DNA from: Klenkia taihuensis
Lineage (GTDB): Bacteria; Actinomycetota; Actinomycetes; Mycobacteriales; Geodermatophilaceae
Assembly (NCBI RefSeq): GCF_900112525.1
Contig: NZ_FOMD01000003.1
Location: 372,001-436,000 of the forward strand
DNA: 64,000 nt
Direction of reading: 5' to 3'
The notes under the pieces were generated by a model that searched no databases, was not told where the DNA came from, and saw only the letters and a program-made list of their open reading frames with translations. The stretch's first letter is position 1; every line of letters begins with the position of its first letter. This document shows, in pieces, positions 1 through 64,000 of the stretch. The position numbers and the translations under genes are program-made.

Positions 1-13
1 CTCGACGACCCGG

Positions 14-307
14 TCAGAGCTGCGGGGTGCGGTAGGGGTCGTGCTCGGCGAGCATCCGCTCCAGCCGTGCCTCGTCGATGCGGGACAGGACGGTCGAGCC
101 CTCCTGCGCGTCGCGGATGACCTTGGCCAGCGTGAACGACGAGGTGATGACGAACAGGCCGGTCATCCCGAGGAACAGCCGCTGCCAGACGTCCAGCGGC
201 AGGTAGGCGATCCCCACCAGCAGGCCCACGGCGCTGACGCCGAAGGCGATCGCGGCCTGGGCGAAGAAGGCGGCGGTGTTCTTGTTCTTCATGGGGTTGG
301 TGGTCAT
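14..307 (-). CDS. YiaA/YiaB two-helix membrane protein
   Basis: A 97-residue protein with two hydrophobic segments, at about residues 13-34 and 42-63, separated by a short turn. This is the layout of the yiaA/B two-helix domain family. The C-terminal 30 residues are charged (ARLERMLAEHDPYRTPQL) and probably cytoplasmic. The ATG at 307 is chosen because sequence further upstream in frame is Arg/Pro-rich and looks non-coding. Function of the family is unknown; an inner-membrane location is inferred from the helices. It lies downstream of the STAS-like gene on the same strand with a 49-nt gap, so co-transcription is possible. Confidence 0.8.
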   Translation of the reverse strand: MTTNPMKNKNTAAFFAQAAIAFGVSAVGLLVGIAYLPLDVWQRLFLGMTGLFVITSSFTLAKVIRDAQEGSTVLSRIDEARLERMLAEHDPYRTPQL

Positions 308-356
308 GGCACCGACGGTGCCCGCCCACCCCGGGCCGCGGACCCCGTAGGACTGC

Positions 357-635
357 TCAACCCTCCTGCGTGGACCCCGCCACCGGACGCGGCGTGCGCA
401 GCACGGGGACCTCGCGCCCGCGCAGCTCACCGGCCCGCACGTGGTCGAGCACCAGGTCCAGCGCGGCGTCGGACAGCCGGGTCACCGAGCCGGTGTCCAC
501 CGCGTCGACCGGCACCGGCTCCCGGCCGTAGCGGGCGTGGAAGTCGGCCACCACGGATGGGTCGACGTCACCGGCCAGGCACAGCACGCCCCGACCCGAC
601 GTGTTCACCAGCCGCACCAGCCCGCGGGTCGCCAT
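357..635 (-). CDS. Small STAS-like hypothetical protein
   Basis: A 92-residue protein whose central part (GVLCLAGDVDPSVVADF, then an acidic stretch and a helix ending VLDHVRAGEL) resembles the beta-alpha pattern of STAS domains found in anti-sigma antagonists and MlaB-like proteins. The usual DSSG phospho-serine loop is not obvious, so the assignment is tentative. The ATG at 635 lies inside the 3' end of the upstream epimerase gene, a 68-nt overlap. GTG codons at 617 and 608 are alternative starts that shorten but do not remove the overlap. Confidence 0.6.
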   Translation of the reverse strand: MATRGLVRLVNTSGRGVLCLAGDVDPSVVADFHARYGREPVPVDAVDTGSVTRLSDAALDLVLDHVRAGELRGREVPVLRTPRPVAGSTQEG

Positions 636-1614
636 GGCCCGAGTGTCCCGCACCCGGTGCCGTGGACCGGAACCACGCGACCGCGCGGGCCAGCCCCTCC
701 GCCAGGCCGACCTCCGGTTCCCAGCCCAGCCGGGTGCGGATCGCGGTGATGTCCGGGCAGCGCACCGACGGGTCGTCCACCGGCCGGCCGACGAACTCCA
801 CGTCCGGCGGGACGCCGACCACCGCGGCCACCGCCCGGGCGATGTCGAGCACCGACCGCTCCTCGGGCAGCCCCACGTTGAACGGCCCCGGCAGGTCCGA
901 CCCGGCCACCGCGAGGATGCCGCGCACGGTGTCGTCGACGTAGCAGACCGAGCGGGTCTGGCTGCCGTCCCCGGCGACGGTCATCGGCTGCCCGGTCAGC
1001 GCCTGCGCGATGAACGTGGGGATGGCCCGGCCGTCGTCGCGGCGCATCCGCGGCCCGTAGGTGTTGAAGATCCGCACGATCGCGGTGTCCACCCCGTAGG
1101 CGTTGCGGTACGCGGTGGTCAGCGCCTCGCCGAAGCGCTTGGCCTCGTCGTAGACCCCGCGCGGGCCGACCGGGTTGACGTGCCCCCAGTAGCTCTCCGG
1201 CTGCGGGTGCACCTGCGGGTCGCCGTAGGTCTCCGACGTCGACGCCAGCACCATCCGCGCCCCGGTCCGGCGGGCGGCCTCCAGGGCGTGGCCGGTGCCG
1301 GCGCTGCCCACCCGCAGCGTCTCCACCGGCAGCCGCAGGTAGTCCGCGGGCGAGGCCGGCGAGGCCAGGTGCAGCACCAGGTCGACGTCGTCGCTGGTGG
1401 TGAACGGCGTGCTCACGTCGTGCCGGACGAAGGCGAAGCAGGGGTCGTCCCGCAGGTGCGCGACGTTGCCGCCGTCGCTGGTGGACAGGTCGTCCATGCA
1501 GGTCACCCGGGTGCCGGTGGCCAGCAGGCGCTCGCACAGGTGCGAGCCGAGGAACCCGGCGCCGCCGGTGACGACGGCGTGCCGGAAGGGGACGGCGGGC
1601 ACGGGCTGGGTCAT
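568..1614 (-). CDS. NAD-dependent sugar epimerase/decarboxylase, UDP-xylose synthase-like
   Basis: A 348-residue extended short-chain dehydrogenase/reductase. It has a Rossmann GGAGFLGS at residues 17-24, a TSETYGDP block near 126-133, SYWGHVNPVG at 141-150 and a catalytic YDEAK (Tyr155, Lys159). This combination is characteristic of UDP-glucuronate decarboxylase (UXS). Family knowledge predicts conversion of UDP-glucuronate to UDP-xylose in the cytosol. The last 30 residues are Gly/Arg-rich, unlike the family, and overlap the next gene. It is transcribed divergently from the heptose glycan operon, with 179 nt between. It could supply a pentose for that glycan or act on another sugar nucleotide; the enzyme class is firm, the substrate is not. 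Confidence 0.82.
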   Translation of the reverse strand: MTQPVPAVPFRHAVVTGGAGFLGSHLCERLLATGTRVTCMDDLSTSDGGNVAHLRDDPCFAFVRHDVSTPFTTSDDVDLVLHLASPASPADYLRLPVETLRVGSAGTGHALEAARRTGARMVLASTSETYGDPQVHPQPESYWGHVNPVGPRGVYDEAKRFGEALTTAYRNAYGVDTAIVRIFNTYGPRMRRDDGRAIPTFIAQALTGQPMTVAGDGSQTRSVCYVDDTVRGILAVAGSDLPGPFNVGLPEERSVLDIARAVAAVVGVPPDVEFVGRPVDDPSVRCPDITAIRTRLGWEPEVGLAEGLARAVAWFRSTAPGAGHSGHGDPRAGAAGEHVGSGRAVPGR

Positions 1615-1793
1615 GGCGGCGCCCACCGAGAGGGCGACCGCGTCTTCGAGCCGGGCCGACCGTAACCCGCCCCGGACGCCGACCGCGACCGGTCGACGTG
1701 CGGGACCCCCCGGGCCCGTGCTGTCATGAGCCGGCCGGTCGAACCTCGCGCTGAGCAGACCCCCGGGCCACCGGGTGATCCGCGAGGTGACAC

Positions 1794-3455
1794 GTGCGCG
1801 TCCTCGGCATCAACGCCCTCTTCCACGACCCCGCCGCGGCGGTCGTCGTCGACGGCCGGGTGGTCGCCGCGGCCGAGGAGGAGCGCTTCAGCCGCCGCAA
1901 GCACGGCAAGCGGCCGGTGCCGTTCTCCGCCTGGGAGACCCCCGACCAGGCCGCCGCCTGGTGCCTGGAGCACGCCGGGGTGCGCGCCGAGGACCTCGAC
2001 GCCGTCGCCTACTCCTACGACCCCGACCTGCACCTGGCGCCTGAGCAGGCCGGCGTGCACGACCCGTGGGACCACCTCCGGCTGACCTACGCCCGGCAGG
2101 CCCCCGGCTTCCTCGCCGAGGGCATCCCGGGGCTGGACCCCGACCGCGTCCGGTTCGTCCCGCACCACGTCGCGCACGCCGCCTCGGCCGCGCTGGCCGC
2201 GCCGTGGGGCGGCAGCTGCGCGGTCCTGGTGCTCGACGGCCGCGGCGAGCGGCACAGCTCGCTGGCCGGGGTCTACCGCGACGGCGTGCTCGAGGTGCTG
2301 GCCAGCCAGCAGCTGCCGCACTCCCTGGGCCTGCTCTACGAGGACGTCACCGCCCACCTGGGCTTCCTGCGCAGCTCCGACGAGTTCAAGGTGATGGCGC
2401 TGGCCTCCTACGGCCGGCCCCGCCACGCCGAGGCGCTGCGCACGCTGGTCCGCGCCACCGGGGACGGCGGGTTCACCACCGCCGGCGTCGACCTCGCCGC
2501 GCTGGCCAAGGCGCGCCGGCCCGACGAGCCGTGGACCGACGAGCACGCCGACCTGGCCGCCAGCGTGCAGCTGGTCGTCGAGGAGGTGCTGCTCGACCTC
2601 GCCCGCTGGCTGCGCGACGCCACCGGCGAGACCCGGCTGGCGCTGGCCGGCGGCGTGGCGCTGAACTGCGTGGCCAACACCCGTCTGGCCGCGGAGTCCG
2701 GGTTCGCCGACCTGTGGGTGCAGCCGGCCGCCGGGGACGCCGGGACGGCGCTGGGCGGTGCCCTGGAGCTGTCCTGGCGGGGCGGCGAGCCCACCGGGCC
2801 GTTCCCGGGCGCGGACCTCGGCCGCGGCTGGACCGACGAGGAGATCGGGGCCGTGCTGCGCACCGCACGGGTGGAACACCGGCGCAGCGACGACGTCGCC
2901 GACGAGGTGGCCCGGGTGCTCGCCGCCGACGGCGTGGTCGCCTGGTTCCAGGGCCGCAGCGAGTTCGGTCCGCGGGCGCTGGGCCACCGCTCGCTGCTCG
3001 CGCACCCCGGCCGGGCGGCCAACCTGGAGCGGCTCAACGACGTCAAGGGCCGCGAGCAGTTCCGCCCGGTCGCCCCGATGGTCCGGCTGGACCGGGCCGG
3101 CGAGATCTTCTCCCGGGGTCCGGTGCCCAGCCCGCACATGCTCTTCGTGCACGACGTCGCCCCCGCCTGGCGGGACCGCATCCCCGCCGTGGTGCACGTC
3201 GACGGCACCGCCCGCATCCAGTCCGTGGACCCCGCCACCGAGCCGCTCGTGGCGCGGATGCTCACCGCCTTCGAGGCGCGCACGGGCCTGCCGGTGGTGG
3301 TCAACACCAGCCTGAACACCGCGGGCCGGCCGATGGTCGACACGCCCCGGGACGCGCTGGAGTGCTTCGGCTCCGGCCCGGTCGACCTGCTCGCGATCGG
3401 CCCGTTCGTCGTGCACCGCTCGTGGGCCCACGAGGGGATGGCCGCCGATGGGTGA
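1794..3455 (+). CDS. Carbamoyltransferase, NodU/CmcH family
   Basis: A 553-residue protein starting at GTG 1794. Family landmarks are present: the N-terminal HHVAHA at residues 124-129, GGVALNCVAN at 286-295, and the C-terminal YrdC-like block GRSEFGPRALGHRS at 387-400. Members use carbamoyl phosphate and ATP to transfer a carbamoyl group to a hydroxyl of a sugar or antibiotic. Here it is the first gene of a ten-gene operon of heptose-activation enzymes and glycosyltransferases, so a sugar residue of a surface glycan, perhaps the heptose itself, is the likely acceptor. It overlaps the next gene by 8 nt. The family is certain; the acceptor is inferred. Confidence 0.9.
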   Translation: MRVLGINALFHDPAAAVVVDGRVVAAAEEERFSRRKHGKRPVPFSAWETPDQAAAWCLEHAGVRAEDLDAVAYSYDPDLHLAPEQAGVHDPWDHLRLTYARQAPGFLAEGIPGLDPDRVRFVPHHVAHAASAALAAPWGGSCAVLVLDGRGERHSSLAGVYRDGVLEVLASQQLPHSLGLLYEDVTAHLGFLRSSDEFKVMALASYGRPRHAEALRTLVRATGDGGFTTAGVDLAALAKARRPDEPWTDEHADLAASVQLVVEEVLLDLARWLRDATGETRLALAGGVALNCVANTRLAAESGFADLWVQPAAGDAGTALGGALELSWRGGEPTGPFPGADLGRGWTDEEIGAVLRTARVEHRRSDDVADEVARVLAADGVVAWFQGRSEFGPRALGHRSLLAHPGRAANLERLNDVKGREQFRPVAPMVRLDRAGEIFSRGPVPSPHMLFVHDVAPAWRDRIPAVVHVDGTARIQSVDPATEPLVARMLTAFEARTGLPVVVNTSLNTAGRPMVDTPRDALECFGSGPVDLLAIGPFVVHRSWAHEGMAADG

Positions 3456-4950
3456 GCCCGGGTACGCCGTCGTCGTCCCCACGCTGGGGCGGCCCTCGCT
3501 GCGCGTCCTGCTCGACGCGCTCGCCGCGGCCGACGGGCCGCGGCCGCAGTGGCTGGTCGTCGTGGACGACCGGCGGGAGCCGGGCGACGTCCCGGTGGTC
3601 GACGTCCGTGACCTGCCCCCGGACGTCGCCCGGCACGTGCTGGTGCTGCACGGCGGCGGACGCGGGCCGGCCGCCGCCCGCAACACCGGCTGGCGTGCCG
3701 TCCCGCCGGGCACGGCGTGGGTCGCCTTCCTCGACGACGACGTCGTGGTCGGCCCGCGCTGGTGCGCCGACCTGGCCGCCGACCTCGCCGACGCCGACCG
3801 GCACGGCATCGCCGGCACCCAGGCGGAGATCGACGTGCCGCTGCCGGCCGGGCGCCGGCCCACCGACTGGGAGCGCGGCACCGCGGGGCTGGCCACGGCG
3901 TGGTGGATCACCGCCGACATGGCCTACCGCCGCGACGTCCTGGCCGCCGTCGACGGGTTCGACGAGCGCTTCCCGCGCGCCTTCCGGGAGGACGCCGACC
4001 TCGCGCTGCAGGTGCAGGCCACCGGGCGCCGGCTGGTCGTCGGCCGGCGCCGCACCACCCACCCGGTCCGGCCCACCGGCCGCTGGACCAGCGTCCGCCA
4101 GCAGCGGGGCAACGCCGACGACGTGCTCATGGCCCGGTTGCACGGCCGGCTGTGGGGCGACCGCGCGCACGCCCCGGCCGGGCGACGCCCGCGCCACGTC
4201 GTCCTCACCGCCGCCGGGCTGGCCGCCCTGCTCCTGCGCAACCGCGCGGCGGCTGCGGTGTGGGCGCTGGGCACGGCCGAGTTCGCCTGGGCCCGGATCG
4301 CCCCGGGCCCGCGGGACCGCGCCGAGGTCACCACGATGCTGCTCACCAGCGCGGCGATCCCGCCGGCCGCGACCTGGTGGTGGCTGCGCGCGCTGGTCCG
4401 CCGCACCCCTCCCCGCCCGGTGCACGAGGCCCCGCGCACCACGGCGCTGCTGGCCGACCGGGACGGCACGCTGGTCGTCGACGTCCCGTACAACGGCGAC
4501 CCGGCGCGGGTGCGGCCCGTCGACGGCGCGGTCGAGGCGGTGCGGGCGGCCCGGGAGGCCGGGCTGCCGGTGGGCGTGGTGACCAACCAGTCGGGCCTGG
4601 CCCGCGGCGCGTTCACCGCCCGCGACCTGGCCGCGGTGCACGACCGGGTCGAGGAGCTGCTCGGCCCCTTCGACGCCTGGGCGGTCTGCCTGCACGGGCC
4701 CGAGGACGGCTGCTCCTGCCGCAAGCCCGAGCCCGGGTCGGTGCTCGCCGCGGCGGCCGTCCTCGGCGTCGAGCCGGCCGAGTGCGTCCTCGTCGGGGAC
4801 ATCTGGTCCGACGTCGTCGCGGCGCAGGCCGCCGGCGCCCGCGGGGTGCTGGTGCCCACCGACGAGACCCGCACCGCCGAGCTGGCCGCCGCCCCCGCCG
4901 TCGCCCGCGACCTGGCCACCGCGGTCGCGCTGGTGGTGGGGCAGCGGTGA
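3448..4950 (+). CDS. Fused glycosyltransferase family 2 / GmhB-type heptose bisphosphatase
   Basis: A 500-residue two-domain protein. Residues 5-230 form a GT2 domain with the metal-binding LDDD at 95-98 and a late FREDADL acceptor-loop motif near 179-185. Residues 331-495 form a HAD phosphatase with DRDGTL (Asp337, Asp339), TNQSG at 379-383 and the zinc ligands of GmhB (Cys404, His406, Cys422, Cys424). GmhB removes the 7-phosphate from D-glycero-D-manno-heptose 1,7-bisphosphate, the step between the two HldE activities. GmhB is normally a free protein of about 190 residues, so fusion to a glycosyltransferase is unusual. It overlaps its neighbours by 8 and 4 nt, inside the heptose operon. Confidence 0.88.
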   Translation: MGEPGYAVVVPTLGRPSLRVLLDALAAADGPRPQWLVVVDDRREPGDVPVVDVRDLPPDVARHVLVLHGGGRGPAAARNTGWRAVPPGTAWVAFLDDDVVVGPRWCADLAADLADADRHGIAGTQAEIDVPLPAGRRPTDWERGTAGLATAWWITADMAYRRDVLAAVDGFDERFPRAFREDADLALQVQATGRRLVVGRRRTTHPVRPTGRWTSVRQQRGNADDVLMARLHGRLWGDRAHAPAGRRPRHVVLTAAGLAALLLRNRAAAAVWALGTAEFAWARIAPGPRDRAEVTTMLLTSAAIPPAATWWWLRALVRRTPPRPVHEAPRTTALLADRDGTLVVDVPYNGDPARVRPVDGAVEAVRAAREAGLPVGVVTNQSGLARGAFTARDLAAVHDRVEELLGPFDAWAVCLHGPEDGCSCRKPEPGSVLAAAAVLGVEPAECVLVGDIWSDVVAAQAAGARGVLVPTDETRTAELAAAPAVARDLATAVALVVGQR

Positions 4951-5951
4951 GCCGGGCCCTGGTGGTGCGGCTGGACTCCCTCGGCGACGTCGTCGTGTGC
5001 GGGCCGGCGGTCCGGGCGGTGGCCGCGGGGTCGGCCTCGACCACGGTGCTGGCCGGGCCGCGCGGCGCCGAGGTCGCCCGGCTGCTGCCCGGCGTGGACG
5101 ACGTCGAGGTGTTCGACGCGCCGTGGATCTCCGCCGGCGCCGGGCCGGTCGACCCCGCCGCGACGGCGGCCCTCGTCGACCGGCTGCGCGGGCGGTTCGA
5201 CACCGCGCTGGTGCTCACCTCCTTCCACCAGAGCGCGCTGCCCACCGCCCTGCTGCTCCGGCTCGCCGGGGTGCCCCGGGTGGCCGCCGTCAGCACCGAC
5301 TTCCCGGGCTCGCTGCTCGACGTCCGGCTGCCCGAGCCGGCCGACGCGCCCGAGCCGGTGCGCATGCTCGCGGTCGCCGCCGGGGCCGGGTACGCCCTGC
5401 CGCCCGGGGACGACGGCCGGCTCGCGCTGGTCGACGGGCTGCCCCCGGTGGCCGGCCTGCCCGACCGCTACGTGGTGGTGCACCCCGGCGCCGACGCGCC
5501 CGCCCGCAGCTACCCGCCCGAGCGGTGGCGGGCGGTGGTGCTCGCCCTCGCCGGCCGCGGTCTGCCCGTGGTGGTCACCGGCGGGCCGGACGAGCGCGCG
5601 CTCACCTCCGTCGTCGCCGCCGACCACGGCGTGGACCTGGGCGCCCGGCTGACCGTCGCCGAGCTCGCCGCCGTGCTGCGGGGGGCCGACGCCGTCGCCG
5701 TCGGCAACACCGGCCCGGCGCACCTGGCCGCCGCCGTCGGCGCCCCGGTGGTGAGCCTGTTCTCCCCGGTCGTGCCGGCCCTGCGGTGGGCGCCGCACAC
5801 CGACCACCGGGTGATCCTCGGGGACCAGCACGCCGCCTGCGCCGGCAGCCGGGCCCGGGTCTGCCCGCTGCCCGGCCACCCCTGCCTGGCCGGCGTCGAC
5901 CCGGCCGACGTGGTCGAGGGCGTGGCGCGGCTGGTGGGGGTGCGGGCATGA
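4947..5951 (+). CDS. Glycosyltransferase family 9, heptosyltransferase-like (first copy)
   Basis: A 334-residue protein starting at GTG 4947 in a GTGA overlap with the upstream stop. The N-terminus VRLDSLGDVVVCGPAVRA is the LGD motif of ADP-heptose:LPS heptosyltransferases. The C-terminal half has HPGADAPARSYPPERW and GNTGPAHLAAAVGAPVVSLFSP, the nucleotide-sugar binding region of GT9. A cysteine-containing segment near the end (CAGSRARVCPLPGHPC) is a further feature. The presence of gmhA-, gmhB- and hldE-like genes in the same operon supports an ADP-heptose donor. The acceptor is unknown and is unlikely to be LPS in this Gram-positive. Confidence 0.87.
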   Translation: MSRALVVRLDSLGDVVVCGPAVRAVAAGSASTTVLAGPRGAEVARLLPGVDDVEVFDAPWISAGAGPVDPAATAALVDRLRGRFDTALVLTSFHQSALPTALLLRLAGVPRVAAVSTDFPGSLLDVRLPEPADAPEPVRMLAVAAGAGYALPPGDDGRLALVDGLPPVAGLPDRYVVVHPGADAPARSYPPERWRAVVLALAGRGLPVVVTGGPDERALTSVVAADHGVDLGARLTVAELAAVLRGADAVAVGNTGPAHLAAAVGAPVVSLFSPVVPALRWAPHTDHRVILGDQHAACAGSRARVCPLPGHPCLAGVDPADVVEGVARLVGVRA

Positions 5952-6898
5952 ACGTCCTGGTCTGGCACGTGCACGGGTCCTGGCTCACCGCCGTCGTGCA
6001 GGGCGGGCACCGCTACCTGGTCCCGGTGGTCCCCGGGCGCACCGGCGACGGGCTGGGCCGGGCGCGCACCTGGGACTGGCCCGCCTCGGTGGTCGAGGTG
6101 ACCCCCGAGCAGGTGCGCGACGCCGGGGTGGACGTCGTGCTGCTGCAGCGGCCGCGGGACCTGGAGCTGCTGCGGCAGTGGGCCGGGTGGGAGGCCGGCG
6201 TCGACGTCCCGGCGCTGTACGTCGAGCACGACACCCCGCCGACCCCGGCCGGCAGCCGGCACCTGCTCGCCGACCGCACCGACGTGCCGCTGGTGCACGT
6301 CACCCACTTCAACCGGGTCGCGTGGGACAACGGGTGCGCCCCCACCCGGGTGCTCGAGCACGGCGTCCCCGACCCCGGTCCGCGGTGGACCGGCGAGCTG
6401 CCCCGGGTCTCGGTGGTCAGCAACGAGCCGCTGCGCCGGGGGCGCACCGTCGGCACCGACCTGCTGCCGCACTTCGCCCCCTTCGGCGTCGACCTGTTCG
6501 GCATGCAGGTCACCGGCGCGTCGGGCGCCCTGGGCACGGCGGTCCGCGAGTTCGAGGACCTGCCCCAGCACGCCCTGCACGACGAGGTCGCCCGGCGCCG
6601 GGTCCACCTGCACCTCACGCGGTGGACCTCGCTGGGCCTGTCCCTGGTGGAGGCGATGACGATGGGCTGCCCGGTGGTGGTGCTCGCGACGACGGAGGCC
6701 CCGACCGCCGTCCCGGACGGGGCCGGCGTGGTGGCCTCGGACGTCGAGGCGCTGGTGGACGCCGTCCGCTGGTTCCTGGCCGACCCCGACTCCGCCCGCG
6801 CCGCCGGGCAGGTCGCCCGGGCCGCCGCGCTGGAGCGGTTCGGGCTCGACCGGTTCCTCGCCGACCTCGACGGCCTGCTCGCCGAGGTGGCCCGGTGA
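5948..6898 (+). CDS. Glycosyltransferase, GT4/GT1-like
   Basis: A 316-residue protein starting at ATG 5948 (ATGA overlap). The N-terminal half has an EHDTPP motif and a VTHFNRVAWDNG stretch. The C-terminal half has LTRWTSLGLSLVEAMTMGCPVVVLATTEAP, the E-x7-E-like sugar-nucleotide binding region of GT-B glycosyltransferases. No signal peptide or membrane helix is visible, so it should act on the cytoplasmic face. Position in the operon suggests it adds one sugar of the heptose-containing glycan. The donor sugar cannot be read from the sequence. Confidence 0.8.
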   Translation: MNVLVWHVHGSWLTAVVQGGHRYLVPVVPGRTGDGLGRARTWDWPASVVEVTPEQVRDAGVDVVLLQRPRDLELLRQWAGWEAGVDVPALYVEHDTPPTPAGSRHLLADRTDVPLVHVTHFNRVAWDNGCAPTRVLEHGVPDPGPRWTGELPRVSVVSNEPLRRGRTVGTDLLPHFAPFGVDLFGMQVTGASGALGTAVREFEDLPQHALHDEVARRRVHLHLTRWTSLGLSLVEAMTMGCPVVVLATTEAPTAVPDGAGVVASDVEALVDAVRWFLADPDSARAAGQVARAAALERFGLDRFLADLDGLLAEVAR

Positions 6899-8097
6899 GG
6901 GTCGACCTGGTCAGCGAGCACGCCAGCCCGCTGGCCACCCTGGGCGGCGAGGACGCCGGCGGGCAGAACGTGCACGTGGCGATGCTGGCCCGCGCGCTCG
7001 CCGCCCGCGGCCACGACGTCGTCGTGCACACCCGCCGGGACGACGTCGACCTCCCGCCCGCCGTGGACTTCGCCCCCGGCGTCGTCGTGCGGCACCTGGA
7101 CGCCGGGCCGCCCAAGGAGGTGCCCAAGGACCAGCTCTGGCCGCACGTCCCCGAGCTGGCCGCCGCGCTGCGCACCGAGCTGCTGGCCGACCCGCCCGAC
7201 GTGGTGCACGCGCACTTCTGGATGAGCGGCCGGGCCGCCGTCGACGCCGCGCACGGCCTGGGCGTGCCGGTGGCGCAGACCTTCCACGCGCTGGGCTCGG
7301 TCAAGCGCCGGTGGCAGGGCACGGCCGACACCAGCCCACCGGTGCGCATCCGGGTGGAGACCGCGGTCGCCCGCCGCGCCGCCGGGGTGATCGCCACCTG
7401 CGCCGACGAGGTCGACGAGCTGGCCGCCCTCGGCGTCGACCGGCGCAAGGTCACCGTCGTCCCCAGCGGCGTGGACACCGGCGCCTTCACCCCCGACGGG
7501 CCGCGGGTGCCCCGCGCCGGCCGGCCCCGGCTGCTGGTGGTGGGCCGGCTGGTGCCGCGCAAGGGCCTGGGCGACGTGCTCACCGCGCTGGCCGACGTCC
7601 CCGGCGCCGAGCTCGTCGTGCTGGGCGGCCCGGCCGCCGAGGTGCTGGCCGCCGACCCCGCCGCCGCCCAGGTGCAGGCGGCCGCGGCCGCCCGCGGCGT
7701 CGCCGACCGGGTCCGGCTGGTCGGCCGCGGCGGCCGCGAGGAGGTGGCGGCCTGGGTCCGCTCGGCCGACGTCGTGGTCTGCGCACCCTGGTACGAGCCG
7801 TTCGGCATCGTGCCGCTGGAGGCGATGGCCTGCGGCGTGCCGGTCGTGGGCACCGGGGTCGGCGGGCTCACCGACACCGTCGTGGACGGCGGCACCGGCC
7901 TGCTCGTCCCGCCGCGCGACCCGGCGGCGCTGGCCGCGGCGCTGCGCACGCTGCTCACCGACCCCGCCCTCGGCCGGCGGCTCGGCGCCGCCGGCCGGGA
8001 GCGCGTCGTCACCACCTACGACTGGCAGGAGGTCGCCCGCATGACCGAGGACGCCTACCGACGGCTGCCCCGCCCGCGCCCGGCGGTGGCCCGGTGA
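6895..8097 (+). CDS. Glycosyltransferase family 4 (MshA/sucrose-synthase-like)
   Basis: A 400-residue GT-B protein starting at GTG 6895 (GTGA overlap). It has the N-terminal GGEDAGGQNVHVAMLARALA loop of the MshA/sucrose-phosphate-synthase type, a central GVDTGAFTP, a KGLGD segment and the C-terminal donor-binding EPFGIVPLEAMACGVPVVGT. Such enzymes usually use UDP- or GDP-sugars with retention of configuration. The setting between a GT4/GT1-like gene and gmhA points to glycan assembly rather than mycothiol synthesis. It is not likely to be MshA itself, because nothing else of the mycothiol pathway is nearby. Confidence 0.85.
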   Translation: MRVDLVSEHASPLATLGGEDAGGQNVHVAMLARALAARGHDVVVHTRRDDVDLPPAVDFAPGVVVRHLDAGPPKEVPKDQLWPHVPELAAALRTELLADPPDVVHAHFWMSGRAAVDAAHGLGVPVAQTFHALGSVKRRWQGTADTSPPVRIRVETAVARRAAGVIATCADEVDELAALGVDRRKVTVVPSGVDTGAFTPDGPRVPRAGRPRLLVVGRLVPRKGLGDVLTALADVPGAELVVLGGPAAEVLAADPAAAQVQAAAAARGVADRVRLVGRGGREEVAAWVRSADVVVCAPWYEPFGIVPLEAMACGVPVVGTGVGGLTDTVVDGGTGLLVPPRDPAALAAALRTLLTDPALGRRLGAAGRERVVTTYDWQEVARMTEDAYRRLPRPRPAVAR

Positions 8098-8693
8098 CCC
8101 GCCCGCCGACGCCGGTGGGCGCCGAGCACGTGCAGCACCTGACCACCGCGCTGGCCGCGTCCGCGCCGGCCGTGGCCACCGCAACCCGGTGGAGCCGGGA
8201 GCTGGCCGGGCTGCTGACCGGCGGGGCCCGCCTGGTCGCCGCGGGCAACGGCGGCAGCGCCGCGCAGGCCGCGCACCTCACCGCCGAGCTGGTCGGCCGC
8301 TACCGCGACGACCGGCGCCCGTTCTCCGCGGTGGCGCTGCACGCCGAGGTGTCCGCGCTGACCGCGATCACCAATGACTACGGCCACGAGGAGGGCTTCG
8401 CCCGGCAGCTGGAGGCGCACACCCGGCCCGGCGACGTCGCCGTCCTGCTCTCCACCTCCGGCGGCAGCCCGAACGTGGTGGAGGCGGCGCGCCGGGCCCG
8501 GGCCGGCGGGGTCACCTGCTGGGCGATGACCGGCCGCGGGCCCAATGCGCTCACCGAGGTCGCCGACGACGCGCTCACCGTCGCCTCCCCGTTCACCGCC
8601 ACCGTGCAGGAGGTGCACCTGGTGCTGCTGCACGTGCTGTGCGCGGGCCTGGACGCCGAGCTCGACGCCCGCCTGCTGGCCGGTGCGCCGTGA
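8094..8693 (+). CDS. gmhA: Sedoheptulose-7-phosphate isomerase (SIS domain)
   Basis: A 199-residue single SIS-domain protein starting at GTG 8094 (GTGA overlap). The phosphosugar loop GNGGSAAQA is at residues 51-59, a second loop STSGGSPN at 120-127, and the late QEVHLVLLH at 171-179 holds the His used by GmhA. Glu65 in TAELVGRY matches the catalytic glutamate region. GmhA converts sedoheptulose 7-phosphate into D-glycero-D-manno-heptose 7-phosphate, the first committed step of ADP-heptose synthesis. DiaA is a close non-enzymatic relative, but the HldE-like gene directly downstream (4-nt overlap) and the GmhB domain upstream make GmhA much more likely. Confidence 0.9.
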   Translation: MTRPPTPVGAEHVQHLTTALAASAPAVATATRWSRELAGLLTGGARLVAAGNGGSAAQAAHLTAELVGRYRDDRRPFSAVALHAEVSALTAITNDYGHEEGFARQLEAHTRPGDVAVLLSTSGGSPNVVEAARRARAGGVTCWAMTGRGPNALTEVADDALTVASPFTATVQEVHLVLLHVLCAGLDAELDARLLAGAP

Positions 8694-9991
8694 GGACGCT
8701 GGTCGTGGTCGGGGACACCCTGCTCGACGTCGACACCGACGGCCGGGCCGAGAAGCTCTCGCCCGACGGCCCGGTGCCGGTGGTGCGGGCCGACGCCGAG
8801 AGCACCCGGGCCGGCGGCGCGGGCCTGGTGGCCGCGGTGGCCGCGGTGGCCGCGCTGGCCGCGGGCGGCGGACGGGTCGTGCTGGTCACCCCGCTGGCCG
8901 ACGACGCCGACGGCGCCACCCTGCGGTCGGTGCTGCCGGCCGGGGTCGAGCTGGTCCCGCTGCCCTGGGCCGGCAGCACCCCGGTCAAGCACCGCATCCG
9001 GGCCGGCGGGCAGACCGTGGCCCGGGTCGACCGCGGTGGGGAGCCCGGCCCGGTCGGCCCGCTGCCCGGTGCGGTGGCCACCGTGCTCGCCGGGGCCGAC
9101 GCCGTGGTGGTCGCGGACTACGGCCTGGGCGCCACCGCCGACCCGGAGCTGCGCGGCCTGCTCACCGCGGTGGCCCGGCGCCGCCCGGTGGTCTGGGACC
9201 CGCACCCCCGCGGCGCCCCGCCGGTGCCCGGTTGCCGGCTGGTCACCCCGAACGCGGTCGAGGCCCTGGGCGCCGACCCGGGCCCGCGGCCCGACGTCGG
9301 CGCGGTCGCCGACCGCGCGCTGGCGCTGCGCGCGGAGTGGGCCGCCGGCACCGTCGCGGTCACCCTCGGCGCGGCCGGCGCGCTGGCCACGGTGGGGGAG
9401 GACGGCGTGCTGGCCGTGCCCGCCCCGGCCGTGGACGCCGGCGACGCCTGCGGCGCCGGGGACGCGTTCGCCGCCGCCGCGGGCTGGGCGCTGGCCGGGG
9501 GCGCGCTGCCCCCGGAGGCGGTGGCCGCCGCGGTGCGGGCCGCCTCCGCGCACGTCGCCGCGCCCGCGCCGGCGCCGACCGGCGGCGGGGTGCTGGTCGC
9601 CACCGGTGGCTGCTTCGACCTGCTGCACGCCGGCCACGTCGCCACCCTGGAGGCCGCCCGCGCGCTGGGCGACCGGCTGGTGGTGTGCGTCAACTCCGAC
9701 GCCTCGGTCACCCGGCTCAAGGGCCCGGGCCGGCCGCTGCAGCCGCAGGCCGACCGGGTGCGCATCCTGCGTGCGCTGGGCTGCGTCGACGACGTCGTGG
9801 TCTTCGACGAGGACACCCCGGAGCAGGTGCTGCGCGGCCTGCGCCCGCAGCTGTGGGTCAAGGGCGGCGACTACTCCGGCGTCGCCGTCCCCGAGGCCGC
9901 CGTCCTCGCCGGCTGGGGCGGCCGGGTGGTCACCGTGCCGTTCCTGGCCGGCCGGTCCACCACCGCGCTCGCCGAGCTGGCCCGGGCATGA
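8690..9991 (+). CDS. hldE: Bifunctional heptose 7-phosphate kinase / heptose 1-phosphate adenylyltransferase
   Basis: A 433-residue protein starting at GTG 8690. Residues 1-295 form a PfkB (ribokinase) domain with GAGLVAAVAAVAAL near 43-56 and the catalytic GAGDAF at 255-260. Residues 300-433 form a cytidylyltransferase-like domain with CFDLLHAGHV (HxGH at 313-316), RLKGPGRP near 342-349 and WVKGGDY near 389-395. The order matches E. coli HldE. It should phosphorylate heptose 7-phosphate at C1 and, after GmhB removes the 7-phosphate, add AMP to give ADP-D-glycero-beta-D-manno-heptose. The domain is slightly shorter than the 477 residues of E. coli HldE but all motifs are kept. Confidence 0.92.
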   Translation: MRTLVVVGDTLLDVDTDGRAEKLSPDGPVPVVRADAESTRAGGAGLVAAVAAVAALAAGGGRVVLVTPLADDADGATLRSVLPAGVELVPLPWAGSTPVKHRIRAGGQTVARVDRGGEPGPVGPLPGAVATVLAGADAVVVADYGLGATADPELRGLLTAVARRRPVVWDPHPRGAPPVPGCRLVTPNAVEALGADPGPRPDVGAVADRALALRAEWAAGTVAVTLGAAGALATVGEDGVLAVPAPAVDAGDACGAGDAFAAAAGWALAGGALPPEAVAAAVRAASAHVAAPAPAPTGGGVLVATGGCFDLLHAGHVATLEAARALGDRLVVCVNSDASVTRLKGPGRPLQPQADRVRILRALGCVDDVVVFDEDTPEQVLRGLRPQLWVKGGDYSGVAVPEAAVLAGWGGRVVTVPFLAGRSTTALAELARA

Positions 9992-10899
9992 GCACCTGCG
10001 TCGTGCTGCGGGCCATCGGCCTGGGCGACATGGTCACCGGCCTGCCCGCCCTCGCCCTGCTGCGCCGCCGGCTCCCCGGCTGGCGGGTGGTGCTGGGCGC
10101 GCCGGTGCGGTTCACCGAGGTGCTGTGCGGCTCCGGGCTGGTCGACGACGTCGTCCCCGTCGAGCACCTCGACCACGTGACCGGCCTGCCCGGGCGGCCC
10201 GACCTCGCCGTCGACCTGCACGGCAACGGCCCGGCGTCCAAGGCGCCCCTCCTGGCGCTGCGCCCGGGCCGGTGCGTGGGCTTCGCGCTCGGGCCGGCCC
10301 CGGACCGGTCGGTGTGGGACGACGACGAGCACGAGGTCGACCGCTGGTGCCGGCTGGTCGCCGAGCAGCTGGGCGGCCCGGCCACCCCGCCGCCGCTGGC
10401 CGGCCTGCTGCCGGTGCCGCCGGCGATCCGTCCCGGGTCGACCGTGGTGCACCCCGGGGCGGCGGCCCGGTCCCGCCGGTGGCCGGCGCAGCGGTGGGCC
10501 GCGGTGGCGGACGCGCTGCGCGGGGCCGGCCACCGGGTCGTGGTCACCGGGACGGCGGAGGAGCGGTCGCTGGTCGACGCGGTCGCCGACGGCGCACCGG
10601 CCCTGGTCGACCTCTCGGTGCAGGAGCTGTGCGGGCTGGTCGCCGCCGCCCGGCTGGTGCTGTCCGGCGACACCGGGACCGCGCACGTGGCCGCGGTGTT
10701 CGGCCGGCCGTCGGTGGTGCTCAGCGGGCCGGTGCCGCCCAGCCGCTGGGGTCCCCCGGTGCACCCCCGGCACCGCGTGCTCTGGCCGGCCGACGACCCC
10801 GGCTACCGCGGGGACCCGCACGGCGGCGAGGTGGACCCGGTGCTGCTGCGCACCACGGTCGCCGACGTGCTGGCCGCGGCCGCGGAGGTGGGACCATGA
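9988..10899 (+). CDS. Glycosyltransferase family 9, heptosyltransferase-like (second copy)
   Basis: A 303-residue GT9 protein starting at ATG 9988 (ATGA overlap with hldE). It has the N-terminal LRAIGLGDMVTGLPAL motif, DLHGNGPASK in the acceptor domain, VVHPGAAARSRRWPAQRW and the donor-site SGDTGTAHVAAVFGRPSVVL. It differs clearly from the copy at 4947-5951, so the two probably make different linkages, like WaaC and WaaF in Gram-negatives. It directly follows hldE, which supports an ADP-heptose donor. Confidence 0.87.
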   Translation: MSTCVVLRAIGLGDMVTGLPALALLRRRLPGWRVVLGAPVRFTEVLCGSGLVDDVVPVEHLDHVTGLPGRPDLAVDLHGNGPASKAPLLALRPGRCVGFALGPAPDRSVWDDDEHEVDRWCRLVAEQLGGPATPPPLAGLLPVPPAIRPGSTVVHPGAAARSRRWPAQRWAAVADALRGAGHRVVVTGTAEERSLVDAVADGAPALVDLSVQELCGLVAAARLVLSGDTGTAHVAAVFGRPSVVLSGPVPPSRWGPPVHPRHRVLWPADDPGYRGDPHGGEVDPVLLRTTVADVLAAAAEVGP

Positions 10900-11828
10900 C
10901 GGGCCTCGCGGACCGGCTCACGGTGGTCCTGCTGACCCACGACTGCGCAGCGTGGCTCCCGCACACCCTGGACCGCCTCGCCGAGCTGGACCTGCCGGTG
11001 GTCGCGGTGGACAACGCCTCCACCGACGGCACCCGCGAGCTGCTGGCCGACCGGCCCTGGGTGAGGGTGCGCGCGCTGCCCACCAACACCGGCGCGGCCG
11101 GGCGGACCGAGGGCGTGCGGGCCGCGACCACGCCCTACGTCGTCTTCTGCGACGACGACGGCTGGTGGGAGCGGCCCGGCCTGGAGCGCGCCGTCGCCCT
11201 GCTGGACGCCCACCCCCGGCTGGCCCTGGTGAACGCCCGCATCGTGGTCGGCGACGAGCAGGCGCCGGACCCCATCTCGACCGAGATGGCGGCCAGCCCG
11301 CTGCCCGAGACCGAGGGCGTCCCCGGCACCGTGCTGCTCAGCTTCATGGGCGGGGCCGCGGTCGTGCGGGTGGCCGCCTACGAGCAGGTCGGCGGGTACG
11401 CCCCGGAGTTCACCATCGGCGGGGAGGAGGAGACGCTGGCCCACCCGCTGCTGCGGGAGGGCTGGCTGATGCGCTACGTCGACGACGTCGTCATGCACCA
11501 CCACCCGAGCCTGGCCAACCACAGCCGGATCCGGCACTGGGGCCTGCGCAACACGCTCTGGAACGCCTGGCTGCACCGGCCCCGGCGCAGCGCACTGCGC
11601 TGGACGGTGTTCGTGCTGCGCTCGGCCCCGCGGGACGCCGACCTGGTCCGCGGCGTGCTGCTGGCGCTGCGCGGAGTGCCCTGGGTGCTGGCCCGCCGCC
11701 GGCCGCTGCCCGACGACGTCGACGCCGGGCTGCGGGTGCTCGAGGAGCGGCGGTTCGCCGCGTGGGACGTCGCCCGGCTGGCCGGCCTCCCCGCCGGCTC
11801 GGCGCCGAAGTACCCGGTGACCCGGTGA
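10896..11828 (+). CDS. Glycosyltransferase family 2
   Basis: A 310-residue GT-A protein starting at ATG 10896. Features are LTVVLLTHDCAAWLPHTLDRL at the start, VDNASTDGT near residue 43, the metal-binding CDDDGWWE near 88-95 and a late GGEEETLAHPLLREGW acceptor motif. A run of basic residues follows RHWGLRNTLWNAWLHRPRR, typical of membrane-associated rhamnosyl- or glycosyltransferases. No transmembrane helix is evident. It is probably an inverting enzyme for the glycan encoded by the operon; the donor is unknown. Confidence 0.85.
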   Translation: MTGLADRLTVVLLTHDCAAWLPHTLDRLAELDLPVVAVDNASTDGTRELLADRPWVRVRALPTNTGAAGRTEGVRAATTPYVVFCDDDGWWERPGLERAVALLDAHPRLALVNARIVVGDEQAPDPISTEMAASPLPETEGVPGTVLLSFMGGAAVVRVAAYEQVGGYAPEFTIGGEEETLAHPLLREGWLMRYVDDVVMHHHPSLANHSRIRHWGLRNTLWNAWLHRPRRSALRWTVFVLRSAPRDADLVRGVLLALRGVPWVLARRRPLPDDVDAGLRVLEERRFAAWDVARLAGLPAGSAPKYPVTR

Positions 11829-12694
11829 GGGTGCTCGTGGTGGGCTGGTTCAGCTTCACCGAGGTCATCGCCACCGTGGGCGACGAGCGCGCCGCCGAGG
11901 TGGTGACCGGCTGGCTGGCCCGGGCCGGCATCGCGCACGACGTGGCGTGGGCGCGCTACCTGGACCGGGGCGTCGACCACGCCCGGGTCGACCCGGCCGG
12001 CTACACGCACCTGGTGTGGGTGTGCGGGCCGCTGCTGGGCGACCCGCTGGTGGAGGGCCTGCTCCGGCGGTTCGCGCACACCCGCCGGCTGGCCGTCGGG
12101 GTGTCGGTGGTGGACCCGGCGACGGCCGCGCGGTTCGGCGCCGTCTGGCCGCGGGACGCCCCCGGCTGCCCGCCGCGCCCCGACCTGGCCATCGACCCGC
12201 CCGGCGACGGCCCGGCCGTCGTCGCCACCGTGTTCGCCCCCGTCCAGCCCGAGTACGGCGACCGCGGCCGGCACGCCCAGGTGCAGGCCGTCGTGGAGCG
12301 GTGGGTCGCCGACCGCGGGCTGGGGTCCTTCGACGTCGGCACCGACCTGCTCACGCCCTCCGGGCAGCGGCGGCGCGTGGGGCAGGTGCAGGCCGTGCTG
12401 GGCCGCGCCGACGTCGTGGTCAGCTCCCGGCTGCACGGGCTGGTGCTCGGTCTGGGCCGCGGCCGGCCGGTGATCGCCGTCGACCCCGTCGTCGGCGGCG
12501 CCAAGGTCAGCGCGCAGGCGGCGGCGCTGGGCTGGCCGGTGCTGCTGGCCGCCGACGAGGTGGACGCCGCCGCCCTGGACGCCGCCCTGGACCGCTGCCT
12601 GCTGCCCGCCGAGCCGGTGCTGCCGGCCTGGGCCGAGGTCGCGCGCTCGGCCGCCGACCAGCGGGCGCGGCTGGTCGCCGCCCTGGCCGGTTGA
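11825..12694 (+). CDS. Polysaccharide pyruvyl transferase family protein
   Basis: A 289-residue protein starting at GTG 11825 (GTGA overlap) and the last gene of the operon. The C-terminal SSRLHGLVLGLGRGRPVIAVDPVVGGAKVSAQ region, roughly residues 200-235, is the hallmark of the CsaB/WcaK polysaccharide pyruvyltransferase family. The N-terminal half is shorter and more diverged than in CsaB. Family members add a pyruvate ketal to a sugar from phosphoenolpyruvate, giving negative charge and S-layer binding ability. With the carbamoyltransferase at the other end, this suggests a glycan with non-sugar decorations. Confidence 0.75.
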   Translation: MRVLVVGWFSFTEVIATVGDERAAEVVTGWLARAGIAHDVAWARYLDRGVDHARVDPAGYTHLVWVCGPLLGDPLVEGLLRRFAHTRRLAVGVSVVDPATAARFGAVWPRDAPGCPPRPDLAIDPPGDGPAVVATVFAPVQPEYGDRGRHAQVQAVVERWVADRGLGSFDVGTDLLTPSGQRRRVGQVQAVLGRADVVVSSRLHGLVLGLGRGRPVIAVDPVVGGAKVSAQAAALGWPVLLAADEVDAAALDAALDRCLLPAEPVLPAWAEVARSAADQRARLVAALAG

Positions 12695-12770
12695 CCCCCA
12701 CCGGGGCCGGGGTAGGGCGGCAGGGCTCCAGAAGACGGGCATCCCTGACCGACAGCACCCGGAGGACCCT

Positions 12771-13121
12771 GTGCCTGCTCTCACCACGCTCACCGGCGCC
12801 GCCACCGCCGCCTACTCCGCCGCCCTCGTCGCCCGCCCCGAGCTGCTGCAGCGGCCCTCCGGCCTGTCCCGCAACCAGGACAACCGGACGATGACCCGGC
12901 TGGTCGGCGTGCGGGACACCGCCATCGGGCTGGCCATGGTGCTCGCCCCCGCCGGCGCCGCGCGCCGCGCCGCCGTCGGCGCCCGGGTCGCCAGCGACTG
13001 GGGCGACGCCGCCGTCCTCGGGGTGGCCCTGCGCGGCCGGGGCACCCGGGCGAAGGTGGTCGGGTTCGCCGCGCTGTGGGGCGCGGTCTGCCTGGCCGCG
13101 CTGCGGTACGACGAGCGCTGA
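12771..13121 (+). CDS. Small hypothetical membrane protein
   Basis: A 116-residue protein starting at GTG 12771. An N-terminal hydrophobic stretch (residues 3-22), a weakly hydrophobic middle (GLAMVLAPAGAARRAAVGA) and a C-terminal hydrophobic helix (KVVGFAALWGAVCLAALRY) suggest two to four short membrane segments. A conserved-looking GVRDTAIGLAMV motif resembles small DUF4267-type actinobacterial membrane proteins, but this is only a resemblance. It stands alone between the glycan operon and fabG. A GGGGTAG hexamer-like element lies about 55 nt upstream. Confidence 0.6.
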   Translation: MPALTTLTGAATAAYSAALVARPELLQRPSGLSRNQDNRTMTRLVGVRDTAIGLAMVLAPAGAARRAAVGARVASDWGDAAVLGVALRGRGTRAKVVGFAALWGAVCLAALRYDER

Positions 13122-13138
13122 GGGCTACCGGTCGGTAG

Positions 13139-13921
<783 letters not shown>

Positions 13922-13923
13922 GC

Positions 13924-14700
13924 ATGGGCATCCTCGAGGGCAAGACGGTCCTGATCGCCGGTGTGCTGACCGAGGCGTCGATCGCCTTCTCGGCGGCGCG
14001 CATCGCGCAGGAGCAGGGCGCCACCGTCGTCCTGTCCAACTTCGGGCGGGCGCTGAGCCTGTGCCAGCGGATCGCCAAGCGGCTGCCGCAGGAGGCCGCC
14101 GTCGTCGAGCTCGACGTGACGAACACCGAGCACCTGGCCACCCTGGCCGACCGGCTGCGCGAGGTCATGCCCGCGGGCGCCCAGCTCGACGGGGTCGTGC
14201 ACTCCATCGGCTTCGCGCCGCAGGAGGCCATGGGCGAGGGCTTCCCGGAGGTCGCGTGGGAGCACGCCGCCACCGCCTTCCAGGTCTCCACCTGGTCGCT
14301 GGCCTCCCTCACCCAGGCCTGCCGGCCGCTGTTCGGCGAGCAGGCCTCGGTGGTCGGGCTGACCTTCGACGCCACCGTCGCCTGGCCGGTCTACGGCTGG
14401 ATGGGCGCGGCCAAGGCGGCGCTGGAGTCCACCTCGCGCTACCTGGCCCGCGAGCTGGGCCCCGACGGCGTCCGGGTCAACCTGGTGGCCGCCGGCCCGC
14501 TGCGCACCATGGCCATGAAGTCGATCCCGGGCAGCAAGCAGTTCGAGGAGGCCTGGGAGACCAAGGCCCCGCTGGGCTGGTCGGTCACCGACACCGAGCC
14601 CTCGGGCAAGGCGATCGTGGCGCTGCTCAGCGACTGGTTCCCCGCGACGACGGGTGAGATCGTGCACGTGGACGGCGGGTTCCACGCCGTCGGGGTATGA
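13924..14700 (+). CDS. inhA: Enoyl-ACP reductase (InhA/FabI)
   Basis: A 258-residue divergent SDR starting at ATG 13924. It has AGVLTEASIAF at residues 12-22 (NADH-binding loop), HSIGFAP at 93-99, and the InhA catalytic set Phe148, Tyr157 and Lys164 in the form FDATVAWPVYGWMGAAK. The enzyme reduces trans-2-enoyl-ACP with NADH in the last step of elongation. Length and spacing fit mycobacterial InhA (269 residues) closely. It lies between fabG and hemH, with only 7 nt before hemH. Confidence 0.95.
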   Translation: MGILEGKTVLIAGVLTEASIAFSAARIAQEQGATVVLSNFGRALSLCQRIAKRLPQEAAVVELDVTNTEHLATLADRLREVMPAGAQLDGVVHSIGFAPQEAMGEGFPEVAWEHAATAFQVSTWSLASLTQACRPLFGEQASVVGLTFDATVAWPVYGWMGAAKAALESTSRYLARELGPDGVRVNLVAAGPLRTMAMKSIPGSKQFEEAWETKAPLGWSVTDTEPSGKAIVALLSDWFPATTGEIVHVDGGFHAVGV

Positions 14701-14707
14701 CTGGGCG

Positions 14708-15886
14708 GTGACCGAACAGCTCCTCCCTGCCCGGCCCGCCCACCCGCTCCCCGACGGGGTGTCCATCACCCCCGACGGGCAGCGGCCGGACGAGGCCCCC
14801 TCGCTCGCCGCCCGCAACAACGGTGGCGTCGTCCCGGGGTCCGCGCCGGCGCCGGCGGGCCGGCGGGAGGCGCTGCTGGTGCTCGGCTTCGGCGGTCCCG
14901 AGGGCCACGACCAGGTCATGCCGTTCCTGGAGAACGTCACCCGCGGCCGCGGCATCCCGCGCGAGCGGCTGGAGAGCGTCGCCGAGCACTACCACCACTT
15001 CGACGGCGTCAGCCCAATCAACGACCAGAACAAGGCGCTGGTCGCCGCGCTGCGCGGGGCCGGCGTCGACCTGCCGGTGTACTGGGGCAACCGCAACTGG
15101 GCGCCCTACGTCGAGGACGTGTGGCGCGAGATGGCCGACGACGGCATCGAGCACGCCTACGTGCTGGCCACCTCGGCCTACGCCTCGTTCTCCGGCTGCC
15201 GGCAGTACCACGAGGACGTCGCCCGGGCCCGGGTCGCGCTGGAGTCCGACCCGTCCGCGCCCGCGGGCCCCACGGCGGAGAAGCTGCCGCACTACTACGA
15301 CGCCGACGGCTTCGTGCAGGCCAACGCCGACGCCCTCGCCGCCGCGCTCGCCGAGCTCCCCGAGGAGCTGCGGGACGGCGCCCGGCTGGTCGCCACCGCG
15401 CACTCCATCCCCGACGCGATGGCCGCCGTCGCCGGGCCCGGGGGCCACACCTACGAGCGCGAGCTGGAGACCGCCGCGCGGCTGGTGGTGGACCGGGTCG
15501 CGCCGGGCCGGTCCTTCGACCTGGTGTGGCAGTCGCGGTCGGGCCCGCCGTCGGTGCCGTGGCTGGAGCCCGACGTCAACGACCACCTGCAGGCGCTCTC
15601 GGCGGAGGGCGTGCAGGCGGTCGTGGTGTTCCCGGTCGGGTTCATCTCCGACCACCTCGAGGTGATCTGGGACCTGGACAACGAGGCGAAGGAGACCGCC
15701 GAGGAGCTCGGCCTGGCCTTCGCCCGCGCCGGGACGGCGGGCACCCACCCGGCGTTCGTCCGCTCGCTCGTCGACCTGCTGGCCGAGCGCCGCGCCGGTG
15801 GTGAGCCGCGGCTGGGGACCAACTGCCCGGCGTCCTGCTGCTTCGTGCAGCGCCCCGCCGGCCGCCCGGGCGCCCGCCCCAGCTAG
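14708..15886 (+). CDS. hemH: Ferrochelatase / coproporphyrin ferrochelatase
   Basis: A 392-residue protein starting at GTG 14708. The N-terminal 55 residues are a Pro-rich extension. The core carries ALLVLGFGGPEGHDQVMPFLENV, a HYHHFDGVSPIN stretch, YWGNRNWAPY, the catalytic-His region VATAHSIPDAM and VFPVGFISDHLEVIWDLD. The end CPASCC supplies cysteines for the [2Fe-2S] cluster typical of actinobacterial ferrochelatases. It inserts Fe(II) into a porphyrin; actinobacteria mainly use coproporphyrin III. It follows inhA by 7 nt, the same order as inhA-hemZ in M. tuberculosis. It converges and overlaps by 3 nt with the gene on the other strand. Confidence 0.95.
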   Translation: MTEQLLPARPAHPLPDGVSITPDGQRPDEAPSLAARNNGGVVPGSAPAPAGRREALLVLGFGGPEGHDQVMPFLENVTRGRGIPRERLESVAEHYHHFDGVSPINDQNKALVAALRGAGVDLPVYWGNRNWAPYVEDVWREMADDGIEHAYVLATSAYASFSGCRQYHEDVARARVALESDPSAPAGPTAEKLPHYYDADGFVQANADALAAALAELPEELRDGARLVATAHSIPDAMAAVAGPGGHTYERELETAARLVVDRVAPGRSFDLVWQSRSGPPSVPWLEPDVNDHLQALSAEGVQAVVVFPVGFISDHLEVIWDLDNEAKETAEELGLAFARAGTAGTHPAFVRSLVDLLAERRAGGEPRLGTNCPASCCFVQRPAGRPGARPS

Positions 15887-16635
15887 CGGGGGAGCCAGTT
15901 CCAGACGGCGGTGGTGGCCTCCCGGACGGCGTCGGACAGCGGGCGCAGCGCGTCCTCCCGGGCCGCCATCTGGCCGGCGGTGACCGCGCCGCCGGGGGAG
16001 TCGGCCAGCGCCAGGTCCAGCACGGTGGCCAGCCGGCGGGCGCGGGTGAGCACCGAGACCGCGACCGGGTCGGTGTCCGGCGGCAGGCCCGGGTCCGCCG
16101 GCGCGGCGGACAGCCCGGCCAGCAGCGCGGGCACCTCCGGGTGCCAGCGGGCCAGGTCCAGCCCGGCCAGGGTGCGGGCGGCGTCGCCGACGGCGAGGTC
16201 CAGCCGGCCCGACAGCGACCGCAGCGTGCCCTCCACCGGCGGCGGCGCGAGGCAGCCGGCCGGCAGGTCCACCTGGGTCCACAGCACGGTCTCGGTGGTG
16301 GCCGTGGCGGGCAGCAGCACCAGCGTGTCCCCGACGACGGCCTGACCGGCCTCCATCGCGGTGGCGGCCAGGGCGGGCACCGGCGGCAGGCCGTGCACGT
16401 CACCGGGCACCGGCAGCACCAGCCGCAGCCGGCGCTCGCCCCGCCCGCGCAGCGACGTCAGCACCTCGCCCAGCGGGCGGGAGCCGTCGGGGCCCTGCAC
16501 CACGTGCGCGCGGTCGCCGGTCACCGCCTCGAGGGCGTCGTCGTAGGGCACCCGGCCGGCCAGCCACGCGGTCGCCCAGGCGGCCAGCCGTCCGGCGGGG
16601 TCGCCGGCGGCGCGGCGGGTCCTGAGGTCGGGCAC
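15883..16635 (-). CDS. Conserved hypothetical protein (Rv1486c position)
   Basis: A 250-residue protein starting at GTG 16635, chosen because sequence further upstream overlaps the divergent nfeD gene. It is Ala/Leu/Pro-rich with no signal peptide, no membrane helix and no catalytic motif I recognise. It occupies the same slot and orientation as Rv1486c in the M. tuberculosis fabG1-inhA-hemZ-Rv1486c-Rv1487-Rv1488 region, so it is probably that conserved gene of unknown function. The synteny is an inference from gene order, not from a sequence alignment. Confidence 0.75.
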   Translation of the reverse strand: MPDLRTRRAAGDPAGRLAAWATAWLAGRVPYDDALEAVTGDRAHVVQGPDGSRPLGEVLTSLRGRGERRLRLVLPVPGDVHGLPPVPALAATAMEAGQAVVGDTLVLLPATATTETVLWTQVDLPAGCLAPPPVEGTLRSLSGRLDLAVGDAARTLAGLDLARWHPEVPALLAGLSAAPADPGLPPDTDPVAVSVLTRARRLATVLDLALADSPGGAVTAGQMAAREDALRPLSDAVREATTAVWNWLPR

Positions 16636-16690
16636 CCGGTCGAGGGTAGGCGGCCCGCGACCCGGGTGCCGCTCTGCCAGACTCGGGCGC

Positions 16691-17122
16691 ATGGCCGCCT
16701 GGGTGCTCTGGTTGATCGCGGCGGGGCTGTTCACGGCCGGTGAGGTCGCCAGCCTCGACCTGGTGCTGCTCATGCTCGCCGGCGGAGCGCTGGGCGGGAT
16801 GCTCGTCGCCCTGCTCGGCGGGGCGGTCGTGCTGCAGCTCGTCGCCTTCGTCGTGGTGTCCCTGGGCCTGCTGCTCGTGGTGCGGCCGGTCGCCAAGCGG
16901 CACCTGACCCAGCGCACGCCGGAGCAGGTCGACGGCGTCGAGGTCTACGTCGGCCGCACCGCCGAGGTCAGCGAGCGGGTCACCGGCACCTCGGGCCAGG
17001 TGCGGATGGGCCACGACGAGTGGTCGGCCCGCACCCAGCTCGACGGCGAGGCCTACGACGTCGGCCAGGTCGTGCGCATCGTGCAGATCGAGGGGCCGAT
17101 CGCCTACGTGTCCCGGGCCTGA
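16691..17122 (+). CDS. NfeD-family membrane protein
   Basis: A 143-residue protein starting at ATG 16691. Three or four hydrophobic helices fill residues 1-70 (WVLWLIAAGLFTAGEVASLDLVLLMLAGGALGGML is the start of this block, followed by a LLLVVRP end). The remaining 75 residues form a small beta-rich OB-fold-like domain (GRTAEVSERV, GEAYDVGQVVRIVQIEG). This is the short NfeD form that partners with SPFH proteins. The next gene is an SPFH protein, as in the Rv1487-Rv1488 pair, so the two likely form a membrane-microdomain complex. Confidence 0.88.
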   Translation: MAAWVLWLIAAGLFTAGEVASLDLVLLMLAGGALGGMLVALLGGAVVLQLVAFVVVSLGLLLVVRPVAKRHLTQRTPEQVDGVEVYVGRTAEVSERVTGTSGQVRMGHDEWSARTQLDGEAYDVGQVVRIVQIEGPIAYVSRA

Positions 17123-17202
17123 ACGCCCGGGTTTCGCATAGGTCCTGCCGGGAGGGCAGTATCGGTGGTGATCACCCCACCGACGTCAGGAGCGCCCCGC
17201 CC

Positions 17203-18552
17203 GTGGAAGCCCTCATCGCACTGCTCGTGATCGCCGTCCTGGTGATCATCGTGCTCGCCAAGAGCGTCACGATCGTCCCGCAGGCGCAGGCCAAGGTCAT
17301 CGAGCGGTTCGGCCGCTACAGCCGGACGCTCAGCCCCGGTCTGGCGATCCTGGTGCCCTTCGCCGACCGGGTGCGCGCCACCATCGACCTGCGCGAGCAG
17401 GTCATCAGCTTCCCGCCGCAGCCGGTCATCACCGCCGACAACCTGCAGGTCGGCATCGACACCGTCGTGTACTTCCAGGTCACCGACCCGCGGCTGGCCG
17501 TCTACGGCATCGCGAACTACATCACCGGCATGGAGCAGCTGACCACCACGACGCTGCGCAACGTCGTCGGCGGGCTGAACCTCGAGGGCGCCCTCACCGG
17601 CCGCGACGGCATCAACTCGCAGCTGCGCGCCGTGCTCGACGGCACCACCGGCCCGTGGGGCCTGCGGGTGGCCCGGGTGGAGATCAAGGCGATCGACCCG
17701 CCGCTGTCCATCCAGGACTCGATGGAGAAGCAGATGCGGGCCGACCGCGACAAGCGGGCCACCATCCTCACCGCCGAGGGGCAGCGGCAGTCGGCGATCA
17801 TGACCGCCGAGGGCCAGAAGGCCAGCCAGATCCTCGCCGCCGAGGGCCACAAGCAGGCCGCGATCCTCGAGGCCGAGGCCGAGCGGCAGTCCCGCATCCT
17901 GCGCGCCGAGGGTGAGCGCGCCGCGCTGTTCCTGCAGGCGCAGGGCCAGGCCAAGTCGATCGAGACGGTCTTCCAGGCCATCCACGACGGCAAGCCCGAC
18001 CAGGGTCTGCTGGCCTACCAGTACCTGCAGACGCTGCCCAAGATCGCGCAGGGCGACGCGAACAAGATGTGGATCGTGCCCAGCGAGTTCTCCCAGGCCC
18101 TCGAGGGGCTGGCCAACCTCGGCGGCGCCGGCCGGGGCGGCTCGGGCGACGGCGAGGGCAAGCGGTCCTGGCTCGACGTCGACGGCACCCAGGCCGAGGC
18201 GTCGGCGCCGGCGCAGAAGCTGGACACCTCCGACTGGTTCGAGTCCGCGCTGCCCAAGGCGGCCGACCAGCCCGAGGCGCGCATCGAGATGAGCACGCTG
18301 GCCGACGCGGCACCGGAGACCCCGCACCCGCAGATGCCCAGCACGCCGTCCCTGGCCGAGCTCACCGCCGACGTCCGGGAGTCCGGCGCCGCGGCCGACC
18401 CGCGCAACGCCCCCGACGAGGACGACGACCGCCCGGCCCCGCCGCCGCCCTACGGCGACCAGGGACCGCAGCAGCAGGGCCCCCCGCCGCAGCAGTGGCA
18501 GCAGGGCCCGCCCCAGCAGTGGGGCCCGCCCCCCGGCTACCGGGGCCGCTGA
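17203..18552 (+). CDS. SPFH/Band 7 domain membrane protein
   Basis: A 449-residue protein starting at GTG 17203. An N-terminal membrane helix covers residues 1-20. An SPFH domain follows (VPQAQAKVIERFGRYSRTLSPG, QPVITADNLQVGIDTVVYFQVTDP), then an Ala/Glu-rich coiled-coil with repeated AEGxxxxAxILxAE units near 185-250. The C-terminal 110 residues are low-complexity, ending in Pro/Gln-rich PPQQWQQGPP. Family members are scaffold proteins (stomatin/YbbK type) and act with NfeD. It is followed by a strong hairpin shared with the convergent sigma-factor gene. Confidence 0.92.
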   Translation: MEALIALLVIAVLVIIVLAKSVTIVPQAQAKVIERFGRYSRTLSPGLAILVPFADRVRATIDLREQVISFPPQPVITADNLQVGIDTVVYFQVTDPRLAVYGIANYITGMEQLTTTTLRNVVGGLNLEGALTGRDGINSQLRAVLDGTTGPWGLRVARVEIKAIDPPLSIQDSMEKQMRADRDKRATILTAEGQRQSAIMTAEGQKASQILAAEGHKQAAILEAEAERQSRILRAEGERAALFLQAQGQAKSIETVFQAIHDGKPDQGLLAYQYLQTLPKIAQGDANKMWIVPSEFSQALEGLANLGGAGRGGSGDGEGKRSWLDVDGTQAEASAPAQKLDTSDWFESALPKAADQPEARIEMSTLADAAPETPHPQMPSTPSLAELTADVRESGAAADPRNAPDEDDDRPAPPPPYGDQGPQQQGPPPQQWQQGPPQQWGPPPGYRGR

Positions 18553-18555
18553 CCG

Positions 18556-18601
18556 ACGACGACGGGCCCACCTCCCGACCGGGAGGTGGGCCCGTCGTCG
18601 T
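18556..18601. terminator. Bidirectional terminator hairpin
   Basis: A perfect 21-bp inverted repeat (18556-18576 with 18581-18601) around a GACC loop. It sits 3 nt after the SPFH stop and 9 nt before the stop of the convergent sigma gene. No U-tract follows on either side, as usual for high-GC actinobacteria. It should stop transcription from both directions. Confidence 0.88.
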
Positions 18602-18609
18602 GTGCGGGG

Positions 18610-19563
18610 TCAGTCGTCCTTGAGCAGGCCTTCGCGGAGCTTGGCCAGGGTCTGGGCCAGCAGCCGGGACACGTGCATCTGCGAGATGCCGATGTCGGCG
18701 GCGATCTGCGACTGGGTCATGTTGCCGAAGAACCGCAGGATGAGGATGCGGCGCTCGCGGGCCGGGATGGTGGCCAGCAGCGGCTGCAGCGACTCCCGGT
18801 ACTCCACGCCCTCCAGCGCAGCGTCCTCCTGGCCCAGCGTGGCGGCCAGGGTGGGGGAGTCCTCCTCGCCGGACAACCGCTCGTCCAGCGACGAGGACCG
18901 GTAGGCGTTGGCGACCTGGAGGCCCTCCAGCACCTCCGACCGCGGGATGCCCAGGTACTCGGCCAGCTCGGAGGGGTTGGGCGCGCGGCCGTTCTTCTGC
19001 GCGAGCTCCCCGACGGCGGCGTTGAGCGACAGGTGCAGTTCCTGCAGCCGCCGCGGCACCCGCACCGACCACCCCTGGTCGCGGAAGTGCCGCTTGATCT
19101 CCCCGGTGATGGTGGGGACGGCGAAGGACAGGAACTCGACGCCCCGGGTGGGGTCGAAGCGGTCGATCGCGGCGATCAGGCCCAGCGTGCCGACCTGCAG
19201 CAGGTCGTCGAAGGGCTCACCCCGGTTGGAGAACCGGCGGGCGAAGTGGCGGACCAGCGGCAGGTGCTCCTCGACCAGGACCTCCCGCAGCCGCTCCCGG
19301 CGCGGGTCGTCGGGGTCGAGGGAGGCCAGCTCGACGAACAGCGGCGCGGTGCGCTGGGCCCGGCGCCGGTTGTCCGACACCGGCGGGGCGGGCTCCGCGT
19401 CGGGCTTGGCGGTCTCCGCGGCGGCCTGGACGGCGGTCTCCGTGGCCGGGCCCTCGGCAGCGGGTGCGCCGGCGCCGGCGGGGGCGTCGTCGGCCGGTCC
19501 GGAGGGGACGGGGACCACGTCGTGGGGGCCGGTGTCGGGGGTCCGCTCGACCACCCGGGTCAC
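18610..19563 (-). CDS. sigF: RNA polymerase sigma factor, SigB/SigF/SigG family
   Basis: A 317-residue protein starting at GTG 19563. Residues 1-65 are a disordered Ala/Pro-rich extension. Region 2 follows with HLPLVRHFARRFSNRGEPFDDLLQVGTLGLIAAIDRFDP and the GEIKRHFRD block, region 3 with RVPRRLQELH, and region 4 with RRILILRFFGNMTQSQIAADIGISQMHVSRLL. This matches the stress/sporulation SigF group and mycobacterial SigF in particular. It shares a 4-nt GTGA overlap with the anti-sigma gene upstream, so regulation by partner switching is expected. The gene symbol is by family. Confidence 0.92.
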   Translation of the reverse strand: MTRVVERTPDTGPHDVVPVPSGPADDAPAGAGAPAAEGPATETAVQAAAETAKPDAEPAPPVSDNRRRAQRTAPLFVELASLDPDDPRRERLREVLVEEHLPLVRHFARRFSNRGEPFDDLLQVGTLGLIAAIDRFDPTRGVEFLSFAVPTITGEIKRHFRDQGWSVRVPRRLQELHLSLNAAVGELAQKNGRAPNPSELAEYLGIPRSEVLEGLQVANAYRSSSLDERLSGEEDSPTLAATLGQEDAALEGVEYRESLQPLLATIPARERRILILRFFGNMTQSQIAADIGISQMHVSRLLAQTLAKLREGLLKDD

Positions 19564-20051
19564 CGGGCCACCGAGAGGTCGGCGTCGCTGTCACCTGCTG
19601 CGGGGGTGCGCAGCGGGGGAGGGAGCTCCTTGACCAGGGTGATGGTGGCGACCGGGCCCTCGCCGCCCTCGCCGCCGGGGACGTCGCCCCGGTCGGCCGG
19701 GCCGGCGTCGACGGAGTCGACCAGGGCGGCGATGACCGCCCAGCCGAACCCGTCGCGGGGGACGTCGGTGCCCGCGGTGGTGGCCACCCAGGCGGTGATG
19801 GTCAGGCCCGTGGAGCCGGTCTCGAAGACCGCGACGAGCGGGGTGCCGGGGAGGGCGACGGAGGCGAGCGTGGCGCTGGCCTCGTCGACGGCCAGGCGGA
19901 GGTCCTCGACGGCGTCGAGGTCGAAGTCCATCCGCATGGCCAGGTCCCCGGTCATGGCCCGGACGGCGGGGAGCTGGGTGCGCGAGGTGGGCACCCGGAG
20001 CTCCAGGCGTTCGGTGCGGCGCCCTGCGGCGCCACCGGTCGTGTCGACCAT
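19560..20051 (-). CDS. Anti-sigma factor, RsbW/UsfX-like ATPase
   Basis: A 163-residue protein starting at ATG 20051, with a GAGGAG ribosome site about 11 nt upstream. It has LRLAVDEASATLA near residues 52-64 and GFGWAVIAALVDSV near 101-114. Both resemble M. tuberculosis UsfX/RsbW (DIRLAVDEVCS, SFSWQVLQTLVDDV) rather than Bacillus RsbW. The usual N-box Asn is replaced, as in UsfX, so ATP-dependent kinase activity may be weak or absent. It is cotranscribed with the sigma gene and is expected to hold it inactive until an antagonist binds. Confidence 0.85.
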   Translation of the reverse strand: MVDTTGGAAGRRTERLELRVPTSRTQLPAVRAMTGDLAMRMDFDLDAVEDLRLAVDEASATLASVALPGTPLVAVFETGSTGLTITAWVATTAGTDVPRDGFGWAVIAALVDSVDAGPADRGDVPGGEGGEGPVATITLVKELPPPLRTPAAGDSDADLSVAR

Positions 20052-20169
20052 CGGCTGGTTCGCTCCTCACGTGTGCACACCGTCCGGACGGACGGCCTGT
20101 CCATACTCCCGCACCGCTGTTCGTCCCGCGCGCCCGTCGCGGTTGCCGGAGCGGCGCAGGTGCGGTGGT

Positions 20170-20928
20170 ATGGCGTCGATGAGCGCAGTTCCGGGGAACC
20201 CCCGTCCTCGCGCCGACCCCCTGGTCCTCGACCTCCCCGCCGAGGCGGCCTCCCTGGTCACCGTGCGGCGGTCCCTGGGCCGGTGGCTGTCGGCGGCCGA
20301 GGTGACCCCCGACGTCGTCGGCGCCCTGCAGGTCGCGGTGGGCGAGGCGTGCGCCAACGCCGTCGACCACGCCTACCCGCCGGGCACCCCCGGCACGATG
20401 CAGGTCCGGGTGTCGGTCGAGCCCGGCGGGCGGGTCACCGCCGTCGTCGCCGACCACGGCGGCTGGCGCACCCCCGACGCCGACCCCGGCGACCGCGGCC
20501 GCGGGCTGCTGATCATGCACCAGCTGCTGGAGGACGTGGAGATCTCCCGCCGGCCCGACGGCACCACGGTCACCCTGCGGGTCCCGGCCCGGGAACTGCC
20601 CGAGCGGGCGACCGCATCGGCCGACGAGCTGGCCGTGCTGCGCATCGACCGCTCCGCCGGTGTCCCCTGCGTGCGCGCCAGCGGCCCGCTCGAGGACGAC
20701 GCGGCGGCCGGCGTCCGCCTGCGGCTGCTCGAGGCCTCCCGCGGCGGCGTGGTGCGCACCGAGCTCGACCTCGACGGCGTGGGCCACCTCGGCCCCGCCG
20801 TCGTCGCCGCGGTGGCCGAGGTGGCCGCCATCGGCCGGGCCAACGGCTGGCCGCTGCGGGTGGTCTCGGCGGCCACCCAGCCGCGCGCCGCGCTGGCCCG
20901 GGCCGGCGTGCCGCTCGCCGACGACTGA
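20170..20928 (+). CDS. Fused RsbW-like ATPase and STAS-like domain protein
   Basis: A 252-residue protein starting at ATG 20170 (ATG 20179 is an alternative). Residues 15-145 form a HATPase_c domain with VGEACANAVDHAY (Asn of the N box kept), VADHGGWR (D box) and DRGRGLLIMHQL (G box). Residues 155-252 resemble a STAS domain (RTELDLDGVGHLGPAVVAAVAEV), but the phospho-acceptor SSG is replaced by GPA. It is divergent from the usfX-sigF pair with 118 nt between. It looks like an anti-sigma kinase joined to a non-phosphorylatable antagonist; the exact partner is unknown. Confidence 0.82.
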   Translation: MASMSAVPGNPRPRADPLVLDLPAEAASLVTVRRSLGRWLSAAEVTPDVVGALQVAVGEACANAVDHAYPPGTPGTMQVRVSVEPGGRVTAVVADHGGWRTPDADPGDRGRGLLIMHQLLEDVEISRRPDGTTVTLRVPARELPERATASADELAVLRIDRSAGVPCVRASGPLEDDAAAGVRLRLLEASRGGVVRTELDLDGVGHLGPAVVAAVAEVAAIGRANGWPLRVVSAATQPRAALARAGVPLADD

Positions 20929-20994
20929 CCCGGGCGGGCGATCCGGTTCCGCTCCCAGGTTTGCCGGGCGCGCCCGCTGCCCACCACGACGGGG

Positions 20995-22002
20995 GTGAGG
21001 CTGCGGCGCAGTGACGTGCACGCCCCGGGGTGGACCCGCCGGGCGCGCGGTCGCGGCTGGGCGTTCTACGACGAGGACGGCGCCCTCATCCGCGACGACC
21101 GGCGGGTCCGCGTCGAGGGTCTGGCCATCCCGCCGGCCTGGCGCGACGTGTGGATCTGCCCCTGGCCGCACGGCCACATCCAGGCCACCGGCACCGACGC
21201 CGCCGGCCGCCGCCAGTACCGCTACCACGACCAGTGGCGGGTGCAGCGCGACGCCGCCAAGCACGAGCGGGTGCTGGAGATCAGCCACACGCTGCCCGAC
21301 GTCCGCGATGCGGTGGCCGCGGCGCTGCGCCGGCGGGGGCTGCCGCGCGAGCGGGTGCTGGCCCTCGCCGTCCGGCTGCTGGACCTCGGGGCCTTCCGGG
21401 TCGGCAGCGACCAGTACGCCGAGGACAACGGCACCTACGGGCTGGCCACGCTCCGCCGGGAGCACGTCGAGGTGCGGGGGCGCACCGTGGCGTTCTGCTA
21501 CCTGGCCAAGGGCGGCAAGCAGCGCGAGGTCGAGGTCACCGACCCGGCCACCGCCACCGTCGTCGGCCAGCTGCTCGACCGCCCGGCCGACGCCGGCGAC
21601 GAGCTGCTGGCCTGGCAGAACGAGGACGGCGGCTGGCGCGACGTGCACAGCGACGACGTCAACGCCTACCTGCGGGAGGTCTCCGGCGCCGAGATCACCG
21701 CCAAGGACTTCCGCACCTGGACGGCGACCGTGCTCATGGCCGTGCTGCTGGCCGAGGACCCGCTGCCGACGTCGCGGACCGGACGCACCAAGGTGGCGCG
21801 GGCGGCGTACCGGGCGGTGTCGGACCAGCTGGGCAACACCCCGGCGGTGTGCCGGGCCAGCTACGTCGACCCGCGGGTGGTCGACCGGTTCGAGCACGGC
21901 GAGACGATCGCCGACGCGCTCGCCGAGGCGGCCGGGGCCGGCGACGACCGGGAGCGCCAGCGGGTGCTCGAGGCCGGGGTCTGCCGGCTGCTGTCGGCCT
22001 GA
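20995..22002 (+). CDS. DNA topoisomerase IB
   Basis: A 335-residue protein starting at GTG 20995. It has the N-terminal WAFYDEDGALIRD and IPPAWRDVWICP of poxvirus-type topoisomerases, HERVLEISHTLP, a central LGAFRVGSDQYAEDNGTYGLATLRREH block and the active-site Tyr in CRASYVDPRVVDRF near residue 290. It relaxes supercoils by a 3'-phosphotyrosyl intermediate without ATP. Length fits bacterial topoisomerase IB. It is monocistronic, with its own terminator downstream. Confidence 0.93.
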   Translation: MRLRRSDVHAPGWTRRARGRGWAFYDEDGALIRDDRRVRVEGLAIPPAWRDVWICPWPHGHIQATGTDAAGRRQYRYHDQWRVQRDAAKHERVLEISHTLPDVRDAVAAALRRRGLPRERVLALAVRLLDLGAFRVGSDQYAEDNGTYGLATLRREHVEVRGRTVAFCYLAKGGKQREVEVTDPATATVVGQLLDRPADAGDELLAWQNEDGGWRDVHSDDVNAYLREVSGAEITAKDFRTWTATVLMAVLLAEDPLPTSRTGRTKVARAAYRAVSDQLGNTPAVCRASYVDPRVVDRFEHGETIADALAEAAGAGDDRERQRVLEAGVCRLLSA

Positions 22003-22013
22003 CCCTGGACGCA

Positions 22014-22049
22014 CGAGGGCCCCGTCACCGGGTGGTGACGGGGCCCTCG
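22014..22049. terminator. Bidirectional terminator hairpin
   Basis: A perfect 16-bp inverted repeat (22014-22029 with 22034-22049) with a GGGT loop lies between the topoisomerase stop and the stop of the convergent STAS gene. Like the hairpin at 18556 it has no U-tract. Confidence 0.85.
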
Positions 22050-22060
22050 GGTGCGACGGG

Positions 22061-22462
22061 TCAGCTGTTGCCGTCGACGATGGTGAACAGGTCGATCAGA
22101 CCGGTGACCTCCAGCGGCCGGGTGACCGCGCGGGTGGAGGCGACCAGGGTCAGACCCACCTCGCGGGCCCGGGCCGACTTCTGGGTCTCGACCAGCACGG
22201 CGAGACCGGCGGAGCCCAGGAACTGGACGCCGCAGAGGTCGATGACCAGCTCCTCGGGCTGCTGCTCCAGCTGGGTGTCCAGCGAGGCGCGCAGCACGGG
22301 GGCGGTGAAGGTGTCCACCTCGCCGACGACCGTCACCGTGACCGCGCCGTCGGCGTCCGTGGACGTCGACAGGGTGATCACGTCGTCGAAGGGAGCGTCG
22401 GCGGTGTCGGTGGGAGCCGGCACGTCGCGCTGACCCTCGGCGGGCAGGTCAGATGAGGTCAC
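22061..22462 (-). CDS. Anti-sigma factor antagonist (STAS domain)
   Basis: A 133-residue protein starting at ATG 22462, with a GAGGAG site close upstream. Residues 35-130 form a STAS domain: VTVTVVGEVDTFTAPVLRASL, LVIDLCGVQFLGSAGLAVLVE and a C-terminal helix with VTRPLEVTGL. The Ser in LGSAGLA is the expected phosphorylation site. The N-terminal 30 residues are acidic and disordered. It is the most orthodox antagonist in the window and could release the SigF-like factor from its UsfX-like inhibitor. It has no operon partner. Confidence 0.9.
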   Translation of the reverse strand: MTSSDLPAEGQRDVPAPTDTADAPFDDVITLSTSTDADGAVTVTVVGEVDTFTAPVLRASLDTQLEQQPEELVIDLCGVQFLGSAGLAVLVETQKSARAREVGLTLVASTRAVTRPLEVTGLIDLFTIVDGNS

Positions 22463-22649
22463 GGACTGGAGCTCCTCTCAGCGGTGGTGCCCGACGGGCA
22501 CGCATCGGCGTGCACAACGTACCTGCCGCGCGCGCGGCCCGCCGTCCTCACCCGGGGCCCCGGTGGTGGACGGCGCCCGGATCGCTCCCGGGGGCAGGTG
22601 CTGTCGGGCAGCTCGTTGCTGAACCGCCCGACCGGACCCTAGACACGGC

Positions 22650-22682
22650 CGGGGCCGCCCACAAGCCGGGTGGGCGGCCCCG
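22650..22682. terminator. Terminator hairpin after the DUF5709 gene
   Basis: A 13-bp inverted repeat (22650-22662 with 22670-22682) with a 7-nt loop lies 18 nt past the stop of the leftward gene that ends at 22700. The rest of the 237-nt gap to the STAS gene holds a TAGGGT-like -10 on the minus strand near 22637 and nothing else recognisable. Confidence 0.7.
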
Positions 22683-22699
22683 CGGTGCTGCGGTGCGGC

Positions 22700-23119
22700 T
22701 CAGTCGGCGGTGGGGTGCACGGCCCGCTCCTCGGGCCCCTCGCCGCCGACCGACGCCTCCCCGGTGGCCAGCACGTCGTCGCCCACGGAGTCGGTGCCGG
22801 AGTCGTCGCGGGGGTCGGTGTCGACGTCCTGGTCGAGCTGGGTGACCGGGCCGTCGGGGTCCTCGGCGGGGCGGGTGCCGGGGTCGACGTCGACGTCGGG
22901 CTCCTCGCGGGCCAGCCGGCCGTCGAGGGGCTCGCCCTCGGCCTGCTCCTCGGCGGTGGTGCCGAAGTCGACGCTGGCGCCGGCGGTCTCGCGGCCCATG
23001 TCGGGGGCGAACTGCGGGTCCTCGGCGAGGGCGGCCTCGGGGGTGTCGTCGGCGATCTCGGGGATGCCGGCGTCCTCGGGGAACTGGTCGCGGGCGGTCT
23101 GGCCCTCGGGGTTGGTCAT
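22700..23119 (-). CDS. DUF5709 family acidic protein
   Basis: A 139-residue, very acidic, probably disordered protein starting at ATG 23119. The segment FGTTAEEQAEGEPLDGRLAREEPDV near residues 55-80 is the signature of actinobacterial DUF5709 proteins. It has no membrane helix or signal. Function is unknown; relatives occur in stress-responsive actinobacteria. Its upstream region carries GTGT-N15-GGGGGTAG on the minus strand ending 10 nt before the start, which would make the transcript nearly leaderless and possibly SigF-dependent. Confidence 0.75.
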   Translation of the reverse strand: MTNPEGQTARDQFPEDAGIPEIADDTPEAALAEDPQFAPDMGRETAGASVDFGTTAEEQAEGEPLDGRLAREEPDVDVDPGTRPAEDPDGPVTQLDQDVDTDPRDDSGTDSVGDDVLATGEASVGGEGPEERAVHPTAD

Positions 23120-23129
23120 GATCGCCCCC

Positions 23130-23186
23130 CTACCCCCGCAGGACCGCCGTCCACACGCGGTGTGAGCCCCCTCCCGGCGGGGGTAG
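23130..23186. promoter_or_regulatory. Divergent predicted stress-sigma promoters
   Basis: Two copies of GTGT-N15-GGGGGTAG point outward. On the plus strand GTGT is 23160-23163 and GGGGGTAG 23179-23186, 9 nt before the ATG at 23196. On the minus strand GTGT is the complement of 23153-23156 and GGGGGTAG the complement of 23130-23137, 10 nt before the ATG at 23119. The shape resembles the GTTT/GGGTAT promoters of mycobacterial SigF. That SigF reads them is an inference. Confidence 0.55.
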
Positions 23187-23195
23187 CGGCGCCCC

Positions 23196-23723
23196 ATGTC
23201 GGTCACCGAGAAGGTCGGGTCCTGGGCCCGGAGCCAGCAGGAGCAGTACGCGCACGGGGAGCAGCGGCCCCTGGGCGGGCTGCTGGGCGCCATGGGCGTC
23301 TACGGCGCCCTCACCGCGGCCGGGGCGGCGGCGCTGCGGGCCTCGGGCAGACCGCTGCCCGACCGGATCCCGCTCGGCGACGCACTAATGCTGACCGTCG
23401 GCACCTTCCGGCTGGCCCGCACGGTGGCCAAGGACCCGGTCACCAGCCCGCTGCGCGCCCCGTTCACCCGCTACGAGGGCACCTCCGGCGAGGCCGAGGT
23501 CGCCGAGGGGATCCGCGAGCACGGCGGGTGGAAGCACGCGGTGGGCGAGCTGGTCACCTGCCCGTTCTGCCTGGCCCAGTGGATCGGCACCGGCTTCGTG
23601 CTGTCCTACGTGGCCGCGCCGCGCGCCACCCGGCTGGCCGGCCTGGTCATGACGATCGTGGCCGGCGCCGACGTCGGGCAGTTCGCCTACGACAAGCTGC
23701 AGTCGGACGCGACCGACTCGTAG
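23196..23723 (+). CDS. DUF1360 family membrane protein
   Basis: A 175-residue protein starting at ATG 23196. It has hydrophobic helices near residues 28-48, 62-75 and 135-155, and the family motif HAVGELVTCPFCLAQWIGTGFVLSY with a CPFC pair near 120-123. RLARTVAKDPVTSPLRAPF precedes it, typical of DUF1360. The function is unknown; in Bacillus a member is linked with sporulation. It is divergent from the DUF5709 gene and shares its promoter arrangement. Confidence 0.8.
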   Translation: MSVTEKVGSWARSQQEQYAHGEQRPLGGLLGAMGVYGALTAAGAAALRASGRPLPDRIPLGDALMLTVGTFRLARTVAKDPVTSPLRAPFTRYEGTSGEAEVAEGIREHGGWKHAVGELVTCPFCLAQWIGTGFVLSYVAAPRATRLAGLVMTIVAGADVGQFAYDKLQSDATDS

Positions 23724-23797
23724 GGGGTGGAGCGCGGGTGCGCTGCAGGCACCCGCGCCCCTAGGCTGATCTTGACAACCAGCGGAGAGGGACGGGC

Positions 23798-24718
23798 ATG
23801 CGGTCGATCTGGAAGGGCGCGGTCTCCTTCGGGCTGGTCTCGATCGCGGTGAAGCTGTACTCGGCGACCGAGGACCACGACGTCAAGTTCCACCAGGTGC
23901 ACAAGACCGACGGCGGCCGCGTCAAGTACCGCCGTGTCTGCTCGGTCGACGGCGAGGAGATCGAGTACCGCGACATCGCCAAGGGCTTCGAGCTGCCCAA
24001 CGGCGAGCTGGTCGTCCTCACCGACGCCGACATGGACGAGCTCCCCCTGGGCAGCACGCACGAGATCGAGGTGCTGCAGTTCGTCGAGCAGTCCGAGATC
24101 GACCCGATCCACTTCGAGAAGACCTACTACCTGGAGCCCGAGGGCAGCGCGACCCGGCCCTACGTCCTGCTGCGCACCGCGCTGGAGAACGCCGGCCAGG
24201 TCGCGATCACCAAGATCGCGATTCGGCAGCGGGAGTCCCTGGCCGCGCTGCGGGTCCGCGACGGCGTGCTGGTGCTGCACACCATGCGCTGGCCCGACGA
24301 GATCCGGGCGCCGGAGTTCGGGTTCCTCGACGAGGACGTCGCCGCCAAGCCCGCCGAGCTGAAGATGGCCGAGTCCCTCATCGCCACCATGAGCGGCTCC
24401 TTCGACCCGTCGGCCTTCACCGACGACTACAAGGAGGCGATGGCGGCGCTGCTGGAGGCCAAGCAGGCCGGCGGCGACGTCGTACGGCCCGAGGAGGCCG
24501 AGGACGACGAGGACGACGGCTCGGTGGTCGACCTGATGAGCGCGCTGCGGCGCAGCGTGGAGAAGGCCGGCGGGAAGTCCGGCGACGACGAGGCCCCGGA
24601 GGGGAAGGCGCCCGCGAAGAAGGCGCCGGCGAAGAAGGCCCCGGCGAAGAGGGCGGCGGCGAAGGCGACCCCCGCGAAGAAGGCCCCGGCCAAGAAGGCC
24701 GCGAGCAAGTCCGCCTGA
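23798..24718 (+). CDS. ku: Non-homologous end-joining protein Ku
   Basis: A 306-residue protein starting at ATG 23798 after a GGAGAGGGA site. The core begins MRSIWKGAVSFGLVSIAVKLYSATE, the hallmark of bacterial Ku, and runs to about residue 255. It should form a homodimeric ring on DNA ends and recruit LigD. The last 37 residues are a Lys/Ala/Pro tail built of PAKKA-like units, a DNA-binding extension seen in some actinobacterial Ku proteins. A TAGGCT near 23762-23767 is a plausible -10. Two LigD-type genes follow, one base pair and one overlap away. Confidence 0.96.
   Translation: MRSIWKGAVSFGLVSIAVKLYSATEDHDVKFHQVHKTDGGRVKYRRVCSVDGEEIEYRDIAKGFELPNGELVVLTDADMDELPLGSTHEIEVLQFVEQSEIDPIHFEKTYYLEPEGSATRPYVLLRTALENAGQVAITKIAIRQRESLAALRVRDGVLVLHTMRWPDEIRAPEFGFLDEDVAAKPAELKMAESLIATMSGSFDPSAFTDDYKEAMAALLEAKQAGGDVVRPEEAEDDEDDGSVVDLMSALRRSVEKAGGKSGDDEAPEGKAPAKKAPAKKAPAKRAAAKATPAKKAPAKKAASKSA
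24605..24715 (+). repeat. Lys/Ala/Pro-rich repeat encoding the Ku tail
   Basis: Degenerate 15-nt units coding for K-A-P-A-K run from codon 270 of ku to the end. The nucleotide repeat is imperfect (aag-gcg/gcc-ccg-gcg/gcc-aag). The encoded tail resembles histone-H1 or HU-like basic tails and could expand or contract by slippage. Confidence 0.7.
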
Positions 24719-24719
24719 A

Positions 24720-25670
24720 GTGGTGGACGAGTCGACCCGGCCGATGCTCGCCGTCGCCGGGGAGCTGCCCCGGGACGAGACCGGCTGGGCGTTCGAGTTC
24801 AAGTGGGACGGCGTCCGGGTGCTGGCCCACGTCCGCGACGGCGCGGTGCGGCTGCGTGCCCGCAGCGGCACCGACGTCACCGAGCGCTACCCCGAGCTGG
24901 CTGCGCTGCCGCCGTCCCTGGCCGGGCGGGACGCCGTGCTGGACGGCGAGGTGGTCGCCCTCGACGCGCAGGGCCGGCCCGACTTCGGGCTGCTGCAGCA
25001 GCGCATGCACCTGACCGGCCCCGAGGTCGCCCGCACCGCCCGCCGGGTGCCGGTCAGCTACTTCGTGTTCGACCTGCTGGAGCTCGACGGCCGGTCGCTG
25101 CTGGCCTGCAGCTACGCCGAGCGCCGCGCACTGCTCGACGAGCTGGCGCCGGCCGCCCGGCGGTGGACCCCCACGCCCTGGTTCCCCGCCGACGGCGCCG
25201 GCGTGCGCGCGGCCAGCGTCGAGCACGGCCTGGAGGGCGTGGTGGCCAAGCGGCTGGCCTCGCCCTACCGCCCCGGCGGCCGGGGCCCGGAGTGGCTCAA
25301 GGTCAAGAACGTGCAGCACCAGACCGTCGTCGTCGGCGGGTGGCGGCCGGGCAACGGCCGGCGGGCCGGCGGCATCGGGTCGCTGCTGGTGGGCGTCCGG
25401 GAGGACGGCGGGCTGCGCTACGCCGGGCGGGTGGGCACCGGGTTCACCGACCGCATGCTGGCCCAGCTGGCCCGGGGCGTCACCGGCCGGACGACGTCGC
25501 CCTTCGCCGGGGTGGTGCCGCCCGACGTCGTCCGGGAGGCGCACTGGGTGGAGCCCGAGCTGGTGGGGGAGGTGGTGTTCGCCGGCTGGACCGGCGACGG
25601 CCACCTGCGCCACCCCGCCTGGCGCGGCCTGCGCGACGACGTCCCCGCCGCCGACGCGGTGCCCGAGTGA
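24720..25670 (+). CDS. ATP-dependent DNA ligase, LigD-type ligase domain
   Basis: A 316-residue protein starting at GTG 24720, 1 nt after ku. Lys28 in FEFKWDGVRV is the adenylated lysine. Further nucleotidyltransferase motifs are LDGEVVAL, YFVFDLLELDG, EGVVAKRL and WLKVKN. The C-terminal OB-fold region contains RYAGRVGTGF. It is only the ligase module of LigD; the polymerase module is encoded by the next gene, and no 3'-phosphoesterase domain is visible in either. It should seal breaks in the Ku-dependent end-joining pathway. Confidence 0.92.
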   Translation: MVDESTRPMLAVAGELPRDETGWAFEFKWDGVRVLAHVRDGAVRLRARSGTDVTERYPELAALPPSLAGRDAVLDGEVVALDAQGRPDFGLLQQRMHLTGPEVARTARRVPVSYFVFDLLELDGRSLLACSYAERRALLDELAPAARRWTPTPWFPADGAGVRAASVEHGLEGVVAKRLASPYRPGGRGPEWLKVKNVQHQTVVVGGWRPGNGRRAGGIGSLLVGVREDGGLRYAGRVGTGFTDRMLAQLARGVTGRTTSPFAGVVPPDVVREAHWVEPELVGEVVFAGWTGDGHLRHPAWRGLRDDVPAADAVPE

Positions 25671-26551
25671 GCCGGCAGCGGGTGGCGATCGGCGGGCGGC
25701 AGCTCGAGGTCTCCAACCTGGACAAGGTGCTCTTCCCCGAGGTGGGGTTCACCAAGGCGCAGGTCATCCAGTACTACGTGCAGGTCGCGCCGGTGCTGCT
25801 GCCGCACCTGGCCGGCCGGCCGGTCACCTTCACCCGCTGGCCGCACGGCGTCGAGGGCGCGTCCTTCTTCGAGAAGAACAACGCCCGGCACGCCCCGTCC
25901 TGGGTGCGGCACGTGGTGGTGCCCGCGCCGGGGTCGACCAAGGACCGCGAGGTGCTGGACATGGTGCTGCTCACCGACGTCCCCGACCTCGCGTGGTCGG
26001 CCAACCTGGCCGCGCTGGAGCTGCACGTGCCGCAGTGGCGGGTCGACGACGACGGCGCGCCGCAGCTGCCCGACCTGCTGGTCCTCGACCTCGACCCCGG
26101 ACCGGGCACCGGGGTGGCCGAGTGCGCGGTGCTGGCCCACCGGCTGCGCGAGCGGCTGGTGGACGACGGGCTGGACCCGGTGGTCAAGACCTCGGGGTCC
26201 AAGGGCCTGCAGGTCTACGCACCCATCCGCTGCACCGACCCCGACCACCCCTCCCGCTACGCCAAGGCGCTGGCCCAGGCGCTCACCGAGGAGACCCCCG
26301 ACGAGGTGGTCTGGCGGATGGAGAAGGTGCTGCGGCCGGGCAAGGTGCTCGTCGACTGGAGCCAGAACAACACCGCCAAGACCACCGTCGCGCCCTACTC
26401 CCTGCGTGCCCGGGCCGGTGCCACGGTCTCCACCCCGGTGGCCTGGGAGGAGCTGGACGGCCCGCTGGTCTTCGACACCGACGACGTGCTGGCGCGCATC
26501 GAGGAGCACGGCGACCTGTTCGCCACCGGGGAGCCCGCCGACCTGCCCTGA
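25667..26551 (+). CDS. LigD-type DNA polymerase/primase (PolDom)
   Basis: A 294-residue protein starting at GTG 25667 (GTGA overlap with the ligase). It is an archaeo-eukaryotic primase-type polymerase. Motifs are SNLDKVLFPE at residues 16-25, the phosphate-binding FFEKNNARHAPSW at 67-79, the catalytic DLDPGPG with Asp141 and Asp143, TSGSKGLQVY near 178-187 and LVDWSQNN near 255-262. It adds ribonucleotides or fills gaps at broken ends before ligation. As a separate protein it must be brought to the ligase through Ku. Confidence 0.92.
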   Translation: MSRQRVAIGGRQLEVSNLDKVLFPEVGFTKAQVIQYYVQVAPVLLPHLAGRPVTFTRWPHGVEGASFFEKNNARHAPSWVRHVVVPAPGSTKDREVLDMVLLTDVPDLAWSANLAALELHVPQWRVDDDGAPQLPDLLVLDLDPGPGTGVAECAVLAHRLRERLVDDGLDPVVKTSGSKGLQVYAPIRCTDPDHPSRYAKALAQALTEETPDEVVWRMEKVLRPGKVLVDWSQNNTAKTTVAPYSLRARAGATVSTPVAWEELDGPLVFDTDDVLARIEEHGDLFATGEPADLP

Positions 26552-26574
26552 CGCGTCTGGGATCATCCCTCCCC

Positions 26575-27432
<858 letters not shown>

Positions 27433-27439
27433 GGAAGGA

Positions 27440-27491
27440 CCCCCTCGCCCCCCACGTCGCGCTCCGCACGACGCGGGACCCTGCGAGGGGG
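27440..27491 (+). terminator. Terminator hairpin after purU
   Basis: A 9-bp inverted repeat (27440-27448 with 27483-27491) encloses 34 nt that can form an inner CGTCG/CGACG hairpin. It lies 8 nt after the purU stop and before the next promoter region, where TAGGTT near 27513 is a possible -10. Confidence 0.5.
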
Positions 27492-27550
27492 CCGTGACTC
27501 GGGTTCGGCCGTAGGTTCACGACGTCGATCCGACGTCCCGGAGGTCCGCC

Positions 27551-28828
27551 GTGCCCAGCTATGCCCGCACCGACCGACCGGCAGCGGCCCGTGCCGCGGG
27601 GTGGGTGGCCCCGCTGTGCTGGGTCGCCGTCGTCCTCGACGGCTTCGACCTCGTCGTCGTCGGCACCGTCGTCCCCACCCTGCTGACCCCGGCGGGCTTC
27701 TCGCTGTCGGGCAGCGGGGCCACCGCGGTGGTCACCGCCGGCCTGGTCGGCATGACCATCGGCGCCCTGTCGCTCGGCGCGCTGACCGACGTGCTGGGTC
27801 GCCGCCGGGTGCTCATCGGTGCCGTGACGGCGTTCTCGCTGCTCACCCTGGCCTGCGCGGCTGCGCCGAACGCCTGGGTGTTCGGCGGGTTGCGCTTCCT
27901 CGCCGGTGTCGGGCTGGGCGGCGCGCTGCCGACGGCGATCGCGCTGGTCAACGAGTTCAGCAACCGCGCCGGCCGGGCCACCACGACCGTGATGACCGGC
28001 TACCACGTCGGCGCCGTGGCCACCGCCGCGCTGGCGATCGTGGTCGTGGAGCCGCTGGGCTGGCGGTGGATGTTCGTCATCGGCGCGCTGCCCGCCGTCG
28101 TCCTGGTGCCGCTGATGCTGCGGCACCTGCCGGAGTCGCCGGGCTACCTGGTGGCCCACGGGCGCCGCGCGGAGGCCGAGCAGGTCGCGGCTGCCTACGG
28201 GCTGCACCTCGAGCCGGCCGACGCCGCCCCGGAGCCCACCTCGGCCGGCGCCACGCTGCGCACCCTGTTCTCGCCCGGGTACCTGCGCACCACCCTGGCG
28301 ATCGCGGTGACCTCGTTCATGGGCCTGCTGCTGGTGTACGGCCTCAACAGCTGGCTGCCGACGATCATGCGGGAGGCCGGCTACGACCTGGGCGCGGCGC
28401 TGGCCTTCCTGCTGGTGCTCAACCTGGGCGCCATCGCCGGCCTGCTCGTCGCCGGGCAGGTCGCCGACCGGGTCGGCGCGCGCCGCGCCGGGATGGCCTG
28501 GTTCGCCGCCGGGGCGCTCTTCCTGGCCCTGCTGTCCATCCGGCTGCCGCTGGCCGGCATCTACGTCATGGTCTTCCTGACCGGCTGCTTCGTGTTCAGC
28601 GCGCAGGTGCTCGTGTACGCCTTCACCAGCGCGAACCACCCGCCGCACGTGCGGGCGACCGCGCTGGGCTGGTCGGCCGGCGTGGGGCGGGTGGGCGCCA
28701 TCAGCGGCCCGCTGCTGACCGGCGGGCTGCTGACCGCCGGGCTGGCGTTCCCGTGGGGCTTCTACCTCTTCGCCGCCGTCGGTGCAGTGGGCGCGCTGGC
28801 GTTCGCCATCACGCGCGGGCGGGGCTAG
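27551..28828 (+). CDS. MFS transporter, aromatic acid:H+ symporter type
   Basis: A 425-residue protein starting at GTG 27551 with about 12 hydrophobic helices. The first helix carries DGFDLVVVGTVVPTLL, the DGxD motif of the AAHS subfamily (PcaK, BenK). The loop between helices 2 and 3 has GALTDVLGRRRVLIG, the MFS A motif, and GGALPTAIALVNEF follows. Family members import benzoate, 4-hydroxybenzoate or related acids with protons. No aromatic catabolic genes are nearby, so the substrate remains open. It converges with the PAC2 gene, overlapping it by 4 nt. Confidence 0.9.
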   Translation: MPSYARTDRPAAARAAGWVAPLCWVAVVLDGFDLVVVGTVVPTLLTPAGFSLSGSGATAVVTAGLVGMTIGALSLGALTDVLGRRRVLIGAVTAFSLLTLACAAAPNAWVFGGLRFLAGVGLGGALPTAIALVNEFSNRAGRATTTVMTGYHVGAVATAALAIVVVEPLGWRWMFVIGALPAVVLVPLMLRHLPESPGYLVAHGRRAEAEQVAAAYGLHLEPADAAPEPTSAGATLRTLFSPGYLRTTLAIAVTSFMGLLLVYGLNSWLPTIMREAGYDLGAALAFLLVLNLGAIAGLLVAGQVADRVGARRAGMAWFAAGALFLALLSIRLPLAGIYVMVFLTGCFVFSAQVLVYAFTSANHPPHVRATALGWSAGVGRVGAISGPLLTGGLLTAGLAFPWGFYLFAAVGAVGALAFAITRGRG

Positions 28829-29751
28829 TCGGCGCGCCGGTCCTGCTCGGCGAGGAAGGCCTCGATCTGGTCGGCCATCTCGTCGCCGGAGGGCAGCTGA
28901 CCGGAGTCGCCGAGCAGGCCGGTGCCCTCGCGGGCCGCGGCGAAGTCGTCGAACTGCCGCTCGAGCTGGGCGACCACGGCGGTGTTCTCCTCCGACCGGC
29001 CGATCTGCTCGTCGATGTCGGTGCGGTTGGTCCGCGCCGCCTCCTCGAGGGTCTCGGTCGGCAGGTGCAGGCCGGTGAGCGAGGACAGGTGCTCCAGCAG
29101 CGTCAGCGACGCCGCCGGGAAGGCGGCCGAGGCCAGGTAGTGCGGCACGTGCGCGGCCACGCCCAGCGCGTCGACCCCGGCCTCGCCGGCCCGCAGCTCC
29201 AGCAGCGCGCCGGCGCTGCCCGGGATGCGCATCTCGCCCCAGTAGACGGGGTAGCTGGCGATCAGCTCGCGGCGGGTGGCGTGCGCGGTGACCGTGACCG
29301 GGCGGGTGTGCGGCACCGGCATCGGGATGGCCTGCAGCATCACCACGCGGGTCACGCCGAGGGTCTCCACCAGGCCCAGGACGGCGGCGGTGAACTGCTC
29401 CCAGGCGAAGTCGGGCTCGGTGCCGTGCAGCAGCAGGAACGGGGTGCCGCCGTCGTCGTCGACGGCGTAGAGGGTGATCTCGGGGGCGGCGAAGGACTCG
29501 TAGTGGTCGCCGGAGAAGGTGATCCGGGGCCGGTGGCCGCGGTAGTCGACCAGCGCGTCGGCGTCGAAGCGGGCGACCACCTCGTGCGGCAGGCTGGCCA
29601 GCAGGTGCGCACCGGCCAGCGCGCCGGCGTGCGCGGCGTCGAACTCGCCGGCCAGGTCGTGCACGAGCACGAGCTCGTCGGCGGCGGTGCGCTCGACCAG
29701 CCGCTCGTGGGCGGGCAGCAGCTCGACGAGGTCCTCGGGGCGTCGGGGCAC
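28825..29751 (-). CDS. PAC2 family protein
   Basis: A 308-residue protein starting at GTG 29751, set by an AGGAGG seven bases upstream. It has the PAC2 (proteasome assembly chaperone 2-like) pattern: LVLVHDLAGEFDAAHAGALAGAHLL near residues 25-50, FLLLHGTEPDFAWEQF, VVMLQAIPMPVPHTRP and a VPHYLASAAFPAASLTLLEHL segment near 205-225. The C-terminus is an acidic helical tail. Actinobacterial PAC2 proteins are common but uncharacterised; a role with proteasome or Pup-linked systems is only a suggestion. Confidence 0.87.
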   Translation of the reverse strand: MPRRPEDLVELLPAHERLVERTAADELVLVHDLAGEFDAAHAGALAGAHLLASLPHEVVARFDADALVDYRGHRPRITFSGDHYESFAAPEITLYAVDDDGGTPFLLLHGTEPDFAWEQFTAAVLGLVETLGVTRVVMLQAIPMPVPHTRPVTVTAHATRRELIASYPVYWGEMRIPGSAGALLELRAGEAGVDALGVAAHVPHYLASAAFPAASLTLLEHLSSLTGLHLPTETLEEAARTNRTDIDEQIGRSEENTAVVAQLERQFDDFAAAREGTGLLGDSGQLPSGDEMADQIEAFLAEQDRRAD

Positions 29752-29862
29752 GGTGGGTCCTCCTGGTGGTCCATCGGTCGAGGAGTGCAGCCCCGCCGGC
29801 CGGTCGGGCATTCCCATCGTCCCCCCGTGGCGGGGTCGGTGCCCGCCGCGCACCCTGGTGGC

Positions 29863-30111
29863 GTGGCCGTTGCGCAGGACCTGGAGCGTCGGATCGAGGA
29901 GCTGCTGGACGCGCGGGCCCCGACGTCCTCGATCTGCCCCTCCGACGCCGCCCGCGCGCACGACCCCGACGGCTGGCGCGACCTGATGGACGACGCCCGC
30001 GCCGCGGCCGGCCGGCTGGCCGCCGCCGGCCGGGTCGAGGTGACCCAGCGCGGGGAGGTGGTCGACGTGGCCACCGCCCGCGGCCCGGTCAGGATCCGGC
30101 GGCCCCGCTGA
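29863..30111 (+). CDS. DUF3253 family protein
   Basis: An 82-residue protein starting at GTG 29863. The pattern IEELLDARAPTSSICPSDAARAHDPDGWRDLMDDARAAAGRLA begins at residue 9, and VTQRGEVVDVATARGPVRIRRP ends the protein. This is the winged-helix-like DUF3253 family, often found alone. Function is unknown; a nucleic-acid-binding role is possible given the fold. It overlaps the convergent AI-2E gene by 23 nt. Confidence 0.82.
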   Translation: MAVAQDLERRIEELLDARAPTSSICPSDAARAHDPDGWRDLMDDARAAAGRLAAAGRVEVTQRGEVVDVATARGPVRIRRPR

Positions 30112-31414
30112 CGCCGTCGGGGGCGCTGCGGGTCAGCCGGGCGCCGTCGTGGTCGCCGACCAGGACCGGCACGCGGCCCTCGTCGTCGGCCTCGGGGCGG
30201 CGCCCGTCGAGCAGGTCGCGGGCGTAGCGGTAGAAGACCGCCAGCAGCGCGGCCACCGGCACCGACAGGAAGGCGCCGATGATGCCGGCCAGGCTGGACC
30301 CGGCGGTGACGGCGAGGATGACCACGCCGGCGTGCAGCTTGAGGCCGCGGCCCTGCAGGATCGGCTGCAGCACGTTGCCCTCGACCTGCTGCACGACCAC
30401 CACGATCGCCAGCACCCACAGCGCGGTGCCGAAGCCGTTGCTGACCAGCGCGATGAGCACCGCGAAGCCCCCGGCGACGAAGGCACCGATGATCGGCACG
30501 AACGCGGCGAAGAACGTGATGACGGCCAGCGGCAGCACCAGGGGCACACCGAGGACCAGCAGCCCGAGGCCGATGCCGACCGCGTCGATGGCACCGACGA
30601 GGGCCTGCTGGCGGATGAACTCCGACAGCGTGCGCCAGCTGCGGTGCGACAGCTCGGCCACGTGGGGGGCGGCCCGCGGGCCGGTCTGCGCGGCCAGCCA
30701 CGGCAGGAACCGCGGGCCGTCCTTGAGGAAGAAGAAGGTGAGCACCAGGGCCAGCACGAGGTTGACCACGCCGGTGCCGATCGCGCTGGCGCCGGTCAGC
30801 GCGAGGCCGGCGATGTCCCCGGCGCTGGACTGCAGCTGGTTGATGGCCTGGTCGACGTAGGTGCCGATCTCCTCGCTGCCCAGGTTGAACGGCGGGCCCG
30901 ACAGCCAGTCCTGCACGCTCTCCAGGCCGGAGCTGACGCCGTCGGAGAGGTCGTCGACCTGCTGCACCACCGACGGGGCGATGGCGGCGAAGATGCCGAC
31001 CACGGCGGCCACGAAGAGCACCACGGTGGCGATGGCGGCCAGGGCCGGGGGGAAGCGGAACCGGCGCAGCAGCCGGGCCAGCGGCCACATGACGGTGGAG
31101 AACAGCAGCCCGAGGACCACCGGCAGCAGCACCGAGGACCACAGCAGGCCCAGCACGTAGCCGATCACCACCACCGCGCCGGTCACCAGCAGCAGCCGCC
31201 AGGAGAAGGTGGCCAGCACCCGGGACGCGGCGGCGAGCTTGGGGCCGCGGTCGGCCGAGGGCGCCGGGGCCGACGTCACCGCGGCCGGCCGGCCGGACTC
31301 GTCGTGGAAGTCCGCGGGCGGGTGCTGGTCGCCCGGCTGCCCGTCGGCGGGGCGCGCGGCGTCGGTCCGCTCGTCGGCGGGGCGGCCGGCGGCGTCCTCG
31401 GGGGTGTCGGCCAT
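30089..31414 (-). CDS. AI-2E family transporter (TqsA/PerM-like permease)
   Basis: A 441-residue membrane protein starting at ATG 31414. The first 65 residues are a disordered Asp/Pro/Ala-rich extension. About eight hydrophobic segments follow, with the family patterns LFSTVMWPLARLLRRFRFPPALAAI, LALVLTFFFLKDGPRFLPWL and ITFFAAFVPIIGAFVAGGFAVL, then a VVVVQQVEGNVLQPILQGRGLKLH motif. Members include putative autoinducer-2 exporters and Na+/H+ antiporters; the substrate here is unknown. It is monocistronic and divergent from the F420-type oxidoreductase gene. Confidence 0.9.
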   Translation of the reverse strand: MADTPEDAAGRPADERTDAARPADGQPGDQHPPADFHDESGRPAAVTSAPAPSADRGPKLAAASRVLATFSWRLLLVTGAVVVIGYVLGLLWSSVLLPVVLGLLFSTVMWPLARLLRRFRFPPALAAIATVVLFVAAVVGIFAAIAPSVVQQVDDLSDGVSSGLESVQDWLSGPPFNLGSEEIGTYVDQAINQLQSSAGDIAGLALTGASAIGTGVVNLVLALVLTFFFLKDGPRFLPWLAAQTGPRAAPHVAELSHRSWRTLSEFIRQQALVGAIDAVGIGLGLLVLGVPLVLPLAVITFFAAFVPIIGAFVAGGFAVLIALVSNGFGTALWVLAIVVVVQQVEGNVLQPILQGRGLKLHAGVVILAVTAGSSLAGIIGAFLSVPVAALLAVFYRYARDLLDGRRPEADDEGRVPVLVGDHDGARLTRSAPDGVSGAAGS

Positions 31415-31519
31415 GCCGTGATCAGAGCACAGACCGGGTTCCGGCACCGGGCGGACCCACCCGGGCGGGGGGATAGCGCCCGGACGGCGGACGTCGGACC
31501 CCCGTCGTAGCGTCGCGCC

Positions 31520-31987
31520 ATGCCGAAGACCGCCACCGCCGACCGGGTCGACCGCGACGGGCTGCTGGAGTTCCTGCGCCCCCGCCACAAGGCCCTGCTC
31601 ATGACCCGCCGCAGCGACGGCGAGCCGCAGATCTCCCCGGTCAGCTGCGGGGTCGACGCGCAGGGCCGCGTGGTCATCAGCACCTACCCGCAGCGGGCCA
31701 AGACGAGGAACGCGCGCCGCGACGAGCGGGTCACCGTGGTGGTGCTCTCCGACGACTTCGACGGCCCGTGGGTGCAGGTCGACGGCACCGCCGAGGTGCT
31801 CGACCTGCCCGAGTCGGTGGAGCCGCTGGTGGAGTACTTCCGGTCGATCAGCGGCGAGCACCCCGACTGGGACGAGTACCGCGAGGCCATGCGCCGGCAG
31901 GGCAAGTCGCTGATCCGGGTCACCCCGCAGCGCTGGGGCCCGGTCGCGACCGGCGGTTTCCCGCCCGAGCTGGCCGACAAGGACTGA
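31520..31987 (+). CDS. PPOX-class F420-dependent oxidoreductase
   Basis: A 155-residue split-barrel protein starting at ATG 31520. LLEFLRPRHKALLMTRRSDGEPQISPVSCGVD and VVISTYPQRAKTRNARRDERVTVVVLSD are the typical cofactor-binding strands of the pyridoxamine-5'-phosphate-oxidase-like, F420-binding group. The Lys/Arg-rich KTRNARRD loop fits the F420 phosphate tail. It probably reduces a small hydrophobic compound. Substrate is unknown. Confidence 0.85.
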   Translation: MPKTATADRVDRDGLLEFLRPRHKALLMTRRSDGEPQISPVSCGVDAQGRVVISTYPQRAKTRNARRDERVTVVVLSDDFDGPWVQVDGTAEVLDLPESVEPLVEYFRSISGEHPDWDEYREAMRRQGKSLIRVTPQRWGPVATGGFPPELADKD

Positions 31988-31989
31988 GG

Positions 31990-32023
31990 CTTGCGCTCGG
32001 CGTAGGCAAGGCGTCATGCTTGC
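31990..32023 (+). promoter_or_regulatory. CTTGC/GCAAG repeats ahead of the SatD-like gene
   Basis: CTTGC at 31990-31994 and GCAAG at 32006-32010 form an inverted repeat with an 11-nt spacer, and another CTTGC follows at 32019-32023, four bases before the start codon. The gene downstream carries a helix-turn-helix, so an autoregulatory operator is possible. Confidence 0.45.
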
Positions 32024-32026
32024 TGG

Positions 32027-32623
32027 GTGCCGTTCGTGCTGACCGTCGACCAGCAGGGCAGCCGCCGCGGGGCCGACCGGGTCGCGGGCGCGCTGGACCT
32101 GCTGTCCGGGGTGCCCGTGGTGCTGCGCTTCGAACGCACCGCCGGCGACGAGTTCCAGGGGGTCCTCGACCGGCCGGCGGCGGTGGTCGACGCGGTGGTG
32201 CGGCTGGTGCGGGCCGGGGGCTGGAGCGTGGGCGTCGGCGCCGGCCCGGTGCAGCTCCCGCTGCCCGACTCCACCCGGGCCGCCGCCGGGCCCGCCTTCG
32301 TGGCCGCCCGCCGCGCGGTCGACACCGCCAAGCACCGGCCGGTGCGGCTGGCGGTGCAGGGCGCCGACGAGGAGGCCGCCGCCGACGCGCAGGCCACCGC
32401 CACCGTGCTCGCCCTGCTGCTCCAGCGGCGCAGCCCCCAGGCGTGGGAGGCCATCGACCTGGTCGCCGCGGGCGCCACCCAGGCCGAGGCCGCCGCGGAG
32501 CTCGGCGTCAGCCGGCAGGCGGTGGGGCAGCGGCTGGCCGCGGCCGCCTGGGAGGCCGAGCAGGACCTGCACCCGGTGCTGGCCCGGCTGCTCGCCCGCG
32601 CCGAGGGCGGTTCCCGGCCGTGA
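32027..32623 (+). CDS. SatD-like protein with C-terminal helix-turn-helix
   Basis: A 198-residue protein starting at GTG 32027. The N-terminal half has VLTVDQQGSRRGADRV and VLRFERTAGDEFQGVLD, the pattern of SatD-family proteins. The C-terminal part, residues 140-185, has AWEAIDLVAAGATQAEAAAELGVSRQAVGQRL, a sigma-70 region-4 or LuxR-like helix-turn-helix. It probably regulates itself and the small membrane protein that follows with a 4-nt overlap. The signal is unknown. Confidence 0.75.
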   Translation: MPFVLTVDQQGSRRGADRVAGALDLLSGVPVVLRFERTAGDEFQGVLDRPAAVVDAVVRLVRAGGWSVGVGAGPVQLPLPDSTRAAAGPAFVAARRAVDTAKHRPVRLAVQGADEEAAADAQATATVLALLLQRRSPQAWEAIDLVAAGATQAEAAAELGVSRQAVGQRLAAAAWEAEQDLHPVLARLLARAEGGSRP

Positions 32624-33207
32624 GCGTGGTGACGCTGGCGCTGCTGGCCCTGGTCGCGGCCGGCGGGGCGCTGCTGGTGCGCGGGGCCGAGACCCGGCGG
32701 GTGCCGCGCGGCCGACAGCTCGTCGGCGGGGGCGGGGCGGCCCGGGGGCGGGGGCCGCTCGGGGCGCTGGTGCTCGTCGTCCTGCTGGCCGGCGCCGCGG
32801 CCACGGCCTGGGCCGGCGACCCGGCCACGCCGTGGCTGCGCTCGGCCGTCGCGGTCGCCGCCGTGGCCGCGGCCGCGCTGGGCGGCGGGCCGGTGGTCAC
32901 CGCCGTCCTCGCCGCTGCCGACCCCACGCGGGCGGTCTCCGCGCTGGGCGCGTCGACCCCGGGCATCGCCGACCCCGACGTGCTGCGCGGAGGCGCCTGG
33001 ATCGGCGTGCTGGAGCGGCTGGCCCTGGCCGCCACGCTGCTGGCCGGGTGGCCCGAGGGCGTGCCGGTGGTGCTGGCGGTCAAGGGCCTGGGCCGGTTCC
33101 AGGCGCTCAAGGAGACCCCGGCGGCCGAGCGGTTCATCGTCGGCACCCTGGCCAGCGTGCTGTGGGCCGCCGGCTGCGCCGGCGCCGCCGTCCTCGTCCG
33201 GGTCTAG
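32620..33207 (+). CDS. Membrane protein of unknown function
   Basis: A 195-residue protein starting at GTG 32620 (GTGA overlap with the SatD-like gene). Hydrophobic helices lie near residues 3-20, 47-65, 70-95, 128-150 and 172-192. A conserved-looking KGLGRFQALKETPAAERFIVGTLAS stretch sits before the last helix. Such proteins recur behind SatD-like regulators in actinobacteria. No enzyme motif is seen. It converges with the MurA-like gene. Confidence 0.75.
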   Translation: MSVVTLALLALVAAGGALLVRGAETRRVPRGRQLVGGGGAARGRGPLGALVLVVLLAGAAATAWAGDPATPWLRSAVAVAAVAAAALGGGPVVTAVLAAADPTRAVSALGASTPGIADPDVLRGGAWIGVLERLALAATLLAGWPEGVPVVLAVKGLGRFQALKETPAAERFIVGTLASVLWAAGCAGAAVLVRV

Positions 33208-34748
33208 TCGGTGAAGACCTCGATGCGGGCGCCCATCTCGACCAGCCGCTCGTAGAGCTGCTCGTAGCCGCGGGCGATGATGTCGACGTTGCGCAGCACC
33301 GAGGTGCCCTTGCAGGCCAGCATCGCCAGCAGGATGCAGACCGCGGGGCGCAGCGCCGGCGGGCAGACGATCTCCGCCGCCGACCAGTGCGTCGGCCCGG
33401 TCACGAGCACCCGGTGCGGGTCCAGCAGCCGGACGTCGGCACCCAGCCGGGTCAGGTCGGACAGGTGGATCGCCCGGTTGTCGTAGACCCAGTCGTGGAT
33501 GAGCGTGCCGCCCGACGCGCTGGCCGCGATGACGGTGAAGAACGGCAGGTTGTCGATGTTGAGCCCCGGGAAGGGCATCGGGTGCACCTTGTCGATCGGT
33601 GCGCCGAGGTCCGAGGGGTGGATGGTGATGTCCACCAGCCGGGTGCGGCCGTTGTCGGCGGCGTACTCCGGCGACAGGTCGTAGCGCAGCCCCATCTCGC
33701 CCAGGATCGCCAGCTCGATCTCCAGGAACTCGATGGGCGCGCGGCGGACGGTGAGCTCCGAGCCGGTGACGATGCCGGCGGTGAGCAGGCTCATCGCCTC
33801 GACCGGGTCCTCGCTGGGGGTGTAGTCGACGTCGGCGTCGAGCTCGGCGACGCCGTGCACCACCAGCGTGGTGGTGCCGAAGCCGTCGATCCGCACGCCC
33901 AGCAGCTCCAGGTACAGGCACAGGTCCTGGACCATGTAGTTCGGGCTGGCGTTGCGGATGGTGGTGCGCCCGGGGTGCCGGGCGGCGGCCAGCAGCGCGT
34001 TCTCGGTCACGGTGTCGCCGCGCTCGGTCAGCACGATGGTGCGGTCGGCGGACCCGGGGCGGTCGACCCGGGCGTGGTACTCCCCGGCGTGCGCCTCGAT
34101 CTCCAGGCCGAAGGGCCGCAGCGCGATCATGTGCGGCTCGACGGTGCGGGTGCCCAGGTCGCACCCACCGGCGTAGGGCAGCTCGAAGGTGGCCTCCCGG
34201 TGCAGCAGCGGCCCCAGGAACATGATGATGCTGCGGGTGCGCCGGGCGGCGTCGGCGTCGATGCCGGCCAGGTCGAGCTCGTCGGGCACCACGATGGTCA
34301 GGTCGCGGCCCGCGTCGTCCCAGGTGGCCCGCACGCCGATCGAGCGCAGCACGTCGAGGATGCGCTCGACCTCCACGATCCGGGCGACGTTGCGCAGCGT
34401 GGTCGTGCCGCGGTTGAGCAGCGAGGCGCACAGCAGCGCGACGGCGGCGTTCTTGCTGCTCTTGACGGTGACCGAGCCCGACAGCGGGGTCCCGCCGGTG
34501 ACCCGCAGGTGGGTGGGGCCGGCCTTGCCGACGGTGATCAGCTCGCTGTCCAGCGCCGCGGACAGCCGGCCCAGCAGCTCCAGGGTGAGGTTCTGCGCGC
34601 CCTGCTCGATGCGGGCGATGGCGCTCTGGCTGGTGCCCAGCCGCTCGGCGAGCTGGGTCTGCGTCAGGCCGTGGTGCCGGCGGGCGTCGCGGACCAGAGT
34701 GCCGATCTGGCGCAGGGACTGACCGGTGGCTTCTTCGGTGAGGGACAT
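33204..34748 (-). CDS. XRE-family HTH fused to UDP-GlcNAc 1-carboxyvinyltransferase (MurA-like)
   Basis: A 514-residue protein starting at ATG 34748. Residues 14-70 form a Cro/CI helix-turn-helix (VRDARRHHGLTQTQLAERLGTSQSAIARIEQG). Residues 75-514 are an EPSP-synthase-like MurA with SSKNAAVALLCASLL near 97-111 and the active-site loop YAGGCDLGTRTVEPH, which keeps a Cys (as in E. coli) rather than the Asp of M. tuberculosis MurA. The enzyme moves enolpyruvate from PEP to UDP-GlcNAc for peptidoglycan. The DNA-binding addition suggests a paralogue with sensing or regulatory duty. Confidence 0.9.
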   Translation of the reverse strand: MSLTEEATGQSLRQIGTLVRDARRHHGLTQTQLAERLGTSQSAIARIEQGAQNLTLELLGRLSAALDSELITVGKAGPTHLRVTGGTPLSGSVTVKSSKNAAVALLCASLLNRGTTTLRNVARIVEVERILDVLRSIGVRATWDDAGRDLTIVVPDELDLAGIDADAARRTRSIIMFLGPLLHREATFELPYAGGCDLGTRTVEPHMIALRPFGLEIEAHAGEYHARVDRPGSADRTIVLTERGDTVTENALLAAARHPGRTTIRNASPNYMVQDLCLYLELLGVRIDGFGTTTLVVHGVAELDADVDYTPSEDPVEAMSLLTAGIVTGSELTVRRAPIEFLEIELAILGEMGLRYDLSPEYAADNGRTRLVDITIHPSDLGAPIDKVHPMPFPGLNIDNLPFFTVIAASASGGTLIHDWVYDNRAIHLSDLTRLGADVRLLDPHRVLVTGPTHWSAAEIVCPPALRPAVCILLAMLACKGTSVLRNVDIIARGYEQLYERLVEMGARIEVFTD

Positions 34749-34806
34749 CGCCGCACACGGTATCTCAGATGTGAGATGACTGCGGTCGGCGCCGGCGCAC
34801 CCCAGG

Positions 34807-35328
34807 ATGGGCGCCGTGGACCCCGACCAGCTGCGCATCTACTGCAACGACCACCTCGCCGCGTCCGCCGGGGGCCTCGGCCTGGTGCGCCGGATGCTCG
34901 CCCACCACTCCGACGACCAGTGGGCCCAGCCGCTGCGCGGGCTGCACGCGGAGCTGCGGGAGGAGCGGGCCGCCCTCGAGCGGACCATGGCCGCGCTGGG
35001 GCTGCCCGCCAGCCGGGTCAAGCAGCTGCTGGTGGCGGTGGCCGAGAAGGTGTCCCGGCTCAAGCCCGACGGCCGCCTCGGCCGGGGGCCGTTGAGCACC
35101 GTGGTGGAGTTCGAGTTCCTCAGCGGAGCCGTGCTGCTCAAGCGGGCCGGCTTCGAGACCCTGCTGGGCCTGTCCGAGGTCGACCGGCGCATCGACGCCC
35201 GGGAGATGGAGCGGCTGGTGGACCAGGCCGACCGGCAGCACCGCTGGCTGGCCGACGCCCGCCGGGAGCACGCGGCGGCCACCTTCGGCGGGCGGCCCGA
35301 GCGGCAGGACGACGCCTCGGACACCTGA
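34807..35328 (+). CDS. Conserved hypothetical helical protein
   Basis: A 173-residue, mostly helical protein, starting at ATG 34807; GTG 34816 with AGGATGG upstream is an equally good start. It begins QLRIYCNDHLAASAGGLGLVRRMLAHH and continues with charged amphipathic helices (LREERAALERTMAALGLPASRVKQLL). The pattern suggests a four-helix bundle of ferritin-like or DUF892-like shape without clear metal ligands. Divergent from the MurA-like gene by 58 nt. Function unknown. Confidence 0.7.
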   Translation: MGAVDPDQLRIYCNDHLAASAGGLGLVRRMLAHHSDDQWAQPLRGLHAELREERAALERTMAALGLPASRVKQLLVAVAEKVSRLKPDGRLGRGPLSTVVEFEFLSGAVLLKRAGFETLLGLSEVDRRIDAREMERLVDQADRQHRWLADARREHAAATFGGRPERQDDASDT

Positions 35329-35379
35329 GCCCGGACCCGGGGCCGAGCGCCCGCCGCGGCGCGGGGGTAGGAACGGCGC

Positions 35380-36132
35380 ATGTGCCACGACCACGACAGC
35401 CGCCCGCCCGCCGCGCCGCGCCCCGCCGGTGACGTCGCCGAGCGCGGCACCCTCAGCATTCCCGCCGCCGACGGCACGGTCGTCGGCGCGGCCTACGCCG
35501 CCCCGGCCGCGCCCGCCCGGGCCGGCGTCGTCGTGCTGCCCGACGTGCGCGGGCTGCACCCCTACTACGTCGCCCTCGCCGAGCGGTTCGCCGAGGCCGG
35601 CGTGCCGGCCCTGGCCGTCGACTGGTTCGGCCGCACCGCGGGCGTGCCCGCCACCGGCACCCGCGAGGAGGACTTCGACTGGCAGGCGCACGTGCCGCAG
35701 CTGACCGACGCCGGCGTGGACACCGACGTTGCCGCCGCGGTGGCCTACCTGCGGGACCGCACCTCGCCGGACCTGCCCGTGGTCACCGTCGGGTTCTGCC
35801 TCGGCGGCAGCCACTCCTGGCGGCTGGCCGGCGGGACGGTCGACCTGGCCGGGTGCGCCGGGTTCTACGGGCGTCCCTCCCTGGTCGGCGACGCCGCCGA
35901 CCGCGCCTCCCGGCCGGTGACGATGCTCGTCGCCGGCGCCGACGCCGCCACCCCGGTCGCCGACCAGCAGGCCCTCGCCGACCGGATGCGGGCGGCCGGC
36001 GCCGACGTCGACGTGGCGGTGTACGACGGCGCCCCGCACTCGTTCTTCGACCGCAGCTCCGCCGAGTGGGAGCAGGCCTGCACCGACGCCTGGGAGCACG
36101 TGCTGGCGCTGCTCGACCGCGTGGCCCGGTGA
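35380..36132 (+). CDS. Dienelactone hydrolase family protein
   Basis: A 250-residue alpha/beta hydrolase starting at ATG 35380. The nucleophile elbow is VTVGFCLGGSHSW with Cys near residue 134, as in dienelactone hydrolases. Asp in LVAGADAATP and His in APHSFFDRS complete the triad. It begins MCHDHDSRPP, an unusual His/Cys N-terminus common in actinobacterial relatives. A GGGGGTAG at 35363-35370 lies 9 nt before the start. The 3' end overlaps the next gene by 4 nt. Substrate cannot be predicted. Confidence 0.88.
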   Translation: MCHDHDSRPPAAPRPAGDVAERGTLSIPAADGTVVGAAYAAPAAPARAGVVVLPDVRGLHPYYVALAERFAEAGVPALAVDWFGRTAGVPATGTREEDFDWQAHVPQLTDAGVDTDVAAAVAYLRDRTSPDLPVVTVGFCLGGSHSWRLAGGTVDLAGCAGFYGRPSLVGDAADRASRPVTMLVAGADAATPVADQQALADRMRAAGADVDVAVYDGAPHSFFDRSSAEWEQACTDAWEHVLALLDRVAR

Positions 36133-36935
36133 CCGTCGCCGACCCCCTGCAGGCGGACTGCGGCCGGTGCGCCGGGCTGTGCTGCACCGTGCCGTCCTTC
36201 TCCCGCGGCGCCGACTTCGCCCTCGACAAGCCGGCGGAGACCGCCTGCCCGAACCTGGGGGACGACGACCGCTGCGGCATCCACCCCGTGCTGCGGGAGC
36301 GCGGGTTCCCCGGCTGCGTGGTCTACGACTGCTTCGGCGCGGGGCAGCACGTCACCCAGCGCACGTGGCCGGGGCTCGACCGCGGCGACCGGGTGGTGCT
36401 GCACCAGGTGGCCACGGTGTTCCCGGTCGTGCGGGCGCTGCAGGAGCTGCGCTGGCTGGTGCGTGCGGCCCGGGCGCTGGACCTGCCCGCCGACCTCGCC
36501 GCCGACCTCGCCGCGGCCGAGGCCGAGCTCGCCGCCCGGGTGGACGGCGGGGTGGAGGAGCTGCGCGAGCAGCCGGTGGACGCCGTCCGCGCGCAGGTGA
36601 ACGGGCTGCTGACCCGGGCCGGCGCGCACGCCCGCCGCGGGGTGCGGCGGCCCCGGGAGCTGCGCGGCGCGGACCTGGCCGGGGCCGACCTGCGCGGGGC
36701 CGACCTGCGCGGGGCGCTGCTGCGGGGCGCGGTGCTGCTGGGCGCCGACCTGTCGCGCGCGGACCTGCGGCTGGCCGACCTGACCGGCGCCGACGTCCGC
36801 GGTGCCCGGCTGCACGGGGCGGACCTGCGCGGGGCGCTGTTCCTCACCCGCGCCCAGCTCGAGGCCGCGGCCGGGGACGCCGCCACCCGGCTCGACGACG
36901 GCGTGCACCGGCCGGCGCACTGGGGCGCACCGTGA
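36129..36935 (+). CDS. Cys-cluster (YkgJ-like) and pentapeptide-repeat protein
   Basis: A 268-residue protein starting at GTG 36129. The first 70 residues carry eight cysteines (11, 14, 18, 19, 40, 49, 63 and 68) in the style of YkgJ/UPF0153 zinc or iron-sulfur binding clusters. A helical linker follows. Residues 178-240 form about twelve pentapeptide repeats of the ADLRG type, which fold into a right-handed beta-helix. The combination is unusual. It sits between a hydrolase and a small hypothetical gene with 4-nt overlaps on both sides. Function unknown; a metal-dependent scaffold is a guess. Confidence 0.78.
   Translation: MTVADPLQADCGRCAGLCCTVPSFSRGADFALDKPAETACPNLGDDDRCGIHPVLRERGFPGCVVYDCFGAGQHVTQRTWPGLDRGDRVVLHQVATVFPVVRALQELRWLVRAARALDLPADLAADLAAAEAELAARVDGGVEELREQPVDAVRAQVNGLLTRAGAHARRGVRRPRELRGADLAGADLRGADLRGALLRGAVLLGADLSRADLRLADLTGADVRGARLHGADLRGALFLTRAQLEAAAGDAATRLDDGVHRPAHWGAP
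36670..36840 (+). repeat. Pentapeptide-repeat-encoding tandem units
   Basis: Degenerate 15-nt units (gcggacctgcgcggg-like) encode the A-D-L-R-G pentapeptides of the Cys-cluster protein. Confidence 0.7.
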
Positions 36936-37396
36936 GGCTGGAGTCGGCCGACGGCGCGCTGGTCGACCTGCGGGTGCTGCGCCGGCAGGTGCTCGAGGCG
37001 CGGGCGGTGGAGCTGGACCGACCTGACTGGGTGCAGACCCTGCTGGTGGTGCGCGGCGAGGTGCGCACGGCCGACGGGCGGCACTGGGTGTTCCGCGAGC
37101 CGTGCCTGGGCCCGTGGGACGGCATGCGGCTGGCGTCGTGGCTGCGGGCGGTCGCCGACCGGCCGGGCGGGCTGATCGGGGAGGGGCTGGTGTTCACCGA
37201 GCCCGCGCTGTCCTGGGTGCTCGACGACGCCCGCGCGGACCGCCGGCTGCTGCGGGTGCACCTGTCGGGCCCGGCCGCGTGGACCGACCCGGTGACCGGG
37301 CAGGCGCGCGGGGGTGGGGTGCCGCTGGACGTGGGCACCGCCGCCCTCACCGCCGCGGCCGACGAGTGGGCCGCGGCGGTGGGGGACAGCGGGTAG
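36932..37396 (+). CDS. Hypothetical protein, WapI-like pattern
   Basis: A 154-residue soluble protein starting at GTG 36932 (4-nt overlap). The alternation of strands with DWVQTLLVVRGEVRTADGRHWVFREPCLGPWDGMRLASWLRAVAD resembles WapI/DUF6228-type small proteins, some of which act as immunity proteins for toxins. No toxin gene is adjacent, so the resemblance is not enough to call immunity. It ends the four-gene run that starts at 35380 if the hydrolase is included. Confidence 0.65.
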   Translation: MRLESADGALVDLRVLRRQVLEARAVELDRPDWVQTLLVVRGEVRTADGRHWVFREPCLGPWDGMRLASWLRAVADRPGGLIGEGLVFTEPALSWVLDDARADRRLLRVHLSGPAAWTDPVTGQARGGGVPLDVGTAALTAAADEWAAAVGDSG

Positions 37397-37399
37397 CGG

Positions 37400-37849
37400 T
37401 CAGCGCCGCCGGCGGAGGACGACGGCGGCCAGCACCGCCGCCAGGCCGAGGCCCAGCGCTCGCCGGGCGCCGCGGGAGGCGGTCACCCCCGCGGTGACGG
37501 TGGCCGCCACCGTCCGCGGCGACCCGGGCCGGACGGCGGCCGACCCGGTGAGCAGCCGGCCCAGCGGCGAGGAGACCCCCGCGCCGAGCTCGGCCACGCG
37601 CCCGCTCGGCCCGGTGACGTCGACGTGCAGACCACGCTCGGCCAGGGCGCTGCCCAGGTCACCGAGCACGGACGGCCCGCGGGACACCGTCGGCCCCACG
37701 GGCCAGGGCAGCGCCGCCGCGGAGCGCCACAGCGCCCACGGGTCGGCGGTGGTGACGGTCAGCCGGTCGCCGTCCCCGGTGAGCCGGGCGGTGAGGCCGT
37801 CGGCCTGCAGGGTCAGGTCGGCCTGGACGGCGAGGCGGCCGGTGCTCAC
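37400..37849 (-). CDS. Hypothetical tail-anchored protein
   Basis: A 149-residue protein starting at GTG 37849. The N-terminal 110 residues alternate strands (VQADLTLQADGLTARLTGDGDRLTVTTADPW) without a signal peptide. The C-terminus is a hydrophobic helix followed by RRRR, suggesting a tail anchor. It shares a 4-nt overlap with the small gene upstream on the same strand and is therefore translationally coupled to it. No family recognised. Confidence 0.65.
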   Translation of the reverse strand: MSTGRLAVQADLTLQADGLTARLTGDGDRLTVTTADPWALWRSAAALPWPVGPTVSRGPSVLGDLGSALAERGLHVDVTGPSGRVAELGAGVSSPLGRLLTGSAAVRPGSPRTVAATVTAGVTASRGARRALGLGLAAVLAAVVLRRRR

Positions 37850-38064
37850 CCCTGCGAGACGCCCTCGGCGGTGGTGATGCGCAGCGTGCCGTTGAGCTTC
37901 CAGGTCGCGCGGGGGGCGTCGGGGCCGATCTCGCGCGGGACCTCGACGGACATGTCGACGAACTCGTAGTTGATGGCGGCGCCCTTGCCGGTGAGGTAGG
38001 ACCACATCTCCTTGCCCAGGTCGGCGAAGGTGCGGGTCTCGGTGGTGGTGTCGGGAGAGGTCAT
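37846..38064 (-). CDS. Small conserved hypothetical protein
   Basis: A 72-residue acidic protein starting at ATG 38064. It has FADLGKEMWSYLTGKGAAINYEFVDMSVEVP in the first half and KLNGTLRITTAEG near the end. No membrane segment. It is coupled to the tail-anchored gene that follows. Similar short proteins occur in Geodermatophilaceae and relatives, but I know no function. Confidence 0.7.
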   Translation of the reverse strand: MTSPDTTTETRTFADLGKEMWSYLTGKGAAINYEFVDMSVEVPREIGPDAPRATWKLNGTLRITTAEGVSQG

Positions 38065-38104
38065 GCACCCCACCTGTCCGCCCGCGCGGGGTGTGAAACG
38101 TCGT

Positions 38105-38779
38105 TTACGCCGTCGATCGCCGGGCGAGCAGGACGGCGTACTCGAACACCCGTCCCTCCCGCTCGACCGGCAGCACCAGCTGCTCGGCGTCGGTGACCCC
38201 GGGCAGGGCGGCGAGCCGACCGAGCAGGGCCGGCGACGGGTCGGCCGACCAGATCGCCAGGACCCCGCCCGGGCGCAGGGCCCCCAGGGCCCGGGCCAGA
38301 CCGCGCGCGCCGTACAGACCCGCGTTCGACCCGTGCACGAGGAAGTCCGGCCCGTTGTCGACGTCGAGCAGCACCACGTCGTAGCGGCCGGGCAGGAAGG
38401 CCGCGGCGACGTCGCCGGCCTGCAGGTCGAGGCGCGGGTCGGTGGTGCTCGGCAGGCCGGGCAGCAGCCCCTCGGCCGCCCACCCCAGCAGCGCGTCCTC
38501 CAGCTCGACGACGACCACCTCGGCCACGCCGGGGGAGCGCAGCACCGCCGCGGTCGTCCAGCCCAGCCCGAGGCCGCCCACGAGCACCGACAGGTCGGCG
38601 CCCTCGACCCGGGCCAGCGCCTCGGTGGCCAGCGCGCGCTCGGTGGAGGTGTCCACGTCGTCCATGGCGAACACGCCGTCGACGACCAGCTCGGTGACCA
38701 CCGCGCCGTCGTCGTCCGTGCGCCGCCACAGCGCCACCTCGCCGTTCGGTCCGCTCACCCGGCCCAGCTCCGTCCGCAC
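38105..38779 (-). CDS. Spermidine-synthase-like SAM-dependent protein
   Basis: A 224-residue Rossmann protein starting at GTG 38779 (GTG 38785 is an alternative). It contains the spermidine-synthase pattern ADLSVLVGGLGLGWTTAAVL, VVVVELEDALLGW and YDVVLLDVDNGPDFLVH, with LGALRPGGVLAIWS after. The polyamine-binding tetramerisation domain is absent, so it may be a methyltransferase of this fold rather than a true aminopropyltransferase. It is divergent from the LCP gene. Confidence 0.8.
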   Translation of the reverse strand: MRTELGRVSGPNGEVALWRRTDDDGAVVTELVVDGVFAMDDVDTSTERALATEALARVEGADLSVLVGGLGLGWTTAAVLRSPGVAEVVVVELEDALLGWAAEGLLPGLPSTTDPRLDLQAGDVAAAFLPGRYDVVLLDVDNGPDFLVHGSNAGLYGARGLARALGALRPGGVLAIWSADPSPALLGRLAALPGVTDAEQLVLPVEREGRVFEYAVLLARRSTA

Positions 38780-38885
38780 GGCCACGATCCTGCCCGGCAC
38801 CGGCGTGCAGCGGACCCCCCGCCCGGTCCCAGCCCGGTCACAGCCCGGCCGGGGACGGTCGAGGTGTGCGCAGGGAGGGACGGCG

Positions 38886-40061
38886 GTGACCGGGATCCAC
38901 CCGCGGAGCCTGCCGGCCCGAGTGGACCCGCGGGCCCGCCGGACCTCCCGCCTGCTGCTGGCGGTGCGGGCGGTCGCGGTGCTGACCAGCGCCGCGGTGC
39001 TGGCCGGCAGCGGCTGGGGCTGGCACCTGCTCGGGGTGGCCGAGGCCAGCGTGCACCGCGGCGACGGCGTGCCGACCAGCGGCAACACCGACGTCAGCGG
39101 CGCCGCGCACGCCGGTCGGGCGATGAACCTGCTGCTGGTGGGCATGGACTCCCGTGCCGGCCTGAGCGACGCGCAGGAGGACGCCAACTCGACCGGGGGC
39201 TCGGACGGCGAGCTCGACACCGACACGATGATCCTGGTGCACGTCCCGGCCGACGGGTCGGGCGCCTCCTTCGTCTCGCTGCCCCGCGACACCTACGTCG
39301 AGATCCCCGGCCACGGCGAGGGCAAGCTGAACAGCGCCTACGCGGACGCCCACCACGCCGCCGACGGGGACGCGCAGGCCGAGGACGCCGCCGGGATGGG
39401 CCTGCTGGTGCAGACCGTCAGCCGGTTCACCGGCCTGCAGATCGACCACTGGGCCGAGCTGGACCTGGCCGGGTTCCTGCAGCTGAGCAGCATCGTCGGC
39501 GGTGTGCAGGTCGACCTGTGCCGGGCCACCACCGACAGCTACTCGGGTGCCGCCTTCCCGGCCGGGGTGCAGACCATCGAGCCCGACCAGGCGCTGTCCT
39601 TCGTCCGGCAGCGGCACGGGCTGCCCCAGGGCGACGTCGACCGCACCATCCGCCAGCAGGTGTACATCGCCGGCGTGCTGCGCGACCTGCTCTCCGCCGA
39701 CGTGCTCCTGGACCCCGCTCAGCAGCAGCGCATCGTCGCCCGGGTCGGCGACAGCGTGACCCTGGACCGCGGGCTGGACGTCGGCGACCTGGTCGGTCAG
39801 CTCCAGGGGGTGCGCCCCGCCGACCTGACGTTCCAGACCGTGCCCGGCCTGGTGAACGCCCGGGTGCACGGCGCCGACGTCCTGCAGCCGCCGTCCGCCG
39901 ACGCGGTGCACGCCTTCTTCGCCGACCTGGGTGCGCCCGCCGCCGCACCGTCCTCGGCACCGTCGTCGGCCGCCCCCGCGGCCTCGGCGGCGCCCGCACC
40001 GACCTCCGGGGACTACGACACGCCGCAGCGCACCGCCGGCGACACGAGCTGCATCGACTGA
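38886..40061 (+). CDS. LytR-CpsA-Psr (LCP) family cell-wall glycopolymer transferase
   Basis: A 391-residue protein starting at GTG 38886. A single membrane helix spans about residues 22-45. The extracellular LCP domain has NLLLVGMDSRAGLSD, DTDTMILVHVPADG, FVSLPRDTYVEIPGHGEGKLNSAYADA and DVDRTIRQQVYI, which provide the Asp/Arg phosphate-binding residues. The C-terminal tail is Ala/Ser/Pro-rich. LCP enzymes attach polyprenyl-linked glycopolymers such as arabinogalactan or teichoic acids to peptidoglycan. It might attach the glycan of the heptose operon, but it is 26 kb away. Confidence 0.92.
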   Translation: MTGIHPRSLPARVDPRARRTSRLLLAVRAVAVLTSAAVLAGSGWGWHLLGVAEASVHRGDGVPTSGNTDVSGAAHAGRAMNLLLVGMDSRAGLSDAQEDANSTGGSDGELDTDTMILVHVPADGSGASFVSLPRDTYVEIPGHGEGKLNSAYADAHHAADGDAQAEDAAGMGLLVQTVSRFTGLQIDHWAELDLAGFLQLSSIVGGVQVDLCRATTDSYSGAAFPAGVQTIEPDQALSFVRQRHGLPQGDVDRTIRQQVYIAGVLRDLLSADVLLDPAQQQRIVARVGDSVTLDRGLDVGDLVGQLQGVRPADLTFQTVPGLVNARVHGADVLQPPSADAVHAFFADLGAPAAAPSSAPSSAAPAASAAPAPTSGDYDTPQRTAGDTSCID

Positions 40062-40101
40062 GCCGGGAACAACCGCCGGCCGCCGGGTGTCATCGTGGGG
40101 C

Positions 40102-41409
40102 GTGAACTCGCGCCGCGCCTACGTCGTCTGGGTGGTCGGGCTGATCGCCTACGGGGTGGCCGTCTTCCACCGCGGCTCCCTCGGCGTGGCCGCCACCGAC
40201 GCCCAGGAGCGCTTCTCCGCCGGGGCGTCGGCGGTCAGCCTCTTCCTCGTCCTCCAACTGGCGGTCTACGCCGGGCTGCAGGTGCCCGTGGGCATCGCGC
40301 TGGACCGGTTCGGCTCCCGCGCGATGGTCGCCACCGGGGCGCTCACCATGGCCGCCGGTCAGCTGCTGCTCGCCCTCGCCACCGACGTGCCGACGGCGAT
40401 CGTGGCCCGCGTCCTGGTCGGCGCCGGGGACGCGATGACCTTCATCAGCGTGCTGCGGGTGGTCACCCTCTGGTTCACCGGGCCCACCGTGCCGGTCATC
40501 ACCCAGCTCACCGGCATCCTGGGCCAGCTGGGCCAGATCGCCGCGGCCTACCCGCTGGTGCTCGCGCTGCACCACACCTCCTGGACGGCCACGTTCACCG
40601 GCGCGGCCGCCCTCGGCGTGCTGGTCGCCGTCCTGGTGGTCGTCGCGCTGCGGGACGCACCCCCCGGCACCCCCGTCGCGCCGGTGGCCGGGTGGTCGGA
40701 GATCAAGCAGAACGTGGCCGGGGCCTGGCACGAGTCGGGCACCCGCATCGGGCTGTACACCCACCTGGTCACCCAGTTCTCCGGCACCGTCTTCGCCCTG
40801 CTGTGGGGCTACCCGTTCCTCGTGCTCGGCCAGGGCCTCTCCGCCGCGACCGCCGCCGGCCTGCTGACCCTGCTGGTGGTCGTCGGCATGGGCGTGGGGC
40901 CGGTCCTGGGCAAGCTGTGCGGCCGGTGGCCGCTGCGCCGCTCGGCGCTGGTGTTCGGCATCGCCGGGGCCACCGTGGCGGCCTGGACGGCGGTGCTGCT
41001 GTGGCCGGGCCGCGCGCCCCTGTGGCTGCTGGTGGTGCTCGTGCTGGTGCTGGCCACCAACGGCCCGGGCTCGATGATCGGCTTCGACTACGCCCGCACC
41101 TGGAACCCGGTGCACCGGCTCGGCAGCGCCACCGGGGTGGTCAACATCGGCGGGTTCGTCGCCTCCCTGCTCACCGTGCTCGCCGTCGGCGCGGTGCTCG
41201 ACGCGCTGACCCCGGGCGCGTCCACCGCCTACGACCTCGGCGCGTTCAAGGCCGCGTTCGCCGTGCAGTACCTGTTCTGGGCGATCGGCCTGCTGGGGGT
41301 CTGGACGCACCGGCAGCGGCTGCGCGACCGGCTGGCCGGCGACGGGGTGGTGCTGACCCCGCTGTACAGCGCGGTGGTCAGCCGGGTCCGGCGGACCCGC
41401 GTCCGGTGA
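40102..41409 (+). CDS. MFS transporter
   Basis: A 435-residue protein starting at GTG 40102 (GTG 40087 is possible) with about 12 hydrophobic helices. It has the N-terminal VVWVVGLIAYGVAVFHRGSLGVA, a VPVGIALDRFGSRAMV A motif and GDAMTFISVLRVVTLWF. The pattern resembles MFS proteins of the nitrate/hexuronate side of the superfamily, but no substrate can be named. It overlaps the methyltransferase gene by 4 nt. Confidence 0.87.
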   Translation: MNSRRAYVVWVVGLIAYGVAVFHRGSLGVAATDAQERFSAGASAVSLFLVLQLAVYAGLQVPVGIALDRFGSRAMVATGALTMAAGQLLLALATDVPTAIVARVLVGAGDAMTFISVLRVVTLWFTGPTVPVITQLTGILGQLGQIAAAYPLVLALHHTSWTATFTGAAALGVLVAVLVVVALRDAPPGTPVAPVAGWSEIKQNVAGAWHESGTRIGLYTHLVTQFSGTVFALLWGYPFLVLGQGLSAATAAGLLTLLVVVGMGVGPVLGKLCGRWPLRRSALVFGIAGATVAAWTAVLLWPGRAPLWLLVVLVLVLATNGPGSMIGFDYARTWNPVHRLGSATGVVNIGGFVASLLTVLAVGAVLDALTPGASTAYDLGAFKAAFAVQYLFWAIGLLGVWTHRQRLRDRLAGDGVVLTPLYSAVVSRVRRTRVR

Positions 41410-42038
41410 GCGTCCCCGAGGGCTTCTTCGCCCGGCACACCCGGCTCGTGCGGCCCCCGCTGGTGCCCGAGGTCGCGCTGCACCTGGCCGACGACGTCTC
41501 CGCCCTGTGGCAGGCCATGGAGGACGACGGCGGGGGAGCGGGCGACGCCTCCCCGTTCTGGGCCGCGGCGTGGGTGGGCGGGCAGGGCCTGGCCCGGCAC
41601 GTGCTCGACCACCCCGACCTGGTCGCCGGGAAGACCGTGCTGGACCTGGGCTGCGGCAGCGGCCTGGTCGGCATCGCCGCCGCGCTCGCCGGGGCCCGCC
41701 GGGTGCTGGCCAGCGACGTCGACCCCTACGCGCTGGCCGTCGTCCCGCTCAACGCCGCGGCGTCGGGCGCCACCGGGGTGGAGCCGGTCGGCGACGTGCT
41801 GGACGCCGACCTGCCGGAGGTGGAGGTCGTACTCGCCGGCGACGTCTTCTACGACCTGCGGATGGCCGACCGGGTCCGTCCGTGGTTGTTCACCGCCTGG
41901 GTCCGCGGGGCCGTCGTCCTCGTCGGCGACCCCGGGCGCTCGCAGCTGCCGGAGGGGTTGCGCGAGGTGGCCGGCTACGACGTCCCGGACAGCGGGGTGG
42001 ACGCCGCCCGCCGCACCACGGTGTGGCGACTGCCCTGA
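41406..42038 (+). CDS. Class I SAM-dependent methyltransferase
   Basis: A 210-residue protein starting at GTG 41406. It has the SAM motif VLDLGCGSGLVGIAAALAGA, ASDVDPYAL and the post-motif VLAGDVFYDLRMADRV, the layout of ETFB lysine/ribosomal-L11-type protein methyltransferases (DVFYD replaces NPPF). The N-terminal PFWAAAWVGGQGLARHVLD also fits this group. A protein lysine is therefore a likely acceptor. It is translationally coupled to the MFS gene. Confidence 0.83.
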   Translation: MSVPEGFFARHTRLVRPPLVPEVALHLADDVSALWQAMEDDGGGAGDASPFWAAAWVGGQGLARHVLDHPDLVAGKTVLDLGCGSGLVGIAAALAGARRVLASDVDPYALAVVPLNAAASGATGVEPVGDVLDADLPEVEVVLAGDVFYDLRMADRVRPWLFTAWVRGAVVLVGDPGRSQLPEGLREVAGYDVPDSGVDAARRTTVWRLP

Positions 42039-42072
42039 GGCGTACAACACCTGTGGAATTCGGGTGGGGCGG

Positions 42073-42102
42073 TTGTCATCTCGTGTGACCTGCTCGTAAC
42101 GT
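42073..42102 (+). promoter_or_regulatory. Promoter for the riboswitch-controlled transglycosylase gene
   Basis: TTGTCA (42073-42078) and TAACGT (42097-42102) are separated by 18 nt and resemble a sigma-A-type promoter. The predicted start near 42109 gives a leader of about 250 nt that contains the riboswitch. Confidence 0.55.
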
Positions 42103-42149
42103 GACCGCGTCCGGTCGGCCGAAGCTCCCGCAACGGGGGACCGTCCGGA

Positions 42150-42312
42150 CGCCGTCGAGTCACCGCCGTGGGCAGCGTCGCCCGGGGCACCAGGTGAACC
42201 GGGGACCCACTGCAGCACCGGGGTGAATCCCGTCGGGACCGCACTGCGCGGCGACGACGGGTAGGGCTCCTTCCCGCCCGAACCCGTCAGCTAACCCGGT
42301 AGACGGTTGCAC
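42150..42312 (+). ncRNA. Cyclic-di-AMP riboswitch (ydaO/yuaA type)
   Basis: The leader holds the invariant blocks of the ydaO/yuaA aptamer in order: GTGAACCGGGGACCCA near 42194-42209, GGGGTGAATCC near 42220-42230, and GGGTAGGG, then CTTCCCGCCCGAACCCGTC and AGCTAACC between about 42259 and 42298. Such riboswitches bind c-di-AMP and usually turn off cell-wall-hydrolase genes in actinobacteria, for example rpfA in Streptomyces. The aptamer ends about 50 nt before the ATG at 42364. The whole 325-nt gap 42039-42363 is taken up by this element and its promoter. Confidence 0.93.
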
Positions 42313-42363
42313 CGAGCCCGCGCGCGCGGACGGTGCACCGGAAGACAGGATCCGCACGCCCGC

Positions 42364-43137
42364 ATGCCCGCTCGCCACACCGCACGCCCCGACGCCCCCG
42401 CGCAGGACGCCCCCGAGACCGCCGAGCAGGTCGTCGCCGCCGCCGCGCGCGGCCGCCACCGCCGTCCCGCCGCCTACCTGGCCGCCGCGGCCGTCGGCGC
42501 CGTCCTGGTCAACGTGCTGCTCAGCGCCGGCCCCGACGCGCAGGCCGAGCCCGCCGTCACCGCCGCCTCGCAGGCGGTCAGCGTCGCCGACCAGCTCGGC
42601 ATCACCGCCCCGGCCGCCGACGGCACCCAGGTCACCAGCGAGCTGACCGGCCACCTGCAGGAGCTGGCCGCCAGCCGCGCCGAGCGCGAGGACTCCGAGG
42701 CCGCCGCCGCGCAGACCCAGGCCGCCGCCGACGAGGCCGCCCGCCAGGCGCAGGAGGCCGCCGCCGCGCAGGCCGCCGCCGAGGCCGAGGCCGCCGCCCA
42801 GGCGCAGGCCGCCGCCGAGGCCGAGGCCGCCGCGGCCAACGCCACCACCCAGGACTTCCACGACTACGCGCTGGCCCAGCTCGGCGGCGACGAGTCGCAG
42901 TTCTCCTGCCTGGAGAACCTGTGGGGCCGGGAGTCCGGCTGGGACCCCGACGCGCAGAACCCGACGTCGACCGCCTACGGCATCCCGCAGTTCCTGAACT
43001 CGACCTGGGCCGGCACCGGCATCGCCAAGACCTCCAACGGCTTCCGCCAGATCGATGCCGGGCTGATCTACCTGGAGAACCGCTACGGCTCCCCGTGCGG
43101 CGGCTGGGCGCACTCGCAGGCCACCGGCTGGTACTGA
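42364..43137 (+). CDS. Secreted transglycosylase-like cell-wall hydrolase
   Basis: A 257-residue protein starting at ATG 42364. A basic N-terminus and hydrophobic helix near residues 36-54 form a signal anchor. Residues 100-165 are an Ala/Gln/Glu-rich coiled coil (AAAEAEAAAQAQ units). The C-terminal 85 residues form a lysozyme-like domain with FSCLENLWGRESGWDPDAQNP (catalytic Glu), AYGIPQFLNSTWA and a final CGGWAHSQATGWY. This is a typical actinobacterial Rpf-neighbour transglycosylase that cleaves peptidoglycan outside the cell. A c-di-AMP riboswitch precedes it, linking it to wall and osmotic stress. Confidence 0.9.
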   Translation: MPARHTARPDAPAQDAPETAEQVVAAAARGRHRRPAAYLAAAAVGAVLVNVLLSAGPDAQAEPAVTAASQAVSVADQLGITAPAADGTQVTSELTGHLQELAASRAEREDSEAAAAQTQAAADEAARQAQEAAAAQAAAEAEAAAQAQAAAEAEAAAANATTQDFHDYALAQLGGDESQFSCLENLWGRESGWDPDAQNPTSTAYGIPQFLNSTWAGTGIAKTSNGFRQIDAGLIYLENRYGSPCGGWAHSQATGWY

Positions 43138-43173
43138 GTTTCGAGCCGCGCCGCCCCGGGGCACCGGGGCGGC

Positions 43174-43728
43174 ATGGCTGAACTCACCGGCAAGACCATC
43201 GCGATCCTCGCCGCCAAGGGCGTGGAGCAGATCGAGCTCGACGAGCCCCGCAAGGCCGTGGAGGCCGCCGGCGCGACGGTGCACCTGATCTCGGTGCCCG
43301 ACGGCGTCGAGGACGGCACCGTGCAGGGCGTCAACGGCGACATCCACCCGGGCGACACCTACCCCGTCGACCACCTGGTGGCCGACGTGTCGGCCGCCGA
43401 CTACGACGGGCTGCTGCTGCCCGGCGGCGCGGTCAACCCCGACACCCTGCGCCAGGACGGCGACGCGCTGGCCTTCGTGACGGCCTTCTTCTCCGCCGAC
43501 AAGCCGGTCGCGGCGATCTGCCACGCGCCGTGGACGCTGCTGGAGGCCGGCGTGCTCGAGGGCCGCACGGTGACCTCCTACCCGAGCATCCGCGGGGACC
43601 TGCGGCGCGGCGGCGCGACCGTCGTCGACGAGGAGGTCTGCCGCGACGGCAAGCTGATCACCAGCCGCAACCCGGACGACGTCCCGGCGTTCTCGGCGGC
43701 GGCGGTGGAGCTGTTCGCCGCGGGCTGA
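43174..43728 (+). CDS. DJ-1/PfpI family protein
   Basis: A 184-residue class I glutamine-amidotransferase-like protein starting at ATG 43174. It has KTIAILAAKGVEQIELDEPRKAVEAAGA, YDGLLLPGGAVNPD and the nucleophile elbow AAICHAPWTLLEAG with Cys near residue 116. Glu in the LDEP region is the usual partner. Members include general stress protein 18 and deglycase/chaperone-type proteins. Cytosolic; exact activity uncertain. Confidence 0.9.
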   Translation: MAELTGKTIAILAAKGVEQIELDEPRKAVEAAGATVHLISVPDGVEDGTVQGVNGDIHPGDTYPVDHLVADVSAADYDGLLLPGGAVNPDTLRQDGDALAFVTAFFSADKPVAAICHAPWTLLEAGVLEGRTVTSYPSIRGDLRRGGATVVDEEVCRDGKLITSRNPDDVPAFSAAAVELFAAG

Positions 43729-43740
43729 GCAGGGGCTGAG

Positions 43741-43771
43741 CGGGGCCCCGGCGACCGCTGCCGGGGCCCCG
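43741..43771. terminator. Terminator hairpin
   Basis: A perfect 12-bp inverted repeat (43741-43752 with 43760-43771) with a 7-nt loop, just after the DJ-1 family gene. Confidence 0.75.
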
Positions 43772-43839
43772 GCTGTGCACATCCGCACCGCGCACGTCAG
43801 AATCGAGCGGTTTGCACACCCCTGGGAGGACGGTCCACC

Positions 43840-44439
43840 GTGGCCAAGCACCGCGCCAGCCAGTCCGGCGAGACCGACTTCGACGACGCCACCACCGCGC
43901 TCGCCGACGTCAGCGGCGACTACGCCGTCGACGCCGCGCACACCCGCATCGGCTTCCGCGCCCGGCACGCGATGGTCACCACCGTCCGCGGCACGTTCGG
44001 CGAGTTCGAGGGCACCGCGCACCTGGACGTCGCGAACCCCGCGGCCAGCCGGGTGGAGCTGCGCATCGACGCCGGCAGCCTGGACACCGGCCAGCCCGAC
44101 CGCGACGCGCACCTGCGCTCGGCCGACTTCCTCGACGTGGAGCAGTTCCCCGAGATCACCTTCGTCTCCACCGCCGTCGAGCAGGTCGACGACGACGAGT
44201 ACACCGTCACCGGCGACGTCACCATCAAGGGGCAGACCCGCGAGGTGTCCATCGACTTCACCCTGACCGGCAGCGCGCTGGACCCCTTCGGCAACACCCG
44301 GGTCGGCTTCGAGGGCGCGCTCGCGCTCAAGCGCAGCCAGTGGGGTCTGGTGTGGAACGCCGCGCTGGAGACCGGCGGCGTGCTGGTCAGCGACAAGGTG
44401 CAGCTGGAGTTCGACGTCTCGGTCATCAAGCAGGTCTGA
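43840..44439 (+). CDS. YceI family lipid-binding protein
   Basis: A 199-residue protein starting at GTG 43840. It has the lipocalin-like YceI pattern: YAVDAAHTRIGFRARHAMVTTVRGTFGEFEG, a DAHLRSADFLDVEQFPEITFVS motif and GDVTIKGQTREVSIDFTLTG. No signal peptide is seen, so it is probably cytosolic. YceI proteins bind polyisoprenoid or amide lipids. Actinobacterial homologues are common and often stress-induced. Its own terminator follows. Confidence 0.92.
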   Translation: MAKHRASQSGETDFDDATTALADVSGDYAVDAAHTRIGFRARHAMVTTVRGTFGEFEGTAHLDVANPAASRVELRIDAGSLDTGQPDRDAHLRSADFLDVEQFPEITFVSTAVEQVDDDEYTVTGDVTIKGQTREVSIDFTLTGSALDPFGNTRVGFEGALALKRSQWGLVWNAALETGGVLVSDKVQLEFDVSVIKQV

Positions 44440-44447
44440 CACGCACG

Positions 44448-44483
44448 AGGAGCCCCGGTCCGCAGTCGCGGACCGGGGCTCCT
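44448..44483. terminator. Bidirectional terminator hairpin
   Basis: A perfect 16-bp inverted repeat (44448-44463 with 44468-44483) with an AGTC loop, 8 nt past the YceI stop and 12 nt before the stop of the convergent acyl-CoA dehydrogenase gene. Confidence 0.88.
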
Positions 44484-44495
44484 GGGTGCCGGGGG

Positions 44496-45644
44496 TCAGG
44501 CCGGCAGGGCCTCCACGTACGGGTGCGCGTCGACGGTCCGCGCCAGCCGGTCCGCCGCCCACGCGCCGTCGCCCAGCAGGTGGTCGATGGCGGTCAGCCG
44601 CGAGGTGTAGTGCCCGACGGAGTACTCGGCGGTGACGCCGATGCCGCCGTGCAGCTGGATGGCCTCCTTGCCGATGTGCCGGCCGGCCTTCGAGGTCTGC
44701 AGCCGGGCGCGGTCGGCGGCGGCGAGCACCTGCTCCGGGGTGGAGTCGGGTGCGTCGACGACCATCGTGGCCCACAGCGCGATGCTGCGGACCAGCTCCA
44801 GCGACACGTACATGTCCGCCGCGCGGAAGGTCAGCGCCTGGAACCGCGACAGCGGGACGCCGAACTGCTTGCGGGTCTTCAGGTACTCGCTGGTGGTGGT
44901 CAGCGCGGTCTCCATCGCCCCGACCGCCTCGTGCGCGTAGGCCACGGTCGCCCGGGCCAGCGCCAGCTCGATCGCCGCCGTCCGGTCGCCGGCGTCCTCG
45001 CCCAGCAGCTCCGCGGGGGTGCCGTCGAGGGTGACGCGCGCGGCGCGGGTGCCGTCGTGGGTGCGGTAGCCGTCGCGGGTCAGCCCGGTGGCGTCCCCGC
45101 GGACGACGAACAGGCCGGTGCCGCCCTCCACGGCTGCGCTGACGACCAGCACGTCGGCGCGGGCACCCGAGGGCACCGGCTCCTTGGTGCCCGACAGCGT
45201 CCAGCCGTCGCCGGAGCGGGTGGCGGTGACACCGGTGGCGGTGGGGGTCCAGCGGCTGCCCGGCTCGGCGTGCGCGAAGACCACCAGCGAGCTGCCCTCG
45301 GACAGCGCCCCGAGCAGCTGGGCGCGCTGCTCCGCGGTGCCGACGTCGGCGACCAGGCCGCCGGCCAGCACCACCGACTCGACGAACGGCTCGGGGGCGA
45401 GCACCCGGCCGACCTCGGTGGCCACCAGGGCGACCTCGGCGTGGCCGGCGCCCATGCCGCCGTCCTCCTCGGCGAAGGGCAGGCCCAGCACGCCCATCTC
45501 GGCCAGCTGGGACCAGACCTTCTCGTCGAAGCCCGGGTCCTCCTTGGTCACGGCGCGGCGCTTCTCGGGGTCGTAGGCGCGCTGCAGCAGGCCGGCCACG
45601 GCCTCGCGGAGGGCCTGCTGCTCGGTGTCGAAGGTGAAGTCCAT
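44496..45644 (-). CDS. Acyl-CoA dehydrogenase-like subunit lacking the catalytic Glu
   Basis: A 382-residue acyl-CoA dehydrogenase fold starting at ATG 45644. It has FDTEQQALREAVAGLLQ at the N-terminus, the FAD-binding RKQFGVPLSRFQAL and QLHGGIGVTAEYSVGHY near the C-terminus. The catalytic glutamate is missing at both known positions: the ER site reads LARATVA, and the C-terminal YEG site reads HLLG. It lies 4 nt downstream of a second, complete acyl-CoA dehydrogenase gene. Such pairs form heterotetramers in steroid side-chain degradation, where one subunit is non-catalytic. The substrate is unknown. Confidence 0.87.
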   Translation of the reverse strand: MDFTFDTEQQALREAVAGLLQRAYDPEKRRAVTKEDPGFDEKVWSQLAEMGVLGLPFAEEDGGMGAGHAEVALVATEVGRVLAPEPFVESVVLAGGLVADVGTAEQRAQLLGALSEGSSLVVFAHAEPGSRWTPTATGVTATRSGDGWTLSGTKEPVPSGARADVLVVSAAVEGGTGLFVVRGDATGLTRDGYRTHDGTRAARVTLDGTPAELLGEDAGDRTAAIELALARATVAYAHEAVGAMETALTTTSEYLKTRKQFGVPLSRFQALTFRAADMYVSLELVRSIALWATMVVDAPDSTPEQVLAAADRARLQTSKAGRHIGKEAIQLHGGIGVTAEYSVGHYTSRLTAIDHLLGDGAWAADRLARTVDAHPYVEALPA

Positions 45645-45648
45645 CAGG

Positions 45649-46827
<1,179 letters not shown>

Positions 46828-46986
46828 GGACGACCCTTCCTCCTCCGGTGGCGGCGTCGCGCACCGTGGCCCCGACGATCCCACACGGTCCTACTCACCG
46901 GTAACCGCGACCCTCGCCCCACCCGTGCGGGGGAAGTCGCCGCGTCCTGGCTCCAGCCCGGGGACGGCGGTGCCGACCCTGCCAGC

Positions 46987-49092
46987 GTGCCCAGCCCCAC
47001 CACGGATCCCGTCCCGGTGGTCACCCGCCGGCCGCGGGTGCCCTCCCGGGAGCTGCTCGACGCCACCCGGGTGTCGCGCGCCGTGCTGCACGCGGCCTCC
47101 GTGCGGGTGGACGCCGCGGTGTTCGTGGTCGTCGCCGAGGTGGGCGGGCCGCGGGTGCGCTGGGCCGGCGCCGGCGTCGAGCGGCTGCTCGGGCACGCCA
47201 CCACCGACGTGCTGGGCATGCCGCTGGACCGGTTGCTGCCCGAGCCCCCGCCCGGCGGCCTGGGTGCGCTGCTGCGCCGCGAGCGGTCGGTGACCACCGA
47301 GCTGCGCGGCCGCTCCCGCACCGGCGCGTTGCTGGACCTCGTCGTCACCACCACGCCGTCCTCCGACCCGGGGGTCTGGACCGTGACCGCCCAGCACGCG
47401 CGCACCGCCACCGAGCGCGCGCTGGCCGACTCCGCCGCCGCCCACGAGCGGCGCTTCACCACCCTCACCGAGCGCTCGCCGGTGCCCACCCTGCTGTCGG
47501 AGCAGGGGCTGCGGCTGGCGCACGTCAACGACGCCTTCTGCCGGCTGGTCGACCGCCAGGCCGAGCAGCTGCTGGGCACCGGCTGGCTGGCCGCCGTCCA
47601 CCCCGACGACGTCGAGGCCGTGGTCGACGCCGCCGCCGCGGCGCTGACCGGCGACGTCGGCGACGTGCGGGCCCGGCTGCTGCGCACCGACGGCGACGAG
47701 CGCACCACCGTGCTGCGCTTCTCCCACCTGCACACCCCCGGCCTGGGCGGCGGTTTCGTCGCCACCATCGAGGACGTCACCGAGCGGCTGGCCTTCCAGA
47801 GCCAGCTGGAGCACCAGGCCACGCACGACCCGCTCACCGGGCTGCCCAACCGCACCCGGCTGGCCTCGTTCGTCGCCGAGCGGTTCCTGCCCGGCGCCCG
47901 GGGCGGGCTGGCGTGCCTGTTCCTCGACGTCGACGACTTCAAGGTGGTCAACGACTCCCTCGGCCACGCCGCCGGGGACCAGCTGCTGGTCCAGGTCGCC
48001 CACCGGCTGCGGACCGTCGTCCGCCCCTCGGACCTGGTGGTGCGGTTCGGCGGCGACGAGTTCGTGGTGGTCTGCGAGGACGTCGACGAGGACGCCGCGG
48101 TGGCCCTCGGCGGGCGCATCTCGGCCGACCTGGCCCGCCCGGTGCAGCTGGGCGGCGTCGGCGTGGGCGTCCGGGTCAGCGTCGGGGTGACCGTGCAGAC
48201 CGCCGACCACGCCACCGCCGACGAGCTGATCCGCGACTGCGACATCGCGATGTACCAGGCCAAGGCCGGCGGCAAGGGCCGGGTGTCGGTCCTGGACCAG
48301 GGCGCGCGCTCGCAGGCGCGGGACAAGCTGCGCCTGGTGGCCGACCTGCGCGCGGCCATCGACGCCGGCGGGCTGACCGTGGCCTACCAGCCGGTGGTGG
48401 AGACCGCGACCATGCGCCCGGTCGGCGTCGAGGCGCTGGCCCGCTGGCACCACCCCGGGCGCGGCTGGATCGGCCCCGACGTCTTCGTGCCGCTGGCCGA
48501 GGAGAGCGGGCTGGTCGACGCGCTCGGCGCCGCCGTGCTCGAGCAGGCCTGCGCGCAGGTCGCCGCCTGGGACGCCGAGCTCGGCCTCGGGGCGCCGCGG
48601 GTGGTGCACGTCAACGTGTCCGCGCTGCAGCTCGACGAGCACCTGCCCTCCCTGGTCGCGGACACCGTGGCCCGGTACGGGGTGGGCTTCGAGCGGATCT
48701 GCGTGGAGCTGACCGAGTCCGCGCTCATGCGCGACCCGGACCTGGCGCTGCTGGTGCTGCACCGGCTGCGGGACCTGGGCACGTCCGTCGCCGTCGACGA
48801 CTTCGGCACCGGCTACTCCTCGCTGGCGCACCTGCGCCGGCTGCCGGTGGACTGCCTCAAGATCGACCGGTCCTTCGTGGCCGAGCTCTCCGAGGGCCAC
48901 CCCGAGATCACCGGCGCGGTCGTCGCGCTGGCCACCGGGCTGGGCCTGTCGTCGGTGGCCGAAGGGGTGGAGACGGTGGACCAGGCACGTGCACTGGCCG
49001 AGCTGGGTGCCACGCACCTGCAGGGGTACGGGATCGCCCGGCCGATGGACGCCGCGGCGGCGACCGCCTGGTTCGCGGAGCGTGCCCGGTGA
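46987..49092 (+). CDS. PAS-GGDEF-EAL bifunctional c-di-GMP enzyme
   Basis: A 701-residue protein starting at GTG 46987. Two PAS-like domains cover about residues 30-140 and 150-270. A GGDEF domain follows with GGDEF at 355-359 and an RPSD at 346-349, the I-site RxxD for product inhibition. An EAL domain follows with EAL at 482-484 and DDFGTGYSSLAHLRRLPVDCLKIDRSFV. All catalytic motifs are intact, so it could both make and degrade c-di-GMP. No membrane segment is visible; the PAS domains should sense a cytosolic signal. It is coupled to the HDOD gene. Confidence 0.93.
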   Translation: MPSPTTDPVPVVTRRPRVPSRELLDATRVSRAVLHAASVRVDAAVFVVVAEVGGPRVRWAGAGVERLLGHATTDVLGMPLDRLLPEPPPGGLGALLRRERSVTTELRGRSRTGALLDLVVTTTPSSDPGVWTVTAQHARTATERALADSAAAHERRFTTLTERSPVPTLLSEQGLRLAHVNDAFCRLVDRQAEQLLGTGWLAAVHPDDVEAVVDAAAAALTGDVGDVRARLLRTDGDERTTVLRFSHLHTPGLGGGFVATIEDVTERLAFQSQLEHQATHDPLTGLPNRTRLASFVAERFLPGARGGLACLFLDVDDFKVVNDSLGHAAGDQLLVQVAHRLRTVVRPSDLVVRFGGDEFVVVCEDVDEDAAVALGGRISADLARPVQLGGVGVGVRVSVGVTVQTADHATADELIRDCDIAMYQAKAGGKGRVSVLDQGARSQARDKLRLVADLRAAIDAGGLTVAYQPVVETATMRPVGVEALARWHHPGRGWIGPDVFVPLAEESGLVDALGAAVLEQACAQVAAWDAELGLGAPRVVHVNVSALQLDEHLPSLVADTVARYGVGFERICVELTESALMRDPDLALLVLHRLRDLGTSVAVDDFGTGYSSLAHLRRLPVDCLKIDRSFVAELSEGHPEITGAVVALATGLGLSSVAEGVETVDQARALAELGATHLQGYGIARPMDAAAATAWFAERAR

Positions 49093-49991
49093 CCGTGCAG
49101 CCCTGGGACGTGCTGGAGGCCCTGCCGCCCGTCGACCCGGACACGCCGGTCGAGGAGGTCGAGCCCACCGAGGCGGAGCTGGCCGCGGCGCTGCTGCCGG
49201 GGGTGACCTTCGACGTCCACGAGGTGCTCTCGCACATCGACGAGCTGGCCGCCCAGCGGCCGGTGGCAGCGCAGATCGTCGCGCTCACCCACGCCGACGA
49301 CGCCGGCGCACGGGAGCTGTCCCGGCTGCTGGCCGCGGACGCCGCGCTCACCGGGCGGGTCCTCAAGCTCGCCAACTCGGCGTTCTACGGGCTGTCGGGC
49401 CGGGTGTCCTCGCTGCAGTTCGCGGTCACCGTGGTCGGCTTCGCCACCGTGCGGTCGATGGCCAGCGTCGCGCTGACCGGGCCGGACGACGGCACGCTGC
49501 CCGCCGACCACTGGGTGACCACCACGCACCTGGCGCTGGCCTGCGAGGCGCTCGCGCCGCGGATGGGGATGCGGGCGCAGGACGCGATGTGCACCGGGCT
49601 GCTCGCCCAGCTGGGCGCCGCGCTGCTGACCCACCACGACCCGGTCGGGTACGCCGAGGTCACCGCGCACCCCTCGGCGGCGGCCCGGCGGGCGGCGGAG
49701 GTCGAGCGGTACGGCGTGCACGCGGTGCAGCTGACGTCGGCGGCGATGCGGCACTGGGGCTTCCCGCCGGCGATGGTCCGCCCGGTCAGCGAGCTGGACG
49801 ACCCGGAGTCGGTGGCCGGGGGGATGCTGCGCGCGGCGTTCGAGATCACCGACCGGTCCACGGTGCCCGGCTACGTGCCGCAGCCGATCGGCCGGCTGTC
49901 CTGCGACCGGCTGCGCGACGCCGACGTCCCCCCGGTGCTGCTCAAGGTGCGCACCGAGGCCGCCGAGCTGCGCCGGGCCCTGCTGGTCTGA
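49089..49991 (+). CDS. HDOD domain protein
   Basis: A 300-residue protein starting at GTG 49089 (GTGA overlap). Residues 45-240 form an HDOD domain: LSRLLAADAALTGRVLKLANSAFYGLSGRVSSLQFAVTVVGFATVRSMA and a later MRHWGFPPAMVRPVS. HDOD is the catalytically inactive HD relative used for signal output. It is coupled to the PAS-GGDEF-EAL gene, so it is a likely partner or effector. Actual role is unknown. Confidence 0.9.
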   Translation: MTVQPWDVLEALPPVDPDTPVEEVEPTEAELAAALLPGVTFDVHEVLSHIDELAAQRPVAAQIVALTHADDAGARELSRLLAADAALTGRVLKLANSAFYGLSGRVSSLQFAVTVVGFATVRSMASVALTGPDDGTLPADHWVTTTHLALACEALAPRMGMRAQDAMCTGLLAQLGAALLTHHDPVGYAEVTAHPSAAARRAAEVERYGVHAVQLTSAAMRHWGFPPAMVRPVSELDDPESVAGGMLRAAFEITDRSTVPGYVPQPIGRLSCDRLRDADVPPVLLKVRTEAAELRRALLV

Positions 49992-50000
49992 CCGCCGGGC

Positions 50001-50744
50001 TCAGTAGACGGCCACCCCGCGGGTGCCGCCGCCGGCGGCCACCGCGTCGCCGGTGACGGCCACGCTGCGCGGGGAGCACAGGAAGACCACGACGTCGGCG
50101 ACCTCGCCGGCGGTGACCAGCCGGCCGATGCGGTTGCCGGCCGGTGCGGCGGCGACGTCGGCCGAGGTGCGCTCGGTGACGGTGGCCCCGGGGTGCACGG
50201 TGGTGACGTTCACCCCGTGCGGGCCGAGCTCCTCGGCCAGGTTGGCCGTCATCGCGGCCACCGCGACGTTGCGCACGGTGCCGACCAGGTTGCCGGTGGC
50301 CCGGGCGTTGAGCCCGCTGACGTTGACAATGCGGCCCCAGCCCTGCGCGGTCATGTGCGGGGCGACGGCGCGGGCGCAGCGCAGGTAGCCCAGCACCTTC
50401 GTCTCGACCTCGGCGCGCAGCGCGTCGTCCCCGAGGTCGGCCAGCGCCGGGACCGGGGCCGAGGACGCCGGCCGCGCGGCGGCGTTGACGAGCACGTCCA
50501 CCCCGCCCCAGGCCCCGACCACGACGTCGACGGCGGTGCGCACCGCGGCGTCGTCGGTGGTGTCGGCGGGGACGACGAGGGAGGGGCCGGGCAGCTGCGC
50601 CGCGGTGGCCTCGAGCTGGTCGCGGGAGCGGGCCAGCAGCGCGACCTGCGCGCCCTCCTCCGCCAGCCGCAGCGCGACCGCCTTGCCGATGCCCCGTCCC
50701 GCGCCGGTGACCAGCGCGCGCTTCCCGGTCAGCCGCAGGTCCAT
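50001..50744 (-). CDS. SDR-family oxidoreductase lacking Tyr/Lys
   Basis: A 247-residue SDR starting at ATG 50744. It has the cofactor motif TGAGRGIGKAV and LVNAAARP. The usual catalytic Tyr-x3-Lys is absent: the helix reads NLVGTVRNVAVAAMTANLAEELG, with Gly and Asn where Tyr and Lys would be. GRIVNVSG keeps the Ser. It may bind NAD(P)(H) without classic catalysis, or use other residues; an R-N variant of this kind occurs in some actinobacterial SDRs. It overlaps the amidase gene (ATGA). Confidence 0.83.
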   Translation of the reverse strand: MDLRLTGKRALVTGAGRGIGKAVALRLAEEGAQVALLARSRDQLEATAAQLPGPSLVVPADTTDDAAVRTAVDVVVGAWGGVDVLVNAAARPASSAPVPALADLGDDALRAEVETKVLGYLRCARAVAPHMTAQGWGRIVNVSGLNARATGNLVGTVRNVAVAAMTANLAEELGPHGVNVTTVHPGATVTERTSADVAAAPAGNRIGRLVTAGEVADVVVFLCSPRSVAVTGDAVAAGGGTRGVAVY

Positions 50745-52360
50745 CAGGCGCCCACCGTCGCGAGGAAGCCGGGGGCCCGGCGGGCCTGCGCCTGGTCCTC
50801 GAAGTCGGCGGCGACGTCCAGCAGGTCGGCGTCGGACCACCCGGTGCCGATGAAGCTGACCCCGACCGGGAGCGCCCCGCGCGGCCCGGCGAACCCGGCC
50901 GGCACGCTCACCGACGGGTAGCCGGCGACGGCCGCCGGGGTCGAGGAGCTGTAGACGAAGTCGTCGGCCACGCCGTCCAGGGCCGCGTACCGGGTGACCC
51001 ACGCCGGGGTGCCGGTGAGCGCGACGATCGCGGTCAGGTCGTCCTCGTCGCCCGGGCCCTGGGCCAGGGTCTCGTCGACCGACCGCTGCGCCAGGTCGCG
51101 GATGCCCTCGCGGGTCTGCTCGGCGTCGGGGGCCGCGATCGCCTCGGTGAAGAGCTCCTGGCCGAAGTAGGCCAGCTCGACCGGGTCGTCGGCGTTCTCG
51201 GCGACCAGCCCGGCCAGGTCGTCGGGCACGTCGCCGTCGGTGGCCCCCAGGTAGGCGGTGAGGTCCCGGTCGAACTCGGCCAGCAGCGCCGGGGTCTCAC
51301 CCGCGCCGATCTCGTCCTGGTAGGGCAGCTCCACCGGGACCGTCGTCGCCCCCGCCGCCTCGAGCGCGGCGACTGCGGAGGTCAGGACGGCGAGGGTGTC
51401 GGCGTCGACCCCGGAGTCCGCCGCGGGGGACCAGACCCCGACCCGGGCGCCCTGCAGGGCGTCGAGGTCGAGGTCGGCGAAGCCGGTGTCCGTGCCGTCC
51501 GGCACCTCGCCGGTTGCGTCGTCGGCCTCGTCGGGGCCGGCGACGACCGCCATGAGGAGGGCGGCGTCGACCGCGTGCCGGGCGATCGGCCCGGCGGTGT
51601 CCTGCTCGGCGGAGATGGGCACGATGCCGTCCCGGGAGACCTGCCCGATCGTGGGCTTGAGCCCGACGACGCCGTTGGCGCCGGACGGGCACACGATCGA
51701 GCCGTCGGTCTCGGTGCCGATGGCGACCTGCGCGAAGGACGCCGCCACCCCGGCCGCCGAGCCGGAGGAGGACCCGCACGGGTTGCGGTCCAGCACGTAG
51801 GGGTTGGCGGTCTGCCCGCCCGCCCCGGACCAGCCGCTGGTGGAGTCCGCGCCGCGGAAGTTGGCCCACTCCGACAGGTTGGCCTTGCCGATCACGACGG
51901 CCCCCGCGTCGAGCAGGCGGGCGGTGATGGTCGCGTCGTCCGGCTCGGAGTCCAGCAGCAGCCGGCTGCCCGCGGTGGTCGGCAGGTCGGCGGTGTCCAC
52001 GTTGTCCTTCAGCAGCACCGGGATGCCCTCCAGCGGGCTGCGGGCACCGCCGTCGGCCCGGGCGTCGTCGCTGGCCTGCGCATCGGCCAGCGCGTCCGGA
52101 TTCAGCGTGAGGACGGCGCCCACCTCGTCGTCGTGCTCGGCGACCCGGTCCAGGTAGGCCTGGGTCAGCTGCACGGCGGTCAGGTCGCCGTCGTCCATCA
52201 TCGACTGCAGGTCGGGGATGGTGAGCGCGTCGAGGTCGCGCAGGTCGGGACCGGGACCGGCCGCGCCGGCGGCGGCCGGTGCCGGGTCGCTGCCCGAGCT
52301 GCACCCGGCCAGCAGGGCGGCGACGACGGCGAGCAGCACGGGCGTCCGGGGTGAGCGCAT
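50744..52360 (-). CDS. Amidase lipoprotein
   Basis: A 538-residue protein starting at ATG 52360. A lipoprotein signal peptide ends LLAGC with Cys20. The amidase-signature domain follows: GIPVLLKDNVDTADLPTTAGS with the catalytic Lys, NPCGSSSGSAAGVAAS with the cis-Ser/Ser pair and IGTETDGSIVCPSGANGVVGLKP. The enzyme hydrolyses amide bonds on the outer face of the membrane. A mandelamide- or peptide-amidase-like substrate is plausible. It is followed by the SDR gene with ATGA overlap. Confidence 0.92.
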   Translation of the reverse strand: MRSPRTPVLLAVVAALLAGCSSGSDPAPAAAGAAGPGPDLRDLDALTIPDLQSMMDDGDLTAVQLTQAYLDRVAEHDDEVGAVLTLNPDALADAQASDDARADGGARSPLEGIPVLLKDNVDTADLPTTAGSRLLLDSEPDDATITARLLDAGAVVIGKANLSEWANFRGADSTSGWSGAGGQTANPYVLDRNPCGSSSGSAAGVAASFAQVAIGTETDGSIVCPSGANGVVGLKPTIGQVSRDGIVPISAEQDTAGPIARHAVDAALLMAVVAGPDEADDATGEVPDGTDTGFADLDLDALQGARVGVWSPAADSGVDADTLAVLTSAVAALEAAGATTVPVELPYQDEIGAGETPALLAEFDRDLTAYLGATDGDVPDDLAGLVAENADDPVELAYFGQELFTEAIAAPDAEQTREGIRDLAQRSVDETLAQGPGDEDDLTAIVALTGTPAWVTRYAALDGVADDFVYSSSTPAAVAGYPSVSVPAGFAGPRGALPVGVSFIGTGWSDADLLDVAADFEDQAQARRAPGFLATVGA

Positions 52361-52458
52361 GCCCCACGCTAGGAGCCGGTCACGGCCCCGGCCAACCGGG
52401 GCGGGCCACCGCGTCGGACCACCGGGTCGGCCTACCGCGTCGGACCACCGGGGGGACC

Positions 52459-53283
52459 ATGGTCGGCGTGTTCGAGATCGACGAGATGGCGCTGCTGACC
52501 CGGGAGGTGCTGAGGGAGCGCAGCGCGGCCCTGGTCGCCGAGACCTGCGCGTGGGCCGTGGGCACCGCCGACCGGCCGCACCACACCCGCCGGCGCGGGC
52601 GGCTGGTCGCCACCGGCACGACGGTCGGGGTGCGGGCGGAGAACGGCCAGCTGCTGGGCGACGAGGAGACCGGCCGGCTGGACCTGGGGGACGCCCGGCC
52701 GGGCAGTTTCCGGGACGCGCTGAACATGGTCGACGCCGAGGGCGGGCTGTACGCCGACCGCTTCGACGTCGAGGTGCTCGAGCCCTTCGTGCAGGAGACC
52801 TGCGCGCTGGCCGGGGAACGCCTGCGGGCGGCCCGACCGCAGGCGTGGGAGGAGCTGGCCGACGACGTCGGGGAGGACCCGGACGACGTGGCCGCGGTGG
52901 TGCGGGCGGGGGAGTGGGAGGCGCCGCTGCGGATCGTCGCCGAGCACCTGGTGCTGGCCGCGATCGGGGACACCCCGCTGGCCGTGGTGGAGGCCGAGGG
53001 CGTGCCGCTGTCGCTGGTGCGGGCCGCCGAGGGCATCGCCCGGCGGGCCGCCCCGGCGCCGCCCGCCCCGCCCGCCGAGATCGCCGGGGTGCTGTTCCTG
53101 GCCCGTGCCGCGGTGGCCGGCGAACCCGCGCCGATCCCGGCGTCCGCGGCCGACCGGGTGCTGGCCGCGCTGCTGGCCGAGGGCCTCGAGCGCGACGAGG
53201 TGCTCGCCGTCCTGGCCGACCTGCCGCTGGAGCCCGACGCCGAGCGCGACCTCCGCCGACTGGCCGAGCAGCTGCCCGACTGA
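52459..53283 (+). CDS. Conserved hypothetical protein
   Basis: A 274-residue acidic, Ala/Leu/Glu-rich, soluble protein starting at ATG 52459 after GGGGGA. It is almost all helical, with LLTREVLRERSAALVAETCAWAVG at the start and a Pro-rich break near residues 195-205. A DEVLAVLADLPLEPDAERDL end resembles a short helical bundle. No family motif. Divergent from the amidase gene. Function unknown. Confidence 0.65.
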   Translation: MVGVFEIDEMALLTREVLRERSAALVAETCAWAVGTADRPHHTRRRGRLVATGTTVGVRAENGQLLGDEETGRLDLGDARPGSFRDALNMVDAEGGLYADRFDVEVLEPFVQETCALAGERLRAARPQAWEELADDVGEDPDDVAAVVRAGEWEAPLRIVAEHLVLAAIGDTPLAVVEAEGVPLSLVRAAEGIARRAAPAPPAPPAEIAGVLFLARAAVAGEPAPIPASAADRVLAALLAEGLERDEVLAVLADLPLEPDAERDLRRLAEQLPD

Positions 53284-53426
53284 CCCCGACCGCCTGATCG
53301 ACCACCGACGTCCGACCTCACCCGCCCGGGTGCCCGGACCCGGCCGGGCGGCTGCGCGGCTGCTCCCGTCGAGCACGCTGGCTCCACGGCGGCGACGGCG
53401 GTGACGGTGACGACAGGGGCGGTGGG

Positions 53427-53837
53427 GTGCAGGTGTCGACGGCGAGGGGGACACGACCACCGGTCGTGACGGCAGCGGTGGCCGGGGTCCTCGTCGTCGT
53501 GGTGCTGGCCGTCATCCCCTTCCTGGCGTCGGTCGTGGAGGCCGGCGCCCCCGGGTCGATCCCGCAGCTGGCCCCGCCGGCGGGGACGGCGTCGCCCGGC
53601 CGGACCGCCCTGGTCGTGGTGGCGGTCGTGCGCGGGGTGCTGCTCGTGCTCCCCGCGGTGCTCGCCACCCGGGTCTGGCGGGGCTCCGGCCGGCGTGCCC
53701 TCGTCGCGCTGCTGGTCCTGCTCGCCGTCCTCGACCTGGCCCGGGGGGCCGTGGCCGCACCGGTCACCGTCCCGGTGCAGCTGCTCGTCGTGGTCCTCCT
53801 GCTGACCCGGTCGAGCCGGGACTGGGCCCCTCGCTAG
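53427..53837 (+). CDS. Small membrane protein
   Basis: A 136-residue protein starting at GTG 53427. Four hydrophobic helices can be seen near residues 14-35, 57-80, 88-105 and 111-127. Charged linkers are short. The C-terminus RSSRDWAPR is cytoplasmic-like. No family. It converges with rpmF and overlaps its stop codon. Confidence 0.6.
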
Positions 53838-53998
53838 GGCTGCACCATGCCCCGCTGGACCGCCGCGACCAGCCGGCGCGGGACCAGGTGCCGGGTGCCG
53901 TCGACGACCACCGGCACCAGGTCCGGTGGGGTGGCCTTCCACCGCGCCCGGCGGTGCCGGGTGTTGGCGCGGGAGAGCCGGCGCTTCGGGACGGCCAT
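53834..53998 (-). CDS. rpmF: 50S ribosomal protein L32, cysteine-free paralogue
   Basis: A 54-residue protein starting at ATG 53998: [20 protein letters not shown] is the L32 beginning, ending [14 protein letters not shown]. The standard L32 has a Cys4 zinc ribbon; this copy has no cysteine. It is the third gene of the Mrf-rpmE-rpmF operon and shares one base with the rpmE stop (TGATG). It probably replaces the zinc-binding L32 when zinc is scarce. Confidence 0.9.
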
Positions 53999-54267
53999 CA
54001 GCGACGCCCCCCGTGCCGGGCCGTGGCCCGCTGCCCGTAGCGCGCGTGGAACTTCTCCACCCGGCCCGCGGTGTCCAGCACCCGGGCGCTGCCGGTCCAG
54101 AACGGGTGGGAGGCCGCGCTGGTGTCCACCGGGACCAGCGGCAGCACCTCGCCGTCGAGCTCGACGGTCTGGTCGGTGGCGATCGTCGAGCGGGTGCGGA
54201 TCAGGGTGCCGGTGGCGGCGTCCCGGAAGACGACCGTGCGGTAGGTGGGGTGGATGCCGGGTCTCAT
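53998..54267 (-). CDS. rpmE: 50S ribosomal protein L31, type B
   Basis: An 89-residue protein starting at ATG 54267: [20 protein letters not shown], then [26 protein letters not shown]. This is the type B, YkgM-like form without the zinc-binding cysteines. It overlaps the Mrf-like gene (ATGA). In other bacteria type B L31 is made under Zur control and displaces the zinc form. Confidence 0.95.
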
Positions 54268-55502
54268 CGCTGCTCCTCGATGGCGTGGGTGGTGGGGTCC
54301 GCGGGGCTGGAGGCCTCGCAGGGGTCGGTGTGCGCCGCGCCGAAGGGGTCCGCCAGCGCCGACCAGCCGTCCGGGCCCGCCGCGAGTTCGTCGTCGGTGA
54401 GCAGGGCGGCGGCCAGCGCGGCGGTGATCGCGCCGGCGGGCTGCCGGTGGGTGAGCACGACGAGCTCGGTGTCCCGGTCCCCGTGCACCGGGTCCCAGCG
54501 CAGCGCCGCGGCCACCCGGCGCTCGTCGTCCACCTGGGCCCACAGCTGCGGGTCGTCGCCCAGGGTGGCCAGCCACTGGCCGGCGTCCCCGAGCTGCAGC
54601 CCGCCGCCGGCGGACTCGAGCCAGACCGCCGCGTCGTGCTGGGTGGCCAGCCACAGCCGGCCGCGGGTGCCGACGACGCCGTCGAGCAGGACGTCGAAGG
54701 CCTCGTGCAGCCGCTCGGGGTGGAAGGGCCGGCGGGCGGAGAACCGCACCAGCTCCAGGCCGGCGTCGGCGTCCAGCGGTGGCTGGCCGGCCAGCAGGGC
54801 GTCGTGCGGGTGCCGCACCCGGCCGCGGCGGGCGGTGCGGGGGAGGGCGGTCAGCACCCGGGCCGGCCGCCAGTGCTCGAGCGAGCCGACCCGGGCCAGC
54901 GGGGCCCAGCGCTCCAGCGCGGCGTGCAGCCGGGCCGCGGTCCAGTCCTCGACCGGCGGGCCGGCGAGCACCAGGACGTCGGCGAACCCGGTCGCGCCGA
55001 GCAGCACCTGCGCGACGGTGCGCTCGTCGTCCGGGGTGGCGGCCAGGCCGAGCTCGGCGAGGGACTCCTCGCCGGTCACGTCGTCCAGCCAGGTCGCGGC
55101 CTCGAGGACGGCGACCACGGCCTCCACCCGCACCGCGTCGCCGGCCGTGCCGCCGTCCTCGAGCTCGACCGCGTCCAGGGCGACGCACAGCTGCTCGGGC
55201 TCCAGCGCCGGGTCCAGCTCCAGCACGATGCGGGCGGTGCCCGGCCGGGCGGCCAGCTCGCGGAGCAGGGGGAGGACGTCGAGCCGCAGCGTGCAGGACA
55301 GGCAGCCGTGGGCGAGCTCCAGCGCGGTCTGCTCGGTGCCGTCGTCGGCGCGGACGGTCCGGATGACGACGCCCTCGGCCAGACCGCGGACGTCGTGGTG
55401 CACCACGACGGTGCCGGGTGCGGCGCGCCGCAGGTCGGCGGCGACGCGGGCGGTGTGCGCTGGCTGGAGGCCGGCCACCAGGACCAGCGGGGTTCGGCTC
55501 AT
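54264..55502 (-). CDS. COG0523/Mrf-like protein (zinc-starvation ribosome factor)
   Basis: A 412-residue CobW/COG0523 protein starting at ATG 55502. It has the metal-binding GCLSC (Cys67, Cys70) and the family block [35 protein letters not shown] and [10 protein letters not shown], which closely resembles mycobacterial Rv0106 and MSMEG_6069 (Mrf). The P-loop is degenerate: [11 protein letters not shown] replaces GxxGxGKT, so GTP binding is doubtful. Mrf recruits the hibernation factor Mpy to cysteine-free ribosomes in zinc-starved mycobacteria. It opens the leftward arm of the Zur-controlled locus with L31 and L32. Confidence 0.9.
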
Positions 55503-55510
55503 GACGGCAG

Positions 55511-55516
55511 ACCGTA
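55511..55516 (-). promoter_or_regulatory. -10-like element of the leftward zinc operon
   Basis: TACGGT on the minus strand lies 8 nt before the Mrf-like start codon, so the transcript would be nearly leaderless. The Zur-like box is just upstream. Confidence 0.5.
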
Positions 55517-55524
55517 CACGCGAA

Positions 55525-55539
55525 TGGGAATCATTCTCA
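55525..55539. promoter_or_regulatory. Zur-like operator
   Basis: TGGGAATCATTCTCA is an imperfect palindrome that fits the actinobacterial Zur box (TGAAAATNATTTTCA type). It sits in the 53-nt gap between the start codons of the Mrf-like gene and rpmB. It is next to both predicted -10 elements, so one operator could control both arms. Confidence 0.8.
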
Positions 55540-55541
55540 GT

Positions 55542-55547
55542 TAGGGT
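55542..55547 (+). promoter_or_regulatory. -10-like element of the rightward zinc operon
   Basis: TAGGGT lies 8 nt before the rpmB ATG and directly abuts the Zur-like box. The transcript would be leaderless or almost so. Confidence 0.5.
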
Positions 55548-55555
55548 GTGGCGCC

Positions 55556-55792
55556 ATGACCACCTACTGCGAGGTGACCGGCCGGAAGCCGACCTTCGGC
55601 AAGGCCGTGAGCCACTCCCACCGGCGGACCAACCGCCGCTTCGACCCCAACCTGCAGCGCAAGCGCTTCTGGCTGCCCAGCGAGGGCCGCTACGTGCGGC
55701 TGACCGTCTCCACCCGCGGCATCAAGACCATCGACGTGCAGGGCATCGAGGCCGTCTGGGCGCGGGTCCAGCGCGAGCGGGGGGCTCGCTGA
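55556..55792 (+). CDS. rpmB: 50S ribosomal protein L28, cysteine-poor paralogue
   Basis: A 78-residue protein starting at ATG 55556: [39 protein letters not shown] is the L28 core. It keeps one Cys only, where zinc-binding L28 has two CxxC pairs. First gene of the rightward arm of the Zur-controlled locus. It overlaps rpmG by one base. Confidence 0.95.
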
Positions 55793-55959
55793 TGGCCCGG
55801 GCGACCGACGTGAGGCCGGTGATCAAGCTGAAGTCCACCGCTGGCACCGGCTACACCTACGTGACCCGCAAGAACCGGCGCAATGACCCCGACCGCCTGG
55901 TCCTCCGGAAGTACGACCCGGTCATCCGTCGGCACGTCGAGTTCAAGGAGGAGCGCTGA
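55792..55959 (+). CDS. rpmG: 50S ribosomal protein L33, cysteine-free paralogue
   Basis: A 55-residue protein starting at ATG 55792: [46 protein letters not shown]. No cysteines, unlike the Cys4 form. Shares one base with the rpmB stop. Confidence 0.95.
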
Positions 55960-55960
55960 C

Positions 55961-56260
55961 GTGGCCAAGACCTCGAAGATCGCCAGGAACGAGCAGCGCA
56001 AGCAGGTGGTCGCGCGGTACGCCGCGCGGCGGGCGGAGCTCAAGGAGCAGCTGCGCACCGGGGACGACGCCCAGCGGGCCGCCGCGGTGGCCGCGCTGCA
56101 GCGCATGCCCCGGGACGCCTCGGCCACCCGGGTGCGCAACCGCGACGTCGCCGACGGCCGCCCGCGCGGGTACCTGCGCACCTTCGGCCTCTCCCGGGTG
56201 CGGATGCGCGAGATGGCGCACCGGGGCGAGCTGCCCGGCATCACCAAGGCCAGCTGGTGA
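55961..56260 (+). CDS. rpsN: 30S ribosomal protein S14, zinc-independent paralogue
   Basis: A 99-residue protein starting at GTG 55961: [27 protein letters not shown], ending [29 protein letters not shown]. This is the long, cysteine-free S14 form that can replace the zinc-binding S14. It is 1 nt after rpmG and overlaps rpsR by 4 nt. Confidence 0.95.
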
Positions 56261-56472
56261 AGCCCCCGCCGCGGCCGCGCCGTCGCCGGCGGCTGGACGG
56301 GCCGGTGGACTGGAAGGACGCCGCCCTGCTGCGCACCTTCCTCAGCGACCGCGGGAAGATCCGGGCCCGCCGGGTCACCGGCCTGGACCCGCAGGAGCAC
56401 CGCGCGGTCGCCCGGGCGATCAAGAACGCCCGCGAGATGGCCCTGCTGCCCTACCCGACGAGGGGTCGTTGA
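56257..56472 (+). CDS. rpsR: 30S ribosomal protein S18, cysteine-free paralogue
   Basis: A 71-residue protein starting at GTG 56257 (GTGA overlap). [48 protein letters not shown] is the S18 core. No cysteine is present; the usual actinobacterial S18 carries a CxxC. Last gene of the rightward arm. Confidence 0.94.
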
Positions 56473-56520
56473 CAGCCCGGCCCCGGTAGGCCAATGTACC
56501 GATGCATTGGTTCATTGCCT
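56469..56520 (+). promoter_or_regulatory. Promoter and operator of the YtrA-type operon
   Basis: TTGACA (56469-56474) followed after 17 nt by CAATGT (56492-56497) is a plausible promoter. CCAATG at 56491-56496 and CATTGG at 56505-56510 form an inverted repeat over the -10 region, and a further CATTG follows at 56513. This is a likely operator for the GntR regulator two genes down. Confidence 0.5.
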
Positions 56521-56531
56521 CGGAGGTCCTG

Positions 56532-57500
56532 ATGAGCGGGCTGTTCTCCTCGGTGCCGGTGGTGCTGGTCGCGCTGGTCGGGCTCACCGTCGGCGCCGGG
56601 CTGGTGACGACGGCGGTCCGGCGCCGGCAGCTCGCCGCGGTCGTGGCCGACGCCCGGCGGCACGGGACCGGCGCCGGCGGGCTCGCGGTGCTCGCCGGGG
56701 TGGCCGCCGCCGCGGCCGTCGGGCTGACCGACACGGCCGCCGGCCTGGGCTCCGGGGTGTCGGCGGCGCTGGTCCCGCTGGTCTTCGCCGCGGTGCACAC
56801 CGGTGTGCTGTGGGTGGGGGAGTCCGCCTGGCCGCGCCAGCGCGGCGCGGTGCGCACGGCCTCGCTGGTGCGGCGCCGGTTCCCCGCCGCGGCGCTCCGG
56901 GTGCGTCGCGTGCTCGTCGGCGCCGCGACGGGCGTGGTGCTCGTCGCGGCGGTCGGCTGGGCCACCGCGGCGGCGGACGGCCGGACGCTCGCGGGCCCGG
57001 TCACGGTGCTGCCCGACGGGCTGGGGCCGGCCGGGCCGGCGGTCGTCGGGCCCTACCCGGGGTCGGTGTTCGCCGTCCCGGTGCTCGCCGGCACCGCCGT
57101 CGTCCTGCTCCTGGTCGCGCTGGCGCTGCGCACCGCCCTGGTCCGGCCCGCGGTCCCCGGCGACGACGGCGCGGAGGCGGTCCTGCGGGCGGCGTCGGTG
57201 CACCGGGTGCTGCGCGGCGCCGCAGCCGGGCTCCTGGTCGAGCTGGGCGCATTGCTGGTCGTGGTCGGCGGGGCCGTGCGCTCGGTGGCCACCGCCACCG
57301 AGGTGGGGATCGGCGACGGCGTCCTGTCGGTGGGCGGGCACCCGGCGCTCGTCGTCCTGGGCACCGTGGGCGCGCTGGCCGGTGGCCTGGCGGTGCTGGC
57401 CGGCCTGCTGCTGCTCGTGCTCCCCGCACCCCGGTTGCGGCCGGCCCCGCCCGCGCCGTCCGGCCCGCCGCCGTCCCCGGTGCCGGCGGTGCCCGCGTGA
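56532..57500 (+). CDS. Membrane protein with YtrA-type regulator partner
   Basis: A 322-residue protein starting at ATG 56532 after GGAGG. It has about seven hydrophobic helices (residues 6-24, 42-60, 74-95, 130-150, 178-196, 230-255 and 275-300). The C-terminus is Pro-rich. No enzyme motif. It lies in front of and overlaps a GntR regulator of the YtrA subfamily, which usually controls membrane or transporter proteins in cell-envelope stress operons, often with DUF1648-like proteins. Function unknown. Confidence 0.7.
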   Translation: MSGLFSSVPVVLVALVGLTVGAGLVTTAVRRRQLAAVVADARRHGTGAGGLAVLAGVAAAAAVGLTDTAAGLGSGVSAALVPLVFAAVHTGVLWVGESAWPRQRGAVRTASLVRRRFPAAALRVRRVLVGAATGVVLVAAVGWATAAADGRTLAGPVTVLPDGLGPAGPAVVGPYPGSVFAVPVLAGTAVVLLLVALALRTALVRPAVPGDDGAEAVLRAASVHRVLRGAAAGLLVELGALLVVVGGAVRSVATATEVGIGDGVLSVGGHPALVVLGTVGALAGGLAVLAGLLLLVLPAPRLRPAPPAPSGPPPSPVPAVPA

Positions 57501-57883
57501 CCGAGACCGACGCCGGGCGGCTGACCCTTCGGGTCGACGTCACCTCGCCGGTGCCGGTCTACGAGCAGCTGCGCGAGCAGGTCACGGCACTGGTGGGCGC
57601 CCGGCAGCTGGTCCGTGGCGACCGGCTGCCCGCGGCCCGCGCCCTGGCCGCCGACCTGGGCCTGGCCGTCGGCACCGTGGCCCGGGCCTACAGGGAGCTC
57701 GAGGCCACCGGGGTGGTGCAGTCCCGCCGCCGCACCGGCACCGTCGTCGCCGGCCCGGCGGCGCCCGCCCCGGCCGCGGGCCTGGTCGCCGACGCCGCGG
57801 CCGACCTGGTGCGGATCGGCCGGGCGGCGGGCTGGACCGACGAGCAGCTGGTCACCGCGCTGCGCGCCGCCCTCCTCCGCTGA
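57497..57883 (+). CDS. GntR-family regulator, YtrA subfamily
   Basis: A 128-residue protein starting at GTG 57497 (GTGA overlap). It has VPVYEQLREQVTALVGARQLVRGDRLPAARALAADLGLAVGTVARAYRELEATGVVQSRRRTGT, the GntR winged helix, and a short 45-residue helical tail, the YtrA arrangement. It should be a repressor; the operator at 56491-56517 is a candidate autoregulatory site. Confidence 0.9.
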   Translation: MTETDAGRLTLRVDVTSPVPVYEQLREQVTALVGARQLVRGDRLPAARALAADLGLAVGTVARAYRELEATGVVQSRRRTGTVVAGPAAPAPAAGLVADAAADLVRIGRAAGWTDEQLVTALRAALLR

Positions 57884-57903
57884 GCGCCGCCCAGGATCAG
57901 CGG
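57877..57903. terminator. Weak convergent hairpin
   Basis: CCGCTGA (57877-57883) and TCAGCGG (57897-57903) form a 7-bp stem over 13 nt. It contains both stop codons of the convergent GntR and ATPase genes, and there is no other terminator in the 13-nt gap. Confidence 0.35.
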
Positions 57904-60017
57904 CGGTAGCGGACGAGCCGGGCGGAGTTGACCGCCACCGCCACCGAGCTGGCGTTGTGCAGCACCGCGGCCAGCACCGGCGACAGCGCCCCGGCGCCGG
58001 CGACGGCCAGGCCCAGGCCGTTGACCGCGATCGACAGGCCGTAGTTCTGCCGGACGATCTGGAGGGTCCGCCCGCCGAGGTCGCGCAGGTCCAGCAGGTG
58101 TCGCAGGTCGTCGCCGACCAGGGCCACGTCGGCGGTCTCCACCGCGACGTCGGTGCCCGACACCCCCATCGCGATGCCGATGTCGGCCGCGGCGAGGGCG
58201 GGGGCGTCGTTGGTGCCGTCGCCGATCACCGCGACGGTGAAGCCCTCGGCGGCGAGCGCGCGGACGACGTCCTGCTTGTCCTCGGGCAGCACCTCGGCCC
58301 GCCACTCGTCGATGCCCAGCTGCCCGGCGACCGCGGCCGCGCTGGTGGCGTGGTCGCCGGTGAGCATGACGATGCGGCGCACCCCGCCGGCCCGCAGCGC
58401 CGCGAGCACCTCGGGCGCCTCGGCGCGGACCTCGTCGCGCAGGCTGACCAGCCCGACCAGCGCGCCGTCCACGGCCAGCAGCAGCGGGGTCTCCGTCTGG
58501 GCCCGCAGGTCGGCCAGCCAGCGCAGCGCGTCCTCGGGCACCGGGACGCCCTCGGCGGCCATCAGCGCCTCGCTGCCCAGCAGCAGCACGCGGCCGTCGG
58601 CCTGGGTCCGCATGCCCAGGCCGAGCAGCACCTCGCACTCCTCGTGCGGCGGGATGAACACGTGCCGCTCCTCGGTGGAGCGGATGACGGCCTGGGCCAG
58701 CGGGTGCCGGGAGTGGATCTCCGAGGAGGCCGCATAGCCGAGCACCTGCTCCGGTGTCCAGCCCGCGTCGAAGGAGACGACGTTGGTGACCACCGGGCGC
58801 CCGACGGTCAGCGTGCCGGTCTTGTCGAACACGACGGCGTCGACCCGGCCGGCGGCCTCCAGGTGGGCGCCGCCCTTGATGAGCACGCCGCGGGAGGCGC
58901 CGTTGCCGATGGCCGCGCTGACCGCGGTGGGCGTGGACAGGCCCACCGCGCAGGGGCAGGCCACCAGCAGCATCGTCATCGCCCGGCGCACGTCGCGGGT
59001 GACCAGCCAGGTGACCGCGGCCAGCGCGAAGGACGCCGGGACGAAGCGGCGGGAGAAGGTGTCGCCGACGGTCTGGATGGGCGCCCGGTCGTCCTGGGCC
59101 TGCTCGACCCGCGCGATGATCCGGCCGATCGCGGTGTCCGAGCCGGTGGCCGAGGCGCGCACCACGACGCGGCCGCGCAGGTTGACCGACCCGGCGTGCA
59201 CCGTCGACCCGGGCCGCACGGTGACCGGCAGCGGCTCCCCGGTGATGGCGGCCTGGTCGACCACGCCCTCGCCCTCGACGACCTCGCCGTCCACGGCGAT
59301 GGTGGCCTGCTCGTGCACGACCACCAGGTCCCCGACCCGCAGCCGGGCCAGGTCCACCTGCTGCTCGACGCCGTCGGCGGCGACCACCCACGCGGTGGAC
59401 TCGGTGCCGGCCAGCAACGCGGAGATGGCGTTGCGGGTGCGGCGCAGGGTGAGGTCCTGCAGCCAGTCGCCGATGTTGAGCAGCCACAGCACGGTCAGCG
59501 CGACGACGTTCTCGCGCAGCAGCAGGCTGGCCACAGTGGCGGCGGTGACCAGCGCATCGGTGCCGGCCGTGCGCTGCCCGGTGAGCGCGCCGACCGCGCC
59601 CTTCATGAACGGGTAGCCGGTGAACACGGTGACCGCCGTGGCGGCCAGCCGGCTCTGGCCGGACAGCACCGGCGGGCGGCCCAGCACGTACCGGCGGACG
59701 CCGAGCAGCACCAGGGCGGCGCCGCCGACGGCGATCCGCAGCAGCTCGCCGTTGCCGACGTCGGCCGAGCGCGGCGCCCGGGCCACCGGCACGTCCGCCG
59801 GCCGCTCGACCGCGGCGGCGACGGCGGCGAGGACGGCGTCCCGGTCGGTGTCCGGGGCGGTCCAGACCACCACGTGCCCGGTGACCGGGAAGGCCTGCAC
59901 GGCCAGCACGCCGGGCACCTCGTCGAGCAGGTCCTCCACGACGACCGACCGCGACGGCGACCCGGCCAGCCCCGGGACGGCCAGCCGCAGCCGACCGCCC
60001 GCGTCGGAGACGATCAT
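57897..60017 (-). CDS. P1B-type metal-transporting ATPase, CtpC-like
   Basis: A 706-residue protein starting at ATG 60017. The N-terminus MIVSDAGGRLRLAVPG resembles mycobacterial CtpC. It has the actuator TGEPLP, the ion-site CPC at residues 354-356, DKTGT at 398-402 (phosphorylated Asp398), SSEIHSRHPLAQAV (HP motif) and GDGTNDAPAL. In M. tuberculosis CtpC exports zinc (originally manganese) with the help of PacL1. The upstream gene here is a PacL-like DUF1490 protein sharing one base of its stop, so zinc export with that partner is likely. It is in the zinc-starvation island, which is discussed in the findings. Confidence 0.93.
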   Translation of the reverse strand: MIVSDAGGRLRLAVPGLAGSPSRSVVVEDLLDEVPGVLAVQAFPVTGHVVVWTAPDTDRDAVLAAVAAAVERPADVPVARAPRSADVGNGELLRIAVGGAALVLLGVRRYVLGRPPVLSGQSRLAATAVTVFTGYPFMKGAVGALTGQRTAGTDALVTAATVASLLLRENVVALTVLWLLNIGDWLQDLTLRRTRNAISALLAGTESTAWVVAADGVEQQVDLARLRVGDLVVVHEQATIAVDGEVVEGEGVVDQAAITGEPLPVTVRPGSTVHAGSVNLRGRVVVRASATGSDTAIGRIIARVEQAQDDRAPIQTVGDTFSRRFVPASFALAAVTWLVTRDVRRAMTMLLVACPCAVGLSTPTAVSAAIGNGASRGVLIKGGAHLEAAGRVDAVVFDKTGTLTVGRPVVTNVVSFDAGWTPEQVLGYAASSEIHSRHPLAQAVIRSTEERHVFIPPHEECEVLLGLGMRTQADGRVLLLGSEALMAAEGVPVPEDALRWLADLRAQTETPLLLAVDGALVGLVSLRDEVRAEAPEVLAALRAGGVRRIVMLTGDHATSAAAVAGQLGIDEWRAEVLPEDKQDVVRALAAEGFTVAVIGDGTNDAPALAAADIGIAMGVSGTDVAVETADVALVGDDLRHLLDLRDLGGRTLQIVRQNYGLSIAVNGLGLAVAGAGALSPVLAAVLHNASSVAVAVNSARLVRYRR

Positions 60018-60328
60018 CAGTGGCTGTGGTCGTGCCCGGCGGAGCGGTCGGCCGGGGGCGGGGCCTGCTCGCCGAGGTCGGCGTAGGCCTGCGCCCGGAC
60101 GTCGCCGGCGGCCAGCCGGGTGCGCTCCACGGCCTTTTCCGCCCGGCGGGCGCCGAGGATCCCGGCCTTGGTGGCGGCCACGGCGACCCGGCGCGGCAGG
60201 CTGCCGGGCTCCCCGCGCTCGGCCGCGCGGACGACGACCACGCCGACCACCCCGGTGGCGACGGTGCCGACGGCCTTGCGCAGCAGGGACCCTGCGCCGG
60301 CGGTGCGGGACTTCTTCTGCTCTGCCAC
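60017..60328 (-). CDS. DUF1490/PacL-like ATPase chaperone
   Basis: A 103-residue protein starting at GTG 60328 with GAGGAG upstream. A basic N-terminus and single membrane helix (residues 20-37, VGTVATGVVGVVVVRAA) are followed by a helical GTRKAEQ-like RRAEKAVERTRLAAGDV and a His-rich end GHDHSH. This is the DUF1490 family; Rv3269 (PacL1) is the characterised member and binds zinc at its C-terminal DxHDHxH-like end to stabilise CtpC. The C-terminal metal site and adjacency to a CtpC-like gene support the same role. Confidence 0.85.
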   Translation of the reverse strand: MAEQKKSRTAGAGSLLRKAVGTVATGVVGVVVVRAAERGEPGSLPRRVAVAATKAGILGARRAEKAVERTRLAAGDVRAQAYADLGEQAPPPADRSAGHDHSH

Positions 60329-60383
60329 GGGGAGCTCCTCGGTCTCGGGGGCGGCGTGCGACGCTGTGCGGCGTCACGGTAGA

Positions 60384-60398
60384 TGAGAACCATGTTCA
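60384..60398. promoter_or_regulatory. Second Zur-like box
   Basis: TGAGAACCATGTTCA matches 11 of 15 positions of the Zur-like box at 55525. It lies between the PacL/CtpC operon (leftward) and the permease/TIGR03943 pair (rightward), overlapping a TAGATG -10-like element and ending at the AGGAGG of the permease. It most likely controls the rightward pair. Confidence 0.6.
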
Positions 60399-60412
60399 GG
60401 AGGAGTGGCGGG

Positions 60413-61390
60413 GTGCACGACGAGGTGCAGGTCACGCGGGCGCGGGTCCGCTCGACCGACGTGCTCGTGGTGCTGCTGCTGGCCGTGGTCGCCGCCCGGT
60501 TCCTGCTGCCGGGGGCCTTCGACGGCGCAGCGGTGCGGGCCTGGTCCACCGTCTTCGTCGCGGTCTGCCTGCAGGCCCTGCCCTTCTTGGTGCTCGGGGT
60601 GCTGCTGTCCGCGGCGATCAGCACGCTGGTGCCGCCGTCCTTCTTCGCCCGCGCGCTGCCCCGCCGGCCCGCCCTCGCGGTGCCGGTTGCCGGGGCCGCC
60701 GGGCTGGTGCTGCCCGGCTGCGAGTGCGCCTCGGTGCCGGTGGCCGGCAGCCTGGTCCGCCGCGGCGTGACCCCGGCGGCGGCGCTGGCCTTCCTGCTCT
60801 CGGCGCCGGCGATCAACCCGGTGGTGCTGGTGGCCACCGCGGTGGCCTTCCCCGACGACCCCGAGATGGTCGTCGCGCGCTTCCTGGCCTCGCTGGCCGT
60901 CGCGGTGGTCATGGGCTGGCTGTGGTCGGCGTTCGGCCGCGGCGAGTGGCTGCGCCCGCCGGTGCGGCACGGGCACACCGCCGGCACCGGCCGGGCGGCG
61001 GCCTTCCTCGGCGTGGTGCAGCACGACCTGGTGCACGCCGGCGGCTTCCTCGTCGTCGGCGGGCTGACCGCCGCCACCCTGCAGGTGGTCGTGCCCCGGG
61101 CCTGGCTGGACGCGGTCGCCGACGAGCCGGTCCTGGCCGTCCTGGTGCTGGCGCTGCTCGCCGTCGTGCTCGCCATCTGCTCGGAGGCCGACGCGTTCGT
61201 CGCCGCCGGGCTGACCTCGTTCTCCCTCAGCGCCCGGCTGGCCTTCCTCGTCGTCGGCCCGGCGGTCGACGTCAAGCTGGTCGCGCTGCAGGCGGGCACC
61301 TTCGGGTCGCGGTTCGCCGTGCGCTTCGCCCCGGTGACGTTCGTCGTCGCGGTGGCCGCGGCCGCGTTCGTGGGCTGGTGGCTGCTGTGA
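60413..61390 (+). CDS. Permease, UPF0718/YraQ (DUF318) family
   Basis: A 325-residue membrane protein starting at GTG 60413, placed by AGGAGGAG at 60398-60405. About nine helices. Family patterns are LQALPFLVLGVLLSAAIST, the CECASVPVAGSLVRRGV motif with a Cys pair, and a matching late CSEADAFVAAGLTSFS. Such permeases are thought to move metals or metal-thiol species; ArsP and YcgR are relatives. It shares a 4-nt overlap with the TIGR03943 gene. The adjacent Zur-like box suggests a role in zinc uptake. Confidence 0.88.
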   Translation: MHDEVQVTRARVRSTDVLVVLLLAVVAARFLLPGAFDGAAVRAWSTVFVAVCLQALPFLVLGVLLSAAISTLVPPSFFARALPRRPALAVPVAGAAGLVLPGCECASVPVAGSLVRRGVTPAAALAFLLSAPAINPVVLVATAVAFPDDPEMVVARFLASLAVAVVMGWLWSAFGRGEWLRPPVRHGHTAGTGRAAAFLGVVQHDLVHAGGFLVVGGLTAATLQVVVPRAWLDAVADEPVLAVLVLALLAVVLAICSEADAFVAAGLTSFSLSARLAFLVVGPAVDVKLVALQAGTFGSRFAVRFAPVTFVVAVAAAAFVGWWLL

Positions 61391-62082
61391 GCCGGCTGAC
61401 CCAGCACCTGCTGCTGGTCCTGCTGGGCGGGGTGACCCTGCGGGTGTCGCTGGGGGAGGGCTACCTGGCCTACGTGCAGGCCGGGTTCCGCCCGCTGCTG
61501 GTCGCCGCGGGCGTGGTCGTGCTCGTCGTCGGCCTGGTGGGGGTGCTGCGGGCCCGGCCCGGCACGGACGACGGCCACCCGGGCCCGCCCGTCGCCTGGC
61601 TGCTGCTGGCCCCGGTCGCCGTCCTGCTGGTGGTCGCCCCCGGGCCGCTGGGGGCGTGGACGGCCGAGCGGCAGGCCGCGCCGGTCGCCGCGCCGCGGTC
61701 GGACGTCCCGCTGGGCATCGGCGCCGACGACCCCGGCGAGACCTACCGCACGCTGACCCTGTCGGGCTACGCGATCCGCACCCAGCAGAGCGACACCGCG
61801 CCGCTGGAGGGCCGGGACATCCGGCTGGTCGGCTTCCTGTCCCCGCGGGAGGGCGGCGGCTGGTACCTGACCCGGATCCGGATCGCGTGCTGCGCCGCCG
61901 ACGCCTCGGCCGTGCGGGTGGTGCTCGACGGCGAGGTCGCCGGGGCCGCCGACCAGTGGGTCGAGGTGGTGGGCCGGTACGCCCCCTCGCTGCCGCACCC
62001 CACCGAGGGCTACCCGGAGCCGGCCCTCACCCCGGACGTCGTGACGCCCGTGCCGGCGCCCGCGGACGGCTACGAGGACTGA
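61387..62082 (+). CDS. TIGR03943/UPF0703 family protein
   Basis: A 231-residue protein starting at GTG 61387 (GTGA overlap with the permease). Two N-terminal hydrophobic helices and a third near residue 75 are followed by an extracellular beta domain with YRTLTLSGYAIRTQQSDTAPLEGRDIRLVGFL and IACCAADASAVRVVLDG, where the Cys pair is the family hallmark. It always occurs with UPF0718 permeases and probably works in the same transport system. Confidence 0.9.
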   Translation: MSRLTQHLLLVLLGGVTLRVSLGEGYLAYVQAGFRPLLVAAGVVVLVVGLVGVLRARPGTDDGHPGPPVAWLLLAPVAVLLVVAPGPLGAWTAERQAAPVAAPRSDVPLGIGADDPGETYRTLTLSGYAIRTQQSDTAPLEGRDIRLVGFLSPREGGGWYLTRIRIACCAADASAVRVVLDGEVAGAADQWVEVVGRYAPSLPHPTEGYPEPALTPDVVTPVPAPADGYED

Positions 62083-63290
62083 GCCGCAGCGGTCCGGACC
62101 CGGCGGGGGAGCAGCCAGGCCGCGACGGCCGCGGGCAGCCCGAGCGCGGCGAGCAGCAGCAGGGTCGGCCGCGGCTGGCCCCCGGCGACCTCGACGGCCA
62201 GCACCAGGACGACGCCCCCGGCGTTGCCGGCCAGCAGCAGCAGGCTGGTCGCCCGGGCCGCCCGGTCGGCGCCGACGTGCAGCTCGGCCCACTCCAGGGC
62301 GACCGGCAGGCCGGCCAGCAGCACGAACCCGACCAGGGGCAGCACCCCGAGCAGCACCGGGCCCGCGGCCGCGGCCGGCAGCGCCCCGGCCAGCCCGAAG
62401 CCGGCGACGGCGGCGAGCGCCGCGGCCAGCAGCACGCCCCGGCGGCGGTCCCGGCCGGCCGCCCAGGCGGGCAGCACGGCGGCCCCGGCGATCCCGGCGA
62501 CGGTCATCCCGGCGATCAGCGGGCCCGCGGTGCCCGGCCGCCCGAGCGCGTCGAGCACCGGGTCCAGCCAGGTCGCGACGGCGTTGAAGACCCCGACGCC
62601 GACGAACAGCACGACGCCCAGCAGCACCAGCACGCGGTCCCGGCCCCACCGGGCGGGCGCGGCGGCCGCGGCGGCGGGGACCGAGCGGGGCGCGACCCGC
62701 AGCAGCAGCACCACGACCGCGGCGCCGACGACCGCGACGGCGGCCGCCTCGGCCCGCAGGAACCCACCCAGGCCCACCGCGCCCACCACCGGTCCGGCCA
62801 CCAGCGCGGCGACCAGGATGCCGACGAACTGGGCGGCGCTGGCCGCCGAGATGGCCGCGGTGCGCCCGGCCGGGGCGGTGTAGCGGACCGCGACGACGGT
62901 GGTGGCGCCCAGCACCAGCGGCTGGCCCAGCGACAGGACCAGCTGCCCGGCCAGCACGACGGCGTAGGAGTCCACCGCGGTCGCCCGGACCAGCGCCCCG
63001 GCGACGGTCAGCGCCGCCCCGGCGGCCAGCGCGGGCACCAGCGAGCGCTCGAGCCACCGGCCGGCGGGCAGGGCCAGCAGGACGAAGGCGAACGGGTTGA
63101 CCGCGGCCAGGACGGCGACCGCGCCGGCGCCCACGCCCAGGGCGCGCGCGGACTCGTCGGTGACGGGGGAGAAGGTCAGCCAGAGCACCTGGGTGGCCGC
63201 GACCAGCGCGCAGAAGGCGGCCAGCAGGGCGCGGGCGCCGGCCGTCGTCCGGCTCGGGACGTCTGCGACCACCGGGGGAGCGTGACCCAC
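62070..63290 (-). CDS. MFS transporter
   Basis: A 406-residue protein starting at GTG 63290 with about 12 hydrophobic helices. It has TQVLWLTFSPVTDESARALGVGAGAVAVLAAVNPFAFVLLALPAGRWLERSLV and WAAGRDRRRGVLL. The proportion of Ala/Leu is high and no specific subfamily is clear. Haem- or drug-efflux proteins of similar build are common in actinobacteria. It overlaps the TIGR03943 gene end by 13 nt. Confidence 0.83.
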   Translation of the reverse strand: MGHAPPVVADVPSRTTAGARALLAAFCALVAATQVLWLTFSPVTDESARALGVGAGAVAVLAAVNPFAFVLLALPAGRWLERSLVPALAAGAALTVAGALVRATAVDSYAVVLAGQLVLSLGQPLVLGATTVVAVRYTAPAGRTAAISAASAAQFVGILVAALVAGPVVGAVGLGGFLRAEAAAVAVVGAAVVVLLLRVAPRSVPAAAAAAPARWGRDRVLVLLGVVLFVGVGVFNAVATWLDPVLDALGRPGTAGPLIAGMTVAGIAGAAVLPAWAAGRDRRRGVLLAAALAAVAGFGLAGALPAAAAGPVLLGVLPLVGFVLLAGLPVALEWAELHVGADRAARATSLLLLAGNAGGVVLVLAVEVAGGQPRPTLLLLAALGLPAAVAAWLLPRRVRTAAAQSS

Positions 63291-63329
63291 CCGACCTTCT
63301 GGGTCAAGCGTCCTGGTCGCGCGTCCCGC

Positions 63330-64000
63330 TCAGACCTCGACGACCTCGAAGGTCCGGCTCGGTGCGACGAACTCCTCCTGCGCGGCCACCGTCAGGATCT
63401 CCCGGCTGCCCGCCTCGGCGGTCATCCGCAGCAGTCCGAACACCGAGGACGCCGCCGCCCCGAGCGCGGTGGCCGCCGACCCCGAGGACATCCAGTGCGC
63501 CAGGAACAGCGCCGCGATCGCGTCACCGGCGCCGTTGACCGACAGGCCCAGCTCCGGGGTGCGCACCCGCCACGCCCGGCCGCCCTCGGCGGCGAGCAGG
63601 TCGACGGCGTCCTCGGGGGTGTCCTCGACGTCCAGGCTGGTCACCAGCACCACCCGCGGGCCGGTGGCCTGGAGCGCGGCGACGGCGTCGCGCACCTCGG
63701 CCAGCGTCCGCGTCCCCCGGCCGGTGAGCAGGTCGAGCTCGAAGTGGTTGGGGGTGACGACGTCGGCGGCGGGCACCGCGACGTCGCGCATGAACTCCGC
63801 GATGCCCGGGCGCACGAACACGCCGCGGCCGACGTCCCCGATCACCGGGTCGCAGCAGTACACCGCCGACGGGTTGGCCTCCCGGACCCGGGCGACGGTG
63901 CCGACGACGGCGTGGCCGATGTCGGCCGAGCCCAGGTAGCCCGACAGCACCGCGTCGCAGCTGCCCAGCACGCCGCGCGCGGCGATGCCGTCCACGACCT
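63330..64000 (-). CDS. pdxY: Pyridoxal kinase (partial, 5' end beyond the window)
   Basis: At least 221 C-terminal residues of a ribokinase-type pyridoxal kinase; the reading frame stays open to the window edge. It has VDGIAARGVLGSCDAVLSGYLGSADIGHAV, VYCCDPVIGDVGRGVFV, VVTPNHFELDLLTG and NGAGDAIAALFLAHWM, the GAGD catalytic motif. PdxY phosphorylates pyridoxal with ATP in the B6 salvage pathway. About 60 N-terminal residues should lie to the right. It is 39 nt upstream of the MFS gene, on the same strand. Confidence 0.92.
   Translation of the reverse strand, partial: VVDGIAARGVLGSCDAVLSGYLGSADIGHAVVGTVARVREANPSAVYCCDPVIGDVGRGVFVRPGIAEFMRDVAVPAADVVTPNHFELDLLTGRGTRTLAEVRDAVAALQATGPRVVLVTSLDVEDTPEDAVDLLAAEGGRAWRVRTPELGLSVNGAGDAIAALFLAHWMSSGSAATALGAAASSVFGLLRMTAEAGSREILTVAAQEEFVAPSRTFEVVEV

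Follow-up and report, generated by a model that had tools for sequence, protein, structure and literature searches.

The window analysed here, a 64,000-nucleotide stretch of Klenkia taihuensis DNA, raises the question of what genes resembling those for the activated heptose of lipopolysaccharide would make in a Gram-positive bacterium. Inspection of its open reading frames (ORFs) revealed ten at positions 1794-12694, all on the + strand and back to back, with an overlap of 8 nt at the junction of 1794-3455 with 3448-4950 and of 4 nt at the remaining eight junctions, in full agreement with the first-pass annotation, whose gene labels were also upheld by Pfam, the pyruvyltransferase label being the weakest. 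Absent from that annotation is a divergent gene at 568-1626 (− strand), which resembles UDP-xylose synthase (UXS) and is part of the unit as its eleventh member, so that the block extends from 568 to 12694 (Table 1). By gene content and order, this eleven-gene block is a cwg-type ("cell wall glycan") operon.

Correspondence with the cwg operon

The cwg operon of Streptomyces coelicolor, SCO6179-SCO6190, is controlled by σE (Hong et al. 2002, as cited in PMC6767563 and PMC5839063) and is induced by vancomycin through this factor (PMC6767563). In its passage on the operon, a paper on ArgR lists in order the transferases cwgB and cwgC, a "dehydratase" cwgD, further transferases, the phosphoheptose isomerase cwgH, the bifunctional cwgI and the transferase cwgJ (PMC5839063), and cwgE has been called a putative heptosyl transferase (PMC5882110). 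A surface or cell wall glycan is the published prediction for cwg (PMC6767563), with which the surface glycan proposed in the first-pass annotation agrees. The main text of that paper makes no mention of "heptose", and the passages naming the operon in PMC5839063, PMC3902916, PMC6767563, PMC13011467 and PMC5882110 give no structure for the product, which the literature searched describes as a putative cell wall glycan and nothing further.

Comparison with cwg was made through a relative, Streptomyces coelicoflavus (locus L172), in place of the S. coelicolor genome. The L172 cluster comprises twelve genes, in the order UXS, carbamoyltransferase (CBM), GT2, HAD, GT9, GTx, GT4, GmhA, HldE, GT9, GT2 and GT2; it adjoins a divergent gene whose product we read as NodB-like, as described for SCO6178, and the DNA upstream of it could be matched by eye to the published cwg promoter at 26 of 29 bases. 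The window block has the same gene set and order, UXS-CBM-GT2-HAD-GT9-GTx-GT4-GmhA-HldE-GT9-GT2, with several differences. UXS is divergent in the window but leads the operon in cwg; GT2 and GmhB are fused in the window but encoded by separate adjacent genes in Streptomyces; one GT2 gene follows the second GT9 gene (GT9b) in the window, compared to two in S. coelicoflavus; a pyruvyltransferase-like gene lies inside the window operon; and no NodB-like deacetylase gene adjoins it. A search for the σE pattern AAC-N16-18-[CG]GTC found no match at 1627-1793; the same pattern also misses 15 of 15 Streptomyces loci, L172 included, and over the whole window it gave nine matches versus 5.2 expected. 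At gathering thresholds, Rfam matched the window only once, with a c-di-AMP riboswitch (RF00379, 57 bits) at 42198-42300 on the + strand.

Table 1. Members of the cwg-type block in the window, with their predicted functions
Predicted function	Position	Strand	cwg counterpart	Remarks
UXS-like, UDP-glucuronate decarboxylase / UDP-xylose synthase	568..1626	−	cwgA	Divergent
O-carbamoyltransferase (CBM), NodU/TobZ type	1794..3455	+	cwgB	PF16861 and PF02543
GT2 glycosyltransferase fused to GmhB-type HAD phosphatase	3448..4950	+	cwgC, cwgD
GT9 heptosyltransferase-like protein a (GT9a)	4947..5951	+	cwgE	PF01075, 79.9 bits
GT-B glycosyltransferase (GTx)	5948..6898	+	cwgF	PF00534, 38.4 bits (cut-off 26.4)
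GT4 glycosyltransferase	6895..8097	+	cwgG	PF00534/PF13439
GmhA-like sedoheptulose 7-phosphate isomerase	8094..8693	+	cwgH	SIS domain, PF13580
HldE-like kinase and nucleotidyltransferase	8690..9991	+	cwgI	PfkB and cytidylyltransferase domains; FLAGRSTT near C-terminus
GT9 heptosyltransferase-like protein b (GT9b)	9988..10899	+	cwgJ	PF01075, 71.8 bits
GT2 glycosyltransferase (GT2b)	10896..11828	+	cwgK/cwgL (one copy)	PF00535, 74 bits
Polysaccharide pyruvyltransferase-like protein (PST)	11825..12694	+		Optional member; PF04230 at cut-off

Predicted precursor, transferase and tailoring enzymes

The block encodes homologs of the enzymes for all steps that lead from sedoheptulose 7-phosphate to NDP-D-glycero-D-manno-heptose. 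In searches of the PDB, GmhA matched solved phosphoheptose isomerases at 128 bits and DiaA at 86 bits, and the nucleotidyltransferase half of HldE matched 5x9q at 132 bits, whereas the kinase half reached just 56 bits with a solved heptose 7-phosphate kinase; the HAD half scored 75 bits with a putative HAD hydrolase and 73 bits with D,D-heptose 1,7-bisphosphate phosphatase. The catalytic motifs are kept across orthologs: G[AC]GD.F in 63/63 and H.GH in 61/63 HldE ORFs, GNGGSA in 84 and QE.H....H in 78 of 85 GmhA ORFs, and DRDGT and C.H...C.CRKP (metal and catalytic residues) in all 19 aligned GT2-GmhB proteins. The GT9 motif was found in 67/89 GT9a and 69/71 GT9b ORFs, counts that take in truncated ORFs.

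All of these proteins fall below the NCBIfam equivalog cut-offs: GmhA scored 145 of the 209 bits of TIGR00441, GmhB 115 of 178, the HldE kinase 113 of 345 and the HldE nucleotidyltransferase about 174-176.7 of 181.5 (TIGR02199, a cut-off passed in 34 of the 296 genomes of a phylum sample). Comparison of both GT9 copies with WaaC/WaaF, as suggested in the first-pass annotation, left them far from the LPS heptosyltransferase (WaaC/WaaF/WaaQ) equivalog, at 64.8 (GT9a) and 62.5 (GT9b) of 185.3 bits, even though both match the Pfam GT9 family; GT9a matched heptosyltransferase I structures at 33 bits. Because the equivalog cut-offs are missed, the substrates named here for GmhA, HldE, GmhB and the GT9 proteins are predicted ones. 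Among the other transferases, GTx has weak matches only in the PDB, and the GT4 protein is MshA-like, far under the MshA cut-off (TIGR03449, 221 versus 462.5 bits).

The claim of motifs for ADP-heptose synthesis thus stands for the pathway steps but is not secure for the nucleotide. According to a published commentary (PMC11461863) on the work of Tang et al. 2024, Arg at the FLAGRSTT position lets HldE use CTP or UTP; the window HldE carries FLAGRSTT with this Arg, which makes the label "ADP" unsafe and suggests that the enzyme is possibly NTP-promiscuous. At this position, 24 of 63 HldE orthologs have Arg and 25 have His, and 14 lack STT in the last 60 residues. Elsewhere in the genome, a 189-aa open frame resembles the HldE nucleotidyltransferase domain (G000, C9:60128-60532, 93 bits), and in one relative (G008) roughly 4 kb separates two HldE-like genes, L087:8334-9737 and L087:13713-15053, the second in a cwg-type cluster.

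No HldD epimerase gene is present in the block. The adjacent epimerase-like gene at 568-1626 was ruled out as HldD, scoring 66 versus the 274.6 bits required by TIGR02197, and UXS proved to be the closest family, its protein matching human UXS1 structures at 323 bits and the next family at 157 bits (phmmer). Near the same cluster, three relatives' loci (L092, L100 and L101) carry an extra gene of one family, and the L101 copy, the sole one scanned, encodes a TuaD-type nucleotide sugar dehydrogenase (UDP-glucose dehydrogenase); the window's genome encodes a TuaD-like UDP-glucose dehydrogenase elsewhere. Together, the UXS and dehydrogenase genes make UDP-xylose a likely second precursor. A stretch of contig C7 of the same genome (G000) at about 600-640 kb, not part of the window, is probably an exopolysaccharide region: it contains a UDP-glucose dehydrogenase-type gene, two phosphoglycosyltransferase genes, flippase-like and Wzy-like matches below threshold and, at C7:602960-603340, a lone HldE-nucleotidyltransferase-like gene.

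The first-pass annotation had proposed a carbamoylated or pyruvylated glycan, of which the carbamoyltransferase label held, with matches of 287 bits to PDB entry 7xb6 and 252 bits to TobZ. Pyruvylation is the weakest claim: PF04230 scored 25.3 bits in the last protein (11825-12694), exactly the cut-off of 25.3, and the pyruvyltransferase-like gene is optional in the family. PF04230 was nevertheless matched by 12/12 scanned orthologs at E<=0.1. The last protein had no PDB match at E<=0.1 and scored 18.7 of 213.1 bits against the CsaB model, and its predicted structure has middling confidence (pLDDT 69).

Distribution, joint presence and history

An alignment-based scan found relatives of the GT2-GmhB protein in at least 593 places, and of the best 80 of these, 78 had actinobacterial titles; the other two, L123 and L161, place cwg genes in MAGs whose contigs bear the labels Methylomirabilota and Eremiobacterota, reflecting transfer or misbinning. 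We compared these 80 loci, picked by the GT2-GmhB protein, with 40 others picked by HldE, many loci in both sets being cut by contig ends. GT9a, GT4, GmhA and HldE accompany GT2-GmhB (the core five) in 62/80 loci of the first set and 36/40 of the second, and where GTx is present as well, the six genes follow the window's order on one strand in 46/59 and 30/33 loci, respectively, so the search of other genomes proposed in the first-pass annotation found this six-gene order widely kept. The remaining families are more variable, with UXS in 48, CBM in 62, GT9b in 62, GT2b in 35 and PST in 14 of the 80 loci, compared to 27, 17, 34, 9 and 4 of the 40; all eleven families occurred in one locus in 11/80 and 3/40 cases. 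GT2 and GmhB are encoded by two ORFs in 22 of 112 loci and by one long ORF in 54, the rest being cut or uncalled. Between HldE and GT9b, many cwg loci of other actinobacteria also encode a short-chain dehydrogenase with a length near 225 aa (e.g. L121:16772-17449); this member of most other loci is missing from the window block, as it is from the loci seen in Streptomyces and in other Geodermatophilaceae. An unusual or new arrangement was ruled out, since the operon is widespread and matches cwg gene for gene.

Within Geodermatophilaceae, we scored 112 genomes for HldE (E<1e-40) and CBM (E<=1e-100). HldE was found at any strength in 104 genomes and strongly in 96, and both proteins were found in 94 genomes, HldE only in 2, CBM only in 4 and neither in 12. 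Among the 96 genomes at least 90% complete, these counts were 87, 0, 1 and 8 (Fisher p 7e-11), and among the 88 outside the window's genus 83, 0, 1 and 4 (p 2e-6); for HldE and UXS, they were 85, 2, 2 and 7 (p 1e-7), a disagreement in 4/96 genomes, and 81, 2, 2 and 3 without the window's genus (p 9e-4), all of these p values being too small because the genomes are related. The main cwg locus type of the family (17 loci, L068-L084) has GT2-GmhB, GT9a, GTx, GT4, GmhA, HldE and GT9b ordered as in the window, with UXS near, but unlike the window it has no CBM gene within the 18-19 kb examined, no GT2b and no pyruvyltransferase-like gene. Conversely, in ten stray CBM loci of the family, neither another cwg gene nor any glycan gene was recognised among the neighbours. 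Because CBM is unlinked in the 17 main-type loci and in these ten, the link between HldE and CBM is not mere neighbourhood: HldE, CBM and UXS tend to occur or be missing together, even when CBM is unlinked. Between GT9b and UXS, the 17 main-type loci also encode a convergent protein of about 520-560 aa that appears by eye to be VWA-type.

In contrast to its near-universal presence in the family's other genera, the block is patchy in the window's own genus. It is present in four of nine genomes (G000, the window's genome, G371, G375 and G378) and missing from G372, G373, G374, G376 and G377, of which G377 is only 73% complete. One site is common to G000, G371 and G378, with the G375 block elsewhere; the site is empty in G372 and G373, where the two flanking genes are adjacent, the flanks are separated by one small ORF in G376, and they were not recognised in G374. 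In a tree built from six genes of 38 of 107 loci, grouping the genus in one clade with the family's main locus type was rejected (AU p 0.005) and grouping it with Streptomyces was not (p 0.24), for clades chosen after viewing the first tree and with odd composition flagged in some rows, including the window's. In this tree the genus falls among Actinoplanes, Kineococcus and Cellulomonas types (SH-aLRT 97), while in the CBM tree it stands next to Streptomyces (support 0.67), joined by G332 from a different genus. These results suggest that the window's genus likely gained the block horizontally, its placement differing between the two trees.

Proposed product and comparison with known systems

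Considering gene content, conservation and the published prediction for cwg together, we judge it probable that the block makes an envelope glycan containing heptose, probably xylose, and O-carbamoyl groups. UXS would convert UDP-glucuronate to UDP-xylose; the two GT9, GT4, GTx and GT2 proteins would assemble a short heptose-containing and probably xylose-containing glycan in the cytoplasm; and the NodU/TobZ-type enzyme would O-carbamoylate it, with the last protein perhaps adding pyruvyl groups. Export would depend on machinery encoded elsewhere, after which the glycan would join the cell envelope, as proposed for cwg.

The block itself contains no exporter, transporter, polymerase or lipid-carrier transferase gene. 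A crude hydropathy scan found seven ORFs with at least seven predicted membrane segments at a distance of no more than 3.5 kb from the operon. They come from 7 of the 112 loci in which an operon ORF was recognised, ORFs of any kind having been called in 115 of 121 loci; four of the seven form two similar pairs (25-26% and 34-36% identity) and the remaining three match none. No conserved exporter adjoining the locus was thus found, in a scan that is no proof of absence because ORF calling lost genes in some loci. A truncated window was rejected as the explanation, on the basis of the upstream DNA and of this incomplete scan. The lack of an exporter gene noted in the first-pass annotation is not peculiar to the window, being general in relatives' loci as far as the scan goes. 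Flippase (PF01943), Wzy/ligase (PF04932) and phosphoglycosyltransferase (PF02397) families point to no partner, because they are present in cwg-plus and cwg-minus genomes alike among the nine of the genus; the PF01943 and PF04932 matches in the window's genome are under the curated cut-off.

Actinobacterial heptose antibiotics such as septacidin and hygromycin B are known, and the block could instead make a specialised metabolite, in the form of a small glycoside that is secreted or stays inside the cell, and no wall glycan. The carbamoyltransferase is of the antibiotic-tailoring type (novobiocin, GdmN, TobZ), the bleomycin cluster likewise pairs HldE-like, GT9-like and carbamoyltransferase genes, and a block that is mobile and patchy in the genus would suit such a role. 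We consider this unlikely, since the block has no aglycone-making genes and its presence in nearly all genomes of the family's other genera (HldE in 104/112 family genomes), with conservation across the phylum, better fits a standing envelope function, as does the induction of cwg by vancomycin. It is rather improbable that the GmhA, HldE and GmhB homologs use another sugar phosphate, giving a glycan free of heptose: every equivalog cut-off is missed and the kinase domain lies at 56 bits from the solved heptokinase, but all four proteins, from isomerase to nucleotidyltransferase, have their counterparts in a single pathway and are found together, and heptose enzymes are the best solved matches of GmhA and among the best of GmhB. 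Protein glycosylation, with heptosylated or xylosylated surface proteins as the product, appears very improbable. A heptose form exists in other bacteria, and the block lacks a polymerase and a ligase; yet at least five different glycosyltransferases suggest an oligosaccharide, and none of the genes seen in the block encodes an oligosaccharyltransferase.

Beyond the probable envelope glycan of the window, we tentatively propose, at somewhat less than even chances, that the cwg product is an O-carbamoylated D,D-heptose/xylose oligosaccharide made with an NTP-promiscuous HldE (CDP- or UDP- besides ADP-heptose), and a common actinobacterial envelope component. To our knowledge, no operon of the Streptomyces response to cell-envelope stress was linked to a predicted glycan before cwg, and the order and shared presence of the heptose genes, UXS and the carbamoyltransferase now suggest a concrete composition to look for. 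If the proposal is true, the window's genus holds natural plus and minus strains for the cwg glycan. The operon family was already known; added here are the membership of UXS, the coupling with unlinked CBM, the possible NTP promiscuity and the natural plus/minus genus.

Two other systems share parts of this enzymology. The ADP-heptose pathway for the LPS inner core, with WaaC/WaaF, has homologous isomerase, kinase, phosphatase and nucleotidyltransferase steps and the same GT9 fold family, but the window differs in having no HldD in the block, scores under the equivalog cut-offs, an HldE of the FLAGRSTT type and a Gram-positive context. The septacidin and hygromycin B pathways have the actinobacterial use of sedoheptulose 7-phosphate in common with the predicted pathway; in contrast to them, the window block contains no aglycone genes and belongs to an operon conserved phylum-wide.
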